From Thermodesulfovibrio yellowstonii DSM 11347 (GTDB lineage: Bacteria; Nitrospirota; Thermodesulfovibrionia; Thermodesulfovibrionales; Thermodesulfovibrionaceae): DNA of 64,000 nt. Shown here in pieces: positions 1 to 64,000 of this stretch. A model generated the notes under the pieces. That model saw only the letters and a program-made list of their open reading frames with translations. It had not been told where the DNA came from and searched no databases. The stretch is from positions 744,001 through 808,000 of the forward strand of contig NC_011296.1 in NCBI RefSeq assembly GCF_000020985.1, written 5' to 3'. The translations under genes were made by a program, and so were the position numbers. Positions within the stretch are counted from its first letter, which is position 1. Each line of letters opens with the position of its first letter.

Positions 1-137
1 GAAAGGAGGCTTGAATCAATAGAGTCATAGATTATTTTTTCAAGACTAAGATAAAGAAACAAACCAAGAGCAAATAAGCTTAAGGATATAATGATTAAGT
101 AGAAGATTATGATTTTTGCCTTTATAGATGAAAACAT
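1..137 (-). CDS. Sensor histidine kinase, N-terminal fragment
   Basis: The start codon lies at 137, two bases after the stop of the response regulator gene, and the frame stays open to the window edge. The visible 45 residues hold one hydrophobic helix (about residues 8-32) followed by the start of a periplasmic or sensor region, as in membrane histidine kinases. No kinase motif is visible because the gene is cut. The call rests mainly on the position directly downstream of an OmpR-type regulator in the same operon. It would sense an envelope signal and phosphorylate that regulator. Confidence 0.6.
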   Translation of the reverse strand, partial: MFSSIKAKIIIFYLIIISLSLFALGLFLYLSLEKIIYDSIDSSLL

Positions 138-139
138 TT

Positions 140-808
140 TTATTCCTTCAGGATGTATCCCGCACCGCGCACAGTATGGATGAGTTTTTTGCCAAATTCT
201 CTGTCTATCTTGTTTCTCAAACGATTTATGAATACATCTATGACGTTGCTGTCAAAGTCTGAATTTTCATCATAAATGTGCTCTATGAGTTCAGTTCTGC
301 TCAGCACCTTATTTTTATTTATAGCCATATACTCAAGCAGAGCATACTCCTTTGGCGAAAGTGAGATTTGCTTTCCTCCTCTCATTACCTCATGAGTTGC
401 CATGTTGATAACAAGGTCATCAATTTCAATAATTGAAGCTTTTATATCAGAGCGTCTTCTTAGCAGTGCTCTTATACGTGCCAGAAGTTCTTCAAAAGAA
501 AAAGGTTTTGTGAGGTAATCATCAGCACCACTATCAAGTCCTGATACTTTATCCATAACAGTGTCTTTTGCTGTGAGCATCAAAACAGGAGTTTTGAGCC
601 CTGCTTTGCGAATTTTCCTGAGAATAGTCATTCCATCAACAATCGGTAGCATTATATCAAGAATTATCAGGTCTGATGGTTGATTTTCTGCCATGAAAAG
701 CCCTTCCTCACCATCATATGCCACATCTACAGCATAACCTTCCTCTTCAAGCCCCTTCTTTATAATGTCCGCAAGTGATTTTTCATCTTCCACAATCAAT
801 ATACGCAT
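140..808 (-). CDS. OmpR/PhoB-family response regulator
   Basis: The 222-residue protein has an N-terminal receiver domain (residues 1-115) with the acidic pair in VEDE, the phospho-acceptor Asp in ILDIMLP, the Thr in LMLTAKD and the Lys in LTKPF. A C-terminal winged-helix DNA-binding domain (about 125-222) shows the family signature LSPKEYALLEYM and ends in VRGAGYIL. It is a phosphorylation-dependent transcription factor paired with the kinase cut at the window start. It is the fifth gene of a PepSY-ABC-exported protein operon, so it probably controls that operon in answer to an envelope signal. Confidence 0.95.
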   Translation of the reverse strand: MRILIVEDEKSLADIIKKGLEEEGYAVDVAYDGEEGLFMAENQPSDLIILDIMLPIVDGMTILRKIRKAGLKTPVLMLTAKDTVMDKVSGLDSGADDYLTKPFSFEELLARIRALLRRRSDIKASIIEIDDLVINMATHEVMRGGKQISLSPKEYALLEYMAINKNKVLSRTELIEHIYDENSDFDSNVIDVFINRLRNKIDREFGKKLIHTVRGAGYILKE

Positions 809-811
809 AAT

Positions 812-1339
812 TTATTTTAATCCTTTCATCCTTCTTAAAGCGATAAGCATAGAGACAATTCCGATTAAAAAAGGCTCGCCTATAGCTACTGGAAGCACAT
901 TATTCGGATTGAGCCTAAGTATCTTGTTTATTTCAAGACGTGACATCGTGCTGCTTATTGGAATGTCATCATTTTTATCCACAACTGTTATATAAACTAA
1001 GTAACTTCCTGAGTCGATCAATCGCATGAACCATTTGCCCTCATATGTTCCATGAGGCGGAATTGAGTCTATTTTGATTGCTTTATTAGCACTCCAGTCC
1101 TCAAGATCCATAGGCGATTCCTTTCCCTGAGTGACATTAATCACGGAGATGTAAGCAATGATATTATTAACTGCCTTGTCTGAGTTATTGGTTATCGTTC
1201 CTGTATATGTTATTTTGTCTCCCATATTTGCCTGAATGGATCCCGGCTTAATGGAGATCTCGATACTGCTTGCTGCATATGCATAATTCGCAGAAATTAC
1301 CAGAACAGCTAATGAAAGAGTTAATATTAATTTTTTCAT
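812..1339 (-). CDS. Exported NEW3/CARDB-like protein with C-terminal membrane anchor
   Basis: I start the gene at 1339 because AGGTG lies upstream and a signal peptide (MKKLILTLSLAVLVISANYAYA) begins there; the longer frame to 1411 would overlap the permease gene. The mature part (about 25-140) is a beta-rich, Ig-like domain with the phrase YTGTITNNSDKAVNN typical of NEW3/CARDB domains. A hydrophobic helix near residues 147-165 is followed by a basic tail (RRMKGLK). It probably sits in the membrane with the Ig-like domain outside. It follows the ABC permease by 8 bases and likely works with that transporter. The exact function is unknown. Confidence 0.7.
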   Translation of the reverse strand: MKKLILTLSLAVLVISANYAYAASSIEISIKPGSIQANMGDKITYTGTITNNSDKAVNNIIAYISVINVTQGKESPMDLEDWSANKAIKIDSIPPHGTYEGKWFMRLIDSGSYLVYITVVDKNDDIPISSTMSRLEINKILRLNPNNVLPVAIGEPFLIGIVSMLIALRRMKGLK

Positions 1340-1347
1340 TTTGCACC

Positions 1348-2097
1348 TCACATTTCCAATTTGGATATGCTTCTTTTTAAGAACCATAAAGACAGCACTG
1401 TATATCCGCAAATAATAGCAACTCTAACTATCTGATAGCTGAATCCCTGACTATCTATGACCACACTGTCAAAGGTATTGATAGCATCTGCAAAAGGATT
1501 TATGAGATCGAGTATTATGCCGAACCATGTCTTACGCAACACTGCAGAAAGAAAGATTGGTGCTCCTGCCAGCAGGAATATAAAAAAGGAGATGATAAGG
1601 GAATTTTTCATTGACTTTATTCTTGCTGAAAGCGAAATAGAAAAAGCAGAAAAAATAATGACAAGAAGCGTTCCAATAATTGCAAGATAAACAATGCCGA
1701 TAAGGAGATTTTGCGCACCTTTGCCAACGACTAATAAATAAGGCAGGGAAATAGCAAAAATGACTCCCCAATTTATCAATATGCTTCCTAATTTTCCTCC
1801 TGCAATTTCCCTATTGTTTACAGGGCTTAGTAATAGTGCCTCCATTGTTCCTCTTTCTATTTCTCCAGCAAAGGCATCTGATCCGAGCACAAGTCCCATT
1901 AATATTCCGAGGGCAGTGATAAAATTCATGATCATATAAAGCATCTGTCCTTGATCAAGTAGGCTTAATTCATTATTAGTCAGAAACAGATAGCTCAGAA
2001 TACTCAAGATAATTGATGTGAGGATATACCATAAAAAGCCCTTTGGAGTCAGGATGCTTTCCCTTATTTCTTTTTGCATAATGTAAGCTGTCTTCAT
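1348..2097 (-). CDS. ABC-2 type transporter permease
   Basis: This 249-residue protein has about six hydrophobic helices and the ABC-2 layout: a cytoplasmic N-terminus (MQKEIRESI), first helix near 22-40, and the family motif AGEIERGTMEALLLSPVNNREIAGGK (residues about 78-103). It would form the membrane channel for the ATPase encoded just upstream; the two genes overlap by four bases. The substrate is not evident. Similar permeases with a NEW3-like partner export lipids, antimicrobial peptides or metal-enzyme maturation substrates; the sequence does not choose between these. Confidence 0.9.
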   Translation of the reverse strand: MKTAYIMQKEIRESILTPKGFLWYILTSIILSILSYLFLTNNELSLLDQGQMLYMIMNFITALGILMGLVLGSDAFAGEIERGTMEALLLSPVNNREIAGGKLGSILINWGVIFAISLPYLLVVGKGAQNLLIGIVYLAIIGTLLVIIFSAFSISLSARIKSMKNSLIISFFIFLLAGAPIFLSAVLRKTWFGIILDLINPFADAINTFDSVVIDSQGFSYQIVRVAIICGYTVLSLWFLKRSISKLEM

Positions 2098-2804
2098 AGA
2101 GTTCCCTCCTTTGTGGACATAAAGAATATATCTTCTATGCTTCCCTTCATATCTTTTACCTCAGCTGTCCAAACTATCTTTCCGTAATTGATAATGGCTA
2201 TCTTGTTACAGAGCCTTTCCACATTATCTAACAGGTGAGTGGATAGAAAGATGGTGGTGCCGTGTTTGCGATTAAGATCTACTAACAGATCGTGAATATC
2301 TCTCCTGCCTTTTGGATCAAGTCCATTGGTTGGCTCATCAAGAAGCAGGAGTTTTGGCTTGTTGATAAGCGCTCGTGCAATGCCGAGCCTTTGCTTCATG
2401 CCGCGGGAATAACTGCGGATGAGGTAACCTTCCTTTCCATTTAATCCAACAGCCTCTAAAAGACTGTTGATTTCATGTTTTGACATCTTTTCTTCATAAA
2501 GCTTTGAGAAGAATTCAAGGTATTCATAGGCAGTCATCCATTCATAATAGCCATTGGATTCAGGGAGAGCATTGATAATTTTTTTTACCGTCATTGGTTC
2601 GTTGAAGACATTGTATCCGTTTATTATTACATTCCCCGAATCAGCTTTCATGATGCCAGTTAAGATGCGTATGGTGGTTGTTTTCCCTGCACCATTTGGT
2701 CCGAGAAATCCGAAAATATCACCTTCCTTAACACTAAAATTCAAGCCATCCAGTACTGTGTGGACATCATATTTTTTTACCAAATTTTCTACTTTTACAA
2801 TCAT
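2094..2804 (-). CDS. ABC transporter ATP-binding protein
   Basis: The start at 2804 (MIVKVENLVKKY) is preceded by GGAGGG at a good distance, so the seven extra upstream codons are rejected. The 236-residue protein shows Walker A GPNGAGKTT, a slightly altered signature motif SRGMKQRLGIARAL, Walker B LLLLDEPTNGLDP and the His-switch in LSTHLLD. It would power the ABC-2 permease encoded next. A strong hairpin terminator lies only about 20 bases before the start codon, so expression likely depends on read-through from the PepSY gene. Confidence 0.95.
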   Translation of the reverse strand: MIVKVENLVKKYDVHTVLDGLNFSVKEGDIFGFLGPNGAGKTTTIRILTGIMKADSGNVIINGYNVFNEPMTVKKIINALPESNGYYEWMTAYEYLEFFSKLYEEKMSKHEINSLLEAVGLNGKEGYLIRSYSRGMKQRLGIARALINKPKLLLLDEPTNGLDPKGRRDIHDLLVDLNRKHGTTIFLSTHLLDNVERLCNKIAIINYGKIVWTAEVKDMKGSIEDIFFMSTKEGTL

Positions 2805-2823
2805 TTGTCCCTCCGTTTTAAAC

Positions 2824-2848
2824 AAAGGGGCGGAAACCCGCCCCTTTT
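2824..2848 (-). terminator. Hairpin terminator/attenuator between PepSY and ABC genes
   Basis: A 10-base stem AAAGGGGCGG with its complement closes on a four-base loop (2834-2837). On the minus strand it is followed by TTTGTTT. It begins five bases after the PepSY stop codon and ends just upstream of the ABC ATPase ribosome binding site, so it probably reduces transcription into the transporter genes. Confidence 0.8.
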
Positions 2849-2852
2849 ATTA

Positions 2853-3233
2853 CTATCTTTCCCTTTTTTCATTGTTATTGTCATGATCTTCTCTTTCATT
2901 GTCTTGGTCAGTATCAATCTTGAGAACTTTTCCATTTCCTGCATCAATCTTCACATCAGCGATAGTTTTATCAGCTTTAACAATCTCAACACCGTAGACA
3001 AGATAACCGTTTTCATTTTCAAGTTCTACCTTAAGCACCTTGCCTGGCACTTGCTTCAAGGCTGCGTTAACGGCATCATCCATAGAGATAGCCGCTTTCT
3101 CTGCAAATTTTGCCTCCTCCCTATCGCTCACTTTTATACTTCCAGCTATACCTGCCTGTTGAGCATATACAGCACCAAGAGCAATAAAACCTACAAGCAG
3201 AATGCCACCGATTAGCATTAATATTTTTTTCAT
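2853..3233 (-). CDS. Exported PepSY-domain protein
   Basis: The start at 3233 follows a near-perfect AGGAGGTGAT site. The 126-residue product has a signal peptide (residues 1-24, ending VYAQQA) and a single PepSY domain (about 45-108: ISMDDAVNAALKQVPGKVLKVELENE ... with VDIKIDAGNGKVLKI-type end, here ADVKIDAGNGKVLKI). The tail is very acidic and Asn-rich (DTDQDNEREDHDNNNEKRER). PepSY proteins are periplasmic; many sit in two-component operons and are thought to sense or inhibit at the cell envelope. It is the first gene of the operon that ends in the response regulator and kinase, and is probably the most highly expressed because a terminator follows. Confidence 0.85.
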   Translation of the reverse strand: MKKILMLIGGILLVGFIALGAVYAQQAGIAGSIKVSDREEAKFAEKAAISMDDAVNAALKQVPGKVLKVELENENGYLVYGVEIVKADKTIADVKIDAGNGKVLKIDTDQDNEREDHDNNNEKRER

Positions 3234-3261
3234 CTCAATCACCTCCTTTCTTTTAAGTTTT

Positions 3262-3283
3262 GTAAGCATTCACGTTAGCTTAC
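3262..3283. promoter_or_regulatory. Inverted repeat, possible operator
   Basis: GTAAGC and GCTTAC are separated by ten bases, about 30 bases upstream of the PepSY start codon, with AT-rich TATAAA-like sequence just beyond. It could be the binding site of the response regulator encoded at the end of the same operon. The link is inference. Confidence 0.35.
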
Positions 3284-3334
3284 GATTTCATTTTATAAAA
3301 TGGAAGATTACAGAAAGATGAACATTTTATCAGG

Positions 3335-3369
3335 TCGCATTTTTTATATGGTGATGCATTTTGTAACAT
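3335..3369 (+). promoter_or_regulatory. Putative enhancer site 1 for a sigma-54 activator
   Basis: This stretch, about 70 bases before the -24 box, aligns with 5717-5753 before the second sigma-54 promoter. The shared right half reads GATGCATTTTGTAACAT here and GATGCAAATTGCAACAT there; the left half shares GCATTTT. Conservation at matching positions before two sigma-54 promoters is what an upstream activator site should show. Confidence 0.5.
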
Positions 3370-3433
3370 TGAGTTTGAACCCTTAAAATAAAAAAAAACT
3401 AATAAATTCAACAGTTTCATATTTAAATGCTTG

Positions 3434-3450
3434 TTGGCATAAAAAATGCA
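3434..3450 (+). promoter_or_regulatory. Sigma-54 promoter 1
   Basis: TTGGCATAAAAAATGCA has the invariant GG (3436-3437) and GC (3448-3449) exactly ten bases apart, as in the TGGCAC-N5-TTGCA consensus. Transcription would start near 3460 and leave a short leader with GAGGAGG before the start codon at 3487. Confidence 0.75.
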
Positions 3451-3486
3451 TTATCAAAAACAGAATCTTTCAAAGAGGAGGAATTT

Positions 3487-3660
3487 ATGAAGAGGCTAAG
3501 AGATTTTTTAAACAGATTTTGTGATTATATGGCTGCTATTTCCTTTGCCGAGGCAGGAGAGTTTGATACAGCAAGAGAAATTTTAAGAGAGACAAACAGA
3601 GATAGACAGATAAAAAGACAGCGGACTACACAAGTAAAAAGATTTCAGATGAGAGCTTAA
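3487..3660 (+). CDS. 57-residue protein with the DYMAAISFAEAGEFDTAR segment
   Basis: I place the start at 3487 (after GAGGAGGAATTT); the open frame upstream would begin before the sigma-54 transcript. The protein has an N-terminal amphipathic part, then DYMAAISFAEAGEFDTAR (residues 13-30), then a highly basic tail ending KRFQMRA. The same 18 residues open the 139-residue protein at 5857, encoded by an identical 53-base stretch. No known domain is recognised. It is driven by a sigma-54 promoter, and converges on the receiver-Lon gene. It may be an adaptor, a regulator or a substrate of that protease, but this is inference. Confidence 0.75.
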   Translation: MKRLRDFLNRFCDYMAAISFAEAGEFDTAREILRETNRDRQIKRQRTTQVKRFQMRA

Positions 3661-3663
3661 AAA

Positions 3664-3700
3664 GGGAAGGGGGATTAACTCCCTCTTCTGATTAAATTTT
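3664..3700. terminator. Bidirectional terminator between small protein and receiver-Lon gene
   Basis: GAAGGGGG (3666-3673) pairs with CTCCCTCTTC-side bases (3081-type stem at 3681-3688, eight pairs with one G-U) around the loop ATTAACT, followed by ATTAAATTTT on the plus strand. It lies between two convergent genes. Confidence 0.55.
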
Positions 3701-5702
3701 AAACCAGGATTGTGTCTATAACATCTTCAATTTTTTCAATGAATATTATCTCCACTCCCTTTTTAAAATCATCAGGAAGGTTTTCTATATCTACTTTATT
3801 TCTATAAGGAACTATCACTGTCTTTACTCCTGCTCTTTTAGCAGCAAGGATTTTTTCTTTTATGCCTCCCACAGGAAGTATTCTTCCGCTAAGGGTAAGC
3901 TCTCCTGTTACTGCTACATCTCTTCTTGCAGGCCTGTTTGTAAAAAGGGAAATTAAAGCCATTGCAATTGTTGCTCCTGCTGAAGGACCATCTTTAAGGA
4001 TTGCTCCCTGAGGAATATGAATGTGTATATCAAAGGCATCAAAAGCCTCTTCAGAAATACCGAATAAAGAGGAGTTGCTTCTTACATAACTTAAAGCAGC
4101 CTGAGCTGATTCTTTCATAATATTTCCAAGTGAACCTGTAAGAATTAACTCTCTTTTTCCTCTCATTTTAGCAGCCTCTATAAATATAATGTCACCACCT
4201 GTCTCAGTCCATACAAGCCCTGTAACAACTCCTACCCTGTTTTTTGCATCAGTTACTTCAAAGAAATATCTTCTGGGACCGAGATATTTTTCCACTACTT
4301 CAGGCGTTACTTTGATTGAGTTTTTAGGTTTATTTTCCCTCACCACTTCAGTAGCGATTTTTCTGCATATAGTTGCAATCATTCTTTCAAGATTTCTTAT
4401 CCCTGCTTCCCTTGTATATTCCTGAATTATTTTTAAAATAGTCTCTTCACTAAACTCAGGTGGAAACTCAGTAAGCCCTTGTTCTGTAATCTGTTTTGGT
4501 ATCAGATGTTTAAGAGCTATGTTCTTCTTTTCTTCCTCAGTGTAGCCTGAAAATTCAATAACTTCCATTCTATCAAGAAGAGCATGCTGAATATTATCAG
4601 GGATATTTGCAGTAACAATGAACATAACTCCTGAAAGGTCAAAGGGAACATCAAGATAGTGGTCAATGAAGGCATAATTCTGTTCTGGGTCAAGAGCTTC
4701 AAGAAGTGCTGAAGCAGGGTCTCCCTTAAAGTCCTGACAGATTTTGTCAATTTCATCAAGCATTAAAACAGGATTAGCTACTCCTGCTCTTCTTATTTCT
4801 TCTATAATTCTTCCAGGTTTTGCTCCTGCATAGGTTCTTCTGTGTCCTCTAATTTCAGCCTCATCTTTTATTCCACCAAGAGAGATTCTCGCAAACTTTC
4901 TCCCAAGAGCATCTGCTATTGATTTTCCAATTGAAGTCTTTCCTGTGCCTGGAGGACCTGCAAAACAAAGGATTGAGCCTTTTGTTGAAATTGAACTAAG
5001 TCTGTCTTCAACAGCTTTGTTTATTGCTAATTTTACCTCTTCAATTTTGAAAGGCTTGGCAATGTAGTGAAAAGCTCCTCTTTTTATTGCTTCAACAGCA
5101 CTGTCTACAGCTGCATAGGCAGTAATCATTATGACCTTCGTGCTTGGATATTTTGCTTTTACTTTTTCAAGCACTGCAAAGCCGTTTAATCCCTCCATTT
5201 TGATATCAGTAAGAACAATTTCAAACTCCTGCTTGTCAAGAATTTCAAAGGCTTCTTTACCGTTTTTTGCAGCCACAACTTCATAATTTTCTTTTTTTAA
5301 GACATGTTCAAGATTTTTTCGTGTTATATCTTCATCGTCAACGATTAAAATTCTTGAGTTTCTGTTTGATGAAAGGATTTTTACTGCAAGATGCTCAAGA
5401 ATTCTATTCTTAACATCATTAAGTCCGTAATGCCTTTCATTTAAAATTCTTTCTGCTCTTTCAAGATTAAGGTTATCAGATGTTTTTATATTCCACGGGA
5501 GACTGACAAGATATTCAATGTAGGTTAATGTAATGGTATATTCTGCTGTGGAAGGATTCATTTTTGAGAGAAGTTCAAGCTCTTTCATGGCAACATCTTT
5601 AACATGAGAAGGCATGCCTGATTGAGAAATCTTATTGCTTAGTTCTTCAACTATAGTGATTTGAGATTCTTCTGTCTGGTTACTTTTTTTAAATAAACCC
5701 AT
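3699..5702 (-). CDS. Lon-type ATP-dependent protease with inserted response-regulator receiver domain
   Basis: The 667-residue protein lacks the usual N-terminal substrate-binding domain of Lon. Residues 50-110 match the Lon linker ([36 protein letters not shown]). A complete receiver domain (about 117-234) follows, with D122/D123, phospho-acceptor D166, T194 and K216. The Lon AAA+ module then resumes with Walker A GPPGTGKT (249-256), Walker B MLDEID, and the [19 protein letters not shown] block. The protease domain (about 478-667) has catalytic S574 in KDGPSAG and K615 in GGIKEK. So an intact ATPase-protease is interrupted by a phosphorylation switch at the entry of its AAA+ domain. A start codon at 5702 with AGGAG upstream is clear. 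It probably degrades or remodels a target in response to a kinase; neither is identified. Confidence 0.95.
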
Positions 5703-5716
5703 CTTTATATCTCCTA

Positions 5717-5753
5717 TTGCATTTTACAAATATGACGATGCAAATTGCAACAT
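5717..5753 (+). promoter_or_regulatory. Putative enhancer site 2 for a sigma-54 activator
   Basis: This site matches 3335-3369 (left half TTGCATTTTACAAATATG, right half GATGCAAATTGCAACAT) and lies about 60 bases before the second -24 box. The right half contains the palindrome TGCAAATTGCA. It sits directly upstream of the receiver-Lon gene too, so a bound activator could affect both directions. Confidence 0.5.
5721..5750 (-). promoter_or_regulatory. Possible sigma-70-type promoter of receiver-Lon gene
   Basis: On the minus strand TTGCAA (5750-5745) and TAAAAT (5726-5721) are 18 bases apart, which would start transcription near 5714. It lies wholly inside the putative enhancer, so an activator bound there for the sigma-54 promoter could block this one. 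Confidence 0.3.
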
Positions 5754-5804
5754 AAAATTTTAGGTCGTAATCAAAAAATCTAATAAATTCAAGAGCTTAA
5801 TGCT

Positions 5805-5821
5805 ATGGCATAAAAATTGTT
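5805..5821 (+). promoter_or_regulatory. Sigma-54 promoter 2
   Basis: ATGGCATAAAAATTGTT has GG (5807-5808) and G at 5819 with ten bases between GG and GT, close to the -24/-12 consensus but with GT in place of GC. The surrounding sequence (CTAATAAATTCAA about 25 bases upstream) matches promoter 1, which supports a shared origin. The start would be near 5831. Confidence 0.65.
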
Positions 5822-5856
5822 TTTTCTTTTAGTGAGGTTTTCAAGGAGGGAATACG

Positions 5857-6276
5857 ATGAGAATAAAAGATTTTATGAACAAGTTTGATGATTATATGGC
5901 TGCTATTTCCTTTGCCGAGGCAGGAGAGTTTGATACAGCAAGGCAGATTGCAAGAAAGAAGACTAAAATTTTAGTCATTTGCTCAGGTTCAGAAGAAGAT
6001 AACTATGCAATAAAGTATGCTGTGAGTTTAGCAAAAAGAGTTCAGGGAGTCGTAAAAATTCTTGTTAATGGAGGGAGTTCAAAAAATTTAATAGAACAGC
6101 TTGGGGGAGGAGTTTTTTATGAAATTTTAAGTTTCAGTGATTTTTTAGAAGTTGCTCGTTACATTGAAGAATCTGACTTGATAATCATAGCAGATGAAAA
6201 AATGTTTGATGAAATCAAACTTAGGAATATCCCATTGATTTTTGTTCAGCCAAATAAAACTTTATTAGGAGGATAA
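5857..6276 (+). CDS. 139-residue protein: shared N-terminal segment plus USP-like domain
   Basis: A clear AAGGAGGG site precedes the start. Residues 1-30 repeat the layout of the 57-residue protein, with DYMAAISFAEAGEFDTAR at 12-29. The rest (about 34-139) begins TKILVICSGSEEDNYAIKYAVSLAKRV and looks like a reduced alpha/beta (universal-stress-protein-like) domain: alternating beta strands and helices, with a serine-rich loop (GGSSKN) near residue 70. No nucleotide-binding GxxG-type motif is clear. It is the first gene of a probable operon with the next membrane protein (one base apart) and is driven by a sigma-54 promoter. Function unknown. Confidence 0.8.
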   Translation: MRIKDFMNKFDDYMAAISFAEAGEFDTARQIARKKTKILVICSGSEEDNYAIKYAVSLAKRVQGVVKILVNGGSSKNLIEQLGGGVFYEILSFSDFLEVARYIEESDLIIIADEKMFDEIKLRNIPLIFVQPNKTLLGG

Positions 6277-6277
6277 G

Positions 6278-6568
6278 ATGTCAAAGAGGAAAAAAAGTTT
6301 TGTCAGAGTTTTATTTTTCGGAGCAATTACAGGGATTCTTTATGCTGGCTTGTTCTTTAATGAGCCAATAATTAATGCATTATGTGCAAGAGGTGGGCTT
6401 TATGCCTTATTCCCTGTGGCAACTGCTTTTGTTTTTTCCTTTGCACACGGTAATTTTACAAACTACTTCTGGCAGGCACTTGGAGTTGAAGCAAAGAAAG
6501 GTGCTGAGAAAACTTTACGTGACAGACCTGTTGAGAGAAAAGAAATAAGAACACAATTAAGAGCTTAA
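6278..6568 (+). CDS. 96-residue membrane protein with two helices
   Basis: Starts one base after the preceding stop (GGAGG upstream). A basic N-terminus (MSKRKKSF) precedes two hydrophobic helices (about 11-28 and 39-57) joined by FNEPIINALCARGG. The C-terminal half is charged, and the last residues RTQLRA resemble the end of the 57-residue protein (KRFQMRA). No domain is recognised. It is next to a TauE/SafE permease and could be an accessory subunit of that permease, which is an inference from position. Confidence 0.75.
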   Translation: MSKRKKSFVRVLFFGAITGILYAGLFFNEPIINALCARGGLYALFPVATAFVFSFAHGNFTNYFWQALGVEAKKGAEKTLRDRPVERKEIRTQLRA

Positions 6569-6583
6569 GGCTATTCAATAAAG

Positions 6584-6720
6584 GGTCATCCCGAGGGCTT
6601 TGCCCGAGGGATCTCCTTCGCTAAAGATTTGAGGAGATTCCTCGTCGCTTACGCTCCTCGGAATGACAGAGGGGGTGTATCTTGAAAGGTGAGAATGTTT
6701 TTTCTGGGAATGACAGAGAG
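6584..6720. repeat. Dispersed palindromic repeat, intergenic copy 1
   Basis: The block holds GGGTCATCCCGAGGG and its partner GCCCGAGGG, then GGAGATTCCTCGTCGCTTACG with CTCCTCGGAATGACAGAGGG, then a degenerate GGGAATGACAGAG. The same core occurs at 23.4 kb and inside hypF at 56.1 and 57.3 kb. It interrupts the otherwise tight gene row between the 96-residue protein and the permease. The remaining bases up to 6810 are AT-rich and hold only the permease ribosome binding site. Confidence 0.8.
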
Positions 6721-6810
6721 GTAATAAAAAAATTGAGGGACTTGTAGTTTATTGATTTTCAATAAATTATAAGTTGTTAACAGTCTTAATTTTTTAAGTA
6801 GGAGGAAAAG

Positions 6811-7899
6811 ATGATAGAGTTAACAACAAATTTTATTGATTTAAACTGGCTCAATGTAATGTATCTGTTTTTTGTAGGTCTTGTTGGAGGACTTGTAAGC
6901 GGATTTATAGGCTCAGGAGGTGCCTTTGTGCTTACTCCAGGAATGATGAGCATTGGGGTGCCAGGGCTTGTTGCAGTTGCATCCAATATGTGTCATAAAT
7001 TTCCTAAAGCACTTGTGGGAGCAATTAAAAGAGCTAAATTTGGGCAGGTTGATGTAAAACTTGGGCTTGTTATGGGAGCTTCTGCCGAGGCAGGAGTTTT
7101 ATTTGGTGCTCATATTCAGGAATACATTAAAAAGACCTTTGGAGATGCTGGTTCAAATCTTTATGTAAGCGTTGCTTTTGTAATTGTCTTAGGTATTGTT
7201 GGAAGCTATGTTCTTCTTGATGCCCTTAAAACAAAAGATGATAGCCAGGCAAATAAGCCTGAGAAAATAACAAAAATTGCAAAATGGATTCAATCAGTTA
7301 ATATTCCAGGCACTATGGTTTATTTCAAAAGCCTTAATGCAAAAATTTCTTTTCTCTTTACCATACCTCTTGGTTTTGCAACAGGAATGCTTGCTGCTAC
7401 AATAGCAGTTGGTGGATTTTTAGGAGTTCCTGCAATGATGTATATACTTGGTGCACCAGCATTGATGGCATCTGCAACAGAACTTGTTATTGCCTTTGTT
7501 ATGGGGCTGGTTGGTTCTTTTAAGTATGCAATGGGAGGTTTTGTAGATATAAGGCTTGCCATGATTATTCTTGCAGGTTCTCTTTTTGGGGTTCAACTTG
7601 GTGCAATAGGAACAACCTATGTTAAGGACTACATGATAAAAATCGTAATGAGTGTGATAATGCTTGTAGTTCTTGTAAGCAGAGGTTTAATGATACCAGT
7701 TTATTTAAGTCAACTCGGGGTAATTTCACCTCTTTCAGAAATGACTGTTAAAATTCTTAAAAGCTCAAGTTTTATAATAATGGTTGCAGCGCTTTTAACA
7801 GGGGCATTGATTATATGTTCAGCTTTGTATAAAGGTTTGAGAGAGGAGAGAAAATTACGCAGACTCGTTGAATTGCCGTCTTCAGATACGGTGAAATAA
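6811..7899 (+). CDS. TauE/SafE-family sulfite/sulfonate-type exporter
   Basis: The 362-residue protein has about eight hydrophobic helices in two halves. The first half carries GGLVSGFIGSGGAFVLTPGMM (about 25-45) and the second carries GFATGMLAATIAVGGFLGVPAMMY (about 187-210), the repeated glycine-rich motif of TauE/SafE permeases. A hydrophilic loop separates the halves (about 140-175). GGAGGAAAAG precedes the start. Relatives export sulfite, sulfoacetate or similar sulfur anions, but the substrate here is not shown by sequence. It precedes a universal stress protein gene by 17 bases, a common pairing. Confidence 0.9.
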   Translation: MIELTTNFIDLNWLNVMYLFFVGLVGGLVSGFIGSGGAFVLTPGMMSIGVPGLVAVASNMCHKFPKALVGAIKRAKFGQVDVKLGLVMGASAEAGVLFGAHIQEYIKKTFGDAGSNLYVSVAFVIVLGIVGSYVLLDALKTKDDSQANKPEKITKIAKWIQSVNIPGTMVYFKSLNAKISFLFTIPLGFATGMLAATIAVGGFLGVPAMMYILGAPALMASATELVIAFVMGLVGSFKYAMGGFVDIRLAMIILAGSLFGVQLGAIGTTYVKDYMIKIVMSVIMLVVLVSRGLMIPVYLSQLGVISPLSEMTVKILKSSSFIIMVAALLTGALIICSALYKGLREERKLRRLVELPSSDTVK

Positions 7900-7916
7900 A
7901 TCTCAGGAGAAAAAAG

Positions 7917-8768
7917 ATGAGACTTTATAGAAAAATTCTTGCATGCCTTGATGGTTCAGAGGAGAGTTTTCATGCCTTTGAAGAAGCAGTGAAATTCTCA
8001 AAAGACAGTGGCATAACAGTTTTTGCTCTAACTGTTGCTCCTACCTATCATGGAGATATAAGCCTAATTGGTATAGGACTCTCACTGGAAGAGCTAAATA
8101 AGCCCTATAAGGATACACTTTCCCGAGCTAAAGACATAGGCAATAGATACGGAGTACTCGTTAAATCTTTATATGAAGAAGGTGAGCCTTTTGAAAAAAT
8201 TGTAGATATCAGTGTGGAGATATCAGCAGATTTAATAGTTATGGGCAAAAAGGGAATGAGTGCTCTGAGAGAAGTTTTACTGGGAAGCGTTACAGAAAGA
8301 GTTATAGGATACAGTAACACTGATGTCTTGATAGTTCCAAAGGACGCTTTAATTAAATGGGATAAAACTCTTGTAGCTGTGGATGTCTCTCCTTACGGAG
8401 ACAGGATATGTAGCAGAGCAATAGAAATTGCTAAGAATTTTTATTCGGAAATGAATATAATATCTGTGTTAGAGGTTCCTTCTGAGGTTTTCGCAATAAA
8501 ACCGGAAATTTTTGACAATCAGATGGAAAAGGTGAAGAAGTATCTAAAAAATTTGGAGATGAAATTTCAAAAGGAAAACATATCGGTGAATACAATTTTG
8601 GAAGAAGGCGAGCCATACAGGAAGATTCTTGAAACAGCAGAAAAGATTGATGCAGACCTGATAGTTATAGGCTCTCATGGCAGAACAGGACTTAAAAGAC
8701 TCCTTATGGGAAGCACCTGCCAGAGAGTCATTGGTCTTTCAAAAATACCTACTTTAATTGTGAAATGA
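7917..8768 (+). CDS. Universal stress protein with two tandem domains
   Basis: The 283-residue protein holds two Usp domains (about 1-142 and 148-283). Each ends with the ATP-binding pattern: MGKKGMSALREVLLGSVTERVIGYSNTDVLIV and IGSHGRTGLKRLLMGSTCQRVIGLSKIPTLIV, matching G-2x-G-9x-G-S/T. Each starts with a beta strand and Asp (ACLDGS, VAVDVS). It is a cytosolic stress or energy-state sensor, probably binding ATP. The next gene overlaps it by four bases. Confidence 0.93.
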   Translation: MRLYRKILACLDGSEESFHAFEEAVKFSKDSGITVFALTVAPTYHGDISLIGIGLSLEELNKPYKDTLSRAKDIGNRYGVLVKSLYEEGEPFEKIVDISVEISADLIVMGKKGMSALREVLLGSVTERVIGYSNTDVLIVPKDALIKWDKTLVAVDVSPYGDRICSRAIEIAKNFYSEMNIISVLEVPSEVFAIKPEIFDNQMEKVKKYLKNLEMKFQKENISVNTILEEGEPYRKILETAEKIDADLIVIGSHGRTGLKRLLMGSTCQRVIGLSKIPTLIVK

Positions 8769-9373
8769 AACTTTTTATTTCAGGATGGGCAGGATTTAGG
8801 GAGGCTTTGGAAGATATCCCTGAGGATTGGGATTTTATCTGTCCATTTATTGATTTTAATGAGGAAGGGATTTTGGATTTTCTTAAGGATAAATCAGGTG
8901 ATATATTAGTTGGTTGGTCAACTGGTGGGCATATTGTTTTGAAGAATCTGGATTTTTTTTCTGATAAGTTTAGTGAGATATTAATTATTGCAGGATTTAA
9001 GAAATTTACCCAATATGTAAGCCCAAGAATTCTAAAGAAAATGATTCAAAAGATGCAAATAGAGCCTGAAATTGTTATAAAGGATTTCCTTACTAATGCA
9101 GGATGTGCACCTATTTTGCCTAAAAAAATAGATAACATTTCACTTATTAATGGACTTAATTTTCTGCTTACCTCCGATATTCATATTAATAAAAGTAACA
9201 GGCAGGTTAATTGTGAACTAATTTTAATTCATGGTAAAAAGGATAAAATCATTCCCCCTCAGGCGGTTTATGACCTGAGAGAGTTTTATCCACAGGCTAA
9301 AACTTATTTAATAGATGGTGAACACTGGCTTACTTTTAAAAAAATTGAAAAATTTTTTTACATGCCAAGATAA
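8765..9373 (+). CDS. Short alpha/beta hydrolase (BioH-like motif)
   Basis: The 202-residue protein shows the nucleophile elbow GWSTGG (Ser near 59), Asp in HGKKDKIIPP (near 164) and His in GEHWL (near 190), a plausible catalytic triad. BioH and related esterases carry GWSLGG, so a pimeloyl-ester hydrolase is possible; but bioW in the same window makes a different source of pimeloyl-CoA. It overlaps the Usp gene by four bases and is the end of that transcript. The substrate is unknown. Confidence 0.75.
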   Translation: MKLFISGWAGFREALEDIPEDWDFICPFIDFNEEGILDFLKDKSGDILVGWSTGGHIVLKNLDFFSDKFSEILIIAGFKKFTQYVSPRILKKMIQKMQIEPEIVIKDFLTNAGCAPILPKKIDNISLINGLNFLLTSDIHINKSNRQVNCELILIHGKKDKIIPPQAVYDLREFYPQAKTYLIDGEHWLTFKKIEKFFYMPR

Positions 9374-10062
9374 CTTTCCTTTATTCGTGCATCATTTATT
9401 AATTTTTTAGATTCTCCAGATATTGTTATTTCTCCGACTTCCATAACATAGGCTCTATTACTTATTTCTAAAGCCATTTGTACATCCTGTTCCACTATAA
9501 GTAGGCTTACGCCAGATTTATTAATTTCTTTTATAACTTCTATTATATTTTCCACTATAGTTGGAGCAAGTCCTAAAGAACATTCATCTATTAAAAGAAG
9601 GTCTGGCTCATTCATAAGAGCTCTTCCTATGGCAAGCATTTGTTGTTCGCCACCAGATAGATCACCACCAAGATGATTTCTTCTTTCATAAAGTCTTGGG
9701 AAAATAGAAAAAACTTTTTCTATTCTTTCTTTAAATCCGTTTCTTCTTTGATATGCCCCAATTTCAAGATTTTCTTTAACTGTCATCCCTGAAAATATTC
9801 TTCTTCTTTCAGGTGCGAGGCTTATTCCAAGTTTTACTATTTTTTCTGGAGGTAAATTTGTTATATTTTGTCCTTTGAATACTATTTCTCCTGACCACAC
9901 CCTTAATCTGCCGACTATACTTCTCATCAGAGTGCTTTTCCCAGCTCCATTTGAACCAAGAAGTGCAACAATTTCTCCTTTATTAATCCTTAAAGAAATA
10001 TTTCTTAAAATCTGTAAATCGCCATAACCTGTATTAAGATTTTTGATATTTAGTAGTTCCAT
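9358..10062 (-). CDS. livF: Branched-chain amino acid ABC transporter ATPase LivF
   Basis: 234 residues with Walker A GSNGAGKST, signature LSGGEQQMLAIGRAL, Walker B LLIDECSLGLAP and the LivF-type sequence APERRRIFSGMTVKENLE. It is last in livK-H-M-G-F and overlaps livG by one base; its end overlaps the convergent hydrolase gene by 16 bases. Together with LivG it powers amino acid uptake. Confidence 0.95.
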   Translation of the reverse strand: MELLNIKNLNTGYGDLQILRNISLRINKGEIVALLGSNGAGKSTLMRSIVGRLRVWSGEIVFKGQNITNLPPEKIVKLGISLAPERRRIFSGMTVKENLEIGAYQRRNGFKERIEKVFSIFPRLYERRNHLGGDLSGGEQQMLAIGRALMNEPDLLLIDECSLGLAPTIVENIIEVIKEINKSGVSLLIVEQDVQMALEISNRAYVMEVGEITISGESKKLINDARIKESYLGM

Positions 10063-10805
10063 TATGCGATACCTCTCTGTGCAAATTTGTTTCCAAGATA
10101 AGCTTCTATAACTTGAGGATGATTACATACTTCATTGGGTTTTCCTTCACAGATTAATTGTCCAAGATGAAGGACTACAACTCTATCAGAAATGCCCATG
10201 ATAACCTTCATTACATGTTCTATAGCAATTATAGTAATTCCTCTTTCTTTAAGAAGAAGTATCTCTTTCATTATATCATCAAGTTCCTTTGGATTAAGTC
10301 CTGCCATAACCTCATCCAGTATAAGAAGTTCAGGATCCATTGCAAGTGCTCGTGCTAACTCCAGTTTTTTCCTTTGCGCTATAGGAAGTATACTTGGTTC
10401 TTTGTCTTTTTCATTTATTAATCCTACAATTTGCAATGCTTCCATAGCTATCTGTCTTGCTTCTGTTTTATTTTTAGCTTGTTTTTTCCCATAAAATGCT
10501 CCAACCATAACATTTTCTAATACAGTAAGTCCTTTAAAAGGTTTTACTACCTGAAAGGTTCTTGATATACCCATTTTTGCTATTTCATAGGGTTTTCTGT
10601 CATTTATTAATTGTCCTTTATAAAATATTTCGCCAGCTGTAATATCTGTTAGTTTACATATTAGATTCATCAAAGTAGTTTTGCCAGCTCCATTTGGTCC
10701 TATCATCCCCAAAATTTCTCCTTTGTAAACTTTAAGATTAACATTGTTTAATACTTCAACGCCTCCATATTTTTTTGCAAGATTTTTTGTTTCTAATATA
10801 ACCAT
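10062..10805 (-). CDS. livG: Branched-chain amino acid ABC transporter ATPase LivG
   Basis: 247 residues with Walker A GPNGAGKTT, the LivG-typical GISRTFQVVKPFKGLTVLENVMVGA, Walker B LLILDEVMAGLNP and switch His in AIEHVM. The signature loop is degenerate (SILPIAQRKKLELARAL), which is common in LivG. It lies 11 bases after livM. Confidence 0.95.
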   Translation of the reverse strand: MVILETKNLAKKYGGVEVLNNVNLKVYKGEILGMIGPNGAGKTTLMNLICKLTDITAGEIFYKGQLINDRKPYEIAKMGISRTFQVVKPFKGLTVLENVMVGAFYGKKQAKNKTEARQIAMEALQIVGLINEKDKEPSILPIAQRKKLELARALAMDPELLILDEVMAGLNPKELDDIMKEILLLKERGITIIAIEHVMKVIMGISDRVVVLHLGQLICEGKPNEVCNHPQVIEAYLGNKFAQRGIA

Positions 10806-10816
10806 CTCTTAACCCC

Positions 10817-11773
10817 TTAAAGTCTATTTTCTCTTAAATTTATGACCAATTTTCTAAAGGAAAAGCCACCCTTAAATGTTTCAAACAACCCCTTAGGGAT
10901 AAAAAGCACGACAAGTATAATCAATAAGCCAAGTATCATTCCATGAATCTCTATAAATTTACTCCATACAATCTCTGAAATTAATTCAAGTATAAAGGCA
11001 CCAAGCATTGGTCCAAAAATAGTTGTTGCCCCTCCAAGTAAAATCATAGCAAACATTTTTACAGAGTAAGATGTGACAAATACAGTTGAGGGGTCAATAT
11101 AAGTTAACCAATAGGCATAGGCGCCTCCTGCAATGCTTACCAATGCACCGCTTATCCCCCATGCAAATGTTTTATACAGAGCTGTATTGATTCCCATTAC
11201 ACTTGCTGCGTCTTCATCAATTCTTATTGCTCTTAAAGCATAGCCAAATTTTGATTTCCATACTATAAAAGCAATGGCTATTGAAAGAAGCATGATTAGT
11301 AAAATTGTGTAGTAAAAGAATTTATAAATGTAAGCAGGGTCTCCTTCCATGATGGGTAAAGTTAACCCTAATCCACCGCCTGTTATTTCAGTCATGTTGT
11401 CAACAATTTTTTTCATTGCTTCCATAACGCCAACGGTTGCAATAGCAAAATAGTGCCCTTTAAGTCTTAAAAGAGGGATACCTAACAGTATAGCGACTAT
11501 AAATCCTCCTAAAGCGCAAAAAGGGAGCGTTGCTATAAAAGAAATTTCATATTTAGTCATTAATACACCTGTTACATATGCTCCTATACCAAAAAATGCT
11601 ATATTTCCAAAGGCAGGATATCCAGTATAACCAATTATAATATTACTGCCAGTAGCAATTGCGGCAAACATGAATGTCTGTGTAAGCACTCTTAACCAGT
11701 ATCCAGATATAAAAAAAGGTAATAAACAGACAGCTACAATAAAGATTATAAAAAGAGCAATATTTTTCTTCAT
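10817..11773 (-). CDS. livM: Branched-chain amino acid ABC transporter permease LivM
   Basis: 318 residues with eight or more hydrophobic helices and the LivM hallmarks GYTGYPAFGNIAFFGIGAY, PLLRLKGHYFAIATVG and KSKFGYALRAIRIDEDAA. It pairs with LivH to form the membrane channel; the genes are one base apart. Confidence 0.95.
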   Translation of the reverse strand: MKKNIALFIIFIVAVCLLPFFISGYWLRVLTQTFMFAAIATGSNIIIGYTGYPAFGNIAFFGIGAYVTGVLMTKYEISFIATLPFCALGGFIVAILLGIPLLRLKGHYFAIATVGVMEAMKKIVDNMTEITGGGLGLTLPIMEGDPAYIYKFFYYTILLIMLLSIAIAFIVWKSKFGYALRAIRIDEDAASVMGINTALYKTFAWGISGALVSIAGGAYAYWLTYIDPSTVFVTSYSVKMFAMILLGGATTIFGPMLGAFILELISEIVWSKFIEIHGMILGLLIILVVLFIPKGLFETFKGGFSFRKLVINLRENRL

Positions 11774-11774
11774 T

Positions 11775-12653
11775 TTAATGTTTTACCTCCGCAAAGTATT
11801 TCTTGCCGAGAATTCCTGTAGGTTTAATAATGAGAACTAATACCATTATTCCAAGAGTAATGGCATTTTTATAACTTTCACCAATGAAGTATGAACTTAG
11901 CGTTTCAACAATCCCAAGAATGATTCCACCAATCAAAGCTCCTTCTACTCTACCCAAACCACCTAATATGCTAACAATAAAGGCTCTTAGTGTTAAGGAA
12001 CCTGCTATTGAAGGAGAAAATGCTTGAGTTAATGAAAAAAGACTTCCTGCAACTCCTGCCAATCCTGAAGCTATTGCGAAGGTTAAAGCGAAGATTTTTG
12101 CAGGATTTATACCTACCATCATTGCAGCTTCTATATCAAGAGATGTGGCTTTTATTGCTTTACCAGCCCATGTTTTATTAAGGAAAAGACTTAAAATAAA
12201 GGTTATGAATGTGCATATAAGGAATACTATAATTCTTATATATGGAATAACAATATCTCCAATAATTAAGCTTTCTCCTGCATAATCAGGAGTGACAGAA
12301 CGAAAGTCTGCTGAAAAGAAAGTTGTCATAAAGTTTACTAAAAAAATTTCTATGCCAAAAGTAAGAATAAGGAGCATAAATATTTGCGCTTTTACAACAA
12401 GATTTAATAAATATCTTTGTATGGCATACCCAAAAATGAAAAGAGCAAGAAAACTGAAGGGTAAACTTAAAAAAGGGTCAATTCCATAGTTTTGAAAAAG
12501 AAAGAAGGTAATGTAGGCACCAAGAAGTGCAATAGCTCCATGGGCGAGATTAATTATGTTTGTAACCCCCCACACAAGTGAAAATCCAACTCCTATTAAA
12601 GCATAAAATCCACCAAGAAGAAATCCATTAATAAGAACCTGCAGAATTATCAT
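11775..12653 (-). CDS. livH: Branched-chain amino acid ABC transporter permease LivH
   Basis: The start at 12653 follows AGGTG; the upstream in-frame codons fall in the livK terminator. The 292-residue protein has GFYALIGVGFSLVWGVTNIINLAHGA near the start and FTFAIASGLAGVAGSL later, both typical of LivH. It forms the channel with LivM. Confidence 0.95.
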   Translation of the reverse strand: MIILQVLINGFLLGGFYALIGVGFSLVWGVTNIINLAHGAIALLGAYITFFLFQNYGIDPFLSLPFSFLALFIFGYAIQRYLLNLVVKAQIFMLLILTFGIEIFLVNFMTTFFSADFRSVTPDYAGESLIIGDIVIPYIRIIVFLICTFITFILSLFLNKTWAGKAIKATSLDIEAAMMVGINPAKIFALTFAIASGLAGVAGSLFSLTQAFSPSIAGSLTLRAFIVSILGGLGRVEGALIGGIILGIVETLSSYFIGESYKNAITLGIMVLVLIIKPTGILGKKYFAEVKH

Positions 12654-12681
12654 CTTCACCTCACCTGAATTAAAATAAAAA

Positions 12682-12703
12682 AGCCCAAGCAAAAGCTTGG
12701 GCT
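12682..12703 (-). terminator. Hairpin between livK and livH
   Basis: AGCCCAAGC and GCTTGGGCT form a nine-base stem with an AAAA loop; on the minus strand TTTTTTATTTTA follows. Partial termination here would make the binding protein more abundant than the membrane parts, as is usual for such operons. Confidence 0.85.
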
Positions 12704-12710
12704 AAAAAAT

Positions 12711-13913
12711 TTATCTCCATGCTGGTTTTGGATAAACTGGTTTTGTTTCAGCAACATTTTCTGGATAAACTGTTTTTTGAGTTCCCTTAAGTATTTGAAT
12801 AACAGGCATTCCTTTACCAACAACCTTTCCACTGGAGTCAAATCTAATTTTTCCAAATAATGTTTCTTCATTAAAGCTTAAAAGTGACTCTCTGATCCTG
12901 TTGATATCTGTAAATGTTCCTGCTTTTTCAATAGCTCTTTGGAAGATTACTGCTGCTGCCGCGCCTCCTGCTGCATGATAGTTAGGTTCTACTCTAAATT
13001 TTGTTTTAAAAGCTTTTACAAAGTTTGCATTTGAACCAAAAACAGGATCTTTGTATTTCAGGGTTGGGGTCCATTGAGCAGAACCTAAAATATATTCTGC
13101 ATCTGACTTTAAAGCACTTACAAAATCAGGAAGAGTTGGTCCAACTGAAAAAGCTATTGCCTTAGGATTAAGCTTATAATCTTTACTTTGTTTAACAATG
13201 ACTATAGTATCCTGAAAATGTCCACAACCAATAAGTATGTCAGGATTTTTTGCTTTAATTTCAACAATAACAGTTGACAGGTCCTGCGTTCCTTTTGGGT
13301 AGTCTTTGTAGTAAACTACCTTATATCCATATTTCTGAGCAGATGCTTTAGCACCTTGAGCAACCTGTGTTGAGAAAAGATCATTGGAATAGACTATCGC
13401 GACAGTTGTTGGCTTAGGAGCTTTATTCATTAACATTTTTAGTGTATCATCCATATACTCTGTGGCTACTGTGTAAATTCCAAAAAGATTTTTAAATCCT
13501 CTTGTGTAAAGTTTGTCTGCAGCAGCTCCTCCCTGAACCATCAAAGCCCCATATTTTTCTGTAATTGCAGAGGTTGAAAATACTGATTCACTTCCATATG
13601 GACCAAGAATAAGTTTAATTCCGTCTTCAGTTATTAATTTTTCTACAAGTTTTGCTGCTCTGTTTGGATCACTCTCATCGTCATAGTATTTGATATCAAC
13701 TTTATAGTATTTATTCCCAATTTTAATTCCGCCTTTTTTATTAACAGTTTCCTTCCAAAGTTCATATCCATTTTTTACAAGATTACCTTCTTTTGCAAGT
13801 TTACCCGTGAGTGAAAGCGCGGCTCCGAATTTTATAACATCTGCTGCAAAAGAAAATGTTATTAAACAGAAACTTAACATAACAGCTAAAATTAAAATAC
13901 TCAGTCGTTTCAT
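12711..13913 (-). CDS. livK: Branched-chain amino acid (or aromatic/urea-type) periplasmic binding protein
   Basis: The 400-residue protein has a signal peptide (about 1-23, ending SFAADVIK) and a class I periplasmic binding fold with the opening VIKFGAALSLTGKLAKEG and the middle motif KLILGPYGSESVFSTSAITEKYGALMVQGG. It should bind the substrate outside the inner membrane for LivHMGF. The substrate class cannot be fixed from the sequence. It is the first gene of the operon and has its own promoter. Confidence 0.9.
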   Translation of the reverse strand: MKRLSILILAVMLSFCLITFSFAADVIKFGAALSLTGKLAKEGNLVKNGYELWKETVNKKGGIKIGNKYYKVDIKYYDDESDPNRAAKLVEKLITEDGIKLILGPYGSESVFSTSAITEKYGALMVQGGAAADKLYTRGFKNLFGIYTVATEYMDDTLKMLMNKAPKPTTVAIVYSNDLFSTQVAQGAKASAQKYGYKVVYYKDYPKGTQDLSTVIVEIKAKNPDILIGCGHFQDTIVIVKQSKDYKLNPKAIAFSVGPTLPDFVSALKSDAEYILGSAQWTPTLKYKDPVFGSNANFVKAFKTKFRVEPNYHAAGGAAAAVIFQRAIEKAGTFTDINRIRESLLSFNEETLFGKIRFDSSGKVVGKGMPVIQILKGTQKTVYPENVAETKPVYPKPAWR

Positions 13914-13942
13914 AATACCCCTCCTTCTTAAAGTTTCTAATG

Positions 13943-13971
13943 ATAATATTAAAAATATTTAAAAAAGTCAA
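13943..13971 (-). promoter_or_regulatory. Promoter of the liv operon
   Basis: On the minus strand TTGACT (13971-13966) and TATTAT (13948-13943) are 17 bases apart. AAGGAGGGG follows before the livK start. Confidence 0.75.
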
Positions 13972-13974
13972 TAG

Positions 13975-15378
13975 TTATCTTGCTAATTTTAGTTTTTTAG
14001 CCTTCTCAGCTACCGCATGGGAGACTGCCTGTGCAACTTTTTTATTAAAAATGCTTGGTATAATATAGTCTTCATTGAGTTCTTCGTCCTTAATTATGTT
14101 AGCAATTGCATTGGCAGCGGCAAAAAATATTTCTTTATCAACACCCTTTGCTCTGACCTCAAGTAAGCCTTTGAATAATCCTGGAAAAGCAAGAACATTA
14201 TTTATCTGGTTTGGATAGTCAGACCTGCCAGTTGCCATGATTCTTACAAGGGGCATTGCAAGTTCAGGCGCAATTTCAGGGTCAGGATTTGCAAGAGCGA
14301 ATACAACTTTGTCTTTTGCCATTTTTTCAATGTCCTCTGGTTTAAGAATGTTTGGAGCAGAAAGTCCTATAAAGACATCGGCGCCCTCAAGGACATCAGT
14401 GAGTTTTCCCTTGATTTTTCTGGGATTTGTTTTTTGGGCAAGTTCTGCTTTGTGTGAATCCATATCTTCTGTTCTTCCTTCGTATAAAGTACCTGCTCTG
14501 TCACAGACTGTTATATCTTTTATGCCATATTCAAGGAGCATATAAGCTGTAGCTGTGCCTGCAGCACCTGCTCCTGAGATTACAACTCGAAAATCTCTTA
14601 TATCTCTTTTTAGAACTCTTCCAACATTTATTAGCGCTGCAAGAGTAACTATGGCTGTTCCGTGCTGGTCATCGTGAATTACAGGAATATCAAGCTCCTC
14701 ACGAAGCCTTCGTTCTACTTCAAAACATCTGGGTGCAGCAATGTCTTCAAGATTTATCCCACCAAAGGGAGTTGAAATTTTTTTTATAATGTTAACAAGT
14801 TCATCCACATCTGTGGTTCTTACTGCTATTGGGAAAGCATCTACACCTCCGAACTCTTTAAAAAGCATGCATTTTCCTTCCATCACAGGCATTGCTGCAT
14901 CAGGTCCTATGTTTCCAAGACCTAAAACCGCTGTTCCATCAGTTATCACCGCCACAGTGTTTCCTTTTATGGTATAGCGATATACATGTTCAGGATTTTT
15001 ATGAATATCAAGGCAGACTCTTGCTACGCCTGGTGTATAAACTCTTGAGAGGTCTTCTCTTCCCTTTACATTTATCTTATTGTATATGCCAATTTTGCCT
15101 CCTTCATGGACAAGAAATGTTCTGTCCATGACTCTTAAAATTTTAACTCCTTCAATGTGTTTTAACGCCTTAATGATTTTCTTTTCATGTTCTTCGTCTC
15201 TGGCATTTACAGTAATATCTCTTATAATTCTTCCTTTTTCAACTTTTACAATATCAATTGAGCCTAAATCTCCTCCTGCACCACTGATGGCTGAAGCAAT
15301 TTTGGCAAACATTCCTATTCTGTTTTCAATCTCTACTCGTAACGTTATGCTATAACTTGGACTTGGTACATATCCCAT
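13975..15378 (-). CDS. Malic enzyme with N-terminal ACT domain
   Basis: 467 residues. An ACT domain (about 8-80, RVEIENRIGMFAKIASAISGAGGDLGSID) precedes the malic enzyme core: catalytic Tyr region SRVYTPGVARVC, Lys in EGKCMLFKEFGG, metal site LEDIAAPRCFEVERRL and HDDQHGTAIVTLAAL, then the dinucleotide-binding VVISGAGAAGTA. It oxidatively decarboxylates malate to pyruvate, probably with NAD(P). The ACT domain suggests allosteric control by an amino acid. It is transcribed divergently from sdhA, so malate metabolism and succinate/fumarate conversion may be co-regulated. Confidence 0.93.
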   Translation of the reverse strand: MGYVPSPSYSITLRVEIENRIGMFAKIASAISGAGGDLGSIDIVKVEKGRIIRDITVNARDEEHEKKIIKALKHIEGVKILRVMDRTFLVHEGGKIGIYNKINVKGREDLSRVYTPGVARVCLDIHKNPEHVYRYTIKGNTVAVITDGTAVLGLGNIGPDAAMPVMEGKCMLFKEFGGVDAFPIAVRTTDVDELVNIIKKISTPFGGINLEDIAAPRCFEVERRLREELDIPVIHDDQHGTAIVTLAALINVGRVLKRDIRDFRVVISGAGAAGTATAYMLLEYGIKDITVCDRAGTLYEGRTEDMDSHKAELAQKTNPRKIKGKLTDVLEGADVFIGLSAPNILKPEDIEKMAKDKVVFALANPDPEIAPELAMPLVRIMATGRSDYPNQINNVLAFPGLFKGLLEVRAKGVDKEIFFAAANAIANIIKDEELNEDYIIPSIFNKKVAQAVSHAVAEKAKKLKLAR

Positions 15379-15394
15379 TTTTGTCCTCCTATGC

Positions 15395-15423
15395 TTGACA
15401 TTGTGCTATAAATTATACAAAAT
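15395..15423 (+). promoter_or_regulatory. Promoter of the sdh operon
   Basis: TTGACA (15395-15400) and CAAAAT (15418-15423) are 17 bases apart, about 30 bases before the sdhA start. The -35 is perfect, the -10 keeps four of six bases. Confidence 0.6.
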
Positions 15424-15440
15424 AAAATAATTTTTGCAAA
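15412..15440 (-). promoter_or_regulatory. Promoter of the malic enzyme gene
   Basis: On the minus strand TTTGCA (15440-15435) and TATAAT (15417-15412) are 17 bases apart. It overlaps the divergent sdh promoter, so one polymerase at a time can occupy the region. TAGGAGGAC precedes the start codon. Confidence 0.7.
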
Positions 15441-15453
15441 TAAGGAGAGGGTG

Positions 15454-17187
15454 ATGGAGATTAATAAACACTATTTTGACACAGTTATTATCGGTTCTGG
15501 CCTTGCGGGATGCCGTGCTGCCATTGAATGTATCAATCACGGAACAGTTGGAGTTTTAAGTAAGCTTTATCCTACTCGTTCCCATTCTACCGCAGCACAA
15601 GGTGGTATTGGAGCTGCTCTTGGAAATGAAGAAGAAGACAGCCCCGAATGGCATACCTATGATACGGTGAAGGGAAGCGATTTTCTTGGTGATCAGGATG
15701 CCATTGAAATTATGTGCTACGATGCTATTCCAACAATTATTGAGCTTGAGCATATGGGCGTACCTTTCTCTCGCACGCCAGAAGGTAAGATTGCCCAGAG
15801 GAGATTTGGCGGGCATACAAGGGAGTTTGGTAAAGCACCAGTTAGAAGGGCATGCTACTCTGCTGACAGAACAGGTCATGCAGTGCTTTTTGCTCTTTAT
15901 GAGCAATGTCAGCTCAAAGGCGTTAGATTTTTTCAGGAGTTTCAAGTGCTTGATATTGTCGTAGAAAACAATGCTGTTCAGGGTATAATTGCCGTTAACA
16001 TAAAAGATGGCTCTCTTCATGTCTTTGAATCAAAGGCAGTGATAATAGCAAGCGGTGGATATGGAAAGGTCTTTAAAGTAACCTCAAATGCCTATGCAAG
16101 TACAGGTGAATGTCTTAGCATGCTTTTTAGGCAGGGACTGCCCCTCGAAGATATGGAGTTCTTTCAGTTCCATCCTACAGGACTTTACGGGCTTGGAATA
16201 TTGATTACCGAAGGTGCAAGAGGCGAAGGCGGAATTCTCATAAATGGGAAAGGCGAAAGATTTATGGAACGATATGCACCAACAATAAAAGACTTAGCCC
16301 CTCGTGATATGGTATCCCGTGCAATTCTAACGGAGATAAGAGAGGGTAGAGGTATTGATGGGAAAGACTATGTTTATCTTGATTTAAGACATGTAGATAG
16401 AAAAATTCTTGAAGAGAGACTTCCTGAGATAACAACTTTTTGCAAAATATACATGGGAATTGACCCCTCTGAAGCACCAATTCCTGTTGTTCCCACTGCC
16501 CATTATGCAATGGGTGGCATTCCAACGGACAATGATGGGAGGGTTTTGAGAGACATAGATGGCTCAGTTGTAGAAGGTCTTTATGCTGCTGGTGAGTGTG
16601 CCTGTGTGTCTGTTCATGGTGCAAATAGACTCGGTTGTAACTCCCTCCTTGATACTGTTGTCTTTGGAAGAAGAGCTGGAAAGGCAGCAAGTTCCACCTT
16701 GAAGACTGCTACAAAAGGCAAGGTTAAAAAGGAAAGAATTTCTCTCATTGCCGATTGTGTAGATATGATAAGAAGAAGCAATGGAAGAGAAACAGTGGCT
16801 TCAGTAAGAAGAGACCTGCAAACTGCCATGATGGATAAATGCTCTGTTTTTAGAAAAGAAGAAGAGCTTAAAGTTCTTCTTGATGAATTACAAGCATTAA
16901 AGGAAAGATACAAAGACATATCAATTGCTGACAAGTCAAACACATTCAATACAGACCTTCTTGAAGCAATTGAGCTTGGGCACATGTTAACTCTATCAGA
17001 AGTTATTGCCTCTTGTGCATTGCAGAGAACAGAAAGTAGAGGAGCTCATTGCAGGGAAGACTATCCAAAAAGGGATGATGAAAACTGGCTTAAGCATACC
17101 TTTGCATTTCAAGGAGACAAAGGCATTACCTTTAAATACAAACCTGTTAAATTAACAAGATTTAAACCAGAGGAGAGGAAATACTGA
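15454..17187 (+). CDS. sdhA: Succinate dehydrogenase/fumarate reductase flavoprotein subunit
   Basis: I choose ATG 15454, seven bases after GGAGAGG; a GTG three bases earlier is also possible. The 577-residue protein has the FAD-binding [12 protein letters not shown] (about 12-23), the flavin-linking His region [13 protein letters not shown], the active-site HTREFG and HPTGL, and [19 protein letters not shown] near 388. The C-terminal Sdh helical domain is present. It interconverts succinate and fumarate. sdhB follows with one base overlap. Confidence 0.95.
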
Positions 17188-17906
17188 TGAGCAAATATTA
17201 CACTTTCAAAATTAAAAGATACTTGCCCGATGAAAACCCTTCAACAAGATGGGACGAATTCCGGGTAAAACTTAACAGCATGGAAAGGGTGTTAGATGGA
17301 CTTGTAAAAATAAAAGAAACAATGGACGGCACTTTAACTTTCAGGAAATCCTGTGCCCATGGCGTATGTGGTTCATGCGCAATGAAGATAAATGGACAAA
17401 ATCGCCTTGCCTGTCAAACCCTTGTAAAGGATTTGCCTGAAACCATAGAGATAGAGCCTCTGCCAGCATTGCCTGTTATTAAAGACCTTGTGGTAGACAT
17501 GACAATGTTTTTCCATAAAAACGATAAAGTTCTACCCTATCTCATCAATGATGAACCTCCACCTGAAAGGGAGAGAATTCAGTCGCCTGAAGACCAGCAT
17601 AAGATTCTTGAATCCATAACTTGTATAATGTGTGGAAGCTGCACTACCTCTTGTCCTGTATTCTGGGCTGACAAGGAATATCTTGGACCTTCAGCATTGC
17701 TAAAGGCATATAGATTTCTATTTGATACTCGTGATAGGGCAACTGAGCAAAGGCTTGAAGCTATAACAGGAGAACATGGAGTATGGCGATGTCACTCAAT
17801 TTTTAACTGTGTAGAGGTATGTCCAAAGGAGATAGATATAACAAAACACATACTCAAGCTCAAAAGACTGGCTGTGAAAAAAGGCTTTACAGGAGGTGAA
17901 AAATGA
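17187..17906 (+). CDS. sdhB: Succinate dehydrogenase/fumarate reductase iron-sulfur subunit
   Basis: 239 residues. The N-terminal ferredoxin domain has CAHGVCGSCAMKINGQNRLAC for the [2Fe-2S] cluster; the C-terminal domain has CIMCGSCTTSCPV and CHSIFNCVEVCPK for the [4Fe-4S] and [3Fe-4S] clusters. It carries electrons between SdhA and the membrane quinone site. The gene overlaps both neighbours. Confidence 0.97.
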   Translation: MSKYYTFKIKRYLPDENPSTRWDEFRVKLNSMERVLDGLVKIKETMDGTLTFRKSCAHGVCGSCAMKINGQNRLACQTLVKDLPETIEIEPLPALPVIKDLVVDMTMFFHKNDKVLPYLINDEPPPERERIQSPEDQHKILESITCIMCGSCTTSCPVFWADKEYLGPSALLKAYRFLFDTRDRATEQRLEAITGEHGVWRCHSIFNCVEVCPKEIDITKHILKLKRLAVKKGFTGGEK

Positions 17907-18247
17907 GATACCGTTGGAACACAGGTTCTCTCGCATGGCTTGTTCATAGAGTAACCGGCATAATACTCAGCCTTTATCTGATAGCTCATATCTATGTTTT
18001 AAGTCATTTAAAAGACCCTGTTGCATACAATAAACTCATGGCATTTATGAAAAATCCATTGCTTAAAATAGGCGAATTAATCCTCTTTGCCATTGTGCTT
18101 AAACATGTCTTTGCAGGAATAAGAATTACTCTTCTTGAAATTGGAGTTTCCACGAAATATCAAAAGCCTATGGCATACGTAGGAGTTCTTTTAGTTTTTA
18201 TCGTATGGCTTGCAGGAGCTTTTTATTTTCTCAGGGAGGTGTTCTAA
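17903..18247 (+). CDS. sdhC: Succinate dehydrogenase cytochrome b556-type subunit
   Basis: 114 residues with three hydrophobic helices. WLVHRVTGIILSLYLIAHIYVLSHL contains the conserved HR-x-TG (quinone-site) and His, and LKHVFAGIRITLLEIG holds a second His that can ligate haem b. It anchors SdhAB with SdhD. It overlaps sdhB by four bases. Confidence 0.9.
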   Translation: MRYRWNTGSLAWLVHRVTGIILSLYLIAHIYVLSHLKDPVAYNKLMAFMKNPLLKIGELILFAIVLKHVFAGIRITLLEIGVSTKYQKPMAYVGVLLVFIVWLAGAFYFLREVF

Positions 18248-18561
18248 TGTGGAGTTGGCTTTTGCATAGAATAACAGGTGTGATTCTTGTAGTTGGATTG
18301 CTATATCATTTCATTCTAATGCACTTCATGGGGCATGATAACTATTCTTATAATGCGGTTATGCAGAGACTTAGTGAGCCTTCATGGAAAATTTTTAATA
18401 TTGTTTTTCTCTTTTCAGCCTTATATCACGGATTTTATGGACTCAATGGAGTTGTAACAGAGTATGTGAGAAATAATTCATTGAAAAGAATATTGAAATT
18501 TATGGCATTTACTGTTCCGATAGGTCTTGCATTTTATGGATTTAAAATAGTTTTTTTCTAA
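18247..18561 (+). CDS. sdhD: Succinate dehydrogenase membrane anchor subunit
   Basis: The start at 18247 (MWSWLLHRITGV) overlaps the sdhC stop and follows GGGAGGTG. The 104-residue product has three hydrophobic helices, an HRITG motif like SdhC, and His in LYHFILMHFMGHD and YHGFYGLNGV. It completes the quinone-reactive membrane part. Confidence 0.88.
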   Translation: MWSWLLHRITGVILVVGLLYHFILMHFMGHDNYSYNAVMQRLSEPSWKIFNIVFLFSALYHGFYGLNGVVTEYVRNNSLKRILKFMAFTVPIGLAFYGFKIVFF

Positions 18562-18580
18562 AAAATTAAAAGGATTGCAA

Positions 18581-19792
18581 ATGCCTACAATTTTTATATG
18601 GAAAGGTAGAACAGAAGAAGGTGCTTTAGTTACAGGCGAAACTGAAGCAGAAAGCGAAGGCGAGCTTCTTTTATCGTTAAGAAAAAGCGGGATAATTCCA
18701 AGATACGTAAAAGAAAAGCAAGAAAAAAAGTTTTTCAGTTTAGGGAAAGTCTCTCAGAAAGATATTTTGTTTTTTACGCGTCAGTTCGCAACTCTTTTTG
18801 CTTCAGGTGTTCCTGTTGTTCAAGCTTTTGATGCATTGATAGGTCAAATTAAGAATAAAAATTTCAAAAAAATCCTCATTCAGATGAGAAATGATATAGA
18901 AAAGGGTTCATCTTTAGCTGATTCAATGAGAAGACATCCTCGGGTATTTAGTTCTCTTTTTGTGAATATGGTAAGGGCTGGTGAAGAAGGTGGAATGCTT
19001 GATAAAGTGCTTCAAAGAATGGCTGACTATTTTGAAAAGATGATAAAACTAAAAAGAAAAATTATTGGCGCTATGATTTATCCCAGTCTGGTAATAGCTG
19101 TAGCTATTCTTGTTGTTGCAATTATTATGATATTTGTTATTCCCACATTTGCAAAATTGTTTGCTGAAATGGGACTTGACCTGCCACTTCCTACAAGAAT
19201 AACCATTGCTATGAGTAATTTTATGGCAAAATCAGGAATTTTTATATTTCTTGGAATTATTATATTTTTTGTATTTGTAAAATTTTTCAGAAGATCTGAA
19301 AATGGCAGAAAAATCACAGATAGTATTTTTCTTAGAATTCCTGTACTCGGCACAATTTTGCTCAAAGCTTCATTGTCAAGATTTTCAAGAACGCTGGGAA
19401 CGCTTCTTGGAAGCGGTGTTCCAATACTTAATAGTATGGAGATTTCTGCAAGAGCCTCAGGCAATAAAGTTATAGAAGATGTTGTTATAGATATGAAAGA
19501 GGACATAACTGCTGGTAAATCTTTAACAGAGGTTCTAAAATCAAAGCCTGAGATTTTTCCTCCAATTTTTGTGCAGATGGTAAATGTGGGTGAGTCAACA
19601 GGTGCAACAGATGAGATGTTAAATAAAGTAGCTGATTTTTATGATGAAGAAGTTGACAATGCTGTTGCAAATCTTATGAGCATGCTTGAACCTGCATTAA
19701 TAGTATTTCTTGGAGTAACAATTGGATTTATAGTAGTATCCCTTTATCTTCCAATATTCAAACTCGGAGAAATTGCTGGCAAAGGTGGCTAA
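18581..19792 (+). CDS. pilC: Type IV pilus/type II secretion inner membrane protein PilC/GspF
   Basis: I start at ATG 18581, after AAAAGGA, rather than the TTG at 18575. The 403-residue protein has two copies of the GspF domain: FTRQFATLFASGVPVVQAFDAL ... MVRAGEEGGMLDKVL and FSRTLGTLLGSGVPILNSMEI ... MVNVGESTGATDEML. Three long hydrophobic helices (about 168-190, 220-240, 370-395) match the family. It is the platform protein of pilus or type II secretion machinery in the inner membrane. No other pil genes are adjacent; it follows sdhD by 19 bases. Confidence 0.93.
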   Translation: MPTIFIWKGRTEEGALVTGETEAESEGELLLSLRKSGIIPRYVKEKQEKKFFSLGKVSQKDILFFTRQFATLFASGVPVVQAFDALIGQIKNKNFKKILIQMRNDIEKGSSLADSMRRHPRVFSSLFVNMVRAGEEGGMLDKVLQRMADYFEKMIKLKRKIIGAMIYPSLVIAVAILVVAIIMIFVIPTFAKLFAEMGLDLPLPTRITIAMSNFMAKSGIFIFLGIIIFFVFVKFFRRSENGRKITDSIFLRIPVLGTILLKASLSRFSRTLGTLLGSGVPILNSMEISARASGNKVIEDVVIDMKEDITAGKSLTEVLKSKPEIFPPIFVQMVNVGESTGATDEMLNKVADFYDEEVDNAVANLMSMLEPALIVFLGVTIGFIVVSLYLPIFKLGEIAGKGG

Positions 19793-19801
19793 AAGAAACT
19801 T

Positions 19802-20656
19802 TTATTCTTTAACAAAAGAATTGAATCTTAAGGATCGTTTTTTAAAAGCATTTAAATCAAGGGAAACAACAGGTATTTTATCTTTTAGATTATTTATTCT
19901 ATCAGTTGTATCAGGGTGTGTATTTAAAATTCCACCTTCTGATTTTGTGCTCTGTCTAAGTCTTTCAAGAACATTAAGCAATGCATATGGATTATAGCCT
20001 GCTTTTGCAAGATACTGTAAAGCTTTTTCATCTGCTGCATATTCTTGAGTCTTACTATAACCATTCACAATGAGAGTTTTTAAAATATCATCTATTGAAT
20101 TCTCAAAAATATTCACAAGTTTTAATAAATCCTCATCTCCATATTGTTTGGCTGCTGTGGTGCCAATTATTGTAAGAGCTTCTGTCCATCTTGCCTGCTT
20201 GATAGAATTTATTCCATCCCGATGATTTACATGCGCAATTTCATGAGCAATTATTGCAGCCAGTTCATCTTCACTCTTTGCCAGTTTAAGCATTCCTTTT
20301 GTGAGGAATACTATACCACCAGGGCATGCAAAAGCGTTAATTTCGTTACTATTTAATAGGGCAAAATGATATCCTCCAAAAGTAAAAGGCTTTTCAGAAT
20401 GTAAGGCTATAACTTTTCCTATAGAATTAATATAATTAGTCAATTCATGATTTTCATAGAGGGTATAATACAAAAACATACGTGCAGCAACAGCCCTTCC
20501 AATATAATATTCTTCTTCATCTGATATAGGTCTTGCTGCCTTCTCAGTAGCTTGAATTGTTGTTAATGTAATATCCAATGTTTTATTTATATCAACTGTT
20601 TTGCACGAAAAAAGGCATAGAAATAAAATTGCTATCAAAACAAATTTTTTTATCAT
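19802..20656 (-). CDS. M48-family metalloprotease lipoprotein
   Basis: 284 residues. The N-terminus MIKKFVLIAILFLCLFSCK is a lipoprotein signal with the lipobox LFSC. The peptidase core has the zinc motif HEIAHVNHRDG (HExxH near 133) and the downstream glutamate in YSKTQEYAADEKALQYLAKAGYNP. It resembles BepA/LoiP quality-control proteases of the periplasm. The gene overlaps the SH3 protein gene, so both are made with the cyclase upstream. Confidence 0.9.
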   Translation of the reverse strand: MIKKFVLIAILFLCLFSCKTVDINKTLDITLTTIQATEKAARPISDEEEYYIGRAVAARMFLYYTLYENHELTNYINSIGKVIALHSEKPFTFGGYHFALLNSNEINAFACPGGIVFLTKGMLKLAKSEDELAAIIAHEIAHVNHRDGINSIKQARWTEALTIIGTTAAKQYGDEDLLKLVNIFENSIDDILKTLIVNGYSKTQEYAADEKALQYLAKAGYNPYALLNVLERLRQSTKSEGGILNTHPDTTDRINNLKDKIPVVSLDLNAFKKRSLRFNSFVKE

Positions 20657-21123
20657 TTTGGTTCTGAAAGTCCTCCAGCCTTTATAAAAGATATTAAATC
20701 TTTTTCAGAAATATCGTATTTTTCAACTTTATCCACAAATTCATATTTCATCTCAGGATGTTTATCTTTATAAGCTTTTTCAACCTGAGAATTAAATCCT
20801 TTTCCAGCAAGTGTTATTTCATCTTCAGTTGTGCCAGTCTTTTTCTGTAATGAAATTCCTGAAGTTGAAGCAGTTCTTTTTTCTACAGCAGTTCTATGTA
20901 TATATCCGATTTTATTTTTAAATTTTACTTTGAGCCAGTCTCCTTCTTTGGTAATTACATCAAGGGTGTCATTGTATTTTACAAGAGCTTTTACAGGTGA
21001 AAAAAATCTTGGAGATTCCCTAATTGCATTTTCTTTTGTAATAACAGTAACTATCTCTGCCCATGAAATAGAAGCAATTAAAGAAAGTAAAATGACAAAA
21101 TTTATTATGAATCTAAGTTTCAT
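20653..21123 (-). CDS. Exported SH3-domain protein
   Basis: 156 residues with a signal peptide (about 1-22, ending ISWAE) and one bacterial SH3 domain (about 25-82: VTVITKENAIRESPRFFSPVKALVKYNDTLDVI then GDWLKVKFKNKIGYIH). The C-terminal half is charged with no domain I recognise. SH3 domains often bind peptidoglycan or peptides. It overlaps its neighbours on both sides by four bases. Confidence 0.85.
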   Translation of the reverse strand: MKLRFIINFVILLSLIASISWAEIVTVITKENAIRESPRFFSPVKALVKYNDTLDVITKEGDWLKVKFKNKIGYIHRTAVEKRTASTSGISLQKKTGTTEDEITLAGKGFNSQVEKAYKDKHPEMKYEFVDKVEKYDISEKDLISFIKAGGLSEPK

Positions 21124-23216
21124 TTTTCTTCCATTTTAACAATAATCCAGTCTTCTGTCAATTGCTTTCCAGATAAGAATTCTTCTATTTTCCTTAGGTA
21201 AAATTTTGACGGACCATCTTCGGGAAAATCATTTAGTATTGATTTAAATATTTCTTTTGCATCATTCCACTTTTGTTCTTTATAAAGTGAATATCCTTCG
21301 TTGTATTTCTCAACAAGTGAGATTTTTTCAAAATTGATATTATCCTTTTGTCCTAAAATTTCAAAAATGGTTAATGGCTTGGTTTTTCCTTTAACTGTTA
21401 TAACTCCAAGTTCTCTTGCAACAAAACTATCTGTGAGCTTACAATAGGTTTCTTTGCTGATTATAATACTGGTGTTGAAAAACTTATTGAGAGATTCAAG
21501 TCTGGAAGCTATGTTTACTGTATCACCGATTACAGTATAATTAAAAAGTCTGTCACTTCCAATGTTGCCTACAATTGCGTCTCCTGTATGAATTCCTATT
21601 CTGATTTTAATTGAAGGCATTCCTTTTTCAGAAAATTCTTTATTAATTTTTTCTAAAGATTCTATGCATTTTATAGCTGCCTTGCAGGCATTAATTTCGT
21701 CAGACTCTGTTTTCAAAGGTGCTCCCCAAAAAGCCATAATACAATCGCCAATATATTTATCAACAATGCCAGAATGTGTAATGACAACTTCTGTCAATGA
21801 ATTGAGCACTTTATGAAGCATTAAAGCAGTATTTTCTGGAGAAAGTTTTTCAGCTATAGTAGTAAAACCTGCTATATCCGCAAAGAATACTGTAACTGTT
21901 GTTTTTTGCCCACCAGGAGTTATAAATTCAGGATGGGTAAGTAGATAATCAACAATTCTTTTGTCCATATATTGCGTAAAAGTTCTTTTAATAAAACTTC
22001 TTTCTTTTCCTTCAACAGCATAACTATAAAGTAATGAGATAATAGAGCTGAAGATAAGGCATACAAAAGAAGGCAAAAATTGCATATATATTGATAATTT
22101 AAATAAAACTACTTCAATACAAATTAGAAATAGTCCTGAAAATATAAAAATAAGCATATTTATTTTTAGAGAATGTTGTTTCAAAAAAGCGTAGGGAATA
22201 AAGATGGCTAAAATCAACATGATTGAAAAAATGATGGATTTTGGTGCCACTTTGATAAAGTTTTTATTAATTAAGTTTTCAAAGGTAGTTGCATGAATAA
22301 ATACACCTGGTGTTTTTGAGGACATGGGAGTAGGTTTAAGGTCAAAAAGTCCTGGAGCTGTAAGTCCAATAAAGACTGTTTTGCCTCTAAAAAAGTTTTT
22401 CTTGATATTTGAGCTTTCTTTTTTTGAGTTTTTAATTGATGCATCAAGTAATTCCGCAAATGAAAATAGATGAAATGGATATTTATCTTTTGAAAATTTT
22501 AAAAGTAAATTCTCTTCATCTAAAGGGATGATTGTGTTATCTATTAAAATAACATTATTTTTTACATGGATCATGTTCTTTTTGATAAAATAACTCATTA
22601 CAAAATTTGGAACAGTGAAATCTTCAACTTTAAAAAAAAGCGGTATTCGCCTGTAAATACCATCTTCATCTGGAAGAATACTGACATTTCCAAGTCCCTG
22701 GGCGCTGTTTTTCAATTCATCAATTGGAGAAATCAAAGAATCGTATTGAAGTTTTGTATCTATAACAGCTGGATATGCAATTTTTTTAATATATTTTTCA
22801 TCAATTTTCCCCTTTTCTTTTGAAAGTGCAAATGGCAGATACACATTTTTTGACTTTTTAAGTGATTCAGCAAAAATTTTATCATCCTCAATGCCGTAGG
22901 AAGAATTTTCAGTAAACAGAATATCTATAAAGACAGCATCTGCCTCTGAAAGATACTCTATAACAGGAGCATAAATCTGCCTTGGCCAGGGCCACGTTAT
23001 TCCTTGTTTATTCAATTCTTCTATACTGAATTGATCTATATAAATAAGGCAGATATTATCAGATTTATCAGAGGGACTTAAATGTTTTGAAAGCAAATCA
23101 TAAACTTTAAATTCAAAATTTTTAAGACTTCCAGATAAAAAGAATAATACTGGCAAAATATAGGAAATGCTTGATAGGATGAGAAGGTTTTTAAATAATT
23201 TTTTTCTCTTTATCAT
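21120..23216 (-). CDS. CHASE2-domain class III adenylate/guanylate cyclase
   Basis: 698 residues. An N-terminal membrane segment (about 10-30) is followed by an extracytoplasmic CHASE2 domain (about 35-320: ICLIYIDQFSIEELNKQGITWPWPRQIYAPVIEYL, VFIDILFTEN), then three membrane helices (about 325-395), then a class III nucleotide cyclase domain (about 430-610) with both metal aspartates (FFADIAGFT, DKYIGDCIMAFWG) and FNYTVIGDTVNIASRLE. Lys and Thr at the specificity positions favour ATP. The C-terminal 70 residues look TPR-like (YNEGYSLYKEQKWNDAKEIFKSIL). It would make cAMP in response to an outside signal. No Shine-Dalgarno is obvious. Confidence 0.93.
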   Translation of the reverse strand: MIKRKKLFKNLLILSSISYILPVLFFLSGSLKNFEFKVYDLLSKHLSPSDKSDNICLIYIDQFSIEELNKQGITWPWPRQIYAPVIEYLSEADAVFIDILFTENSSYGIEDDKIFAESLKKSKNVYLPFALSKEKGKIDEKYIKKIAYPAVIDTKLQYDSLISPIDELKNSAQGLGNVSILPDEDGIYRRIPLFFKVEDFTVPNFVMSYFIKKNMIHVKNNVILIDNTIIPLDEENLLLKFSKDKYPFHLFSFAELLDASIKNSKKESSNIKKNFFRGKTVFIGLTAPGLFDLKPTPMSSKTPGVFIHATTFENLINKNFIKVAPKSIIFSIMLILAIFIPYAFLKQHSLKINMLIFIFSGLFLICIEVVLFKLSIYMQFLPSFVCLIFSSIISLLYSYAVEGKERSFIKRTFTQYMDKRIVDYLLTHPEFITPGGQKTTVTVFFADIAGFTTIAEKLSPENTALMLHKVLNSLTEVVITHSGIVDKYIGDCIMAFWGAPLKTESDEINACKAAIKCIESLEKINKEFSEKGMPSIKIRIGIHTGDAIVGNIGSDRLFNYTVIGDTVNIASRLESLNKFFNTSIIISKETYCKLTDSFVARELGVITVKGKTKPLTIFEILGQKDNINFEKISLVEKYNEGYSLYKEQKWNDAKEIFKSILNDFPEDGPSKFYLRKIEEFLSGKQLTEDWIIVKMEEK

Positions 23217-23327
23217 TATACAAGAAATTCGGTGTTTTTATAGTATAACATTTTGAGCTAAATTGGGATTTAATTTAACAAGCACCAATGCTGACTCAAA
23301 GATATTTTCTCGCACCTTAATGTTTTT

Positions 23328-23513
23328 TTGGTCATTCCGAACACTCTAACGGGTGTGAGGAATCTGACCCGTAGGGTCTATCCTGAGGCTAAGGTCCCCC
23401 CTTAAATCGGAAAGAGGAGATTCCTTGACGCTAACGCTCCTCGTAATAACACTTTTACTGTCACCCTGAGCATAAGCGAAGGGTCTCCTCCTTTGAAGGC
23501 TTGGAATGACCAA
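23328..23513. repeat. Composite dispersed repeat with inverted ends
   Basis: TTGGTCATTCC (23328-23338) and GGAATGACCAA (23503-23513) are perfect 11-base inverted ends of a 186-base block. Inside are GGAGATTCCTTGACGCTAACG with CTCCTCG, matching the copies at 6.6 and 56.1 kb, and GTCACCCTGAG with CGAAGGGTCTCC, a second subtype. It is non-coding in all frames and looks like a MITE or several fused palindromic units. The rest of 23217-23643 is AT-rich with nothing I recognise. Confidence 0.75.
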
Positions 23514-23643
23514 TGGAGTAATGAAAAATATTAGGACTTATAATCCATTAATTGTGCAATAAAACACAAATTTTTTAAGGGTCTCAATCTAACAATTTTA
23601 TTCATAATAAGTAGAACACTATTTAGCAGGATTTTTTTAGTTT

Positions 23644-23720
23644 TGGGGCGGACGACGGGACTCGAACCCGCAGCACCTGGAGCCACAGTCCAGTGCTCTA
23701 ACCGTTGAGCTACGTCCGCC
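23644..23720 (-). tRNA. tRNA-His (GTG)
   Basis: The minus strand folds as a cloverleaf: an eight-pair acceptor GGCGGACG/CGTCCGCC including the extra G-1:C73 pair of histidine tRNAs, D arm GCTC...GAGC, anticodon arm CTGGA-CTGTGGC-TCCAG with anticodon GTG, and T arm GCGGGTTCGAGTCCCGT. The 3' CCA is encoded. It lies two bases after tRNA-Arg and shares its transcript. Confidence 0.95.
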
Positions 23721-23722
23721 TA

Positions 23723-23796
23723 CGCGCCTGGAGGGATTCGAACCCCCGGCCCACTGCTTAGAAGGCAGTTGCTCTATCCGACTGAGCTACAGGCGC
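23723..23796 (-). tRNA. tRNA-Arg (TCT)
   Basis: The minus strand shows acceptor GCGCCTG/CAGGCGC with discriminator G, D arm GCTC...GAGC, anticodon arm ACTGC-CTTCTAA-GCAGT with anticodon TCT, and T arm CGGGGGTTCGAATCCCTCC. No CCA is encoded, unlike the adjacent tRNA-His. Confidence 0.95.
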
Positions 23797-23797
23797 A

Positions 23798-23894
23798 GGA
23801 CAAATATATTTTAAAAATTTTGATTACTTTATTGCAACCTCTGAGGATATCTCAAAAATTATGGTTGCAAACTATATTTGTCCTATGTTAGAAT
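23798..23894. promoter_or_regulatory. Divergent promoter block with nested inverted repeats
   Basis: Outer arms GGACAAATATA (23798-23808) and TATATTTGTCC (23873-23883), and inner arms TTGCAACC (23832-23839) and GGTTGCAA (23863-23870), are perfect inverted repeats. The inner arms supply two outward -35 boxes (TTGCAA). Rightward: TTGCAA 23866-23871, 17 bases, TAGAAT 23889-23894, start near 23901. Leftward: TTGCAA 23837-23832, 18 bases, TAAAAT, start just before tRNA-Arg. The symmetry explains part of the structure as twin promoters; the outer arms may be an operator. Confidence 0.55.
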
Positions 23895-23901
23895 TTTCCC
23901 T

Positions 23902-24525
23902 GTGTCAACAACCAATATAATCATAACTGGAACAGGTGGACAAGGTATAGTTCTTGCCAGTAGAATTATTGCTCAAGTTGCTTTTAAAAGCGGTTTTGAT
24001 GTAAAAGAAAGTGAAATTCATGGAATGGCTCAGAGAGGCGGAAGTGTTATCAGTCATATAAGATTTGGTGCTTTAGTTTACTCTCCTAATATTCCATCTG
24101 GAATGGCTGATATAATGGTGGCTCTTGAAGAGCTTGAGGCTTTGAGGCATCTTCATTTCTTGAAATCAGGTGGTATGGTTATTTTGAACAAGAAAAAGAT
24201 CCTTCCAGCAGTGGCAGAAAATAAAGATTACCCTCAAAATGTTGAACATTTAATCAAACAAGAAGCTTTTATAGTAAATTCAATAGATGCAGAAAAAATT
24301 GCAAAAGAACTTGGTAATTCAAAGGTTGAAAATTCTGTAATCTTAGGATTTTTATCCATCTTTTTACCATTTAAAGAAGAGATATGGTATGAGGTAATTA
24401 CAAACTCCGTCCCGCCTAAGACAGTTGAAATTAACATAAAAGCATTCAATGAAGGCAGGAGGTTAGCAAAGAAAAATGCAATTTTGGAACAAGGAATTAG
24501 AAACAGTACCGAGGCAAAAACTTGA
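23902..24525 (+). CDS. iorB: Indolepyruvate ferredoxin oxidoreductase beta subunit
   Basis: The 207-residue product begins best at GTG 23902 (VSTTNIIITGTGGQGIVLASRII), where the predicted transcript also begins; TTG 23878 would lie in the -10 region of the promoter. The gamma/beta domain signature TGTGGQGI, SEIHGMAQRGGSV and the helical PNIPSGMADIMVALEELEAL identify the IOR beta subunit. With IorA it oxidises aryl-2-oxoacids to aryl-acetyl-CoA with ferredoxin. No Shine-Dalgarno is visible. It overlaps paaK by 50 bases. Confidence 0.88.
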   Translation: MSTTNIIITGTGGQGIVLASRIIAQVAFKSGFDVKESEIHGMAQRGGSVISHIRFGALVYSPNIPSGMADIMVALEELEALRHLHFLKSGGMVILNKKKILPAVAENKDYPQNVEHLIKQEAFIVNSIDAEKIAKELGNSKVENSVILGFLSIFLPFKEEIWYEVITNSVPPKTVEINIKAFNEGRRLAKKNAILEQGIRNSTEAKT

Positions 24526-25771
24526 GCAGCTTCAATTAGAGAGACTTAAAAAAGTCCTAAAAAGAGTTTACCAGAAAGTTCCTCATTACAGAAAAAAATT
24601 TCAGGAAGCAGGAGCAAATCCTTTAAATATCAAATCCCTTGATGATATAAAATTTTTCCCATTCACTACAAAAGAAGACCTTTTTGTTGATTATCCCTAT
24701 GGACTTTTAACTGTTTCCCCTGAAAAAGTAATAAGGCTACACACATCAAGTGGAACCACAGGTAAACCTAAAGCTATATTCTTTTCTAAAAAAGATATAA
24801 ACAACTCAGCAGAACTTATTGCTCGTTGTCTTGTTATGACAGGTGCAACAAAAGGAGATATCCTCCAGAATAGCATGACATATGGACTCTTTACAGGAGC
24901 TTTTGTTATGCATTATGGGGCTGAAAAGGTTGGAATTCTTGTTATTCCTGCAGGACCAGGAAATACGGAAAGACAGATTAATTTAATGAAGGATTTTGGG
25001 ACAACGATGCTTCATATAACACCGAGTTATGCGCTTTATGTTGCTTCTGTGCTGTATGATAAGGGAATTGACCCAAGGAAAGACTTAAAACTTAAAAGAG
25101 CATATCTTGGAGCAGAACCATACTCCGAAGAAACAAGAAAAAAGATTGAAAATATGCTTGGCATAGATATTTATAACTGTTATGGACTTACAGAAATGAA
25201 CGGTCCAGGGGTTGGTTTTGAATGTATCTATAAAGATGGGCTTCATATATGGGAAGACAATTTTCTTATGGAAATAATTAACCCTGAAACAGGACAATCG
25301 GTTGCTGATGGAGAAATTGGAGAACTTGTCTTAACAACTCTCAACAGAGAGGCTATGCCTCTTATAAGATACAGAACAAGAGATTTAACAAGAATTATTT
25401 TAGAACCTTGTAGATGTGGAAGAACTCACCGAAGAATTTCAAGAATTCTTGGCAGGTCTGATGACATGTTTATAGTTAAAGGTGTAAATATATTCCCACA
25501 ACAGATTGAACAGGTCTTGATGGGAATAAAAGGAGTTGCTCAGAATTACCAAATTATACTTGAAGCTTATGATGAGATGGTGATTAAGGTTGAGATAGAT
25601 AGAGAACTTTTTGATGGTAAAATTGAAAAGCTTATTAGATTAAAGGATGAAATCGTAGACAAAATACGTTCAGCTACAATGGTAAAACCAAAGGTAGAGT
25701 TATTGGAACCAGGAACACTGCCTGTCAGTGAAGGAAAAGCAAAGAGAGTGATTGATAAAAGAACTATTTAG
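24476..25771 (+). CDS. paaK: Phenylacetate-CoA ligase 1
   Basis: The start at 24476 (MQFWNKELETVPRQ) matches the paralogue at 26213 and has AGGAGG 13 bases before. The 431-residue adenylate-forming enzyme has the AMP-binding [18 protein letters not shown] and the late RYRTRD-motif (IRYRTRDLTRI), a four-Cys-like CRCGRTHRR, and a C-terminal PaaK-type domain ending KAKRVIDKR. It forms CoA esters of aryl acids with ATP. It overlaps iorB and is followed by an ACT protein and a second paaK. Confidence 0.93.
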   Translation: MQFWNKELETVPRQKLEQLQLERLKKVLKRVYQKVPHYRKKFQEAGANPLNIKSLDDIKFFPFTTKEDLFVDYPYGLLTVSPEKVIRLHTSSGTTGKPKAIFFSKKDINNSAELIARCLVMTGATKGDILQNSMTYGLFTGAFVMHYGAEKVGILVIPAGPGNTERQINLMKDFGTTMLHITPSYALYVASVLYDKGIDPRKDLKLKRAYLGAEPYSEETRKKIENMLGIDIYNCYGLTEMNGPGVGFECIYKDGLHIWEDNFLMEIINPETGQSVADGEIGELVLTTLNREAMPLIRYRTRDLTRIILEPCRCGRTHRRISRILGRSDDMFIVKGVNIFPQQIEQVLMGIKGVAQNYQIILEAYDEMVIKVEIDRELFDGKIEKLIRLKDEIVDKIRSATMVKPKVELLEPGTLPVSEGKAKRVIDKRTI

Positions 25772-25780
25772 GAGGTTTTT

Positions 25781-26203
25781 ATGAGCAAGGTTTACATTAT
25801 TTCAGTATTTGCTGAGAATAAACCAGGAAGACTTGAAAGGATTACAAAGGTCCTTGCTGAAGCAAATATAAACATTCTTGCCTTTTCTATTACAAGCACA
25901 AATGGATTTGGCATAATCAAATTTATGGTTGACAGATGTAAAGAAGCTTACCAATTACTTAAAGATAAAGGATTTACTGCATCGTTAAATGAGGCAATCG
26001 GAATTGAAATGAAAGACCAGCCAGGTGGGCTTTATGAAGTTGTAAAAACCTTATCTTCAAAAGGTATAAATATTGAAAGTGCAGCTGTTTATGTTGCTGA
26101 GACAAGAAAAAAAGCTTACTTAATTGTAGAGGTGGAAGATACTCAAAAGGCTATGGAAAGCCTCAAAGGTGAAAATCTTAAATTTTTAGAATCCACTGAA
26201 TGA
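25781..26203 (+). CDS. Tandem ACT-domain protein 1
   Basis: 140 residues made of two ACT domains (about 1-68 and 70-140): KVYIISVFAENKPGRLERITKVLAEANINILAFSI and IGIEMKDQPGGLYEVVKTLSSKGINIESAAVYV. ACT pairs bind amino acids. The gene lies between two paaK genes, so it may sense aromatic amino acids to control flux. AGGAGG precedes the start. Confidence 0.9.
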   Translation: MSKVYIISVFAENKPGRLERITKVLAEANINILAFSITSTNGFGIIKFMVDRCKEAYQLLKDKGFTASLNEAIGIEMKDQPGGLYEVVKTLSSKGINIESAAVYVAETRKKAYLIVEVEDTQKAMESLKGENLKFLESTE

Positions 26204-26212
26204 GGTGAGAAG

Positions 26213-27517
26213 ATGATTTGGAATAAAGAGTTTGAATGCATGTCAGAAAAAAAACTTAAAGCTTTACAACTTGAAAGACTTAAACAAACAGTGCAAAGAG
26301 CTTATGAGAAAGTGCCTTACTACAGAAAAAAATTTGATGAGGTTGGACTCAAGCCAGAGGATATAAAAACTCTTGATGATATAAAAAACATTCCTTTTAC
26401 ATCTAAGGCTGACCTCAGAGAAGTTTATCCATTTGGAATGTTTGCATCTTCATTAAGTGAAATTGTGGAAATTCATATGTCAAGTGGAACAACTGGAAAA
26501 CCTGTAGTTGCAGGTTATACCCGCAATGATATTGATATATGGGCAGAGGTTATGGCAAGGTGTCTTACAATGGCTGGTGCAACTAAAGATGACATTGTGC
26601 AGAACTGTTATGGCTATGGACTTTTTACTGGAGGATTTGGAGTTCACTATGGTGCACATAAAATTGGTGCAATGGTTGTGCCTGCCAGTGCAGGAAATAC
26701 CAGAAGACAGATTGAGATAATGAGAGATTTTGGAACGACAATTCTTACATGTACTCCTTCTTATGCTCTTTATATGGCTGAAGTTGCACAGGAGATGGGG
26801 ATTGAACCTACAACCCTTAAACTTAAAGCAGGTTGTTTTGGTGCAGAAATGTGGACAGAACAGATGAGAAAGGAAATTGAAAAAAGATTTAATTTAAATG
26901 CGCTTAACATATACGGATTAACAGAAATAATAGGTCCAGGTGTTGCCCATGAATGCATTGAAAAAAAAGGACTGCATGTATTTGAAGATCATTTCTATGT
27001 AGAAGTTATAGACCCTGATACAGGAGATTCTTTACCAGATGGAAAAAGAGGAGAGCTTGTTTTAACAACTTTAACCCGTGAAGGAATGCCAATGCTTAGG
27101 TTCAGAACCAAAGACATAACTTCATTAATAAGAGAAAAGTGTAGCTGCGGAAGGACATTTGCAAGAATTGAAAGAATTCGCGGAAGAACAGATGACATGA
27201 TAAAAGTAAGAGGAGTAATGATTTTCCCATATCAGATTGAAAGAACAATCTTAGAAGTTCAAGGAGTTGAACCACATTATCAAATTATTATTACAAGACC
27301 TCAACATCTTGATGAAATAGAGGTTATGGTAGAGATGTCAAAGGAAACTTTTTCAGATGAAGTAAAACATGTTGAAAATCTTAGGAAAAAACTTGAAAAA
27401 CGTATTGAAGAGACCATTGGTATAAGAGTTAAAGTTACACTTGTTGAACCGAAGAGTTTGCCAAGAAGCGAGGGAAAGGCAAAAAGAGTAATTGATAAAA
27501 GAAGTCTTATAGATTAG
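26213..27517 (+). CDS. paaK: Phenylacetate-CoA ligase 2
   Basis: 434 residues with the same plan as the upstream ligase: [60 protein letters not shown], ending [13 protein letters not shown]. The two copies share the N-terminus WNKE-E and the C-terminus but differ throughout, so they are old paralogues rather than a fresh duplication. Different aryl-acid preference is likely. Confidence 0.93.
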
Positions 27518-27527
27518 GAGGAAAGTG

Positions 27528-27959
27528 ATGAAAATAAAACAAATATCAGTTTTTCTGGAAAACAAAAGAGGAAGACTTTATGAGGCATTGAAAGCCTTGT
27601 CAGAAGAAGGAATAAATATTAGAGCACTTTCAATTGCTGATACATCTGAGTTTGGTATTTTAAGATTAATTGTAACAGACCCAGAAAAGGCAAAAGAAAT
27701 CCTTGAAAAAAATGAATTTACAGTTAAGCTTACAAATGTGGTGGCTATAGCAGTAAAGGATAAACCAGGTGGATTGGCTGAAGCATTGAAATATTTGTAT
27801 GATGCAAACATAAATATTGAGTATATTTACGCATTTGTTGAAAAGTCAGGTGAAAAGGCTGTAGTGGTTCTTAGAACAGAAAATCTTGATAAAACAATAT
27901 CAATTCTTCAAGAAAAAGGAGTAACTCTTTTAAGCTGGGATAATGTTTTAGCTCTTTAG
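27528..27959 (+). CDS. Tandem ACT-domain protein 2
   Basis: I use ATG 27528, six bases after AGGAGG, not GTG 27525. The 143-residue protein has two ACT domains like its paralogue 25781 (KIKQISVFLENKRGRLYEALKALSEEGINIRALSI and VAIAVKDKPGGLAEALKYLYDANINIEYIYAF). Its end overlaps the convergent iorA stop by 12 bases. The paired gene order paaK-ACT-paaK-ACT indicates duplication of a two-gene unit. Confidence 0.9.
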   Translation: MKIKQISVFLENKRGRLYEALKALSEEGINIRALSIADTSEFGILRLIVTDPEKAKEILEKNEFTVKLTNVVAIAVKDKPGGLAEALKYLYDANINIEYIYAFVEKSGEKAVVVLRTENLDKTISILQEKGVTLLSWDNVLAL

Positions 27960-29498
27960 TTTTTTAGCAACTAATATACAGGCTCTGCGAGCTATTACAA
28001 CATTAACACCGGGTTCATTAAGTCCTTTTTTGATTGCTTCAAAAGTAGATTTTTTATCATATGGGTCTACTACTTCAACTGAGTCTGCTCCGCAAGCTTT
28101 ACATAGTTCTACAAGGTCTATTTTTTTTGTTTCTTCTCCTTTAGCAGTAATTCCAATAGCAGGTGTTGGTTGATGTCCTGTCATTGCAACAGAAGAATTA
28201 TCAAGAATGCATACAAGGATATCTGACTTGTTATATACAGCATTTATTAATGCAGGGATTCCTGAGTGAATAAAAGTAGAGTCACCAATTACTGCTGCAA
28301 CCCTTTTTATACCTTGAGAAGAAATACCTGATGCTTTACCTATACTTGCTCCCATACAAAGGCATGTATCAATTGCTTTAAGTGGAGGATTCGCCCCAAG
28401 AGTGTAGCATCCAATATCTCCTGTAACAAAGTTTGGATGAGCTTCATTTAGTGCTTTATAAAACTCTCTATGAGGACAGCCAGGGCAGAGCACAGGTGGT
28501 CTTGGAATAAGAGGAAAATTTTTGGTGTAAGACTTTATTTTCCCGAAAAGTTTCAATAAAGGCTCTACACATAATTCTCCTTCAAGTGGCAGGTCGCCAG
28601 ATAGTTTTCCTTTTACATTAGGGCAGTATTTTTTTACTAAACTTTCAATAAATGGATAACCTTCTTCAAGAACAACTACTTCATCCAGATTTTTTACAAA
28701 ATTTTTAATTAAATCTTCATCTACTGGATAGGCTGAAATCTTAAAAATTGGTAAGTCTTCTCCTAATTCTTTAGCATAAAGATAAGTGATTCCACAGGCA
28801 ATTATTCCAGTTTTTCCTTTTCCTGAAAAAATTTTATTAAATTCATATTTTTCAAGTAGTTTTTTGATTTTCTCTTGTTTTTTATTGAGTTCACTATGAA
28901 GTCTTACAACATTTTTGGGAATTGCAAGCAGGTATTCAGGGTTTTTCTCAAGCTTAATTTCTTTTTCAGGTTTTATATTTTCCAGTGTTACAGGGCTAAT
29001 ACAATGAAGAAGTCTTGTAATGCTTCTAATCATCACAGGTAACCCTAACTCTTCAGAGATATCAAAAGCTAATTTTGTCATATCTTTGGCTTCTTGAGCA
29101 TCAGAAGGTTCAAGGCATGGTATTTTCGCAAAAGAAGCATAAAAACGTGAATCCTGTTCATTTTGAGACGAATAAGCACCTGGGTCGTCTCCTAATACCA
29201 GAACAAAACCGCCTTTTATTCCAAGATATGCTGATGTCATAAATGGATCTGATGCTACATTTAATCCAACATGTTTCATTGAGCAAAGAACTCTTCTACC
29301 AGTTAAAGAAACACCGTAAGCGACTTCATATGCTACTTTTTCATTTACAGACCATTCAGCTTTTACAGAAGAGTTTTTAGCAATATATTCAAGAATCTGT
29401 GTTGCTGGAGTTCCTGGATAGGAAGAAGCATAAGAAATTCCTGCTTCAACAGCTCCACGAGCAATTGCATCACATCCTAACATGAGAATTTTTTCCAT
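27948..29498 (-). CDS. iorA: Indolepyruvate ferredoxin oxidoreductase alpha subunit lacking the ferredoxin domain
   Basis: 516 residues. The N-terminal pyrimidine domain has SSYPGTPATQILEYI and EVAYGVSLTGRRVLCSMKHVGLNVASDPFM; the C-terminal TPP domain has CPGCPHREFYKAL, TGDIGCYTLG, IGDSTFIHSGIPALINAVYN, and ends at IARRACILVAKKLKS. Family members usually continue for about 80 more residues with two [4Fe-4S] CxxCxxCxxxC motifs; these are absent. No Cys-rich frame follows. It therefore probably relies on a separate ferredoxin, for example the one at 32450. GAGGG precedes the start. It is transcribed opposite to the iorB-paaK row. Confidence 0.92.
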   Translation of the reverse strand: MEKILMLGCDAIARGAVEAGISYASSYPGTPATQILEYIAKNSSVKAEWSVNEKVAYEVAYGVSLTGRRVLCSMKHVGLNVASDPFMTSAYLGIKGGFVLVLGDDPGAYSSQNEQDSRFYASFAKIPCLEPSDAQEAKDMTKLAFDISEELGLPVMIRSITRLLHCISPVTLENIKPEKEIKLEKNPEYLLAIPKNVVRLHSELNKKQEKIKKLLEKYEFNKIFSGKGKTGIIACGITYLYAKELGEDLPIFKISAYPVDEDLIKNFVKNLDEVVVLEEGYPFIESLVKKYCPNVKGKLSGDLPLEGELCVEPLLKLFGKIKSYTKNFPLIPRPPVLCPGCPHREFYKALNEAHPNFVTGDIGCYTLGANPPLKAIDTCLCMGASIGKASGISSQGIKRVAAVIGDSTFIHSGIPALINAVYNKSDILVCILDNSSVAMTGHQPTPAIGITAKGEETKKIDLVELCKACGADSVEVVDPYDKKSTFEAIKKGLNEPGVNVVIARRACILVAKKLKS

Positions 29499-29530
29499 AA
29501 ATTCCCTCGCAAGAAAAATTAATAGTATTT

Positions 29531-29559
29531 AATATAACATATCTTGCTTAATGCTTCAA
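29531..29559 (-). promoter_or_regulatory. Promoter of iorA
   Basis: On the minus strand TTGAAG (29559-29554) and TATATT (29536-29531) are 17 bases apart. It overlaps the divergent cimA promoter. Confidence 0.6.
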
Positions 29560-29573
29560 AAATGTAATATATT
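29544..29573 (+). promoter_or_regulatory. Promoter of cimA, leaderless type
   Basis: TTGCTT (29544-29549), 18 bases, TATATT (29568-29573). Transcription at the usual distance would begin at the A of the cimA start codon (29580), and no Shine-Dalgarno is present. Confidence 0.5.
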
Positions 29574-29579
29574 ACTTTT

Positions 29580-31166
29580 ATGCAAAAAATCATTGAAATT
29601 TATGATACAACTTTGAGAGATGGCTCTCAGGCAGAAGATATATCTTTTTCAGTAGATGACAAACTAAGAATTACAGAAAAACTTGATGAACTTGGTATTC
29701 ATTACATAGAAGGTGGCTGGCCAGGTTCAAATCCAAAAGATGCTGAATATTTTAAAAAAGTTAAAAAACTTCCGCTAAAAAATTCAGTTATAACAGCCTT
29801 TGGAAGCACACATAGGCCAAAAATAAAAGTAGAAAATGACTCAAATGTAAAATCTCTCATAGCATCAGAGGCAAAAATATTTACGATTTTTGGTAAAACA
29901 TGGGATTTTCATGTGACTGAAGCACTTAAAGTGTCTCTTGAAGAAAATCTTGAATTGATTTTCAACACGATTACTTATTTAAAAAAATATGCAGAAAAGG
30001 TATTCTTTGATGCAGAACATTTCTTTGACGGATACAAGGATAATTCTGAATATGCTTTAAAATGTCTTAAAACAGCTGAAGAGGCAAAAGCAGACTGTAT
30101 AATTCTATGTGATACAAATGGTGGAACACTCCCGGCAGAAGTAGCAAAAATTGTAAAAGATGTTAGACAGTCAATAAATGTTCCTTTGGGCATTCATGCA
30201 CATAATGACTCGGATTGTGCTGTTGCAAATAGTATAGTTGCTATTATAAATGGAGCGGTTCAGGTTCAGGGGACTATAAATGGATTTGGTGAAAGATGTG
30301 GGAATGCAAATCTTTGTTCTGTAATTCCAAACCTGCAACTGAAGCTTGGATACAGATGTATTGATGACTATAAATTGAAAAAACTTACAGAGGTTTCAAG
30401 GTTTGTATATGAGATAGCTAATCTAATTCCTTTTAAAAGACAGCCATTTGTTGGAGAAAGTGCTTTTGCTCATAAAGGTGGAGTTCATGTAAGTGCTGTA
30501 AGAAAGAGGCCAGAAACCTATGAACATATTAGACCCGAGCTTGTTGGTAATCGTCAAAGAATACTTGTTTCTGACCTTGCAGGCAAGAGTAATATTTTAA
30601 AGAAAGCAGAAGAATTTAATATCCCTCTTGAACCTAACTCTCTTGAAGTTCAGGCAATAGTGGATGCTATAAAAACTCTGGAGAATGAAGGATATCAATT
30701 TGAGGGAGCTGAAGCCTCGCTGGAACTATTATTTAGAAAAACATTGGGATTGAAAAGAAAATTTTTTGATTTGATAGGATTCAGAGTAATAGATGAAAAA
30801 AGAAAAGGAGATGAACCTACACTCAGCGAAGCAACAATAATGGTTAAAGTGGGTAAAAATATTGAGCATACAGCCTCAACAGGCAATGGTCCTGTTAATG
30901 CTCTTGACAATGCTCTCAGGAAAGCTCTTGAAAGATTTTATCCTGAACTTAAAAGGGTAAGGCTAAAAGATTATAAAGTTAGGGTAGTTAATTCAGGTAA
31001 AGGGACTGCTTCAAAAGTTAGAGTTTTGATAGAATCAGGCGATGATGAAGATGTTTGGAGCACAGTAGGAGTTTCTGAAAACATAATTGAAGCATCATGG
31101 CAAGCAATAGTTGACGGTATTGAGTATAAGCTTTGTAAAGAAAAAATAAAGAAAGGAGAAATATGA
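29580..31166 (+). CDS. cimA: (R)-citramalate synthase
   Basis: 528 residues, the usual length of this HMG-like family. The TIM barrel opens with [21 protein letters not shown] and holds the metal site [13 protein letters not shown] and [15 protein letters not shown]; the C-terminal regulatory LeuA dimer domain (about 405-520) has [26 protein letters not shown]. It condenses pyruvate and acetyl-CoA to citramalate, the first step of the threonine-free isoleucine route. The motif GGWPGSNP is typical of the CimA group rather than isopropylmalate synthase. hisI overlaps its end by four bases. Confidence 0.93.
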
Positions 31167-31498
31167 GCTTTCCAGAGCTTAAATTTGATGAAAAAGGGCT
31201 AATTCCTGCTGTAATTCAGGAAATAGATACAAAGGAAGTTCTAATGGTTGCATATATGGATAATGAGGCATTAAAAAGAACCATTGAAAGTGGATTTACT
31301 CATTTCTGGTCTCGTTCAAGAAGGACATACTGGAAAAAAGGTGAAACCTCAGGAAATGTTCAAGAAGTTAAAGAGATTTATTATGACTGCGACGCTGATA
31401 CTCTGCTTATTATGGTTAAACAACATGGCAAGGGAGCATGCCATACAGGAAATAGGACATGTTTTTTTAGAAAAATTGAAATTATGAGGGTTTCTTAA
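31163..31498 (+). CDS. hisI: Phosphoribosyl-AMP cyclohydrolase
   Basis: 111 residues with the full family pattern: [37 protein letters not shown], metal-binding DCDADTLL (DxDxD) and [14 protein letters not shown] with zinc Cys. It opens the ring of phosphoribosyl-AMP in histidine synthesis. The HisE half is not fused. Confidence 0.97.
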
Positions 31499-31500
31499 AA

Positions 31501-31842
31501 ATGAATTGCATATTTTGCAAGATTGTAAAAAAAGAAATTCCATCAAAGATTCTCTATGAAGATGATCTGGTCATGGCATTTGAAGATATTGCTCCGCAGG
31601 CTCCAATTCATATTCTTGTGATTCCTAAAAAACATTATTCTACAGTGCTTGATATAAATGAAAATGATAAAGAACTCATAGGACATATTTTTATGGTTAT
31701 AAAAAAAATAACTGAACAAAAAGGCGTTGATGAAAAAGGTTTTAGAGTTGTTATGAACTGCAATTCTCAGGGAGGGCAAACAGTTTTTCATGTTCATTTT
31801 CACATTTTAGCTGGTAGACAGATGCATTGGCCTCCAGGATAG
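31501..31842 (+). CDS. HIT-family nucleotide hydrolase (HinT-like)
   Basis: 113 residues starting MNCIFCKIVKKEIPSKILYEDD, with the catalytic HVHFHIL (HxHxH) at 96-103 and ending GGQTVFHVHFHILAGRQMHWPPG. It hydrolyses nucleotide phosphoramidates. It follows hisI by two bases. Confidence 0.95.
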   Translation: MNCIFCKIVKKEIPSKILYEDDLVMAFEDIAPQAPIHILVIPKKHYSTVLDINENDKELIGHIFMVIKKITEQKGVDEKGFRVVMNCNSQGGQTVFHVHFHILAGRQMHWPPG

Positions 31843-31851
31843 TTTTTCCTG

Positions 31852-32412
31852 ATGAAAATTCTCAAAAAGGAAGTAGTCTGGCAGGGCAAATATCTTAGAA
31901 TTGTATTGCTTTCTTACGAGGACAGCCACGGCAATATAAGGCAGTGGGAAGCTGTTGAAAGAGTAAACTGTAGTGGAATTGTTATAGTTATTCCTGTGAC
32001 AAAAGATAAAGAATTTGTTTTTATCCGACAATTCAGACCAGTTCTTGCCGGATATGTGATAGAATTTCCGGCAGGATTGAATGATAGGAAGGAGTCCTTG
32101 ATTGAAGTGGCAAAAAGAGAATTAATTGAAGAGACAGGTTTATTTTCCGATGAAATTGTCTTTCTTGCAGAAGGACCTGTTTCTTCAGGACTTTCATCAG
32201 AGATTCTAACAGTATTTATTGCAAAAAATGTCAGAGAAGCTCCCGAAGATGTAAGAAAAAGTTATCCTCCTGATGAAAGTGAAAATATAGAAGTTTTAAA
32301 AATCCCTGTAAATGAAATATTTGAAAAACTTAATGAATTAAGAACTCAGGGAAACTATTTAGATTTAAAAATTTTTGGTTTTTTAGAACTTGCTAAAAGC
32401 TTTATAGATTAA
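31852..32412 (+). CDS. NUDIX hydrolase, ADP-ribose pyrophosphatase-like
   Basis: 186 residues with the Nudix box EFPAGLNDRKESLIEVAKRELIEETGLFSDE (G-5x-E-7x-REUxEExGU). The N-terminal part (WQGKYLRIVLLSYEDSHGNIRQWEAVE) matches ADP-ribose pyrophosphatases. It would hydrolyse ADP-ribose or a related nucleotide sugar. A terminator follows directly. Confidence 0.93.
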   Translation: MKILKKEVVWQGKYLRIVLLSYEDSHGNIRQWEAVERVNCSGIVIVIPVTKDKEFVFIRQFRPVLAGYVIEFPAGLNDRKESLIEVAKRELIEETGLFSDEIVFLAEGPVSSGLSSEILTVFIAKNVREAPEDVRKSYPPDESENIEVLKIPVNEIFEKLNELRTQGNYLDLKIFGFLELAKSFID

Positions 32413-32448
32413 TTTTTGAGGGCAGAGGTCGTCCTCCACCCTCAAAAA
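32413..32448. terminator. Bidirectional terminator between NUDIX and ferredoxin genes
   Basis: TTTTTGAGGG (32413-32422) pairs with CCCTCAAAAA (32439-32448), and GAGG/CCTC inside pair around TCGT. It has T-runs on both ends and separates two convergent genes. Confidence 0.85.
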
Positions 32449-32449
32449 C

Positions 32450-32632
32450 TTACTCCAATCTGATAGCCTGAGATGGACAAAGATCAGCAGCTTGCTGACA
32501 ATCACAGGTTGAACACTTATCAGGACCAACTACCCATGCTTTGTCATCCCTCATTTCAAAAACTTCAGGACATACTTCAGCACAGCTTCCGCAACCTACA
32601 CAAAGGTCATAGTCAACTACTGGTGTTGGCAT
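32450..32632 (-). CDS. Small ferredoxin with one classical and one odd cysteine set
   Basis: 60 residues. The first motif VGCGSCAEVCP (with C11-type Cys before it) fits a [4Fe-4S] site. The second, DKCSTCDCQQAADLCP, has Cys spacing C-x2-C-x-C-x6-C, which differs from the usual C-x2-C-x2-C-x3-C. It resembles clostridial-type ferredoxins with an altered second loop. It may serve IorAB, whose own ferredoxin domain is missing; that is inference. GGAGG precedes the start. Confidence 0.9.
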   Translation of the reverse strand: MPTPVVDYDLCVGCGSCAEVCPEVFEMRDDKAWVVGPDKCSTCDCQQAADLCPSQAIRLE

Positions 32633-32720
32633 ACTACCCTCCTCCTTGTTTAAATATTTTTATAAAATATACCAAAAAAAGTTAAAATATGCAAATTGGA
32701 AAATTTCTAAGGGGGGTAAA

Positions 32721-33977
32721 ATGGAGATAAAGCAATTGGTTTTAAACAAAGCAAAGGAAGCTAAAGAATCTTCAAGGTTTATAGCAAAAGCATCAACAGA
32801 CTTGAAAAACAAAATAATTGTTAGAATGGCTGATTATCTTAAACAGAATAAGGATGAACTTATTAAGGCAAACAGAATTGATGTAGAAAATGCACAGAAA
32901 AAAGGGATTTCTAAGGCTTTAATTGACAGACTTACTTTAACAGAAAAAAGAATTGATGAAATGATAAAGGGACTTCAAGAGGTTGTTGCACTGCCAGATC
33001 CTGTTGGAGAAATAACAAAGATGTGGCTCAGACCAAATGGAATGCAGGTTGGCAAGATGAGAGTACCTATAGGAGTCATAGGTGTAATTTATGAAGCAAG
33101 ACCAAATGTTACTGTAGATGTGACAGGATTATGTCTTAAAGCAGGGAATTCAGTAGTTTTAAGGGGTGGTTCTGAAGCAATAAATTCAAATATTGCCTTA
33201 GTAAAGATTTTGAAAGAAGCCTTAAAAGATGAGGGAATGCACGAGGGAGTTGTGACTTATATAGATATCTCTCAAAGAGAAGCTGTGCTTGAAATGATAA
33301 AACTTGAAGGAATTATTGATCTTATAATTCCTCGTGGTGGAGAGGGACTTATAAGGACTGTTACAGAAAATTCAAGAATTCCTGTATTAAAACACTACAA
33401 AGGTGTATGTCATGTTTTTGTTGACAGAGATGCTGATTTAGCAATGGCTGAAGAAATTTGCTTTAATGCTAAAGTGCAGAGACCTGCAACATGTAATGCA
33501 ATGGAAACAATGCTTGTTGATGAAAACATAGCAAAGAAATTTTTGCCTAATATGTTAAAAAAGTTTGAAGATGCAGGGGTTGAACTTAAAGGCTGTTTAA
33601 AAACAAAAAAAATATATCCAAAAGTAAAAGATGTAAAAGAGGAAGATTTTTATCAGGAATATCTTGACTTAGTACTTAATGTCAAAGTTGTAAAAAATAT
33701 TGACGAAGCTATTGAACATATAACAAAATATGGCTCAGCTCACTCAGACTCAATAGTAACAAAGGATTATAATAAAGCTATGAAATTTTTGAAAGAAGTT
33801 GACTCTTCTGCGGTTTTTGTAAATGCTTCCACGAGGCTTAATGATGGATATCAATTTGGTCTGGGTGCTGAAATAGGAATTTCAACTGACAAAATTCATG
33901 CACGTGGTCCTATGGGACTTGAGGAACTTACATGTACAAAATTTATCGTTTTCGGAAATGGACAAATAAGGCAATGA
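32721..33977 (+). CDS. proA: Gamma-glutamyl phosphate reductase
   Basis: I start at 32721 after GGGGGGT; the open frame upstream has no ribosome site. The 418-residue enzyme has PIGVIGVIYEARPNVTVDVTGLCLKAGNSVVLRGGSEA, the active-site Cys in KVQRPATCNAMETMLV and the late SAVFVNASTRLNDGYQFGLGAEIGISTDK. It makes glutamate semialdehyde for proline synthesis. nadD overlaps by four bases. Confidence 0.96.
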   Translation: MEIKQLVLNKAKEAKESSRFIAKASTDLKNKIIVRMADYLKQNKDELIKANRIDVENAQKKGISKALIDRLTLTEKRIDEMIKGLQEVVALPDPVGEITKMWLRPNGMQVGKMRVPIGVIGVIYEARPNVTVDVTGLCLKAGNSVVLRGGSEAINSNIALVKILKEALKDEGMHEGVVTYIDISQREAVLEMIKLEGIIDLIIPRGGEGLIRTVTENSRIPVLKHYKGVCHVFVDRDADLAMAEEICFNAKVQRPATCNAMETMLVDENIAKKFLPNMLKKFEDAGVELKGCLKTKKIYPKVKDVKEEDFYQEYLDLVLNVKVVKNIDEAIEHITKYGSAHSDSIVTKDYNKAMKFLKEVDSSAVFVNASTRLNDGYQFGLGAEIGISTDKIHARGPMGLEELTCTKFIVFGNGQIRQ

Positions 33978-34591
33978 GAATAGGACTTTTAGGAGGCACT
34001 TTTAATCCTATTCACTTTGGACATTTAAGAGTTGCAGAGGAAGTAAGAGAGGAGTTTTCTCTTGATAAAATTATTTTTATTCCTTCAGGAGTGCCGCCAT
34101 TAAAAAGACAAGATATTATAGATGCTAATCATAGATTAAAGATGACAGAGTTAGCGATAAATGGGAATCCTTTTTTTGAAGTTTCAGATATTGAAGTTAA
34201 ACATAAAAAACCTTCATATACTGTGAATACATTGAGTCATTTAAAAAAACTTTACCAAAGGGATAGTCTTTTTTTTATAATGGGTATTGATGCTTTTTTT
34301 GAATTAAAATTCTGGTATAAATATGAAGACTTGTTAAGGATGGTTGATTTTATCATTATGTCAAGACCTGGTTTTAATAATTTACAGAATTCAGAATTTA
34401 TTGAATATAAAGAGTCAGATAATTGTTTTAAAATAAAAAACTCGGACAAAACAGCTTTTTTTATATCAGTTTCACCATTCTGGATATCTTCTACCATGCT
34501 AAGAGAGATGATTAGAAAAGGGAAAAGCATTCGCTATTTGTTGCCAGATAATGTGAGAAAATATATTGAAGAAAATGAACTTTATAAGTAG
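33974..34591 (+). CDS. nadD: Nicotinate-nucleotide adenylyltransferase
   Basis: 205 residues with GGTFNPIHFGHLRVAEE (nucleotidyltransferase HxGH), FIPSGVPPLKR, and the end ISSTMLREMIRKGKSIRYLLPDNVRKYIEE. It makes nicotinate adenine dinucleotide for NAD synthesis. It starts inside the proA stop. Confidence 0.95.
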   Translation: MRIGLLGGTFNPIHFGHLRVAEEVREEFSLDKIIFIPSGVPPLKRQDIIDANHRLKMTELAINGNPFFEVSDIEVKHKKPSYTVNTLSHLKKLYQRDSLFFIMGIDAFFELKFWYKYEDLLRMVDFIIMSRPGFNNLQNSEFIEYKESDNCFKIKNSDKTAFFISVSPFWISSTMLREMIRKGKSIRYLLPDNVRKYIEENELYK

Positions 34592-34599
34592 GAGATTAT

Positions 34600-35502
34600 A
34601 TGAAACTTGGTGTACTGGAAATAAAACATAGCAATTTCCCACTATACTTAGCCAAGGTATACAAAAGTCCTCCAATGCGACAAATTTTAGAAGACATAAA
34701 AAAACTTTCTTTTGAAAATGAGATATTTTTTCTATATGGAGAAAAAGGAACAGAAAAAGATTATGTAGTTAAGATAATTCTTGGATACATGAATCAGCCA
34801 GATGTTATGGCAATTCCAGAAGACTTAAATAAAAAAATGAGTTCCTTTAAACAAAAAAATATAGTTTATATTGTTAAAAATCTTGAAAATATTGACACAG
34901 CTTTTCTTTTTAATCCAGAAAAATGCTTTAAATGTGCTATTTTTATATCTGACTGTGATTATGAACAGCTTTATAAAAATGGCATAATAACTTTTGAATT
35001 GTATGAAGCTTTGTTAAATTCAAAGAAACTTTATATTCCACCTTTAAGAGAGAGAAAACAGGATATTATCCCTCTTGCTAATTTTTTTCTGCAAGAGATT
35101 TCAGAATTTTTAAAACTTCCCAAAAAAGAGTTATCAAAAGATGCTCAGGATGCTTTATTGGATTATTCATGGACAGAAAATGCATATCAATTAAAACAAT
35201 GTTTGGCTAAAGCTTTTTTACTGACCAGGCATCAGAGACTTACGTCTAAGGATTTGTTTGGTGAATATAATGATCAATTTTCAATAAGAAATTTTCTTGA
35301 ATTAAAGCTCGGCAATCTTTTGAAGGAATTTGCCAATATTGGGAATTCAAATTTATATGAGACTGTTATTCAGGAAGTTGAAAAGGCATTGTTTATTCTT
35401 GCAATTAATGAAACAGGAGGTAATCAGGTAAAAGCTGCAAAGATTCTCGGGATAAATAGGAATACTCTTAACAAAAAATTGAAATACTATAGTTTGATTT
35501 AA
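34600..35502 (+). CDS. Degenerate NtrC-like AAA+ regulator with Fis DNA-binding domain
   Basis: 300 residues. The layout is that of a sigma-54 activator but shortened: a P-loop relic YGEKGTEKD (no GxxGxGK), no GAFTGA sigma-54 contact, and no clear Walker B, yet the arginine-finger region is kept (PPLRERKQDIIPLANFFL) and the C-terminus has a Fis helix-turn-helix (NQVKAAKILGINRNTLNKKLKYY). So it likely binds DNA without ATP-driven activation of sigma-54. It may act as a repressor, a competitor of true activators, or a sigma-70 regulator. It follows nadD by eight bases, and rpsF lies 95 bases downstream. Confidence 0.75.
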   Translation: MKLGVLEIKHSNFPLYLAKVYKSPPMRQILEDIKKLSFENEIFFLYGEKGTEKDYVVKIILGYMNQPDVMAIPEDLNKKMSSFKQKNIVYIVKNLENIDTAFLFNPEKCFKCAIFISDCDYEQLYKNGIITFELYEALLNSKKLYIPPLRERKQDIIPLANFFLQEISEFLKLPKKELSKDAQDALLDYSWTENAYQLKQCLAKAFLLTRHQRLTSKDLFGEYNDQFSIRNFLELKLGNLLKEFANIGNSNLYETVIQEVEKALFILAINETGGNQVKAAKILGINRNTLNKKLKYYSLI

Positions 35503-35597
35503 AAATGATAAATATGTTATAAAAATATTTGTAACTTTTGTTTACTCCATGCTCTTATCTAAAGGATAAGGGCTAAAATCCAGGTGGAGGTTATATT

Positions 35598-35960
35598 ATG
35601 AATAATTTTTATGAAAAGGTAGTGCTTCTATTACCAACTCTTACTGAAGAAGAAGTACAGGAAGCGGTTAAAAAAATCTCATCTCTTATTGTAGAGAATG
35701 GTGGAGAGATTTTAAAAGTTGATAACTGGGGCAAAAAAAAGCTTGCATATAAACTTAATAGGCAAACTATGGGATATTATGTTTTATTTCTTTTCAAAGC
35801 TCCAGCTTTGTCAATAAAGAAGATGGAAGAGTTTTACAAAGTTTATGACCCTGTTTTTAAATTCATGGTTTTTAAACTTACAAAGCATCAAATTGCTGCT
35901 TTGCCACCTGAGATAAAAGGAATTCCTGTAGAGCCTTCAGAAATAGCTTCTCAAGGATAG
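35598..35960 (+). CDS. rpsF: Ribosomal protein S6
   Basis: 120 residues with the S6 fold: YEKVVLLLPTLTEEEVQEAV, DNWGKKKLAYKLNRQTMGYYVLFLF and DPVFKFMVFKL. TGGAGG precedes the start. It begins the rpsF-ssb-rpsR unit. The 35503-35597 leader holds a small hairpin CTTATC-TAAAG-GATAAG near 35554-35570 but no recognised S6:S18 leader motif. Confidence 0.96.
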   Translation: MNNFYEKVVLLLPTLTEEEVQEAVKKISSLIVENGGEILKVDNWGKKKLAYKLNRQTMGYYVLFLFKAPALSIKKMEEFYKVYDPVFKFMVFKLTKHQIAALPPEIKGIPVEPSEIASQG

Positions 35961-35962
35961 AG

Positions 35963-36349
35963 ATGTTTAACAGGATAATACTTATAGGAAATCTTACCAG
36001 AGACCCTGAAATAAGATATACACCTTCAGGAGTAGCAGTTGCCACAGTGCCTATAGCTGTTAATTCAAGATATAAACAGGGAGAAGATATGAGAGAGGAG
36101 ACTCTATTTATTGACGCTATAGTTTTTGGTAAACAAGCTGAAACATGTACTCAGTATTTGAATAAAGGAAGAACTGTATTGGTTGAAGGCCGTCTGCGTG
36201 AAAGAAGATGGGAATACGAAGGACAGAGAAAAAGTAAATTTGAGGTAATTGCAAATAATATAAGATTTTTTCCTAAGAGAGAACCTGCTCAGTCCGAAGA
36301 ATTCAATCAGGTTCCTCCAGAAGAATATTCAGATTTAGAACCATTTTAG
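35963..36349 (+). CDS. ssb: Single-stranded DNA-binding protein
   Basis: 128 residues, short for SSB, with the OB-fold start [27 protein letters not shown] and [37 protein letters not shown]. The tail ends EYSDLEPF, with the acidic interaction tip. It binds single-stranded DNA in replication and repair. Confidence 0.96.
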
Positions 36350-36360
36350 AGGAGGTCAGT

Positions 36361-36594
36361 GTGCAACAGTCAACACAAAGAAGATTTTTTAGAAAAAAAT
36401 ATTGTAGATTTTGTGCAGAGAAAATTGATTTTATTGATTACAAAAATGTTAAGCTGTTGAGAGGTTTTATGACTGAAAGAGGTAAAATTCTCTCAAGAAA
36501 GTTAACAGGGACGTGTTCAAAGCATCAAAGAGAACTTACAAAAGCAATAAAAAGAGCAAGAGCTGTTGCTTTATTACCGTATATTGAGATTTAA
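36361..36594 (+). CDS. rpsR: Ribosomal protein S18, cysteine-containing form
   Basis: 77 residues from GTG 36361 after GGAGG. CRFC and later CSKHQ give a possible zinc site (C-x2-C ... C-x2-H), the so-called C+ form. [21 protein letters not shown] and ALLPY are typical of S18. No rplI follows, unlike the usual order. Confidence 0.95.
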
Positions 36595-36599
36595 AAAAA

Positions 36600-36881
36600 A
36601 TGAGGATACCCAGAAACTGGATACCATACATAACAAACAATATAATAGAGAATCTTCTAAAAAAAGATATGATCGAAATAATGGTGTCTAAGGAGCAACT
36701 TTTACAAGAGGCTGAACAGATTATTCTTGATGAATTGATGGTTGAAGACAGGCTAAATGAAGAAATAAGAGAACTTCTTAAAAAATATGAATCTGAAATA
36801 GAAAGAAGTAAGCTTGACTACAGAAAACTTTTTGAGATGACAAAACAAAAACTTGTTAAGCAGAGGAATTTAGTCTTATGA
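36600..36881 (+). CDS. DUF507 protein 1
   Basis: 93 residues, highly charged and helical: MRIPRNWIPYITNNIIENLLKKDMIEI then EEIRELLKKYESEIERSKLDYRKLFEMTKQKLVKQRN. It matches the conserved DUF507 pattern (start MRIPR..I and end KxxRxFVL-like). Function unknown. It forms a pair with the next gene, sharing the ATGA overlap, after rpsR. Confidence 0.8.
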   Translation: MRIPRNWIPYITNNIIENLLKKDMIEIMVSKEQLLQEAEQIILDELMVEDRLNEEIRELLKKYESEIERSKLDYRKLFEMTKQKLVKQRNLVL

Positions 36882-37156
36882 TGCTTTCAGATGAAAAAAT
36901 AACCCATACATCTCATATTTTATTCAATAGCTTGATAAATAAAGGATTAATTAAATTAAAAGTTGAAGAACAAGAAGTAAGAAGAGAAATTAAAAGAAGT
37001 TTTATACAGGCTTTAAAAATTGGTGAATCAATTGACGAGGTTGTAAGAAGAAAACTTCAATCATTTTCTAAGAAAGTTGTTGAAGGAAGTCCTGAGTGGA
37101 ATATTCTTTATAAGAAGTTTTTTGAAGAAGAGGAAAAAAAGAGATTTGGACGTTAA
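36878..37156 (+). CDS. DUF507 protein 2
   Basis: 92 residues starting MMLSDEKITHTSHILFNSLINKGLIKLKVEEQEVRREIKRSF and ending EWNILYKKFFEEEEKKRFGR. It is the second member of a DUF507 pair; such pairs are usual and the two likely form a complex. Function unknown. It overlaps both neighbours by a few bases. Confidence 0.8.
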   Translation: MMLSDEKITHTSHILFNSLINKGLIKLKVEEQEVRREIKRSFIQALKIGESIDEVVRRKLQSFSKKVVEGSPEWNILYKKFFEEEEKKRFGR

Positions 37157-37470
37157 TGGAAAAATTCATACCTGCTGTCTCATATGAAGAAATAAAAATA
37201 GAAAAACAAAAAGCCAGAGTTTTGAGGAAATCTTCGTGGTGGCGAAATAAAATATCTAAGGGAAAATGTTATTATTGTGGTAAAATTACCCCTCCAAATG
37301 AGTTAACTATGGATCATGTGGTTCCTTTAATAAGGGGAGGCAAATCAACAAAAAGTAATATTGTTCCCTGTTGCAAAGAATGCAATAGTAAGAAGAAGTA
37401 TTTAATTCCAATTGAATGGGAAGCTTATTTGCATCAATTTGATTTTTCAGATCCGGAAAAAATTCTTTAG
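37156..37470 (+). CDS. HNH endonuclease
   Basis: 104 residues with CYYC, MDHVVPLIRGGKSTKSNIVPCCKECNSKKK: the HNH core (DH, N, and paired C-x2-C zinc ribs). It is a small single-domain nuclease of unknown target, common next to DUF507 or ribosomal genes in related genomes. It shares one base with the DUF507 gene, so it belongs to this operon rather than being mobile. Its end overlaps the CDF gene by four bases. Confidence 0.88.
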   Translation: MEKFIPAVSYEEIKIEKQKARVLRKSSWWRNKISKGKCYYCGKITPPNELTMDHVVPLIRGGKSTKSNIVPCCKECNSKKKYLIPIEWEAYLHQFDFSDPEKIL

Positions 37471-38330
37471 ATTTTCTTGCCAGGTTCAATATGAACCACC
37501 ACATCAACTACGTCAGGGAATTCTTTTTTGATTATTGCTTCAACTCTTTCAGCTATATCATGCCCTTCTTTCACAGAAATAGAGGAATCAACAAGAATTT
37601 TCAAATCAACAAAGATCTGTCCTGCTGTGCCTCTTGTTCTTATATCTTCACAGGCTTGAACATCATTACAGGTAGTTACTAATCTTTCAATTTCTGAGCT
37701 ATCAAGAAGAGCTTTATCAATAAGGATATCCGTAGACTCTTTAAGTATTATAAATGCTTCTCTGGCTACTAATACTCCAATTATTAAGCCTGCAAAGGAG
37801 TCAAGAATGTAAAAGCCTGATTTAATAAAAATTATAGCTAAAATTATTCCTGAGGTTATGAAAATATCAATCTTAGTATGAGAAGAGTCAGCAATTAGAA
37901 ATTCACTTTTTAGTTGTTTTCCTCTCTTTCTTTCATAGGTAAACACGAATATGTTTATGATAATAGTAAATAAGAGAATTATAAATGCTTTTTCATCCAA
38001 TTCAGGTCTTTTAGTTTTTATTAAAGACTCATAAGCTCCTTTTAAAATTTCAAGAGATGTAAATCCCATTAAAACTCCAATAAATACAGCGAAAATAGTT
38101 TCATATTTTCTATGCCCATAGGGATGCTCTCTATCAGGAGGACGGCTGGCAAGATATATTCCAATTATGCCACCTATATTGCTAACTCCGTCAAAGAGAG
38201 AATGAAAACCATCAGAATAAATAGCAAGAGAGTTGACTTTTAGTCCATAGATTATTTTGGCAAAAGAAACCAATAAATTTAAACATAAAGTTATCAGTAG
38301 AACTTTTCTTATTTCTTTTCTTCTGTCCAT
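37467..38330 (-). CDS. Cation diffusion facilitator
   Basis: 287 residues. Six hydrophobic helices carry the metal site residues YSDGFHSLFDGVSNIGGI and ADSSHTKIDIFITSG, and HPYGHRKYETIF lies in the loop. A cytoplasmic dimer domain follows (about 205-287: EIERLVTTCNDVQACEDIRTRGTAGQIFVDLKI). It exports Zn2+, Fe2+ or Mn2+ in exchange for protons. It shares a transcript with the DUF1460 gene upstream, overlapping by 22 bases. Confidence 0.92.
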   Translation of the reverse strand: MDRRKEIRKVLLITLCLNLLVSFAKIIYGLKVNSLAIYSDGFHSLFDGVSNIGGIIGIYLASRPPDREHPYGHRKYETIFAVFIGVLMGFTSLEILKGAYESLIKTKRPELDEKAFIILLFTIIINIFVFTYERKRGKQLKSEFLIADSSHTKIDIFITSGIILAIIFIKSGFYILDSFAGLIIGVLVAREAFIILKESTDILIDKALLDSSEIERLVTTCNDVQACEDIRTRGTAGQIFVDLKILVDSSISVKEGHDIAERVEAIIKKEFPDVVDVVVHIEPGKKI

Positions 38331-39028
38331 TTATCTGATATTGGTTTATAAAGTATAATGCCTTCTTTATTCATTACATATTCTATAAAAGGCTCATCAA
38401 CTACTTCACCTTTTATACTGGATGCATGTCTTAGTGTAAGGGGCTTTTCTTTATTTATTAATATGCCTACATGCTCAACATCAAGTCCTTCTTTTGAAGA
38501 ATAAAATCCACAATAGCATACAGAAGGAAGTTTGTCTACAATTTTTTTAATATTATTTCGTGGAATGTAATTGATTTTTTTTAAACTAACAGGTAAGCCT
38601 TCTATCCATCTTTTATGTTTGTTAATTTTATTTAACTTCTTTAATGATGTTTTACAATAGGACATGCCAATCTCAGATGTGATGTTTTTCAATGTAGGAA
38701 TATAGTCCCAGTCAGAAAAAAAATGTCTTCTTTTTTGAAAGTCAACAATGCTATCAAAATATCTTACAGCTTTGAGGTTTTCAACGAATGATTCAAAATT
38801 GTTGGAAAGTCTTAAAGCCTCTACATATTCAATAAAAGTCATACAATCAACTTCTTCAAAATCTATTGTTAATTCTTCCTCTATTTTGAAACTTCCTTTA
38901 AGTGTGTTCTTTTTGTAGGGTATGTTCATAAAAATTTTTGAAATTTTAATTATTCTGTCTTCGCCTTCCAAAGGCAATAATTCTTTCAATATTGTTTCAA
39001 TTTTAATTTTTCCTTCTTTAAATATCAT
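38309..39028 (-). CDS. DUF1460 amidase-like protein
   Basis: 239 residues. DFEEVDCMTFIEYVEALRLS holds the predicted catalytic Cys and LDVEHVGILINKEKPLTLRHAS the His of a papain-like (NlpC/P60-type) fold seen in DUF1460, a family with N-acetylmuramoyl-L-alanine amidase members. No signal peptide is visible; it may be cytosolic. The start codon lies only 15 bases from the divergent NagA-like start, and no Shine-Dalgarno is present. It may act in cell-wall fragment recycling. Confidence 0.75.
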   Translation of the reverse strand: MIFKEGKIKIETILKELLPLEGEDRIIKISKIFMNIPYKKNTLKGSFKIEEELTIDFEEVDCMTFIEYVEALRLSNNFESFVENLKAVRYFDSIVDFQKRRHFFSDWDYIPTLKNITSEIGMSYCKTSLKKLNKINKHKRWIEGLPVSLKKINYIPRNNIKKIVDKLPSVCYCGFYSSKEGLDVEHVGILINKEKPLTLRHASSIKGEVVDEPFIEYVMNKEGIILYKPISDKWTEEKK

Positions 39029-39043
39029 ATGCTATGATAAAAC

Positions 39044-39871
39044 ATGTCCATATTTGATATCCACTTTCACGGCACAGAAAAATTTGATGTAAAAGAAGTC
39101 AAGGATTATGAACAAATTCTTTTAATAGCAGAGGAATATGGGAAAAAGGAAACAGATGGATTTTTATTGAGTCTTTATCCAGATTCTTTAGATAAAATGA
39201 GAGAGAAACTATCAATTATAAAAAAAGCAATGGAAAATCAAACAGATGGAGCGAAGATTTACGGAGCTTATCTTGAAGGTCCATTTCTCAATCCTTTAAA
39301 GGCTGGTGCTCTTGATAGTAATAAATTTTTAATGCCTGATATTGATAAACTTGAAGAACTTGTTTATGGATTTGAAGACATTATAAAAATAGTTACTGTA
39401 GCTCCGGAGTTACCTGGTGCTTATAAGTTGATTGAAAGATGTATTGAGTTAGGTACAGTAGTAAGCATGGGACATTCAGATGCTACATATAGAGAGGCAG
39501 AGGAAGGATTTAAAGCAGGTGTTCGTCTTATAACTCATTTATTTAATGCCATGCGAGGTATTCACCATAGAGAACCTGGGATAGCAGGATTTGGACTTAT
39601 TAATCAGGAAATTTATATTGAATTAATAGGAGATGGAAAACATTTAAGTGATGAACTTTTGAAATGGATATTTCAAGTTAAAAATCCAGAAAGAATAATT
39701 TTGGTTTCTGATATGGTAAAGCAAAAGAAAGGAATGCAAAAACTTCAAGGTGGTTCAATGAGCCTTAAGGATGTCATAAATAGGCTTAAAAAATTAAATA
39801 TTGATGAATATAAGCTAAAACTTGCTACAGAAAAAAATCCTGAAGAATTGCTTAGAATTAACTCTCTTTAA
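39044..39871 (+). CDS. Minimal N-acetylglucosamine-6-phosphate deacetylase-like amidohydrolase
   Basis: 275 residues versus about 380 in NagA. The core metal/active residues are present: IHFHG, YLEGPFLN (Glu), GHSDATY (His), HLFNAM (His), and LVSDMV (Asp). The N-terminal and C-terminal beta-sandwich segments are missing, and the loop after the Asp is shortened (KQKKGMQKLQGGSMSL). It should be an amidohydrolase; the real substrate may differ from GlcNAc-6-phosphate. The predicted -10 TATGAT at 39033-39038 would start transcription at the ATG, so it may be leaderless. Confidence 0.75.
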   Translation: MSIFDIHFHGTEKFDVKEVKDYEQILLIAEEYGKKETDGFLLSLYPDSLDKMREKLSIIKKAMENQTDGAKIYGAYLEGPFLNPLKAGALDSNKFLMPDIDKLEELVYGFEDIIKIVTVAPELPGAYKLIERCIELGTVVSMGHSDATYREAEEGFKAGVRLITHLFNAMRGIHHREPGIAGFGLINQEIYIELIGDGKHLSDELLKWIFQVKNPERIILVSDMVKQKKGMQKLQGGSMSLKDVINRLKKLNIDEYKLKLATEKNPEELLRINSL

Positions 39872-40229
39872 GCTTTTCTGCTTCTTCTTGTTCTGTCTTG
39901 CATTCAATACACAGGTCAGTCACTGGCCTTGCTTCAAGTCTTTCAATAGGTATTTCTGCACCACAGGCTTCACATATGCCATAAGTACCATTGTTTATTT
40001 TTTCCAGTGTTTTTTCTATTTTTTTTAGAAGTTTTCTTTCCCTATCTCTTAATCTCAAAAGAAAGCTTCTATCAATTTCTTGAGAGGCTATATCCCCTAT
40101 TTCAGATAAATTACTTTCAGAGGGAAGATTTGAAAGCATAATTCCTGCATCAATAAGAATCTGCTGTTTTTGTTGTAGAAGTTTCTTTTTAATCTCTAAG
40201 ATTCTTTTTTGTCTTGATTTTTCTTTCAT
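39858..40229 (-). CDS. DksA/TraR-family zinc-finger protein
   Basis: 123 residues with a helical N-terminus (about 1-70) and a C-terminal zinc finger CEACGAEIPIERLEARPVTDLCIEC (four cysteines). DksA-type proteins bind RNA polymerase in the secondary channel and act with ppGpp. The NagA-like gene overlaps its end by 14 bases. The 108 bases upstream of the start show only AT-rich sequence with a possible CTGACA -35. Confidence 0.9.
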   Translation of the reverse strand: MKEKSRQKRILEIKKKLLQQKQQILIDAGIMLSNLPSESNLSEIGDIASQEIDRSFLLRLRDRERKLLKKIEKTLEKINNGTYGICEACGAEIPIERLEARPVTDLCIECKTEQEEAEKLKES

Positions 40230-40336
40230 AATTTATTTGATTTTTTTCCTTTAAAATTAATTTAGCCTAAGTTGTCAGTAATAATCTTTTACAATATCAA
40301 AAAACTTCATAAACAGTCAAATAGTTCAGAAAAATT

Positions 40337-40822
40337 TTATTTTTTAAATTTATTTCTCAAAGCCTTTTCAACAATTGGTGGGACAAGGCTTTTTACAGAA
40401 CCCCCAAAATATGCGATTTCTTTAACAAGGCTTGAAGAAAGGAAGGAATATTCTTCGGAAGGCATTAAAAATACAGTTTCAATATCTCTGAAAAGTCTTC
40501 TATTTGCATGGGCAAGTTGAAGTTCAAATTCATAGTCTGATACTGCTCTTAGTCCTCTTACAATAGCAACAGCTTTTTTTTCTTTAATAAAATTGACAAG
40601 CAGTCCATCAAAGACTTCTACTTTCAAGTTTTTAAGGTCTTTTGTTGTTTGAGCAATGAAGTGTACCCTTTCTTCAACAGTAAAAATAGGAGTTTTTTTA
40701 TAACTTGACATAGCAACAGCAACTATTAGCTCATCAAAAATTTTTAAAGCTCTTTTTATTACATCAAGATGTCCATTTGTTATAGGATCAAATGTTCCTG
40801 GATAGACTCCTGTTTTTGTCAT
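40337..40822 (-). CDS. coaD: Phosphopantetheine adenylyltransferase
   Basis: 161 residues with GTFDPITNGHLDVIKRA (HxGH nucleotidyltransferase site), VAMSSYKKTPIFTVEERV and the C-terminal EYSFLSSSLVKEIAYFGG. It makes dephospho-CoA. A clear AGGAGG lies upstream and rsmD overlaps by one base. Confidence 0.96.
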   Translation of the reverse strand: MTKTGVYPGTFDPITNGHLDVIKRALKIFDELIVAVAMSSYKKTPIFTVEERVHFIAQTTKDLKNLKVEVFDGLLVNFIKEKKAVAIVRGLRAVSDYEFELQLAHANRRLFRDIETVFLMPSEEYSFLSSSLVKEIAYFGGSVKSLVPPIVEKALRNKFKK

Positions 40823-41337
40823 TATTCACTCCTCCTGTAAACAGTTAAAAAAGTATCACCATATCTATAACATTTATGTATTTTAAGCCCTTTAAGCTTT
40901 TCTCTCAATGACTCATTTTTATAATGCTGCAATATCAGCACACCGCCTTCTTTTATAAGATTTTTATTCTCAAAGATTTTAAATATTTTTTCTAATTCAC
41001 CTGATTCATATGGAGGGTCTGCAAAAATTATATCATATTCATGAGAACTGTCTTGAAGAAAAGATACAGCATCCATATTGTAAACTCTTGCTTTATCAGA
41101 GAGTTTCTTTTTCTGGAGTGAATTTTTTATAAAAATGCATAAAACAGGGTCTTTCTCTACAAATATAACTTCATTAGCACCTCTTTTTAGTGCTTCCACA
41201 CCTACAAAACCCTTGCCTGCATACAAGTCAATAAATATTTTATCCTCTACATCTCGTAAAATATCAAAAATAGCTTTTCTTACAATTGCAGGAGTTGGTC
41301 TGACTCTGTTTTGAACTTTTGATCTGTTTTGAACCAT
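40822..41337 (-). CDS. rsmD: 16S rRNA (guanine966-N2)-methyltransferase
   Basis: 171 residues with the SAM-binding IFIDLYAGKGFVGVEALKRGANEVIFVE and catalytic DPPY in IIFADPPYESGE. The start VRPTPAIVRKAIFDIL is typical of RsmD. It is next to coaD as in many bacteria. Confidence 0.93.
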   Translation of the reverse strand: MVQNRSKVQNRVRPTPAIVRKAIFDILRDVEDKIFIDLYAGKGFVGVEALKRGANEVIFVEKDPVLCIFIKNSLQKKKLSDKARVYNMDAVSFLQDSSHEYDIIFADPPYESGELEKIFKIFENKNLIKEGGVLILQHYKNESLREKLKGLKIHKCYRYGDTFLTVYRRSE

Positions 41338-41340
41338 TTT

Positions 41341-41991
41341 TTATTGTCCTATTTCTGGATTTGTGAAATATTTATCTGGAAGCTTATAGTTTAAGATTTT
41401 AACTTTTCTTCCTTCTACCTTAAGTCTTCCTTCTGCAAAAAGTCTGATGGCTTCAGGAAAAATTTTATGTTCCAGTTTGAGTATTCTTTCTGAAAGACTG
41501 TCTTCTGTATCATCAGGATGAACAGGCACAGCAGCTTGAATTATTATGGGACCTGAGTCAACACCCTCATCTACAAAATGAACTGTGCAGCCGCTGATTC
41601 TAACTCCATAATCAACAGCCTGCTTTTGCCCGTGAAGGCCAGGAAAGGAAGGAAGCAGTGCTGGATGGATATTCATTATTCTGTTTGGGAAAGCATCAAG
41701 CAAAGGCTTTTTTACTATTCTCATAAAACCTGCGAGTATGACAAGTTCTACATCTTTTGATAAAAGTTCATCTCGTATTTTTTCATAAAAGGCTTCTTTT
41801 GACTGGAAATCCTTAGGATTAATAAAAAGATAAGGAATTCCATGTTTTTTTGCTCTCTCAATAGCATAGGCATTAGGATTATCAACTATGAGAATCTCTA
41901 TCTTTGCAGGAATTTTCCCTGCCTCAATCTCGTCAATAATTGCCTGAAAATTAGACCCCCTTCCTGAAGCTAAAACTCCTATTTTTAGCAT
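41341..41991 (-). CDS. purN: Phosphoribosylglycinamide formyltransferase
   Basis: I start at 41991 (GGAGGACT upstream). The 216-residue enzyme has [14 protein letters not shown], the formyl-transfer motif [21 protein letters not shown] with the catalytic His, and [15 protein letters not shown]. It adds the formyl group in purine synthesis. It lies just after hemE. Confidence 0.95.
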
Positions 41992-41992
41992 A

Positions 41993-43009
41993 TCAGTCCT
42001 CCATAAATTTAAATTCATGCACAAAATCAACTAATTTCTTTAGTTTATCAACAGAGGTATTAATATTAACTCCATGTCCAAGATTAAATATATGTGATTT
42101 TGCTCCTCTTGCACCTATTAAAACTTTCTCTACCCTTTTAAAAAGTTCTTCATCACTGCCTAAAAGGGTTAAGGGGTCTAAATTTCCCTGTAAAGGCTTG
42201 TTTTTCAGTAAATCAGTGGCATCTTTAATATCAATCCTCCAGTCAATACTTAAAACATCAGCATTCAGTTCTTTTAAGTGATTGATAAGTCCTGCTGTGT
42301 TTGAAGAAAAATATATCACAGGAACAGTTTTCAATGATTCAATTAACCTTTTTACATAGGGCTTTACAAAACTTTCATAATCAAAGGGTGACAGAATACC
42401 AGCCCATGTATCAAAAATCTGAACAGCATGAACGCCTGCTCTTATTTGTTCATTTAGATATTTCTGAGTTGCCTTTGTAAAAAGGCTCATAAGTTTATGA
42501 AAGCCTTCTGGCTCTAAGAACATAAATCTTTTTGTATTTACAAACTCCTTTGTTGACCCTCCCTCAATAACATATGTTGCTAAGGTAAATGGTGAGGCTG
42601 CAAAACCTATCAATGGAACATTTAGTTCATTGATTAAAATACGGATAGCGTCAAAGACAAAACCTATTTTCTCAAGATTTAATTCTCCCAAGATTTCCAA
42701 GTCTGCAACTGTTCTTATATTTGGTAAAACCTGAGGTCCTTTATCATCTATGAATTCTATTTTGAGCCCCATTGCTTCAAGGGGAATCAGAATATCCGAA
42801 AAAAGAATTGCTGCATCAACTCCTAAAACTTTTACAGGTTGTAGTGTCACCTCTGCAGCTATTTCAGGTGTTTTGCACATGGTGAGAAAATCGTATTTTT
42901 GCCTGAGTTTCTGATATTCAGGCATATATCTTCCTGCCTGTCTCATAAACCAAACAGGTGTGTAATCAGTGCGTATTCCTCTACAAGCTTTAAGAAAGGC
43001 TTCTTTCAT
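41993..43009 (-). CDS. hemE: Uroporphyrinogen decarboxylase
   Basis: 338 residues with [33 protein letters not shown] and [14 protein letters not shown]; the length is normal. It converts uroporphyrinogen III to coproporphyrinogen III in the classical haem route. It overlaps the haem radical SAM gene by four bases and purN begins two bases after it. Confidence 0.96.
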
Positions 43010-44064
43010 CTGGCTCTCCGTGGTATATATTTACAGTAAGGGTCTTCCTCCATGTAGTCATCTTTAATACAGTATGCACGGGCTCTGCATCCACCACATA
43101 CATTTACATACTCGCAAACACCGCAACGTCCTTTGTAGGAGGAAAAGTCTCTTAAATTTTTAAAAAGTTCAGAATTCTCCCATATTTCTCTGAATGACTG
43201 TTTTTTAATATTTCCTGCTGGAAGAGAAAAGTAACTACAAGGCATTACATCTCCATCCACATTTATAAGGCATATAAGCTGTCCTGCCACACATCCCTTT
43301 GCTCCACCTGTGGAAAATTTAAGAGACCTTCTTTCAAACTTCTCTCCCTCTTTTTTTGACCTTTCAAAAATAACTCTATAATACTGAGGTGCACAGGTAG
43401 GTCTTACAAGAATATCCTTTTCGCCTTTTTCCATGTCATAATGCCAGTTAAGAATTTTTTCATAATCTTCTTGGGAGATTAATTCATTTAAAAGTTCTTC
43501 AGCTCTTCCTGTAGGAACTATCATAAACATATACCATGCAGTTGCTCCAAGCTCTTTTGCTAATTTATAAACCTCTGGAATGGTCTCTTGATTTCTTTTT
43601 GTAAAAGAAGAGTTTATTAAAAATGGTATACCATATTTTTTCAACAGCTTAGCAGCATTTATTGTCCCTTGAAATGCTCCTTTTTGCTGACGAAAGTTAT
43701 CATGCACTTCTTCATTAGGTCCATCAAGACTGAGGGAAACCATCTTTATCTCTACTTCTTTAAGTTTTTTGCAAATCTCTTCACTAACAAGAGTCCCATT
43801 TGTAGCAAGGCAAACCCTTAAACCTTTACTATTAGCATACGCAGCTATTTCAAAAAAATCTTCTCTTAAGAGAGGCTCTCCACCTGTAAGAACCAAAACA
43901 GGCTTAGCGTAAGATGTGATATCATCAATGGTTCTAAAACACTCTTCCTTTGAAGGATCAGGATGTTCTTTTACAATTTCCTCAGATGAAGACCTGCAAT
44001 GAATACATCTAAGATTGCATCTGCGTGTGATTTCCCATGCTATCCATTTAGGTTCAAACTGCAT
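43006..44064 (-). CDS. Haem-biosynthesis radical SAM protein (AhbC/AhbD/NirJ family) with SPASM-like domain
   Basis: 352 residues. The radical SAM cluster CNLRCIHC (CxxxCxxC) follows WIAWEITRR, typical of the Ahb/NirJ group, with SAM motif [13 protein letters not shown]. The C-terminal domain has further Cys ligands ([33 protein letters not shown]). Family members remove side chains from haem precursors. Which of AhbC or AhbD it is cannot be decided here; the location with hemE suggests a late step. The -10 TATAAT placed seven bases before the ATG with no Shine-Dalgarno suggests a leaderless mRNA. Confidence 0.85.
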
Positions 44065-44076
44065 TTAATTATTATA
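44065..44076 (-). promoter_or_regulatory. -10 box of the haem operon, leaderless start
   Basis: On the minus strand TATAAT (44076-44071) is followed by AATTAA and then the start codon ATG at 44064, which places the first transcript base on the A of ATG. No purine-rich site precedes it. Confidence 0.55.
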
Positions 44077-44128
44077 ACTTAAAATAATTTCTTTTATTGA
44101 GCCAAAAATAATGATTATAATAAATAAC

Positions 44129-45652
44129 ATGGCAAAACGAGAGAAATGGCAATCAAGAATAGGACTTATTCTTGCAACAGCTGGTAATGCTGTAGGTCTT
44201 GGAAATATTCTAAGATTTCCTTCAAAGGCTGCGTTATATGGTGGTGGAGCTTTTATGCTTCCATATTTTATTGCTTTTTTATTAATGGGACTACCTCTAA
44301 TGATTATTGAATGGGTTATAGGAAGGTATGCTGGCAAACATGGGCATGGTTCTATGACAGGAATTTTGGGACTTTTTTTCAATCATAGTAGTTGGGCAAG
44401 GATTTTGGGATCAATCGGTGTTGCTATACCTGTGCTTATTTGTATGTATTATATCTATATTGAGTCGTGGACATTAGGTTTTGCCTTTATGTCTCTTTTT
44501 AAACAAATGCCTGTGCCTATTAAAACAGCAAATCCTCAAGAAGCAGTTAAACCATATGTAGAATTTTTTAGAACATATACAAATCCTTCCATGATTGCCT
44601 ATATCTTTCTTTTGATTACTATAGCTATAAACTGGTTTATTCTTCAGAAAGGTGTTGCAAAAGGCATTGAAATAACAGCAAAAATAGGTATGCCAGCTAT
44701 AATTATTTTTGGTATTTTACTTGGAATAATATCTCTTTCCGCAAGAGACTGGGCAGGACTTGAAGGATTGAAGTTTATTTATAATCTAAATTTTTCCGGT
44801 ATTAAAGACCCAACAGTCTGGATTGAAGCCTCTGGCCAGATATTTTTCACCCTTTCCTTAGGTATGGGAGCAATAGCTGTTTATGCAAGTTATGTTAAAC
44901 CAAAGGAAGATGTTGTCAAGGCAGGCTTTTGGACTGCTGGAATCAATGAATTTGTGGAAGTTATAATCGGTGCTTCAATTGCCATTCCTGCTGCATTTGC
45001 TATGTTTTCAGCTGTTGCAATTCCAGAACTTGCTAAGGAAGGAACTTTCAGACTTGGATTTATGACTATGCCAGCAGTGCTTATGAACTTACCCTTAGGA
45101 TGGATAGCTTCATTTATATGGTTTTTATTACTTTTTCTTGCTGCTCTCACTTCTTCCTTAGCTCTTATACAACCTATCATAGCTTTATTTGAGGATGAAA
45201 TGAAATGGGAGCATACAAAAGCTGTAAGTGTATCAATGATTTTAGTGATAACAGGAGCTCACTTTTCTGCTTTTATGCCTAATTTTATAGATGAACTTGA
45301 TTTCTGGGCAGGATGCGTGATGCTTCTCATATTTGGTTTAATTGAGATTATTGTCTTTATATGGATCTTTGGAATAAATAATTTTTACAATGAACTTATT
45401 CAAAATACTTCAATTAAGCTTCCAAGAGCATTTGTTTATGTAATAGCATTCATTTCTCCAGTTTTTTTATCTTTTATTTTATATTTTTGGGTAATAAAGG
45501 ATTTTGGTAACTTAATAACTGCTGGAGAATCTACAAAAATTATTGCTCGTCTTTTTATTCTTGCTTTTTTAGCATTTTTATCATTTATAGCAGTAAAAAG
45601 CAGAAAAATTATTTTGAGAGATTTAAGATATACAAAGATAATCAAGCAATAA
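44129..45652 (+). CDS. Sodium:neurotransmitter symporter family transporter
   Basis: I take MAKREKWQ at 44129 as the start; an upstream ATG at 44111 is also possible, and neither has a strong Shine-Dalgarno. The 507-residue protein has the LeuT-type opening REKWQSRIGLILATAGNAVGLGNILRFPSKAALYGGGAF and about eleven helices. NSS proteins import amino acids with Na+. The bacterial LeuT/MhsT group fits. It is divergent from the haem operon. Confidence 0.92.
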   Translation: MAKREKWQSRIGLILATAGNAVGLGNILRFPSKAALYGGGAFMLPYFIAFLLMGLPLMIIEWVIGRYAGKHGHGSMTGILGLFFNHSSWARILGSIGVAIPVLICMYYIYIESWTLGFAFMSLFKQMPVPIKTANPQEAVKPYVEFFRTYTNPSMIAYIFLLITIAINWFILQKGVAKGIEITAKIGMPAIIIFGILLGIISLSARDWAGLEGLKFIYNLNFSGIKDPTVWIEASGQIFFTLSLGMGAIAVYASYVKPKEDVVKAGFWTAGINEFVEVIIGASIAIPAAFAMFSAVAIPELAKEGTFRLGFMTMPAVLMNLPLGWIASFIWFLLLFLAALTSSLALIQPIIALFEDEMKWEHTKAVSVSMILVITGAHFSAFMPNFIDELDFWAGCVMLLIFGLIEIIVFIWIFGINNFYNELIQNTSIKLPRAFVYVIAFISPVFLSFILYFWVIKDFGNLITAGESTKIIARLFILAFLAFLSFIAVKSRKIILRDLRYTKIIKQ

Positions 45653-45664
45653 AGGGAGGAAGCG

Positions 45665-46615
45665 TTGAAACCTGAAATACAGAGTTCTCTGGAATATTAT
45701 AGTGACCTTATAGAACACATGGATGACAGTCATATTTACTCTTTAATATTTCAAGCTAATTCAATAAGGGAAAAATATAAAGGTAAAAAAATTGAACTAT
45801 GCGCAATTGTGAACGCCAAGAGCGGTCTTTGTTCAGAGGATTGTGCTTTTTGCGCTCAGTCTTCAAGATATAAAACAAATTCTCCTGTATATTCTTTGCT
45901 TGAAAAAGATGAAATAGTAAAAAAAGCTTTGGAAGCCAAGAAATACGGAGTTAAAAGATTTTCTATAGTAATTAGCGGTAAAAAACCTTCAAAAAAAGAA
46001 TTAGAAAAAATTGGTAATTCCATTGAAGCAATAAAAAAAATCGGCATTTATCCTTGTGCTTCCTTAGGGCTTTTAGAGTATGATGAGATATGCTACTTGA
46101 GAGACAAGGGGCTTGAAAGACTTCATTGTAATATAGAAACTTCTGAAAGATTTTTTAGTAATATATGCACAACTCATAAGTTTTCTGATAAAGTAAAAAC
46201 CCTTGAAAATGCTAATAAAACAGGGCTTTCAATATGCTCTGGCGGAGTTTTTGGTATAGGTGAATCATGGGATGATAGAAAGGAAATGGCAGAGTTTTTA
46301 AAGAATTTGAATGTAGATTCTATTCCCATCAATTTTCTTACTCCTATTAAAGGAACACCTCTGGAAAGTAAAAAACCTCTCAATCCAATGGAAGCTTTAA
46401 GAATAATTATTCTATTTAGACTTATACTGCCTGATAAAGATATAAGGGTATGTGGAGGAAGACCTTTGCTTGGAGAGTTTGCTTCCTGGATTTTTATCGC
46501 TGGAGCAAATGCTTTAATGACTGGCAATTATCTTACAACTACAGGTAGACATTATAGTGATGACATAAAATTTATAGAAGCTCATGGACTTGAGGTAGAC
46601 AGTGTGGTCAGTTAG
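45665..46615 (+). CDS. bioB: Biotin synthase
   Basis: 316 residues from TTG 45665, after GGGAGG. It has the radical SAM motif CSEDCAFCAQS, NAKSG before it, and CGGRPLLGEFASW and GNYLTTTGR near the end. It inserts sulfur into dethiobiotin. The end overlaps bioW by 14 bases. Confidence 0.95.
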   Translation: MKPEIQSSLEYYSDLIEHMDDSHIYSLIFQANSIREKYKGKKIELCAIVNAKSGLCSEDCAFCAQSSRYKTNSPVYSLLEKDEIVKKALEAKKYGVKRFSIVISGKKPSKKELEKIGNSIEAIKKIGIYPCASLGLLEYDEICYLRDKGLERLHCNIETSERFFSNICTTHKFSDKVKTLENANKTGLSICSGGVFGIGESWDDRKEMAEFLKNLNVDSIPINFLTPIKGTPLESKKPLNPMEALRIIILFRLILPDKDIRVCGGRPLLGEFASWIFIAGANALMTGNYLTTTGRHYSDDIKFIEAHGLEVDSVVS

Positions 46616-47339
46616 AATGAGAGCATCTAAAAAAGAAAATAATATAGAAAAACATATCTCTGGAGCAGAGGGGATATACGATTATTCACAGATTGAGAGA
46701 GTTTTAAAACAACTTTTTAAAAGAGCTTTTGAACATTCAAAAGGCAAGCCAGATAAGGTTGTGATTACAGTAGAGAGAATAAATGAGGAGATTCAGACAG
46801 TCTCTGCGCTTCCTGTAAATACATTTTTCACTAACTCTCCAGAAGAAGCTTTTTGTCTAATAAGTGAAAAGCTAAGCTCCATAGGTATTTCTGATAAAGC
46901 TTTATTTTCAGCCTTTGAAGTAATAAAAAAATATCCAATGAGAGGAGCTACTCTTATAGATTCAATTACAGGAGAGCGATTGGAAAGAGATAAAACAAGA
47001 GGCATTAGAGTATCCCGAATTCATATGGATAAGAGGAAAAGAATGAAACTTATAAGGCAAATTAAAAATCTCTCAACGCAGCCTCAAAGAGTAATTGAGG
47101 CTATTACAATTGCCTCTAAGGTCGCATCATATCCTGAAGTAGTTGCAGAACTATGCATTTCTGATAATCCAGATTATACTATAGGATACATTGCATCAAG
47201 AGATTTAGGATATTTAAGAATAACAAATATAAAAAATAAGGGCGAAACTATTGGAGGAAGGGCATTTTTTGTTAAAACTCCCTGTGATATTGAAAAATTA
47301 ACAAATTATCTTGAAAGAAAACCTGTGTTAGTAATATGA
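46602..47339 (+). CDS. bioW: 6-carboxyhexanoate-CoA ligase (pimeloyl-CoA synthetase)
   Basis: 245 residues from GTG 46602, with GAGGT upstream. The opening WSVRMRASKKENNIEKHISGAEGIY matches BioW. Later parts include GERLERDKTRGIRVSRIHMDKR, RVIEAITIASKVASYPEVVAELCISDNPDYTIGYIASRDLGYLRI. It activates free pimelate to pimeloyl-CoA for biotin synthesis. With bioB it forms a short biotin operon that continues into the lipid kinase gene. Confidence 0.92.
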   Translation: MWSVRMRASKKENNIEKHISGAEGIYDYSQIERVLKQLFKRAFEHSKGKPDKVVITVERINEEIQTVSALPVNTFFTNSPEEAFCLISEKLSSIGISDKALFSAFEVIKKYPMRGATLIDSITGERLERDKTRGIRVSRIHMDKRKRMKLIRQIKNLSTQPQRVIEAITIASKVASYPEVVAELCISDNPDYTIGYIASRDLGYLRITNIKNKGETIGGRAFFVKTPCDIEKLTNYLERKPVLVI

Positions 47340-48229
47340 GGTATGATAAAGTTTTTCTTATAGGAAATCCCATTGCTGGTGGAGGAGGAGCTCTAAAGAG
47401 GATAGAAAAAGCACAGGAAATCCTCAGACAAAGGGGTATTCACTTTGAAACGCTTCTTACCAAAAAGCGAGGTGATGCAGAGCATTTTGCTAAAAAAATA
47501 AAGGAAAATCATAGTGGCAAAATTCTTGTTATTGTAGCAGGTGGAGATGGAACATATAATGAAGTTGTAAATGGACTTGCCTTTTCTCAGATTCCAATGG
47601 CAATTCTTCCAATGGGAACAACTTCAGTGCTTGCAAAAGAGTTAAAAATTCCGAAAAATATAGAAAAGGCAGTTGAGATAGCAGTTGCAGGTAAAACTCA
47701 AAGGGTTCATCTTGGCATTATAGAAAATCAACAAAAACAAAGACTTTTTATTCTTATGGCAGGAGTTGGTTTTGACGGAATGGCTGTATTTGGAGTAAAT
47801 CCGCAAAAAAAGAAATATCTCAGAAAAATCGCTTATATTTTAAGTGGTATTAAAACATTATTTAAATATACACCCACTGAACTTATAGTGAATAATTCAG
47901 AACCCAAGAAAGCATATAGTGCTGTTGTATGCAAAGCATCATGTTATGGAGGAAACTTTAAAATTGCACCTGATGCAAATTTAACAGATCCTTGTTTATA
48001 TACATTTCTATCAAAAACCAAATCCAGGATAGGGCTTATTTTTCAAATATTAGGAATATTATTTGGTTTTCATCTTAAGATGAAAAATACTGATTATTTT
48101 AAAACTGAAAATTTAAACATTTCAGGTGACGCTCATATTCAGATAGATGGTGATTATTTTGGGAAGACTCCAGCAGAAATTAAAGTCATAAAGAATGCAC
48201 TTACCCTTGTTTTTCCTTTTCAAACATAA
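47336..48229 (+). CDS. Diacylglycerol kinase-like lipid kinase
   Basis: 297 residues. LIGNPIAGGGGALKRIEKA, VAGGDGTYNEVVNGL and LPMGTTSVLAKEL are the catalytic/nucleotide motifs of the DgkB/YegS family. The C-terminal beta domain (about 140-297) includes AGVGFDGMAVFGV. It phosphorylates diacylglycerol or a related lipid. It overlaps bioW by four bases and ends inside the convergent motB gene (29-base overlap). Confidence 0.9.
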   Translation: MRYDKVFLIGNPIAGGGGALKRIEKAQEILRQRGIHFETLLTKKRGDAEHFAKKIKENHSGKILVIVAGGDGTYNEVVNGLAFSQIPMAILPMGTTSVLAKELKIPKNIEKAVEIAVAGKTQRVHLGIIENQQKQRLFILMAGVGFDGMAVFGVNPQKKKYLRKIAYILSGIKTLFKYTPTELIVNNSEPKKAYSAVVCKASCYGGNFKIAPDANLTDPCLYTFLSKTKSRIGLIFQILGILFGFHLKMKNTDYFKTENLNISGDAHIQIDGDYFGKTPAEIKVIKNALTLVFPFQT

Positions 48230-48959
48230 GTATAATGCTGATTCTTCTGTTTCTTGGGTCCTTGGGATCGTCCTTTATTAAAGGTAGTGTATCAGCATAA
48301 CCAACAACCCTTGCAATTTTTTCTGGTGCAACTCCGTATCTTTCAATTTCTCTTCTTGCTGAAGATGCTCTTGCTGTTGAAAGTTCCCAGTTTGTTGTTT
48401 TACCTCCCCTGAATGGCACAGCATCTGTATGTCCTTCTACTGCCACACGTGCTGGTTCATCTTTTATGTTTTCTGCAACCACCTTTAAAATTTCACGAGC
48501 TTTTTCAGTGGGTTCAGCAGATGAAAGAGGAAACATTGGTTCACCTTCAAGATCAACAATCTGAATCCTCACGCCTCCTTCAACTGTGTCTATCATTATA
48601 TGGTCTTTTAGTTCTTTAAGTTTTTCCTCTATTGTCTTTTTAAATTGTTCTTCAAATCTTTTGGCACGCGTCTCTGATGGTGTTGATTCTTGAACTGATG
48701 TTTTAACTTCTTGTTGAATTGCTGAGGACTGCTGCATAAATGACTGTCCAGATTCTAAAAGATTGAAGTATCTAAAATAATCAGCAATTGCAGCTCTTTT
48801 AACAGGATCAAGCATTGAAAGTAACCATAAAAGCAAAAAGAAAGCCATCATAGCTGTTGTAAAGTCAGCATAGGCAACTTTCCAACTTCCGCCATGATGG
48901 GCTTCATGCCCTTTTTTAATTTTTTTAACTATAATTGTTGTTTTGGATTTATCTGCCAC
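48201..48959 (-). CDS. motB: Flagellar stator protein MotB 1
   Basis: 252 residues. The single helix begins WKVAYADFTTAMMAFFLLLWLLSM with Asp32 as in E. coli MotB. A plug-like linker (60-125) precedes an OmpA-like peptidoglycan-binding domain (about 130-245) with ARVAVEGHTDAVPFRG and ELSTARASSARREI. It anchors the stator. It follows motA with overlap. Confidence 0.95.
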   Translation of the reverse strand: MADKSKTTIIVKKIKKGHEAHHGGSWKVAYADFTTAMMAFFLLLWLLSMLDPVKRAAIADYFRYFNLLESGQSFMQQSSAIQQEVKTSVQESTPSETRAKRFEEQFKKTIEEKLKELKDHIMIDTVEGGVRIQIVDLEGEPMFPLSSAEPTEKAREILKVVAENIKDEPARVAVEGHTDAVPFRGGKTTNWELSTARASSARREIERYGVAPEKIARVVGYADTLPLIKDDPKDPRNRRISIILMFEKEKQG

Positions 48960-49815
48960 TCTTTAAAGCCCTTATTTCTTCTTCTAATTCATGGAATGTA
49001 GGTCTTAAATGGGGAGGTATAGTTCTGCGAGCAAACTCAACAGCAATCTGAGGAGCAGAGCCACTCACAAACGCTACAAGTGCTGCCTTAATTATTTGTA
49101 GATATTCCTTTTCGTGATTTACACTTGCTTCAAGGCGTTTTGCAAGCGGACCAACAAATCCATAGCACATTAACACTCCCATAAATGTTCCAACAAGTGC
49201 AGCTCCTACAGAGTGTCCTATAACTTCAGGAGGTTCTTTCATTTTGCCCATTGTTAAAACAACTCCTAAGACTGCTGCAACAATTCCAAGTCCTGGAAGG
49301 CTATCAGCAATAGTAAGAAGATTTCTTACAGGTCCTGATTCTGTTTCATGCAATGTTTCAATTTCACTATCAAGAATACTTTCAAGTTCGTATGGAGAAA
49401 CAGTTGTTGTCATTACTGTCCTCAGAGTATCTGTGAGAAGTGCCATTGCATGATGATTTTTCAGAAACTTTGGGTATTTAGAAAAGATAGTGCTATTTTC
49501 TGGTTCTTCTACATCCTGTTCAATTGATATAAGTCCTTCTTTTCTAATTTTTGTAAAAAGTTCACTTAAAAGGAGTAGTGTATCCATATAGTCTCTTTTT
49601 GAATAACCTTTTGCGCCTGTAATTGTGGTAATTGTCCCTTTTATTACTCCTCTTAATACATGAGGGGGAGAGGCTATCACAAGTGCACCTATAGCAGCAC
49701 CGAATATTATAAGAACTTCAGCGGGTTGAAAAAGTACAGAAAGGTTACCTTTTTCCAGAAGATAACCACCAACTATACTGCCTAAAACAACTAATCCACC
49801 GATTACTACAAGCAT
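48949..49815 (-). CDS. motA: Flagellar stator protein MotA 1
   Basis: 288 residues with four hydrophobic helices, ADSLPGLGIVAAVLGVVLTMG and YGFVGPLAKRLEASV in the helix 3-4 pair. It is the proton (or sodium) channel with MotB. The longer form with a cytoplasmic tail matches H+-type MotA, but the ion is not proven by sequence. It overlaps the PilZ gene by one base. Confidence 0.95.
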   Translation of the reverse strand: MLVVIGGLVVLGSIVGGYLLEKGNLSVLFQPAEVLIIFGAAIGALVIASPPHVLRGVIKGTITTITGAKGYSKRDYMDTLLLLSELFTKIRKEGLISIEQDVEEPENSTIFSKYPKFLKNHHAMALLTDTLRTVMTTTVSPYELESILDSEIETLHETESGPVRNLLTIADSLPGLGIVAAVLGVVLTMGKMKEPPEVIGHSVGAALVGTFMGVLMCYGFVGPLAKRLEASVNHEKEYLQIIKAALVAFVSGSAPQIAVEFARRTIPPHLRPTFHELEEEIRALKSGR

Positions 49816-50351
49816 TATATTTCCCTTTTTTGTCTGAGTAACTGTCTTTGGCGGTGGAAAACAAATCTTATAATGTAGTCTCTGATATCCTCCTCTATAT
49901 TGATAAATTTTACAGCTACTCTGTAAGCATTATTTATCATTTCACATTTTACAACTTCTCCGTAAAGGAATAATGCCACAGGAGAAGGTGATTCAAGAAC
50001 TGCTTTCAATTCAAGGATATCTCCTTTGTTATAGGATAAATCAGAGACAAAACTCATTCCACCCCCACTTATATTTACTTCAGTTGTTGCTAAAGATGAA
50101 AAACCTTCTTCTTTAAAGCTCCAGAGATTGATAAGATAATCAAGCTTTGAATTAATCATTTTTATCCATTCTGCCAGTGCTTTATCCGCTGGTTCATCAA
50201 GAGGAGGACGGGCAAAATTAATTTCTCCAGAGATTCTTGCCTTTATTCTCGGTTTTTCTTCAGAAGAAATTAATCTTACTCCAAGAGGGATAACAGCATC
50301 CACTCTTGAAAACTCTCTCATTCTTTGATATGTTTCTTCCATATTTCCCAT
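49815..50351 (-). CDS. PilZ-domain protein
   Basis: 178 residues. The C-terminal PilZ-like domain (about 85-175) has TEVNISGGGMSFVS (the D/NxSxxG part) and a later YRVAVKFINIEEDIRDYIIRFVFHRQRQLLRQ. The usual RxxxR of a c-di-GMP site is not clear at the domain start. The gene lies between two motAB pairs, so it may act like YcgR as a flagellar brake. It has GAAATAT-type weak upstream site. Confidence 0.8.
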   Translation of the reverse strand: MGNMEETYQRMREFSRVDAVIPLGVRLISSEEKPRIKARISGEINFARPPLDEPADKALAEWIKMINSKLDYLINLWSFKEEGFSSLATTEVNISGGGMSFVSDLSYNKGDILELKAVLESPSPVALFLYGEVVKCEMINNAYRVAVKFINIEEDIRDYIIRFVFHRQRQLLRQKREI

Positions 50352-50356
50352 TATAA

Positions 50357-50998
50357 TTACCTCAATATAATAAGTTCAACTCTTCTATTTTTTGCTCTTC
50401 CTTCATCAGTATCATTAGTAGCTACAGGTTTGTATTCTCCGTATCCGGCAATCAAAAATCTATCTGGAGAAAGTCCTCGTTGTAATAAAAAATGAAGTAC
50501 TGATGACGCTCTTGCTGCTGACAATTCCCAGTTTGATTTATAAACAGAAGAACTAATGGGAATATTATCGGTATGTCCCTCTATTGCCACTTTCCCTGGA
50601 AGTTCTTTTAATTTCTCAGCAATTCTTGTAAGTGCGTCAGTGGATTCAGGCTTTAGCTCAGCAGAACCTGAACTGAATAGAAGTGAATCAGGCAGGGTTA
50701 TTACAATGCCTCTTGCATCTGACTTTATATTTATACCTGAAATATCATTTAAAAGTTTTCTGAGGTCTTCAATAATTGCTTTATTACGATCTTCTTCAAA
50801 TGAGACAGGTTCATCAATAACCTTGAAGACCTTTCTTAAAGAACTTGTCATTTTTTCTGCCTTTGTCACATCAACTGAAGATAGAGCATAAAGAGCAACA
50901 AAAAAAGTGAATAAAAGAGTTAAAAAATCAGAATATGATATAAGCCAGCGATGTACATTTTCCTCTTCATTATTGTTGTTTCTTTTTCTAACTCTCAT
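50357..50998 (-). CDS. Flagellar stator protein MotB 2
   Basis: 213 residues. The helix WLISYSDFLTLLFTFFVALYALSSVD has Asp24 as the ion-binding residue. The OmpA-like domain (about 100-210) contains GKVAIEGHTDNIPISS and ELSAARASSVLHFLLQRGL. It is a shorter MotB than the one at 48201, with a short linker. It pairs with motA 2 (overlap of four bases). Confidence 0.93.
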   Translation of the reverse strand: MRVRKRNNNNEEENVHRWLISYSDFLTLLFTFFVALYALSSVDVTKAEKMTSSLRKVFKVIDEPVSFEEDRNKAIIEDLRKLLNDISGINIKSDARGIVITLPDSLLFSSGSAELKPESTDALTRIAEKLKELPGKVAIEGHTDNIPISSSVYKSNWELSAARASSVLHFLLQRGLSPDRFLIAGYGEYKPVATNDTDEGRAKNRRVELIILR

Positions 50999-51756
50999 AT
51001 TCTTTCCTTTTGACGTTCCCTGACAAATGACTCAAGCTTTGCTCTTAAAAAGTATGGATTCATACCTGCCTCAATGCCCAATATGCCTTCAATCATGAGT
51101 TCCATAAGAAGAATTTCATCTTCAAGTTTATTAACTATTCTTTTTGCAATGGGAATAAATATAAGATTTGCTGAACCAACTCCGTAAATAGTTGCAACAA
51201 AGGCTGTTGCTATTCCTATGCCGATTTTTGATGGATCTGCAACATTTTTAAGAACATGAATAAGTCCTAAAATAGCTCCAATAATACCAATTGTCGGTGC
51301 ATATCCCCCGGCAGAATCATAAACCTTAGCAGCTCTCTTTATAATTTCTTCATATGCATAGATTTCCTGATTAAGTGATTCTTTAATAATGTTCGGAGAG
51401 ACTCCATCAATTACGTAAGTAATACCTCTTCTTAAAAATGAATCATCAATTCTATCCAACTCTTCTTGAAGAGCTAATAATCCTCTTTTTCTGGCTATAA
51501 CTAATAAATCAAGGATGGTATCAATAGTCTCATCAAAATTAACTTTTCTACTCAGGAATATAAATTTTAAGCTCATAAATGCTGTAACAATATCTTTAAA
51601 CGGGAAACTTAAAATAACAGCTCCAAATGTTCCACCAAATACGATAATAGCTGCAGCTGCCTGAATGAGATGTGCCGTTGTGCCTCCTTCAGCTATATTA
51701 CCAGCAATAACTGCACCGATACCTATAATTAAGCCAAGTAGTGCTATCAAATCCAT
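50995..51756 (-). CDS. Flagellar stator protein MotA 2
   Basis: 253 residues with four hydrophobic helices, IAGNIAEGGTTAHLIQAAAAIIVFGGTFGAVI, YAPTIGIIGAILGLIHVL and VGSANLIFIPIAKRIVNKL. It is a second stator channel paired with MotB 2. Two different stator sets together often use different ions or act in different conditions; here the ion type cannot be fixed. Confidence 0.93.
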   Translation of the reverse strand: MDLIALLGLIIGIGAVIAGNIAEGGTTAHLIQAAAAIIVFGGTFGAVILSFPFKDIVTAFMSLKFIFLSRKVNFDETIDTILDLLVIARKRGLLALQEELDRIDDSFLRRGITYVIDGVSPNIIKESLNQEIYAYEEIIKRAAKVYDSAGGYAPTIGIIGAILGLIHVLKNVADPSKIGIGIATAFVATIYGVGSANLIFIPIAKRIVNKLEDEILLMELMIEGILGIEAGMNPYFLRAKLESFVRERQKERI

Positions 51757-51812
51757 TTTTTAATTATAAATATATTAAAAAGATTTATCAACAGATTTTA
51801 TTATAATAAATC

Positions 51813-52760
51813 ATGAAAAGAAAAATTGTTATACTTTTAGGTCCTACAGGTGTAGGTAAAACCGAGCTTTCAATAAAAATTGCTAAACTTTTAAATGCTG
51901 AGATAATAAGTTCAGATTCAATGCAAATATATAAATATATGGATATTGGTACAGCAAAACCTACATTAGAACAAAGAAAGGAAGTCATACATCATATGAT
52001 TGATATTGTTAATCCATGGGATTATTTCAGCACAGGTGCATATATTGAAATAGTTAAAGAAGTTATAGAAAAAATTTTTGAAAGAGAAAAGATTCCTCTG
52101 GTTGTTGGAGGAACAGGTCTTTATCTCAGAGCAATGACTGAAGGAATTTTTGAAGGTCCTGATGCTGATTGGAATTTAAGAATGGAGTTAATGAATAAGG
52201 AAAGAGATAATCCGGGTTTTCTTTATAATCTTCTGAAAGAAATTGATCCTATAAAAGCAGATAAAATCTATCCTTCTGATTTGAGAAGAATTCTCAGAGC
52301 ATTGGAGGTATTTTTTAAGGAAAAAAAGCAGATAAGTGAATTACAAGAGAAATTAACCAAACCTTTGTCTTACAATTTCATAAAAATTGGCGTGACTCGG
52401 GAAAGAAAAGAATTATACAGAATAATTGAAGAAAGAGTTGATAAAATGATTTGTTCAGGTTTAATTGAAGAAGTTAGAAATGTTTTAACTTTGATAAAAA
52501 GAAATGCTACTTCGTTGTCTCCTCTTCCTGCCTTGCAGGCAATTGGATACAAAGAAATAGCAGGTTGTCTTGCAGATTTATACTCTATTGATGAAGCAGT
52601 AAGGCTTATAAAGAAAAGAACAAAAATGTATGCAAAAAGACAATTTACATGGTTCAGAAAAGAAAAAGATATTATGTGGTTTGATATCTCAGGAAGGCAT
52701 GATTTTGAAATAATTGCAGAGCAAATTTATTCTGCTTTATCAGAAATTTTGCATAAATAG
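51813..52760 (+). CDS. miaA: tRNA dimethylallyltransferase
   Basis: 315 residues with LGPTGVGKTELSIKIAK, SSDSMQIYKYMDIGTAKP, VVGGTGLYLRAM and the C-terminal QFTWFRKEKDIMWFD. It prenylates A37 of tRNAs. A -10-like TATAAT (51802-51807) lies right before the ATG and no Shine-Dalgarno is present, so it may be leaderless. Confidence 0.95.
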   Translation: MKRKIVILLGPTGVGKTELSIKIAKLLNAEIISSDSMQIYKYMDIGTAKPTLEQRKEVIHHMIDIVNPWDYFSTGAYIEIVKEVIEKIFEREKIPLVVGGTGLYLRAMTEGIFEGPDADWNLRMELMNKERDNPGFLYNLLKEIDPIKADKIYPSDLRRILRALEVFFKEKKQISELQEKLTKPLSYNFIKIGVTRERKELYRIIEERVDKMICSGLIEEVRNVLTLIKRNATSLSPLPALQAIGYKEIAGCLADLYSIDEAVRLIKKRTKMYAKRQFTWFRKEKDIMWFDISGRHDFEIIAEQIYSALSEILHK

Positions 52761-52827
52761 TTGCATTTAATCAACATAATATAATATATTTAAAAGTTAT
52801 AGGATTAATATTTTTTGGAGGTTGAAA

Positions 52828-53064
52828 TTGGTTAGAATAAGACTAATGAGATTGGGAGCAAAAAAGAAGCCTTTCTACAGAGTTGTTGTGGCTGATGCAA
52901 AAGCCCGAAGGAATGGACCTTTTATTGAGATTATTGGAACATATAATCCTAAAACAGACCCGCCAGAAGTTAACCTGAATATGGAAAGGGTTAATTACTG
53001 GATTGACAAGGGTGCACAGCCTTCGGATACTGTAAAAAAGTTGATTGAACGCGTTTCTGCTTAA
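52828..53064 (+). CDS. rpsP: Ribosomal protein S16
   Basis: The start at TTG 52828 ([22 protein letters not shown]) matches the family N-terminus and lies six bases after TGGAGGT; an earlier TTG at 52822 is less likely. 78 residues, normal length. It begins the rpsP-khpA unit that ends in a terminator. Confidence 0.95.
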
Positions 53065-53111
53065 CATACCCATTTGGGTATTTACTACTCTTTTTGCACG
53101 GAGGTTAGAAC

Positions 53112-53348
53112 ATGAGCATGAAGACACTCATTGAGACAATGGCTAAGTCACTGGTTGACAAACCAGAGGAGGTTAAGGTTACTGAGATTGAGGGTGAAAA
53201 AACAACTGTTTATGAACTCAGAGTTGCTCCAAGCGATCTTGGTAAGGTTATCGGAAAACAGGGTAAAACTGCAAGGGCTATGAGGACAATCTTAGGCGCA
53301 GCTGGAACAAAAGTTGGCAAAAGATGCGTCCTTGAAATCTTAGAATAG
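53112..53348 (+). CDS. khpA: KH-domain RNA-binding protein KhpA
   Basis: 78 residues with a single KH domain: [41 protein letters not shown] (the GxxG loop is GKQG). It binds RNA, with partners in ribosome and cell-division control. GGAGG precedes the start. A terminator follows. Confidence 0.92.
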
Positions 53349-53370
53349 TCCAATTAAGTGAATTAAATAA

Positions 53371-53397
53371 AGGGCGTGCTTTACACGCCCTTTTCTT
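53371..53397 (+). terminator. Terminator after khpA
   Basis: AGGGCGTG (53371-53378) pairs with CACGCCCT (53384-53391) around CTTTA, followed by TTTCTTTTG. It ends about 10 bases before the trmD start codon. Confidence 0.85.
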
Positions 53398-53406
53398 TTG
53401 ATTTTT

Positions 53407-54174
53407 ATGATATTTGAAGTTTTGACCATATTTCCTGAATTTATTGAATGCTACTTGAAGCATGGCATTGTTGGAAGGGCTTTAAACAGAGGGATTGCTC
53501 AGGTGAAGGTTTATAATTTAAGGGATTTTACAACAGATAAGCATAAAAAAGTTGATGACTACCCCTATGGTGGCGGAGCAGGCATGGTTATGCAGATAGA
53601 GCCTTTTTCTAATGCCATAAAGCACATAAAAAGCGATGGGAAGAAGAGGAAGATAATTTTACTTTCTCCTCAGGGAAAGAGATTTAATCAAAAATTAGCT
53701 CTGGAGTTTACAAGGGAAGAGGCTGTATTGACCTTTATCTGTGGAAGATATGAGGGAATTGATGAGAGAATTAAGTCTTTCATTGACGAAGAAATATCTA
53801 TTGGTGATTATGTTTTAAGTGGTGGAGAACTGCCAGCATTGGTTATAATAGATAGTATTGTAAGATTGCTACCCGGAGCACTGGGAGATGAGCTTTCATC
53901 AGAAGAGGATTCTTTTATGAAAGGTTTTTTGGATTATCCACATTATACAAGACCTGAGGAGTTTGAAGGAATGAGAGTGCCTGAGATTCTTTTAAGTGGA
54001 GACCATAAAAAAATAGCTCTCTGGAGAAGAAGGGAAGCTTTGAGAACTACCTTTCAAAAGAGACCTGACTTGTTGAAGAACTTATCTCAAGAGGATATGA
54101 AAATTCTAAAGGAGCTTTGCTCTGAAATAAATAAAAAAATTCTGGAGGATGCCCATGAACCAGTTAATAATTAG
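53407..54174 (+). CDS. trmD: tRNA (guanine37-N1)-methyltransferase
   Basis: I start at ATG 53407 ([12 protein letters not shown]), as in the family; TTG 53398 lies in the terminator. 255 residues with [44 protein letters not shown] and [20 protein letters not shown] (trefoil-knot SAM site). It methylates G37. No Shine-Dalgarno is seen. rimM, usual before trmD, is absent. Confidence 0.95.
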
Positions 54175-54517
54175 AGCCATAGAGGAAAGATTTAAAAAGT
54201 CTAATATTCCTGATTTTAAACCTGGTGATACCGTAAAAGTTCATGTAAAGGTTAAAGAGGGAGACAAAGAGAGAATTCAGGTATTTGAGGGAGTTGTAAT
54301 TGCCCGTAGAGGCGGAGGATTAAGGGAGACCTTTACAGTAAGAAAAATCTCCTTTGGAGTAGGTGTAGAACGTGTATTTCCTCTTCATAGCCCTATAATT
54401 GACAAAATTGAACTGGTAAGAAGAGGAGATGTAAGAAGAGCAAAACTCTATTATCTGAGAACAAAGAAGGGTAAAGAGGCAAAGGTTAAAGAAAAAACAG
54501 ACTATCAAAAGGCATGA
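54155..54517 (+). CDS. rplS: Ribosomal protein L19
   Basis: I start at ATG 54155, five bases after TGGAGG, rather than the ATG at 54149 that touches it. 120 residues with [57 protein letters not shown] and [15 protein letters not shown]. It overlaps the end of trmD by 20 bases. Confidence 0.96.
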
Positions 54518-55119
54518 GCCTTTTTGCTTTTGATGAGTCTTTTCGGCTTCAAGGTTATAACTTAATTGCAGGAATTGATGAAGCTGGAAGAGGATGTCTT
54601 GCTGGACCTGTTGTCGCAGCATGCGTAAGTTTCAGGGATAGTGTTTTTATTGAAGGCATAAAGGATTCAAAGGAACTCAGTCATGAGCAAAGAGAAAGCC
54701 TTTTTCAAGAAATAATTAAGCATGCCTTTGTAGGCATTGGCATAGTTGATGTAGATTTGATTGATAGAGTTAATATTCTTGAAGCAACTCGTCTTGCAAT
54801 GATGGAGGCATTTGAAAATCTCGGCAGAGAAATAGAGCTTTTATTAATAGATGCCGTAGAGTTACCGGCATTAAAAGTAGACCAAAAAGCCCTAATAAAG
54901 GGAGACCGGAAAAGCGCCTCAATAGCCTCTGCAAGCATTGTAGCGAAAGTAACAAGGGATAGAATAATGAGGCAGTATCATGAAGCCTATCCAATGTATG
55001 GTTTTGATAAACACAAGGGATACGGCACAAAAGAACATCTAAATGCCCTGAAAAAATTCGGTCCCTGCCCAATTCATAGAAAAAGTTTCTCACCTGTAAG
55101 AGAGTTAATGTTATTCTAA
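54514..55119 (+). CDS. rnhB: Ribonuclease HII
   Basis: 201 residues with [21 protein letters not shown] (catalytic Asp and Glu), [12 protein letters not shown] and the late [10 protein letters not shown] and [35 protein letters not shown]. It cuts RNA in RNA:DNA hybrids. It overlaps rplS by four bases. Confidence 0.96.
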
Positions 55120-55122
55120 TAC

Positions 55123-57615
55123 ATGAAACGCCTTCATATTGAAATCAAGGGAGTTGTTCAGGGAGTAGGCTTCAGACCATTTGTTTATAATCTTGCACAA
55201 CATCTTAATCTAAAAGGCTTTGTTACAAATACCTCAAAAGGTGTGACAATTGAGATTGAGGGTGAAAGAGTTGAAGAGTTTATTAGTAAACTTCAAAATA
55301 ATCCTCCTCCGCTTGCTAAGATTTACTCAATTAAAAAAACTGAGCTTTCACCAAACAATTATAAAACCTTTGAAATAATTGAAAGTATTGACGAAACAGG
55401 ATTTACCCATGTCTCAGAAGATGTCTCCATATGTGAAGACTGTCTGAGAGAGCTTTTTACTCCTACTGACAGGAGATATCTCTATCCCTTCATAAACTGC
55501 ACAAACTGCGGTCCCCGATACACAATCACCATGAAAGTTCCCTATGATAGACCAAACACAACGATGGCTGTGTTTAAAATGTGTCCTGAATGTTTAAGTG
55601 AATACAAAGACCCAAGTAACAGAAGATTTCATGCTCAGCCCAATGCATGCCCGGTCTGTGGTCCTCAGGTAAGGCTTTTTGTAAAGGAAGGCAGTGCTTT
55701 GAATGAAATTGAAAATCCAATTCCAGAAGCCATTAGGGTCATAAAAGAAGGTAAGATTTTAGCAATAAGAGGACTCGGAGGTTTTCATCTCTGCTGTGAT
55801 GCAAGAAATGAAGAGGCAGTTAAAGAATTGCGGAAGAGAAAAAAAAGAAGCAACAAGCCTTTTGCACTCATGTCTCCCTCTGTTGAGGCTATTGAAAAAT
55901 TCTGCTTTGTAAGCGATGAGGAAAGAAAAATTCTTATATCTCTCATGCGTCCTATAGTTCTATTAAGAAAAAAGCCCCAGTGCAATCTTCCAGAGGCATT
56001 AGCACTAAAGAATGCCTATCTTGGCTTTATGTTGCCGTACACACCACTTCATTATTTGCTGTTTTATTATCCAGCTAAAGTAGGAGATTCCTCGTCGTTT
56101 TCACTCCTCGGAATGACAGAGGAGGGTAGGAGGGGATTCCTCGTCGTTAACGCTCCTCGGAATGACAGTAAAACAGATACTACTCAGCCTTACAAGGACA
56201 ACTCAGCCCTTCGGACCTCGGACTTCAGTCTTCAGCCTCATTTTGATTGCCTTGTTATGACAAGTGGAAACATCTCTGAAGAGCCGATTATTACAAAAAA
56301 TGAAGAGGCTCTTGAAAAACTCAACAATGTGGCAGATGCTTTCCTCATACACAACAGAGAAATATTCATGAGAGTGGATGACTCTGTGGTAAGAGAGCTT
56401 GAAGGCAAAATCTATTTCATAAGAAGGACAAGGGGATTTGTTCCAAAGGCAATACCTTTAACGGAGGAGTTGCCCGAAGTTATGGGTGCTGGTGCTGACC
56501 TGAAGAATACTTTTACCCTGATAAAATCAGACTATGCCATAATGAGTCAGCATATTGGTGATATGGAAAACCTTGAAACAATAGAGTTTTATGAGGAGGT
56601 TTTAAACAATCTCAAATCCGTTTATCGCACAGAGCCATCGGCAGTTGGGCATGACCTTCATCCCATGTATTTTTCAACAAGCTGGGCAAAGGAGTATGCT
56701 GAAAAAAAATGCATTCCTGCTTTTGCCCTTCAGCATCACTACTGCCATATTGCCTCCTTAATGGCAGAATACGGACTGAATGAGCTTTTTGGCATTGCCT
56801 TTGATGGCACAGGCTATGGAACAGACGGCACAATCTGGGGAAGTGAGTTTTTATACTGCACTGTTAAGGATTTTCAGAGACTTGCTTATCTAAAACCTAT
56901 AAGCCTTCCAGGAGGTGAGAATGCTATAAAAGAATGTTCAAGAATTGCTCTTTCTTTGATTGATGATACTTTTGGTGAGGATATGGATTTGATAAAGAAA
57001 CTGCCTCTTTATAAAGTAGTTTCAGAAGAAAAAATCAGGCAAATACTTAAAATAAAGAGACTTTTTCAATTCAGTCCCCTTTCATCAGGTATGGGAAGAC
57101 TTTTTGATGGTGTCTCTTCCCTGATTGGTGTATGCCATTACAACACCCATGAAGCAGAGGCAGCAGTAGCCCTTGAAAGTCTAATAGAGCAGGGCACGGA
57201 GTTTTCTGAGAGGGACTGCTACCCCTTTGAATTAGTGAACTCCCTTGAGGGAGAGGCTTTAGTTATAGACTACAAGCCAATGATTAGAGAGATTGTAAAG
57301 GATTTTTTAAAATCTGAAGCCAAGCCGATTGGTCATTCCGAGCGTAAGCGAGGAATCTCCTTTATTTCATGGAAATTTCACAATACAATCGTAAAAATTA
57401 TCCTTGAGCTCACAGAGCATTTCAGAGCAAAATTTGGCTTTGATGCAGTTGGCTTAAGTGGAGGAGTGTTCCAGAATGCCTATTTGATAAGGGAAACCAT
57501 AAAAGCTTTAAAAAAACTTGGCATAAAACCTCTTTATCACGTAAATGTTCCCAGCAACGATGCCTGCATATCTCTTGGACAAGCTTACATTGTTGGGAAG
57601 AGAATTAAAACTTAA
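55123..57615 (+). CDS. hypF: Carbamoyltransferase HypF for [NiFe]-hydrogenase maturation, with two repeat insertions
   Basis: 830 residues; family members are about 750-770. Domains: acylphosphatase (1-90, KGVVQGVGFRPFVYNLA), two zinc fingers (about 105-185, four C-x2-C pairs: CEDCLREL, CTNCGPRY, CPECLSEY, CPVCGPQ), YrdC-like (about 200-395), and Kae1-like (about 430-830, HHYCHIASLMAE, AFDGTGYGTDGTIWG). It makes the CN ligand of the hydrogenase Fe from carbamoyl phosphate. The DNA at 56083-56168 and 57331-57365 belongs to the dispersed repeat family and adds about 50 residues (near 318-375) and about 11 residues (737-747) in frame. It is the only hyp gene in view. Confidence 0.95.
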   Translation: MKRLHIEIKGVVQGVGFRPFVYNLAQHLNLKGFVTNTSKGVTIEIEGERVEEFISKLQNNPPPLAKIYSIKKTELSPNNYKTFEIIESIDETGFTHVSEDVSICEDCLRELFTPTDRRYLYPFINCTNCGPRYTITMKVPYDRPNTTMAVFKMCPECLSEYKDPSNRRFHAQPNACPVCGPQVRLFVKEGSALNEIENPIPEAIRVIKEGKILAIRGLGGFHLCCDARNEEAVKELRKRKKRSNKPFALMSPSVEAIEKFCFVSDEERKILISLMRPIVLLRKKPQCNLPEALALKNAYLGFMLPYTPLHYLLFYYPAKVGDSSSFSLLGMTEEGRRGFLVVNAPRNDSKTDTTQPYKDNSALRTSDFSLQPHFDCLVMTSGNISEEPIITKNEEALEKLNNVADAFLIHNREIFMRVDDSVVRELEGKIYFIRRTRGFVPKAIPLTEELPEVMGAGADLKNTFTLIKSDYAIMSQHIGDMENLETIEFYEEVLNNLKSVYRTEPSAVGHDLHPMYFSTSWAKEYAEKKCIPAFALQHHYCHIASLMAEYGLNELFGIAFDGTGYGTDGTIWGSEFLYCTVKDFQRLAYLKPISLPGGENAIKECSRIALSLIDDTFGEDMDLIKKLPLYKVVSEEKIRQILKIKRLFQFSPLSSGMGRLFDGVSSLIGVCHYNTHEAEAAVALESLIEQGTEFSERDCYPFELVNSLEGEALVIDYKPMIREIVKDFLKSEAKPIGHSERKRGISFISWKFHNTIVKIILELTEHFRAKFGFDAVGLSGGVFQNAYLIRETIKALKKLGIKPLYHVNVPSNDACISLGQAYIVGKRIKT
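56083..56168. repeat. Two dispersed-repeat units inside hypF
   Basis: GGAGATTCCTCGTCGTTTTC with CTCCTCGGAATGACAG (56083-56119) and GGGGATTCCTCGTCGTTAAC with CTCCTCGGAATGACAG (56132-56168) are near-identical 37-base units 49 bases apart. Because 49 is not a multiple of three, they are read in two frames (GDSSSFSLLGMTE and GFLVVNAPRNDS), both open. A third repeat-like block follows (ACTCAGCCCTTCGGACCTCG). Confidence 0.9.
57331..57365. repeat. Dispersed-repeat unit near the 3' end of hypF
   Basis: GGTCATTCCGAGCGTAAGCG followed by AGGAATCTCC matches the opposite orientation of the family and reads GHSERKRGIS in frame, between a linker (FLKSEAK) and the conserved SWKFHNTIV. Confidence 0.88.
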
Positions 57616-58265
57616 GGCATCTGGGGTATTCTTTCAGAATTATCTTTAAACCAAGTCATAAAGCATAGCTCTACCTCACGGTAACCTGTCTGTTTGGCAA
57701 GGGTTTCAACTTTATGAATGAACGCTATATCATCATATAAAGGTTTTTCGCCTGCTTTTATGAGGATTTCGTTTATGACTCTCTTTACAATTTTATCTGG
57801 CATAACTGTGTCAATGCCTCCCATCATTCTTAAGTATTGATAGGTTATCAACCCAACTCCCTTTATTTTTCCAATAGGGTCGGATTTCCAGTTTGAAAGA
57901 GATGAGCTTTTAGCCCACGTTCTTAAGGCTTCTTTATCGTTGTTCGATAGAGTTGACAGATACTTAGCAATTTCCTTCGCAACCTGCCATGAACGCCTGT
58001 TTTTCCATATGTGGAAGGCTTCTTCATAGTTAAAATTGGCTAAGTTTGACAGAGAATTGACTTTTCCAGTTTTTATAAACTCTTTTTCAAACTCTCTTAC
58101 CTTTGGAACAACTACTTGAAAATAATTCACTCCAACAGATGTAATTGCTGCATCAAGTAAGATTAGGGGAACATTGCCATTCCACCTTTCAGTAGTAAGG
58201 CATCTTTCAGCAATTTCCTTAAGGGCATCATAATCGCTAATATAGGATTTGATTAGCTCCAGCAC
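57612..58265 (-). CDS. Uncharacterised protein, possible HhH DNA-glycosylase fold
   Basis: 217 residues from GTG 58265. It is mostly helical. KIKGVGLITYQYLRMMGGIDTVMPDKIVKRVINEI (about 133-167) resembles the helix-hairpin-helix with GVG and following Asp of the endonuclease III/glycosylase superfamily, but the catalytic Lys and the iron-sulfur Cys set are not visible. No firm function is proposed. It overlaps the end of hypF by four bases and is divergent from the channel gene. Confidence 0.6.
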   Translation of the reverse strand: MLELIKSYISDYDALKEIAERCLTTERWNGNVPLILLDAAITSVGVNYFQVVVPKVREFEKEFIKTGKVNSLSNLANFNYEEAFHIWKNRRSWQVAKEIAKYLSTLSNNDKEALRTWAKSSSLSNWKSDPIGKIKGVGLITYQYLRMMGGIDTVMPDKIVKRVINEILIKAGEKPLYDDIAFIHKVETLAKQTGYREVELCFMTWFKDNSERIPQMP

Positions 58266-58325
58266 GTTTACTACAAATAGTATAACTCTAATGAATGTCC
58301 ATTGTGCTATAATTTATTTCAGCCT

Positions 58326-59348
58326 ATGTTGCCAGTAATTTATATAGCGATTGTTAATCTTATTCACAGAAAGTTTGTTTTTGTATCCATTCTTCTTGTG
58401 AGTATCCTTCTTTTTGGCACATTTGGATATATGATTATTGAGGATATGCGGTTTATTGATGCACTTTATATGACAGTAATTACCCTCGCTACAGTTGGAT
58501 TTAAAGAGGTTAAAGAGCTTGATGAGAATGGTAAAATTTTCACTATTATTTTAATACTTACAGGATTCGGAGTTTTTACATATACTCTGACAGTAGGAGC
58601 AAAAATATTAATTGAAGGTGAAATAAAGGAGGTTTTCAAAAAGAGAAAAATGAGAAAAAAAGTTGAAAACATATCAGGGCATTATGTTATTTGTGGCTAC
58701 GGTAGAATGGGTAGTATTATAGTTAAAGAACTCAAAGCCAACAACATTCCTGTTGTAATTATTGAGAAAAATAAGACTAATTTGCCTGAAGATGAAGATA
58801 TTATATATGTTGAAGGAGATGCCACTCATGACGAAGTTTTAAAATCTGCAGGTATTGAAAAGGCTGCTGGGCTTATTACAGTATTGCCATCTGATGCAGA
58901 AAATCTCTATGTAGTTTTGAGCGCAAGGGAGCTTAACCCGAATATGTTTATAGTGGCAAGAGCAGTTGATAAGGAAGCAGAGCCTAAACTTAAAAGAGCA
59001 GGAGCAAATAAAGTTGTATCACCCTATTTTATAGGTGGATTAAGAATTGCCCACACTGTTTTGAGACCTACTGTTGTTGATTTTCTTGAATTTGCAACTC
59101 GTTCTGAACATATTGAAATTCAGATAGAGGAAATAGAAGTTTCTCACCGTTCAACTCTTATCGGGAAAACAATTGCTCAGAGTGGAATAGGGAGGGATAT
59201 TGGAGTAATTATACTTGGAATAAAAAGAGCAGATGGAAGAATGAAATTCAACCCTACATCTCAGACTTTGATTAAAGAGGGAGATACCTTAATTGTAATA
59301 GGACAAATTGATAAACTTTTATTGCTTGAAACTCTTGCTAAGGGATGA
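58326..59348 (+). CDS. Two-helix potassium channel with TrkA-N and TrkA-C domains
   Basis: I use ATG 58326; an extended -10 (TGCTATAAT, 58305-58313) gives a leader of a few bases and no Shine-Dalgarno. 340 residues. Two helices (about 16-40 and 68-90) flank a pore loop with TLATVGFKE, a TVGY/FG-type filter. A regulatory Rossmann domain (about 105-225, HYVICGYGRMGSIIVKEL with NAD site GxGxxG) and a TrkA-C domain (about 258-340) follow. It is a K+ channel of the MthK/Kch type, gated by nucleotide or ions. Confidence 0.9.
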   Translation: MLPVIYIAIVNLIHRKFVFVSILLVSILLFGTFGYMIIEDMRFIDALYMTVITLATVGFKEVKELDENGKIFTIILILTGFGVFTYTLTVGAKILIEGEIKEVFKKRKMRKKVENISGHYVICGYGRMGSIIVKELKANNIPVVIIEKNKTNLPEDEDIIYVEGDATHDEVLKSAGIEKAAGLITVLPSDAENLYVVLSARELNPNMFIVARAVDKEAEPKLKRAGANKVVSPYFIGGLRIAHTVLRPTVVDFLEFATRSEHIEIQIEEIEVSHRSTLIGKTIAQSGIGRDIGVIILGIKRADGRMKFNPTSQTLIKEGDTLIVIGQIDKLLLLETLAKG

Positions 59349-60594
59349 ATTTTTTAAGTAGTTTAAGAGTTTTTTTTGTAGCACCTGATTTATTTAAAAA
59401 AAGTTGATAAGCTTTATTGCCTATTGTTTGTCTAAGTTCATAATTCTTCACCAGCTCTCTCATAACATTCATTAATGAGTCTTTATCAGCCATTAAGCAG
59501 GCTTTTTCTTTTATGAATTCCTCAATAAAGGGGAAATTATGCATATAAGGACCGCATATTATAGGTTTTTTCCAGTATGAAGGTTCAAGAGGATTTTGTC
59601 CACCGTGTGGAATAAAACTTCCACCTACAACAGCAATGTCACAGATACGGTAGAGTGAACCAAGAATACCCATCTGGTCAACAAGCAGAATTAAGGCTGA
59701 TGTCCGAGGGCTGAAGAATGATTTTATTTCACTTAATTTTGAAAATTGAATCTTTGTGAGTGATTGTGCAATTTTGCGATTTATCAGAGTTTCAACTTCA
59801 CCAAATCTCTCGGGATGTCTTGGTGCAATGATTAGAGTTCCATTGATACCGAGACTTATAAAAGAATTTAAAATAATTTCCTCTTCAGGTTCATGGGTAC
59901 TTCCTGCAAGAATTACAGGATGGGGGATATTATTTTCCCATGGAAAGTTAATTGTCTTTAGCTCAATATCAAATTTCATATTTCCTGTAACATGAATTTT
60001 TTCTTCCTCTGCACCGAGAGTTATAAATTTTTCCTTGTATGAATTTTCCTGAACACATATAAGGCTTAGCTTTTTAAGTAGATGTTTTATAAAAAATTTA
60101 ATTTTATAGTAACCTTTAAATGACTTATCACTCATCCTTCCATTTACAAGGATTATAGGAGTAGTTTTGCTTGCAATTCTTATTAAATTAGGCCAGAGTT
60201 CTGTTTCAGTAAGAATAATAGCCACTGGACTAAAATATTTTAAAAATCTGTTAATAGCCCATGAAATATCAAAAGGCATATAAACTACTTTCACATTGCA
60301 ATCTTTAAACCTCTCCTGTGCCACTTTTTGTCCGGTATCAGTAATTGTGCTTAGAATTATTTTATAATGTTCAGAGAGTTCTCTAATCATTCTTGATACT
60401 GCAATTACTTCTCCGACTGAGACTGCATGAATCCATATTTTAGGCAAATTTTGTTCTTTTTCTTCTAAAAATCCAAATTTTTCTTTTATCCATCTTTTTC
60501 TTAAAAAGGTAGGTCTTTTAAAATATTCCAATGGGAGAAAAAATATTAATGCAACTAAATATAAAAGATTGTATATCAAAAAAGCTGTTTGCAT
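59338..60594 (-). CDS. kdtA: 3-deoxy-D-manno-octulosonic acid transferase
   Basis: 418 residues with one N-terminal helix, then the GT30 domain: WIHAVSVGEVIAV, VYMPFDISWAINRFL, LTETELWPNLI, ILAGSTHEPEE, VAVVGGSFIPHGGQNPLEP. It adds Kdo to lipid A precursor. Its end overlaps the channel gene by 11 bases; it overlaps lpxB by 19. Confidence 0.95.
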   Translation of the reverse strand: MQTAFLIYNLLYLVALIFFLPLEYFKRPTFLRKRWIKEKFGFLEEKEQNLPKIWIHAVSVGEVIAVSRMIRELSEHYKIILSTITDTGQKVAQERFKDCNVKVVYMPFDISWAINRFLKYFSPVAIILTETELWPNLIRIASKTTPIILVNGRMSDKSFKGYYKIKFFIKHLLKKLSLICVQENSYKEKFITLGAEEEKIHVTGNMKFDIELKTINFPWENNIPHPVILAGSTHEPEEEIILNSFISLGINGTLIIAPRHPERFGEVETLINRKIAQSLTKIQFSKLSEIKSFFSPRTSALILLVDQMGILGSLYRICDIAVVGGSFIPHGGQNPLEPSYWKKPIICGPYMHNFPFIEEFIKEKACLMADKDSLMNVMRELVKNYELRQTIGNKAYQLFLNKSGATKKTLKLLKKFIP

Positions 60595-61721
60595 ATTTCG
60601 GCAACGTTCTCTGATGCTTTTTTGTTGATAAAATATCTTCTAATATTATCAAGAAAATTGATAATTTTTCCTCTATAATCAGTATCATGAAGCAACAGGT
60701 TAATGTTTTCTACAATTTTTACAACATCAATTTTTTGAATAAACTCTGTAACTCTTGTGTCTCCTACATTCATAAAATCAGCTATTACATTTGGCAAAGC
60801 AATATGTTTGACTCCTTTAATAAACATTTTCCCAATTATGTAAGAAAAGGGATTTACTCTGTAAATAACTATCATTGGAACCTTTAGTAATGTCGCTTGA
60901 AGAGTTGATGTGCCTGATGTAATTACTGCGGCATCACTCATTGCAAGGGCTGTGTAGGATTGTTCATTAAAGATTGTAACATTTCCAAAGGATGTGAGCT
61001 TTTTAAGAGTTTCTTCATTAAATTCAACATTAGGAGCTTTTGGTATTATAAAATGAGTTTTCTGTCTATCAAAGTAGTTTATCAGGCTCAACATTAGGGG
61101 CATTTTCATCTTTATTTCAGAAGGTCTGCTTCCAGGCATGAGAGTAATTATATTATCCTGTTTGATTCCAAATTTATCTTTCAATAATTTTTTATTTTGA
61201 ATTATGAAATCTTCAGAATCAGATTTTAGTTCTTCAATCATCGCTTCAAATATAGGATGTCCTACAAACTGAGCTGGAATACCTGCTTTTTTATATATCT
61301 CTTCTTCAAAGGGTAAAACAACAGCCATGTAATCTACAACTCTTTTAATAATATTTAGTCTCCCCTTCCTCCATGCCCATATTTGAGGACTTACATAGTA
61401 AAGAACCTTTTTACCGGATTGTTTCGCTTTTTTTGCAAGCCTGAGATTAAAATCTGGAAAATCAATTAATATAACTCCCTGAACATCTTTCAAAGCTTTT
61501 ATTGCAACATCCATATTTTTTTTAATTTTTCTTAATTGACTTACTACTTCAAGAACTCCAAAAGAATGAGTAACTTCTCCAATAAGCTTAATCCCTGCCC
61601 GAGACATATGTTTTCCGCCTAAACCAATAAGTTCAAAGTCTTCTTTCAGATAAGAAGCAAGCAAAGAACCGTAGAGTTCTCCTGATGATTCTCCCGCAAC
61701 TATTAAGAGTTTTGGAGGCAT
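60576..61721 (-). CDS. lpxB: Lipid-A-disaccharide synthase
   Basis: 381 residues with LIVAGESSGELYGSLLA, GVILIDFPDFNLRLAK, YYVSPQIWAWRKGR, MPGSRPSEIKMKMPLML and TSGTSTLQATLLKVPMIVIYRVNPFSYIIG. It joins UDP-diacyl-sugar and acyl-sugar phosphate. It overlaps the aminotransferase gene by 19 bases. Confidence 0.95.
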   Translation of the reverse strand: MPPKLLIVAGESSGELYGSLLASYLKEDFELIGLGGKHMSRAGIKLIGEVTHSFGVLEVVSQLRKIKKNMDVAIKALKDVQGVILIDFPDFNLRLAKKAKQSGKKVLYYVSPQIWAWRKGRLNIIKRVVDYMAVVLPFEEEIYKKAGIPAQFVGHPIFEAMIEELKSDSEDFIIQNKKLLKDKFGIKQDNIITLMPGSRPSEIKMKMPLMLSLINYFDRQKTHFIIPKAPNVEFNEETLKKLTSFGNVTIFNEQSYTALAMSDAAVITSGTSTLQATLLKVPMIVIYRVNPFSYIIGKMFIKGVKHIALPNVIADFMNVGDTRVTEFIQKIDVVKIVENINLLLHDTDYRGKIINFLDNIRRYFINKKASENVAEICKQLF

Positions 61722-62803
61722 CTTAATATGATTTGTGATATTTCATAAACTTCATCATCTGGAAGTTCAGGATATATTGGCAAAGACAGAATCTCTCTTG
61801 AAACAGCCTCTGAAACAGGAAAATCTCCCTCTTTGTATCCTAAAAAACTTACAGCTTTCTGTAAATGTAATGGTAAAGGATAATAAATAACTGAAGGAAT
61901 ATCATAGTTTGCCAATGTTTCTTTTATTTTATCTCTAAAAATTGAGCGTATACTATAAAGATGATATACATGATAGTTATTATCCTTTTCTTTGGGTGTG
62001 ATTACAGCATCACTTAAAAGTTTTGTATAGAGAAAGGCTTTTTTTCGTCTTTGTTCATTATATTCTTCTATGTATCTAAGTTTTATTCTTAAAATTCCAG
62101 CCTGAATCTCATCAAGCCTTGAGTTTAAACCCACTGTTTCATGAATGTATCTACCGGGAGAACCATGATTTCTGAGTATTCTTATTTTTTGTGCTATTTC
62201 CGCATTATCTGTTACAACCATCCCACCATCACCAAAACATCCCAGATTTTTGCTTGGATAAAAACTAAAACAACCAACATCTCCAAAACTTCCAATTTTT
62301 TTATTGCCAATTCTCGCACCAAATGCCTGCGCAGCATCTTCAACTACTTTTAAACTATATTTTTGAGCAATTTCATTAATTTTCAACATATCTGCCGGTG
62401 CACCAAATATATGAACTGGAATAATAGCTTTTGTGTGTGGTGTGATTTTTTCTTCAATTTTTTCAGGGTCAATATTATAAGTATCCTTTTCAATATCAAC
62501 AAAAACAGGTTTTGCTCCTACATAAAGGATAGCCTCAACTGTTGCAAAAAAAGTAAAGGGAGTTGTTATTACTTCATCTCCTTTTCCAATATTTAAAGCT
62601 TTGAGGGCTAAATGAAGGGCGTCTGTTCCTGATGCGACTCCAATGGCTTCAGATACTCCAAGATACGATTTAACTTCTTCTTCAAAAGTTTTTACATTTT
62701 CACCCAGTATATAATGAGAGCTTTCAAGAATCTCATTTATACATTTTAGTATTTCCTCTTTGATGTTTCCATATTGTGCCTGTAGGTCAATAAATGGTTT
62801 CAT
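61703..62803 (-). CDS. DegT/DnrJ/EryC1 aminotransferase, likely GnnB
   Basis: 366 residues of the PLP-dependent sugar aminotransferase family: ASGTDALHLALKALNIGKGDEVITTPFTFFATVEAIL, Lys in FSFYPSKNLGCFGDGGMV (Schiff base Lys), and NSRLDEIQAGILRIKL. The position next to lpxB and an Gfo/Idh oxidoreductase fits GnnB, which puts the 3-amino group on UDP-GlcNAc for lipid A of the 2,3-diamino type. The name is inference from context. Confidence 0.88.
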   Translation of the reverse strand: MKPFIDLQAQYGNIKEEILKCINEILESSHYILGENVKTFEEEVKSYLGVSEAIGVASGTDALHLALKALNIGKGDEVITTPFTFFATVEAILYVGAKPVFVDIEKDTYNIDPEKIEEKITPHTKAIIPVHIFGAPADMLKINEIAQKYSLKVVEDAAQAFGARIGNKKIGSFGDVGCFSFYPSKNLGCFGDGGMVVTDNAEIAQKIRILRNHGSPGRYIHETVGLNSRLDEIQAGILRIKLRYIEEYNEQRRKKAFLYTKLLSDAVITPKEKDNNYHVYHLYSIRSIFRDKIKETLANYDIPSVIYYPLPLHLQKAVSFLGYKEGDFPVSEAVSREILSLPIYPELPDDEVYEISQIILRCLQNS

Positions 62804-62808
62804 AAATC

Positions 62809-63738
62809 TTATTTCCCTCCGTTTATCTTATCTATTACTTCTATCACTTCAATTATTTCCTCAGGGGATGGTGCATATTGAGAAAGCTTTTTTTGTTTTA
62901 CAGAATTTAAAAAATCTCTTATTTCCTCATATAGAGGCTGGGAATCTTTATTTTTTATAAGAATTTCAGTAACTTTCCCTGTATTGTCAACCTCTGTTAA
63001 TGTCTTATTTATCAAATCTGCATATAAAACATTATTCTGCTGAACAATGGATATTCTTCTATTGAAAACAGAAGAAATCCTGCTTGCTGTAAGATGAGCT
63101 TTAACATTACAATTAGTATCAACAAACTCCATCCATACATTAGCATAATCAATCTTTGAAGTTACCATGTTCTGTTTGAAGGCTTTTAAATCCTTTAATT
63201 TAAAATTTCCTAAGTTTTTAAGTAACATCCATATTAAATCAATGTCATGTATCATAAGGTCATAGGTAACGTCAGTATCAGTTGCTCTGCCAAGAAAAGG
63301 AGATACTCTCTCTGCCTCAATAAAAACAGGATTTTTTAGATGTTCAACAAGAGTTTTTATTACAGGATTGTATCTTTCTATTAATCCAGCTTGAATTATT
63401 ACATTCTTTTTTCTTGCTTCATTGAGAAGTTTTTCTGCAAAAACAGGTTTTTCGGTTAAAGGTTTTTCTATAAAAATAGCTTTCCCTTCATTTATTAATT
63501 CTATTCCTATATCAAAATGAGTAATGGTTGGAGTTACAACGAAAAATATTTGAGCTGGTTTTAATAAATCTTTATAGTCAGAGCAATATTTTAAGTTATA
63601 CTGCTGCGCAATTTCTTTAGCTTTTACAATATCTTTATCTGCAATACCAACAATCTCAACATCAGGCATTTGAGCAAGTAATTTAATATGTCGTTGACCA
63701 AAATATCCTGCACCAATAACTGCGACTTTAAACTTCAT
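62809..63738 (-). CDS. Gfo/Idh/MocA oxidoreductase, likely GnnA
   Basis: 309 residues. N-terminal Rossmann domain (FKVAVIGAGYFGQRHIKLL, PTITHFDIGIELINEGKAIFIEKPL with the Lys-Pro pair) and the C-terminal substrate domain (about 125-309). With the aminotransferase five bases downstream it probably oxidises UDP-GlcNAc at C3 before amination. A general sugar dehydrogenase is the alternative. It overlaps the siroheme gene by 11 bases. Confidence 0.85.
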   Translation of the reverse strand: MKFKVAVIGAGYFGQRHIKLLAQMPDVEIVGIADKDIVKAKEIAQQYNLKYCSDYKDLLKPAQIFFVVTPTITHFDIGIELINEGKAIFIEKPLTEKPVFAEKLLNEARKKNVIIQAGLIERYNPVIKTLVEHLKNPVFIEAERVSPFLGRATDTDVTYDLMIHDIDLIWMLLKNLGNFKLKDLKAFKQNMVTSKIDYANVWMEFVDTNCNVKAHLTASRISSVFNRRISIVQQNNVLYADLINKTLTEVDNTGKVTEILIKNKDSQPLYEEIRDFLNSVKQKKLSQYAPSPEEIIEVIEVIDKINGGK

Positions 63739-64000
63739 CTATTATTTTTTCAATCTCCTTTTTAGCTTCTTTAAAACCATACTGTTTCAAAATTGACACA
63801 ATTTTCTTTGATGCAATTTTCCTAAAAATTGTCTGTCTTCTTTTAATATCAGGGATTGTCTTCTGAATTTCCTTCCTAAGTTTTTTAAGATATTTTAAAT
63901 ATAATGCAAATTCTCTGCCATATAATTTTGAGATTTCGTCCCTTATAATTCTACTCAATGCTGGAAACTCAGTTGAAACAGCAATGGTTAAGTCTCCTTT
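63728..64000 (-). CDS. Precorrin-2 dehydrogenase/siroheme synthase (CysG N-terminal type), C-terminal part
   Basis: The frame is open from 64000 and ends at 63728, giving the last 90 residues. KGDLTIAVSTEFPALSRII matches the conserved KRGDLTIAISTEGKSPALARRIR block of the Met8/CysG-N family, followed by the helical tail (REFALYLKYLKKLRKEIQ) of the sensing/dimer domain. It makes sirohydrochlorin and perhaps inserts iron, giving siroheme. The N-terminal NAD domain lies beyond the window. A TTG at 63958 is an internal codon, not the start. Confidence 0.8.
   Translation of the reverse strand, partial: KGDLTIAVSTEFPALSRIIRDEISKLYGREFALYLKYLKKLRKEIQKTIPDIKRRQTIFRKIASKKIVSILKQYGFKEAKKEIEKIIDEV

Follow-up and report, generated by a model that had tools for sequence, protein, structure and literature searches.

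The RPEs of Rickettsia are dispersed repeats that lie in frame inside conserved genes and place their residues in exposed loops (PMC3767692, PMC10969869). RPE sites in orthologues hold other inserts, and RPE-4, RPE-6 and RPE-7 share an ATGAC motif (PMC3767692, PMC10969869); whether such sites are hot spots for elements of different origin or contain one diverged element was left undecided (PMC3767692). The CGTC-tagged REPs have CGTC or TGTC ends, A-T and T-A as first stem pairs, a stem of 8-9 bp, a loop of 4-5 bp and a short CCA tail, and come without a dedicated transposase (Di Nocera 2013, PMC3733652). These REPs are mostly intergenic and sometimes in genes, the latter including RPE-4 and RPE-6 of R. 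conorii, and in Xanthomonas recB different intragenic REPs lie at about one site in two species (PMC3733652). In-frame intragenic repeats are already known, from the Rickettsia RPEs and some REPs. Discussion of protein-coding repeats has centred on Rickettsia, where a reduced genome and common descent obscure their cause. Short heptanucleotide tandem repeats (STRR-like) are known mainly from cyanobacteria. Repeat inserts in HypF are not described in the open-access literature that we searched, and within that literature a HypF hot spot for several families and a gene-dwelling palindrome family in free-living Nitrospirota are new.

The window analysed here is a stretch of 64,000 nt from the genome of Thermodesulfovibrio yellowstonii DSM 11347, and at 55123..57615 on its plus strand it carries an intact hypF gene of 830 codons for the carbamoyltransferase HypF. 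The 830 aa product is matched as a full HypF by TIGR00143 (809 bits; cutoff 466), and all five of the five Pfam HypF domains were found in it. The dN/dS of the HypF core was 0.138 against species G004 and 0.125 against species G003, and at about 0.13 hypF is therefore under purifying selection. A sequence-only reading of the window had proposed that repeats entered hypF at two places with the frame unbroken, that conserved motifs continue on either side of them, and that HypF may still work. The first two points hold, with three units inside the intact frame and all HypF domains and motifs retained; as to the third, the core dN/dS argues for what is probably a working enzyme, and a full-length HypF product is likely to be made and to be active.

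The first insertion lies in the YrdC-like domain, in a loop of residues 318-376 (56074..56250, plus strand) that runs from the helix ending PLHYLLFYYP to the strand LVMTSGN. Repeat unit 1 (56082..56125, minus strand; residues 320-335) is read as GDSSSFSLLGMTE, its structured strand, TGTCATTCC.., being the minus strand, and unit 2 (56131..56174, minus strand; residues 337-351) is a direct copy of unit 1 that is read as RGFLVVNAPRNDS. Their starts are 49 nt apart, so that the two are read in different frames, both of them open, as had been described. Unit 1 is common to G004 and G003; G004 has the identical two-unit arrangement, and G003 has a different unit in the place of unit 2. The trailing part of the loop (56175..56241, plus strand) had been called repeat-like; it has no other copy anywhere in the T. 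yellowstonii genome, though the congeners G012 and G009 (L063 and L065) have period-7 arrays at this position. The loop comprises 59 residues versus 14 in G014, the nearest insert-free congener, which corrects the earlier estimate of about 50 added residues to 45, or to approximately 56 relative to the median of other phyla (64 versus 8 residues, with other alignment anchors than for 59 versus 14). The further unit that had been placed near residue 740 is an inverted copy in a second loop (unit 3; 57332..57360, plus strand), which covers residues ~737-746, is read as GHSERKRGIS before ISWKFHNT, and has the orientation opposite to that of units 1 and 2.

An AlphaFold model of the protein (62 homologues) had a mean pLDDT of 91.7 and matched the HypF crystal structure 3VTH with a TM of 0.95 by target. 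The only segment with pLDDT below 50, residues 321-363, falls within the first insert, and in solved HypF structures this position is a turn of a few residues. Unit 3 lies between two helices in the model, with a small dip in confidence. This predicted disorder, together with the short turn of the solved structures, is consistent with the earlier idea that the inserts are surface loops.

The repeat is dispersed through the genome, as judged from search matches and stretches of sequence. It gave 53 blastn matches in T. yellowstonii, and for a 32-base pattern, allowing 3 mismatches, there were 24 matches in the genome and none with the reversed-pattern control. With a wider pattern, GTCATTCYGA..GARGAATCT, the counts of exact copies were 73 in T. 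yellowstonii, 79 in G007 and 122 in the congener G012 (controls 0). The hypF units share up to 91% identity over 44 nt with intergenic copies. Within the window, a further copy (6632..6675, minus strand) and a diverged one (23415..23458, minus strand) are each without a covering ORF of at least 100 aa. Among about 46 repeat places examined in the genome, two are the hypF sites, one is in metG and one in nuoC, and at the remainder no ORF longer than 129 aa covers the copy. The metG copy (L151, ~367.6 kb) is in frame between the catalytic and anticodon domains, and the nuoC copy (L152, ~1,097.8 kb) is in frame in the N-terminal tail; a genome search for the repeat in other genes had been suggested, and these two are what it yielded. 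Genes are thus mostly avoided by the element, hypF being the main exception.

On its structured strand the element reads TGTC-ATTCC-GA-[inner hairpin, variable]-GA-GGAAT-CTCC. The outer arms ATTCC/GGAAT are constant, and the inner stems vary by subfamily with their complementarity kept. A canonical copy has 5 bp, G.A pairs, 1 bp, G.A pairs, 2 bp and a 4-nt loop, and other subfamilies have longer inner stems. Stem pairing in two length classes was 96% and 97%, with 15 and 13 cells, respectively, changed on both sides; the pair counts of both classes exceeded all shuffles and slides, although they lean towards structure because part of the rows had been chosen by a pairing filter. The hypF-type unit, in contrast, folded no better than shuffles, which leaves a strong hairpin for the hypF units unsupported. 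Hence the word "palindromic" in the sequence-only reading is only partly apt for them: the 5-bp arms are there, along with tandem G.A mismatches, and the fold is no better than that of shuffled sequence.

Compared with the CGTC-tagged REPs, most copies of the element likewise begin with TGTC on the structured strand, the first pairs are A-T and T-A with invariant ATTCC/GGAAT arms, and a dedicated transposase is lacking as far as searches for PF01797 show. The element differs in its outer stem, which has 5 Watson-Crick pairs and tandem G.A mismatches, in its tail (CTCC, no CCA), in its direct tandem in hypF and in its host phylum, Nitrospirota, which is unlisted in PMC3733652. It also differs from the RAYT-associated GTAG REPs, having no GTAG tag and residing in a genome without RAYT. 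No PF01797 transposase was found in T. yellowstonii or in G012 with its 122 copies, and of 20 transposase loci in family-D-rich relatives none was flanked by family D; RAYT-driven movement was rejected on these grounds. In G012 the GTC-type elements often stand as inverted pairs about 32 bases apart.

The likeness to the Rickettsia elements, which had been proposed at the outset, is one of behaviour. The inserts are in frame in conserved genes (hypF, and also metG and nuoC) and in loops, and orthologues carry others at the same site. RPE-4, RPE-6 and RPE-7 have the ATGAC motif in common, and GGAATGAC is present in the hypF units as well. The resemblance fails in the length of the unit, ~30-45 bp for the hypF type versus 100-150 bp for RPEs, and in the peptide: the hypF units, being read in three frames or orientations, have no single conserved peptide, unlike coding RPEs. 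T. yellowstonii, moreover, is a free-living thermophile.

We then compared the first loop among relatives. Its length ranges from 7 to 63 residues in 72 HypF genes of the order, and the median is 8 residues in 70 loci that are mostly from other phyla. The long loops are repeat-like, and their inserts belong to several kinds: GTC-type elements (G000, G003, G004, G007 and G097, those of G007 and G097 being related-arm elements with ATTCT and ATTGC), C/G-rich palindromes (G028, G048 and G087), CGCAGGCTAAAGCCTGCG (G025 and G087), and tandem period-7 or period-8 arrays (for example L111, L108, L139 and L143). Further copies of the loop insert were found in the same genome for G003, G007, G097, G028, G087, G048, G039 and G025. 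One Chloroflexota genome gave 23 matches to its own loop insert, and the longest loops sampled in that phylum are also repeats. The inserts of G024, G045, G080, G036, G094 and G060 gave only self-matches in their own genomes and that of G019 one weak further match, so these seven long loops were not counted as dispersed repeats. On a FastTree phylogeny of 100 HypF proteins at least 19 changes of insert class were needed, with the classes assigned by us. The sister species L061 and L082 have unrelated elements in the loop, and four close species have an octamer array, a palindrome and two heptamer arrays. Taken together, these sequence comparisons indicate that the first HypF loop is an insertion hot spot for several repeat families of clearly different origin. 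It differs from the recB case in its many families, in holding non-palindromic arrays as well, and in its taxonomic range, an order plus at least one further phylum. The period-7 arrays that many relatives have in this loop resemble STRR-like repeats, but lie inside coding sequence. The second hypF site has been reused too, with other repeat-like inserts in G002, G010 and G041. As a separate observation, repeat-like inserts at HypF residues ~284, 427 and 528 (L111, L078, L097, L099, L108, L139) include NPPLSKGG-type peptides and heptamer arrays.

We consider it probable that a dispersed REP-like element inserted at two loops of hypF, twice side by side at the first, and that what is seen today is survivorship in permissive loops. 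Insertions that break the frame or fall in structured parts would be lost, and those that keep the frame in tolerant loops would survive and, once translated, form a disordered loop on a functional enzyme. HypF would have a small number of such tolerant loops, foremost the turn between the PLHYLLFYYP helix end and LVMTSGN, in keeping with the clustering of long inserts at few loops of the protein, and the identical filter could have let unrelated palindromes and tandem heptamers into the first loop in other species. The insertion process itself may well be nearly neutral. On average 3.9 of the repeat's 6 frames are open, and random sequence of equal composition has 3.8; a design for coding therefore need not be assumed, and adaptation of the unit to coding was rejected. 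Two facts weigh against survivorship: the element is rare in genes here, and yet hypF was entered at two sites, and the inserts are more conserved than the rest of the gene, as described below.

The same distribution could arise if the elements, or an enzyme that moves them, preferred a target sequence in hypF and the loop were incidental. Such a preference at the DNA level would account for the excess at the first loop, where 19 of 80 rows have at least 10 extra residues, the most of any position (15 at residue 427 and a few at residues 284, 528 and ~730-740), and for the position of the second unit, which directly adjoins unit 1 in T. yellowstonii (unit 2) and in G003 (a different unit), as if elements attract others. 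However, the loop is common to unrelated families, which argues against a single targeted insertion enzyme, and these include tandem heptamers, which to our knowledge do not transpose. Several further HypF loops have also been entered, and the flanks vary between species. We therefore regard a DNA-level preference as unlikely.

Between close species the inserts are more conserved than the rest of hypF, albeit with small numbers. When window positions 56074-56240 were compared with L056 and L057, 3 of 159 insert nucleotides were changed versus 161 of 2313 outside the insert (p 0.005). Against G003, unit 1 differed at 1 of 43 positions versus 335 of 2274 elsewhere in the gene (p 0.009). Plain neutrality does not predict this excess. 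It would be expected if the inserts were kept for an effect of DNA or RNA structure on hypF, such as mRNA stability or translational pausing, with the residues a by-product; the compensatory stem changes in the wider element family and the very stable hairpins of family D point the same way. Within hypF, however, units 1 and 2 are in the orientation without the G.A-stabilised hairpin and unit 3 is in the other, and the presence of both orientations in a single mRNA speaks against a common hairpin function. The shuffle-like folding of the hypF units, the heptamer arrays in the first loop, which form no hairpin, and the many species without any insert likewise oppose a structural role, to which we give a still smaller chance than to a targeted site.

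Decay of hypF in this lineage, of which the inserts would be early signs, is very improbable: a long disordered insert does lie within a catalytic domain, but the frame has stayed open through three insertions, every domain and motif is kept, and dN/dS is 0.13 after insertions common with G004. Chance or low complexity as the source of the repeat resemblance has practically no probability left, being refuted by the control counts of 0 and by the identity to intergenic copies; HypF homologues, including congeners that match well elsewhere, moreover lack the insert residues that a chance match would have had them share.

Gene residence extends beyond hypF in the order around Thermodesulfovibrio. 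A family of C/G-rich palindromes with the reading NPPxPPxxKGGxGGF lies in frame in many conserved genes of G087, G028 and G025. All 20 copies sampled in G087 (L169-L188) and all 9 in G028 (L209-L216, L218) fell inside long frames, samples that had been chosen by similarity to copies themselves coding. When copies were sampled by DNA pattern alone, 9 of 10 were in genes in G025 (L344-L353) versus 2 of 10 in G032 (L334-L343; Fisher p 0.005), and gene residence therefore differs by lineage and does not follow from composition alone. The tested host frames have matches in curated families such as valS, mutL, addA and NAD synthase, and G087 has 137 pattern copies (control 0). We lean slightly towards a wider reading, in which short repeats of several unrelated families give rise to protein loops throughout the genome in this order, the palindrome lying mainly in genes in some lineages and outside them in another, with the HypF loops as shared hot spots. 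These families would form a free-living counterpart of the Rickettsia coding repeats, with many families and turnover between sister species.

Since sister species of free-living bacteria differ at one site, the choice between hot spot and common origin can be decided from sequence. Whether such inserts are tolerated or useful is testable in HypF, an enzyme with a known structure and an assay. Repeats can be a source of new protein loops, and in this way enzymes can acquire long disordered ones.

Two further observations concern repeats elsewhere in the T. yellowstonii genome. Identical repeat copies are spaced by exactly 51,203 bases at ~1,497-1,600 kb (1497051, 1548254 and 1599457; 1523481 and 1574684), a pattern that points to a recent tandem duplication of a large segment or to an effect of the assembly. 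In the window, positions 3486-3592 and 5853-5959 form a 107-base direct repeat with 84% identity.
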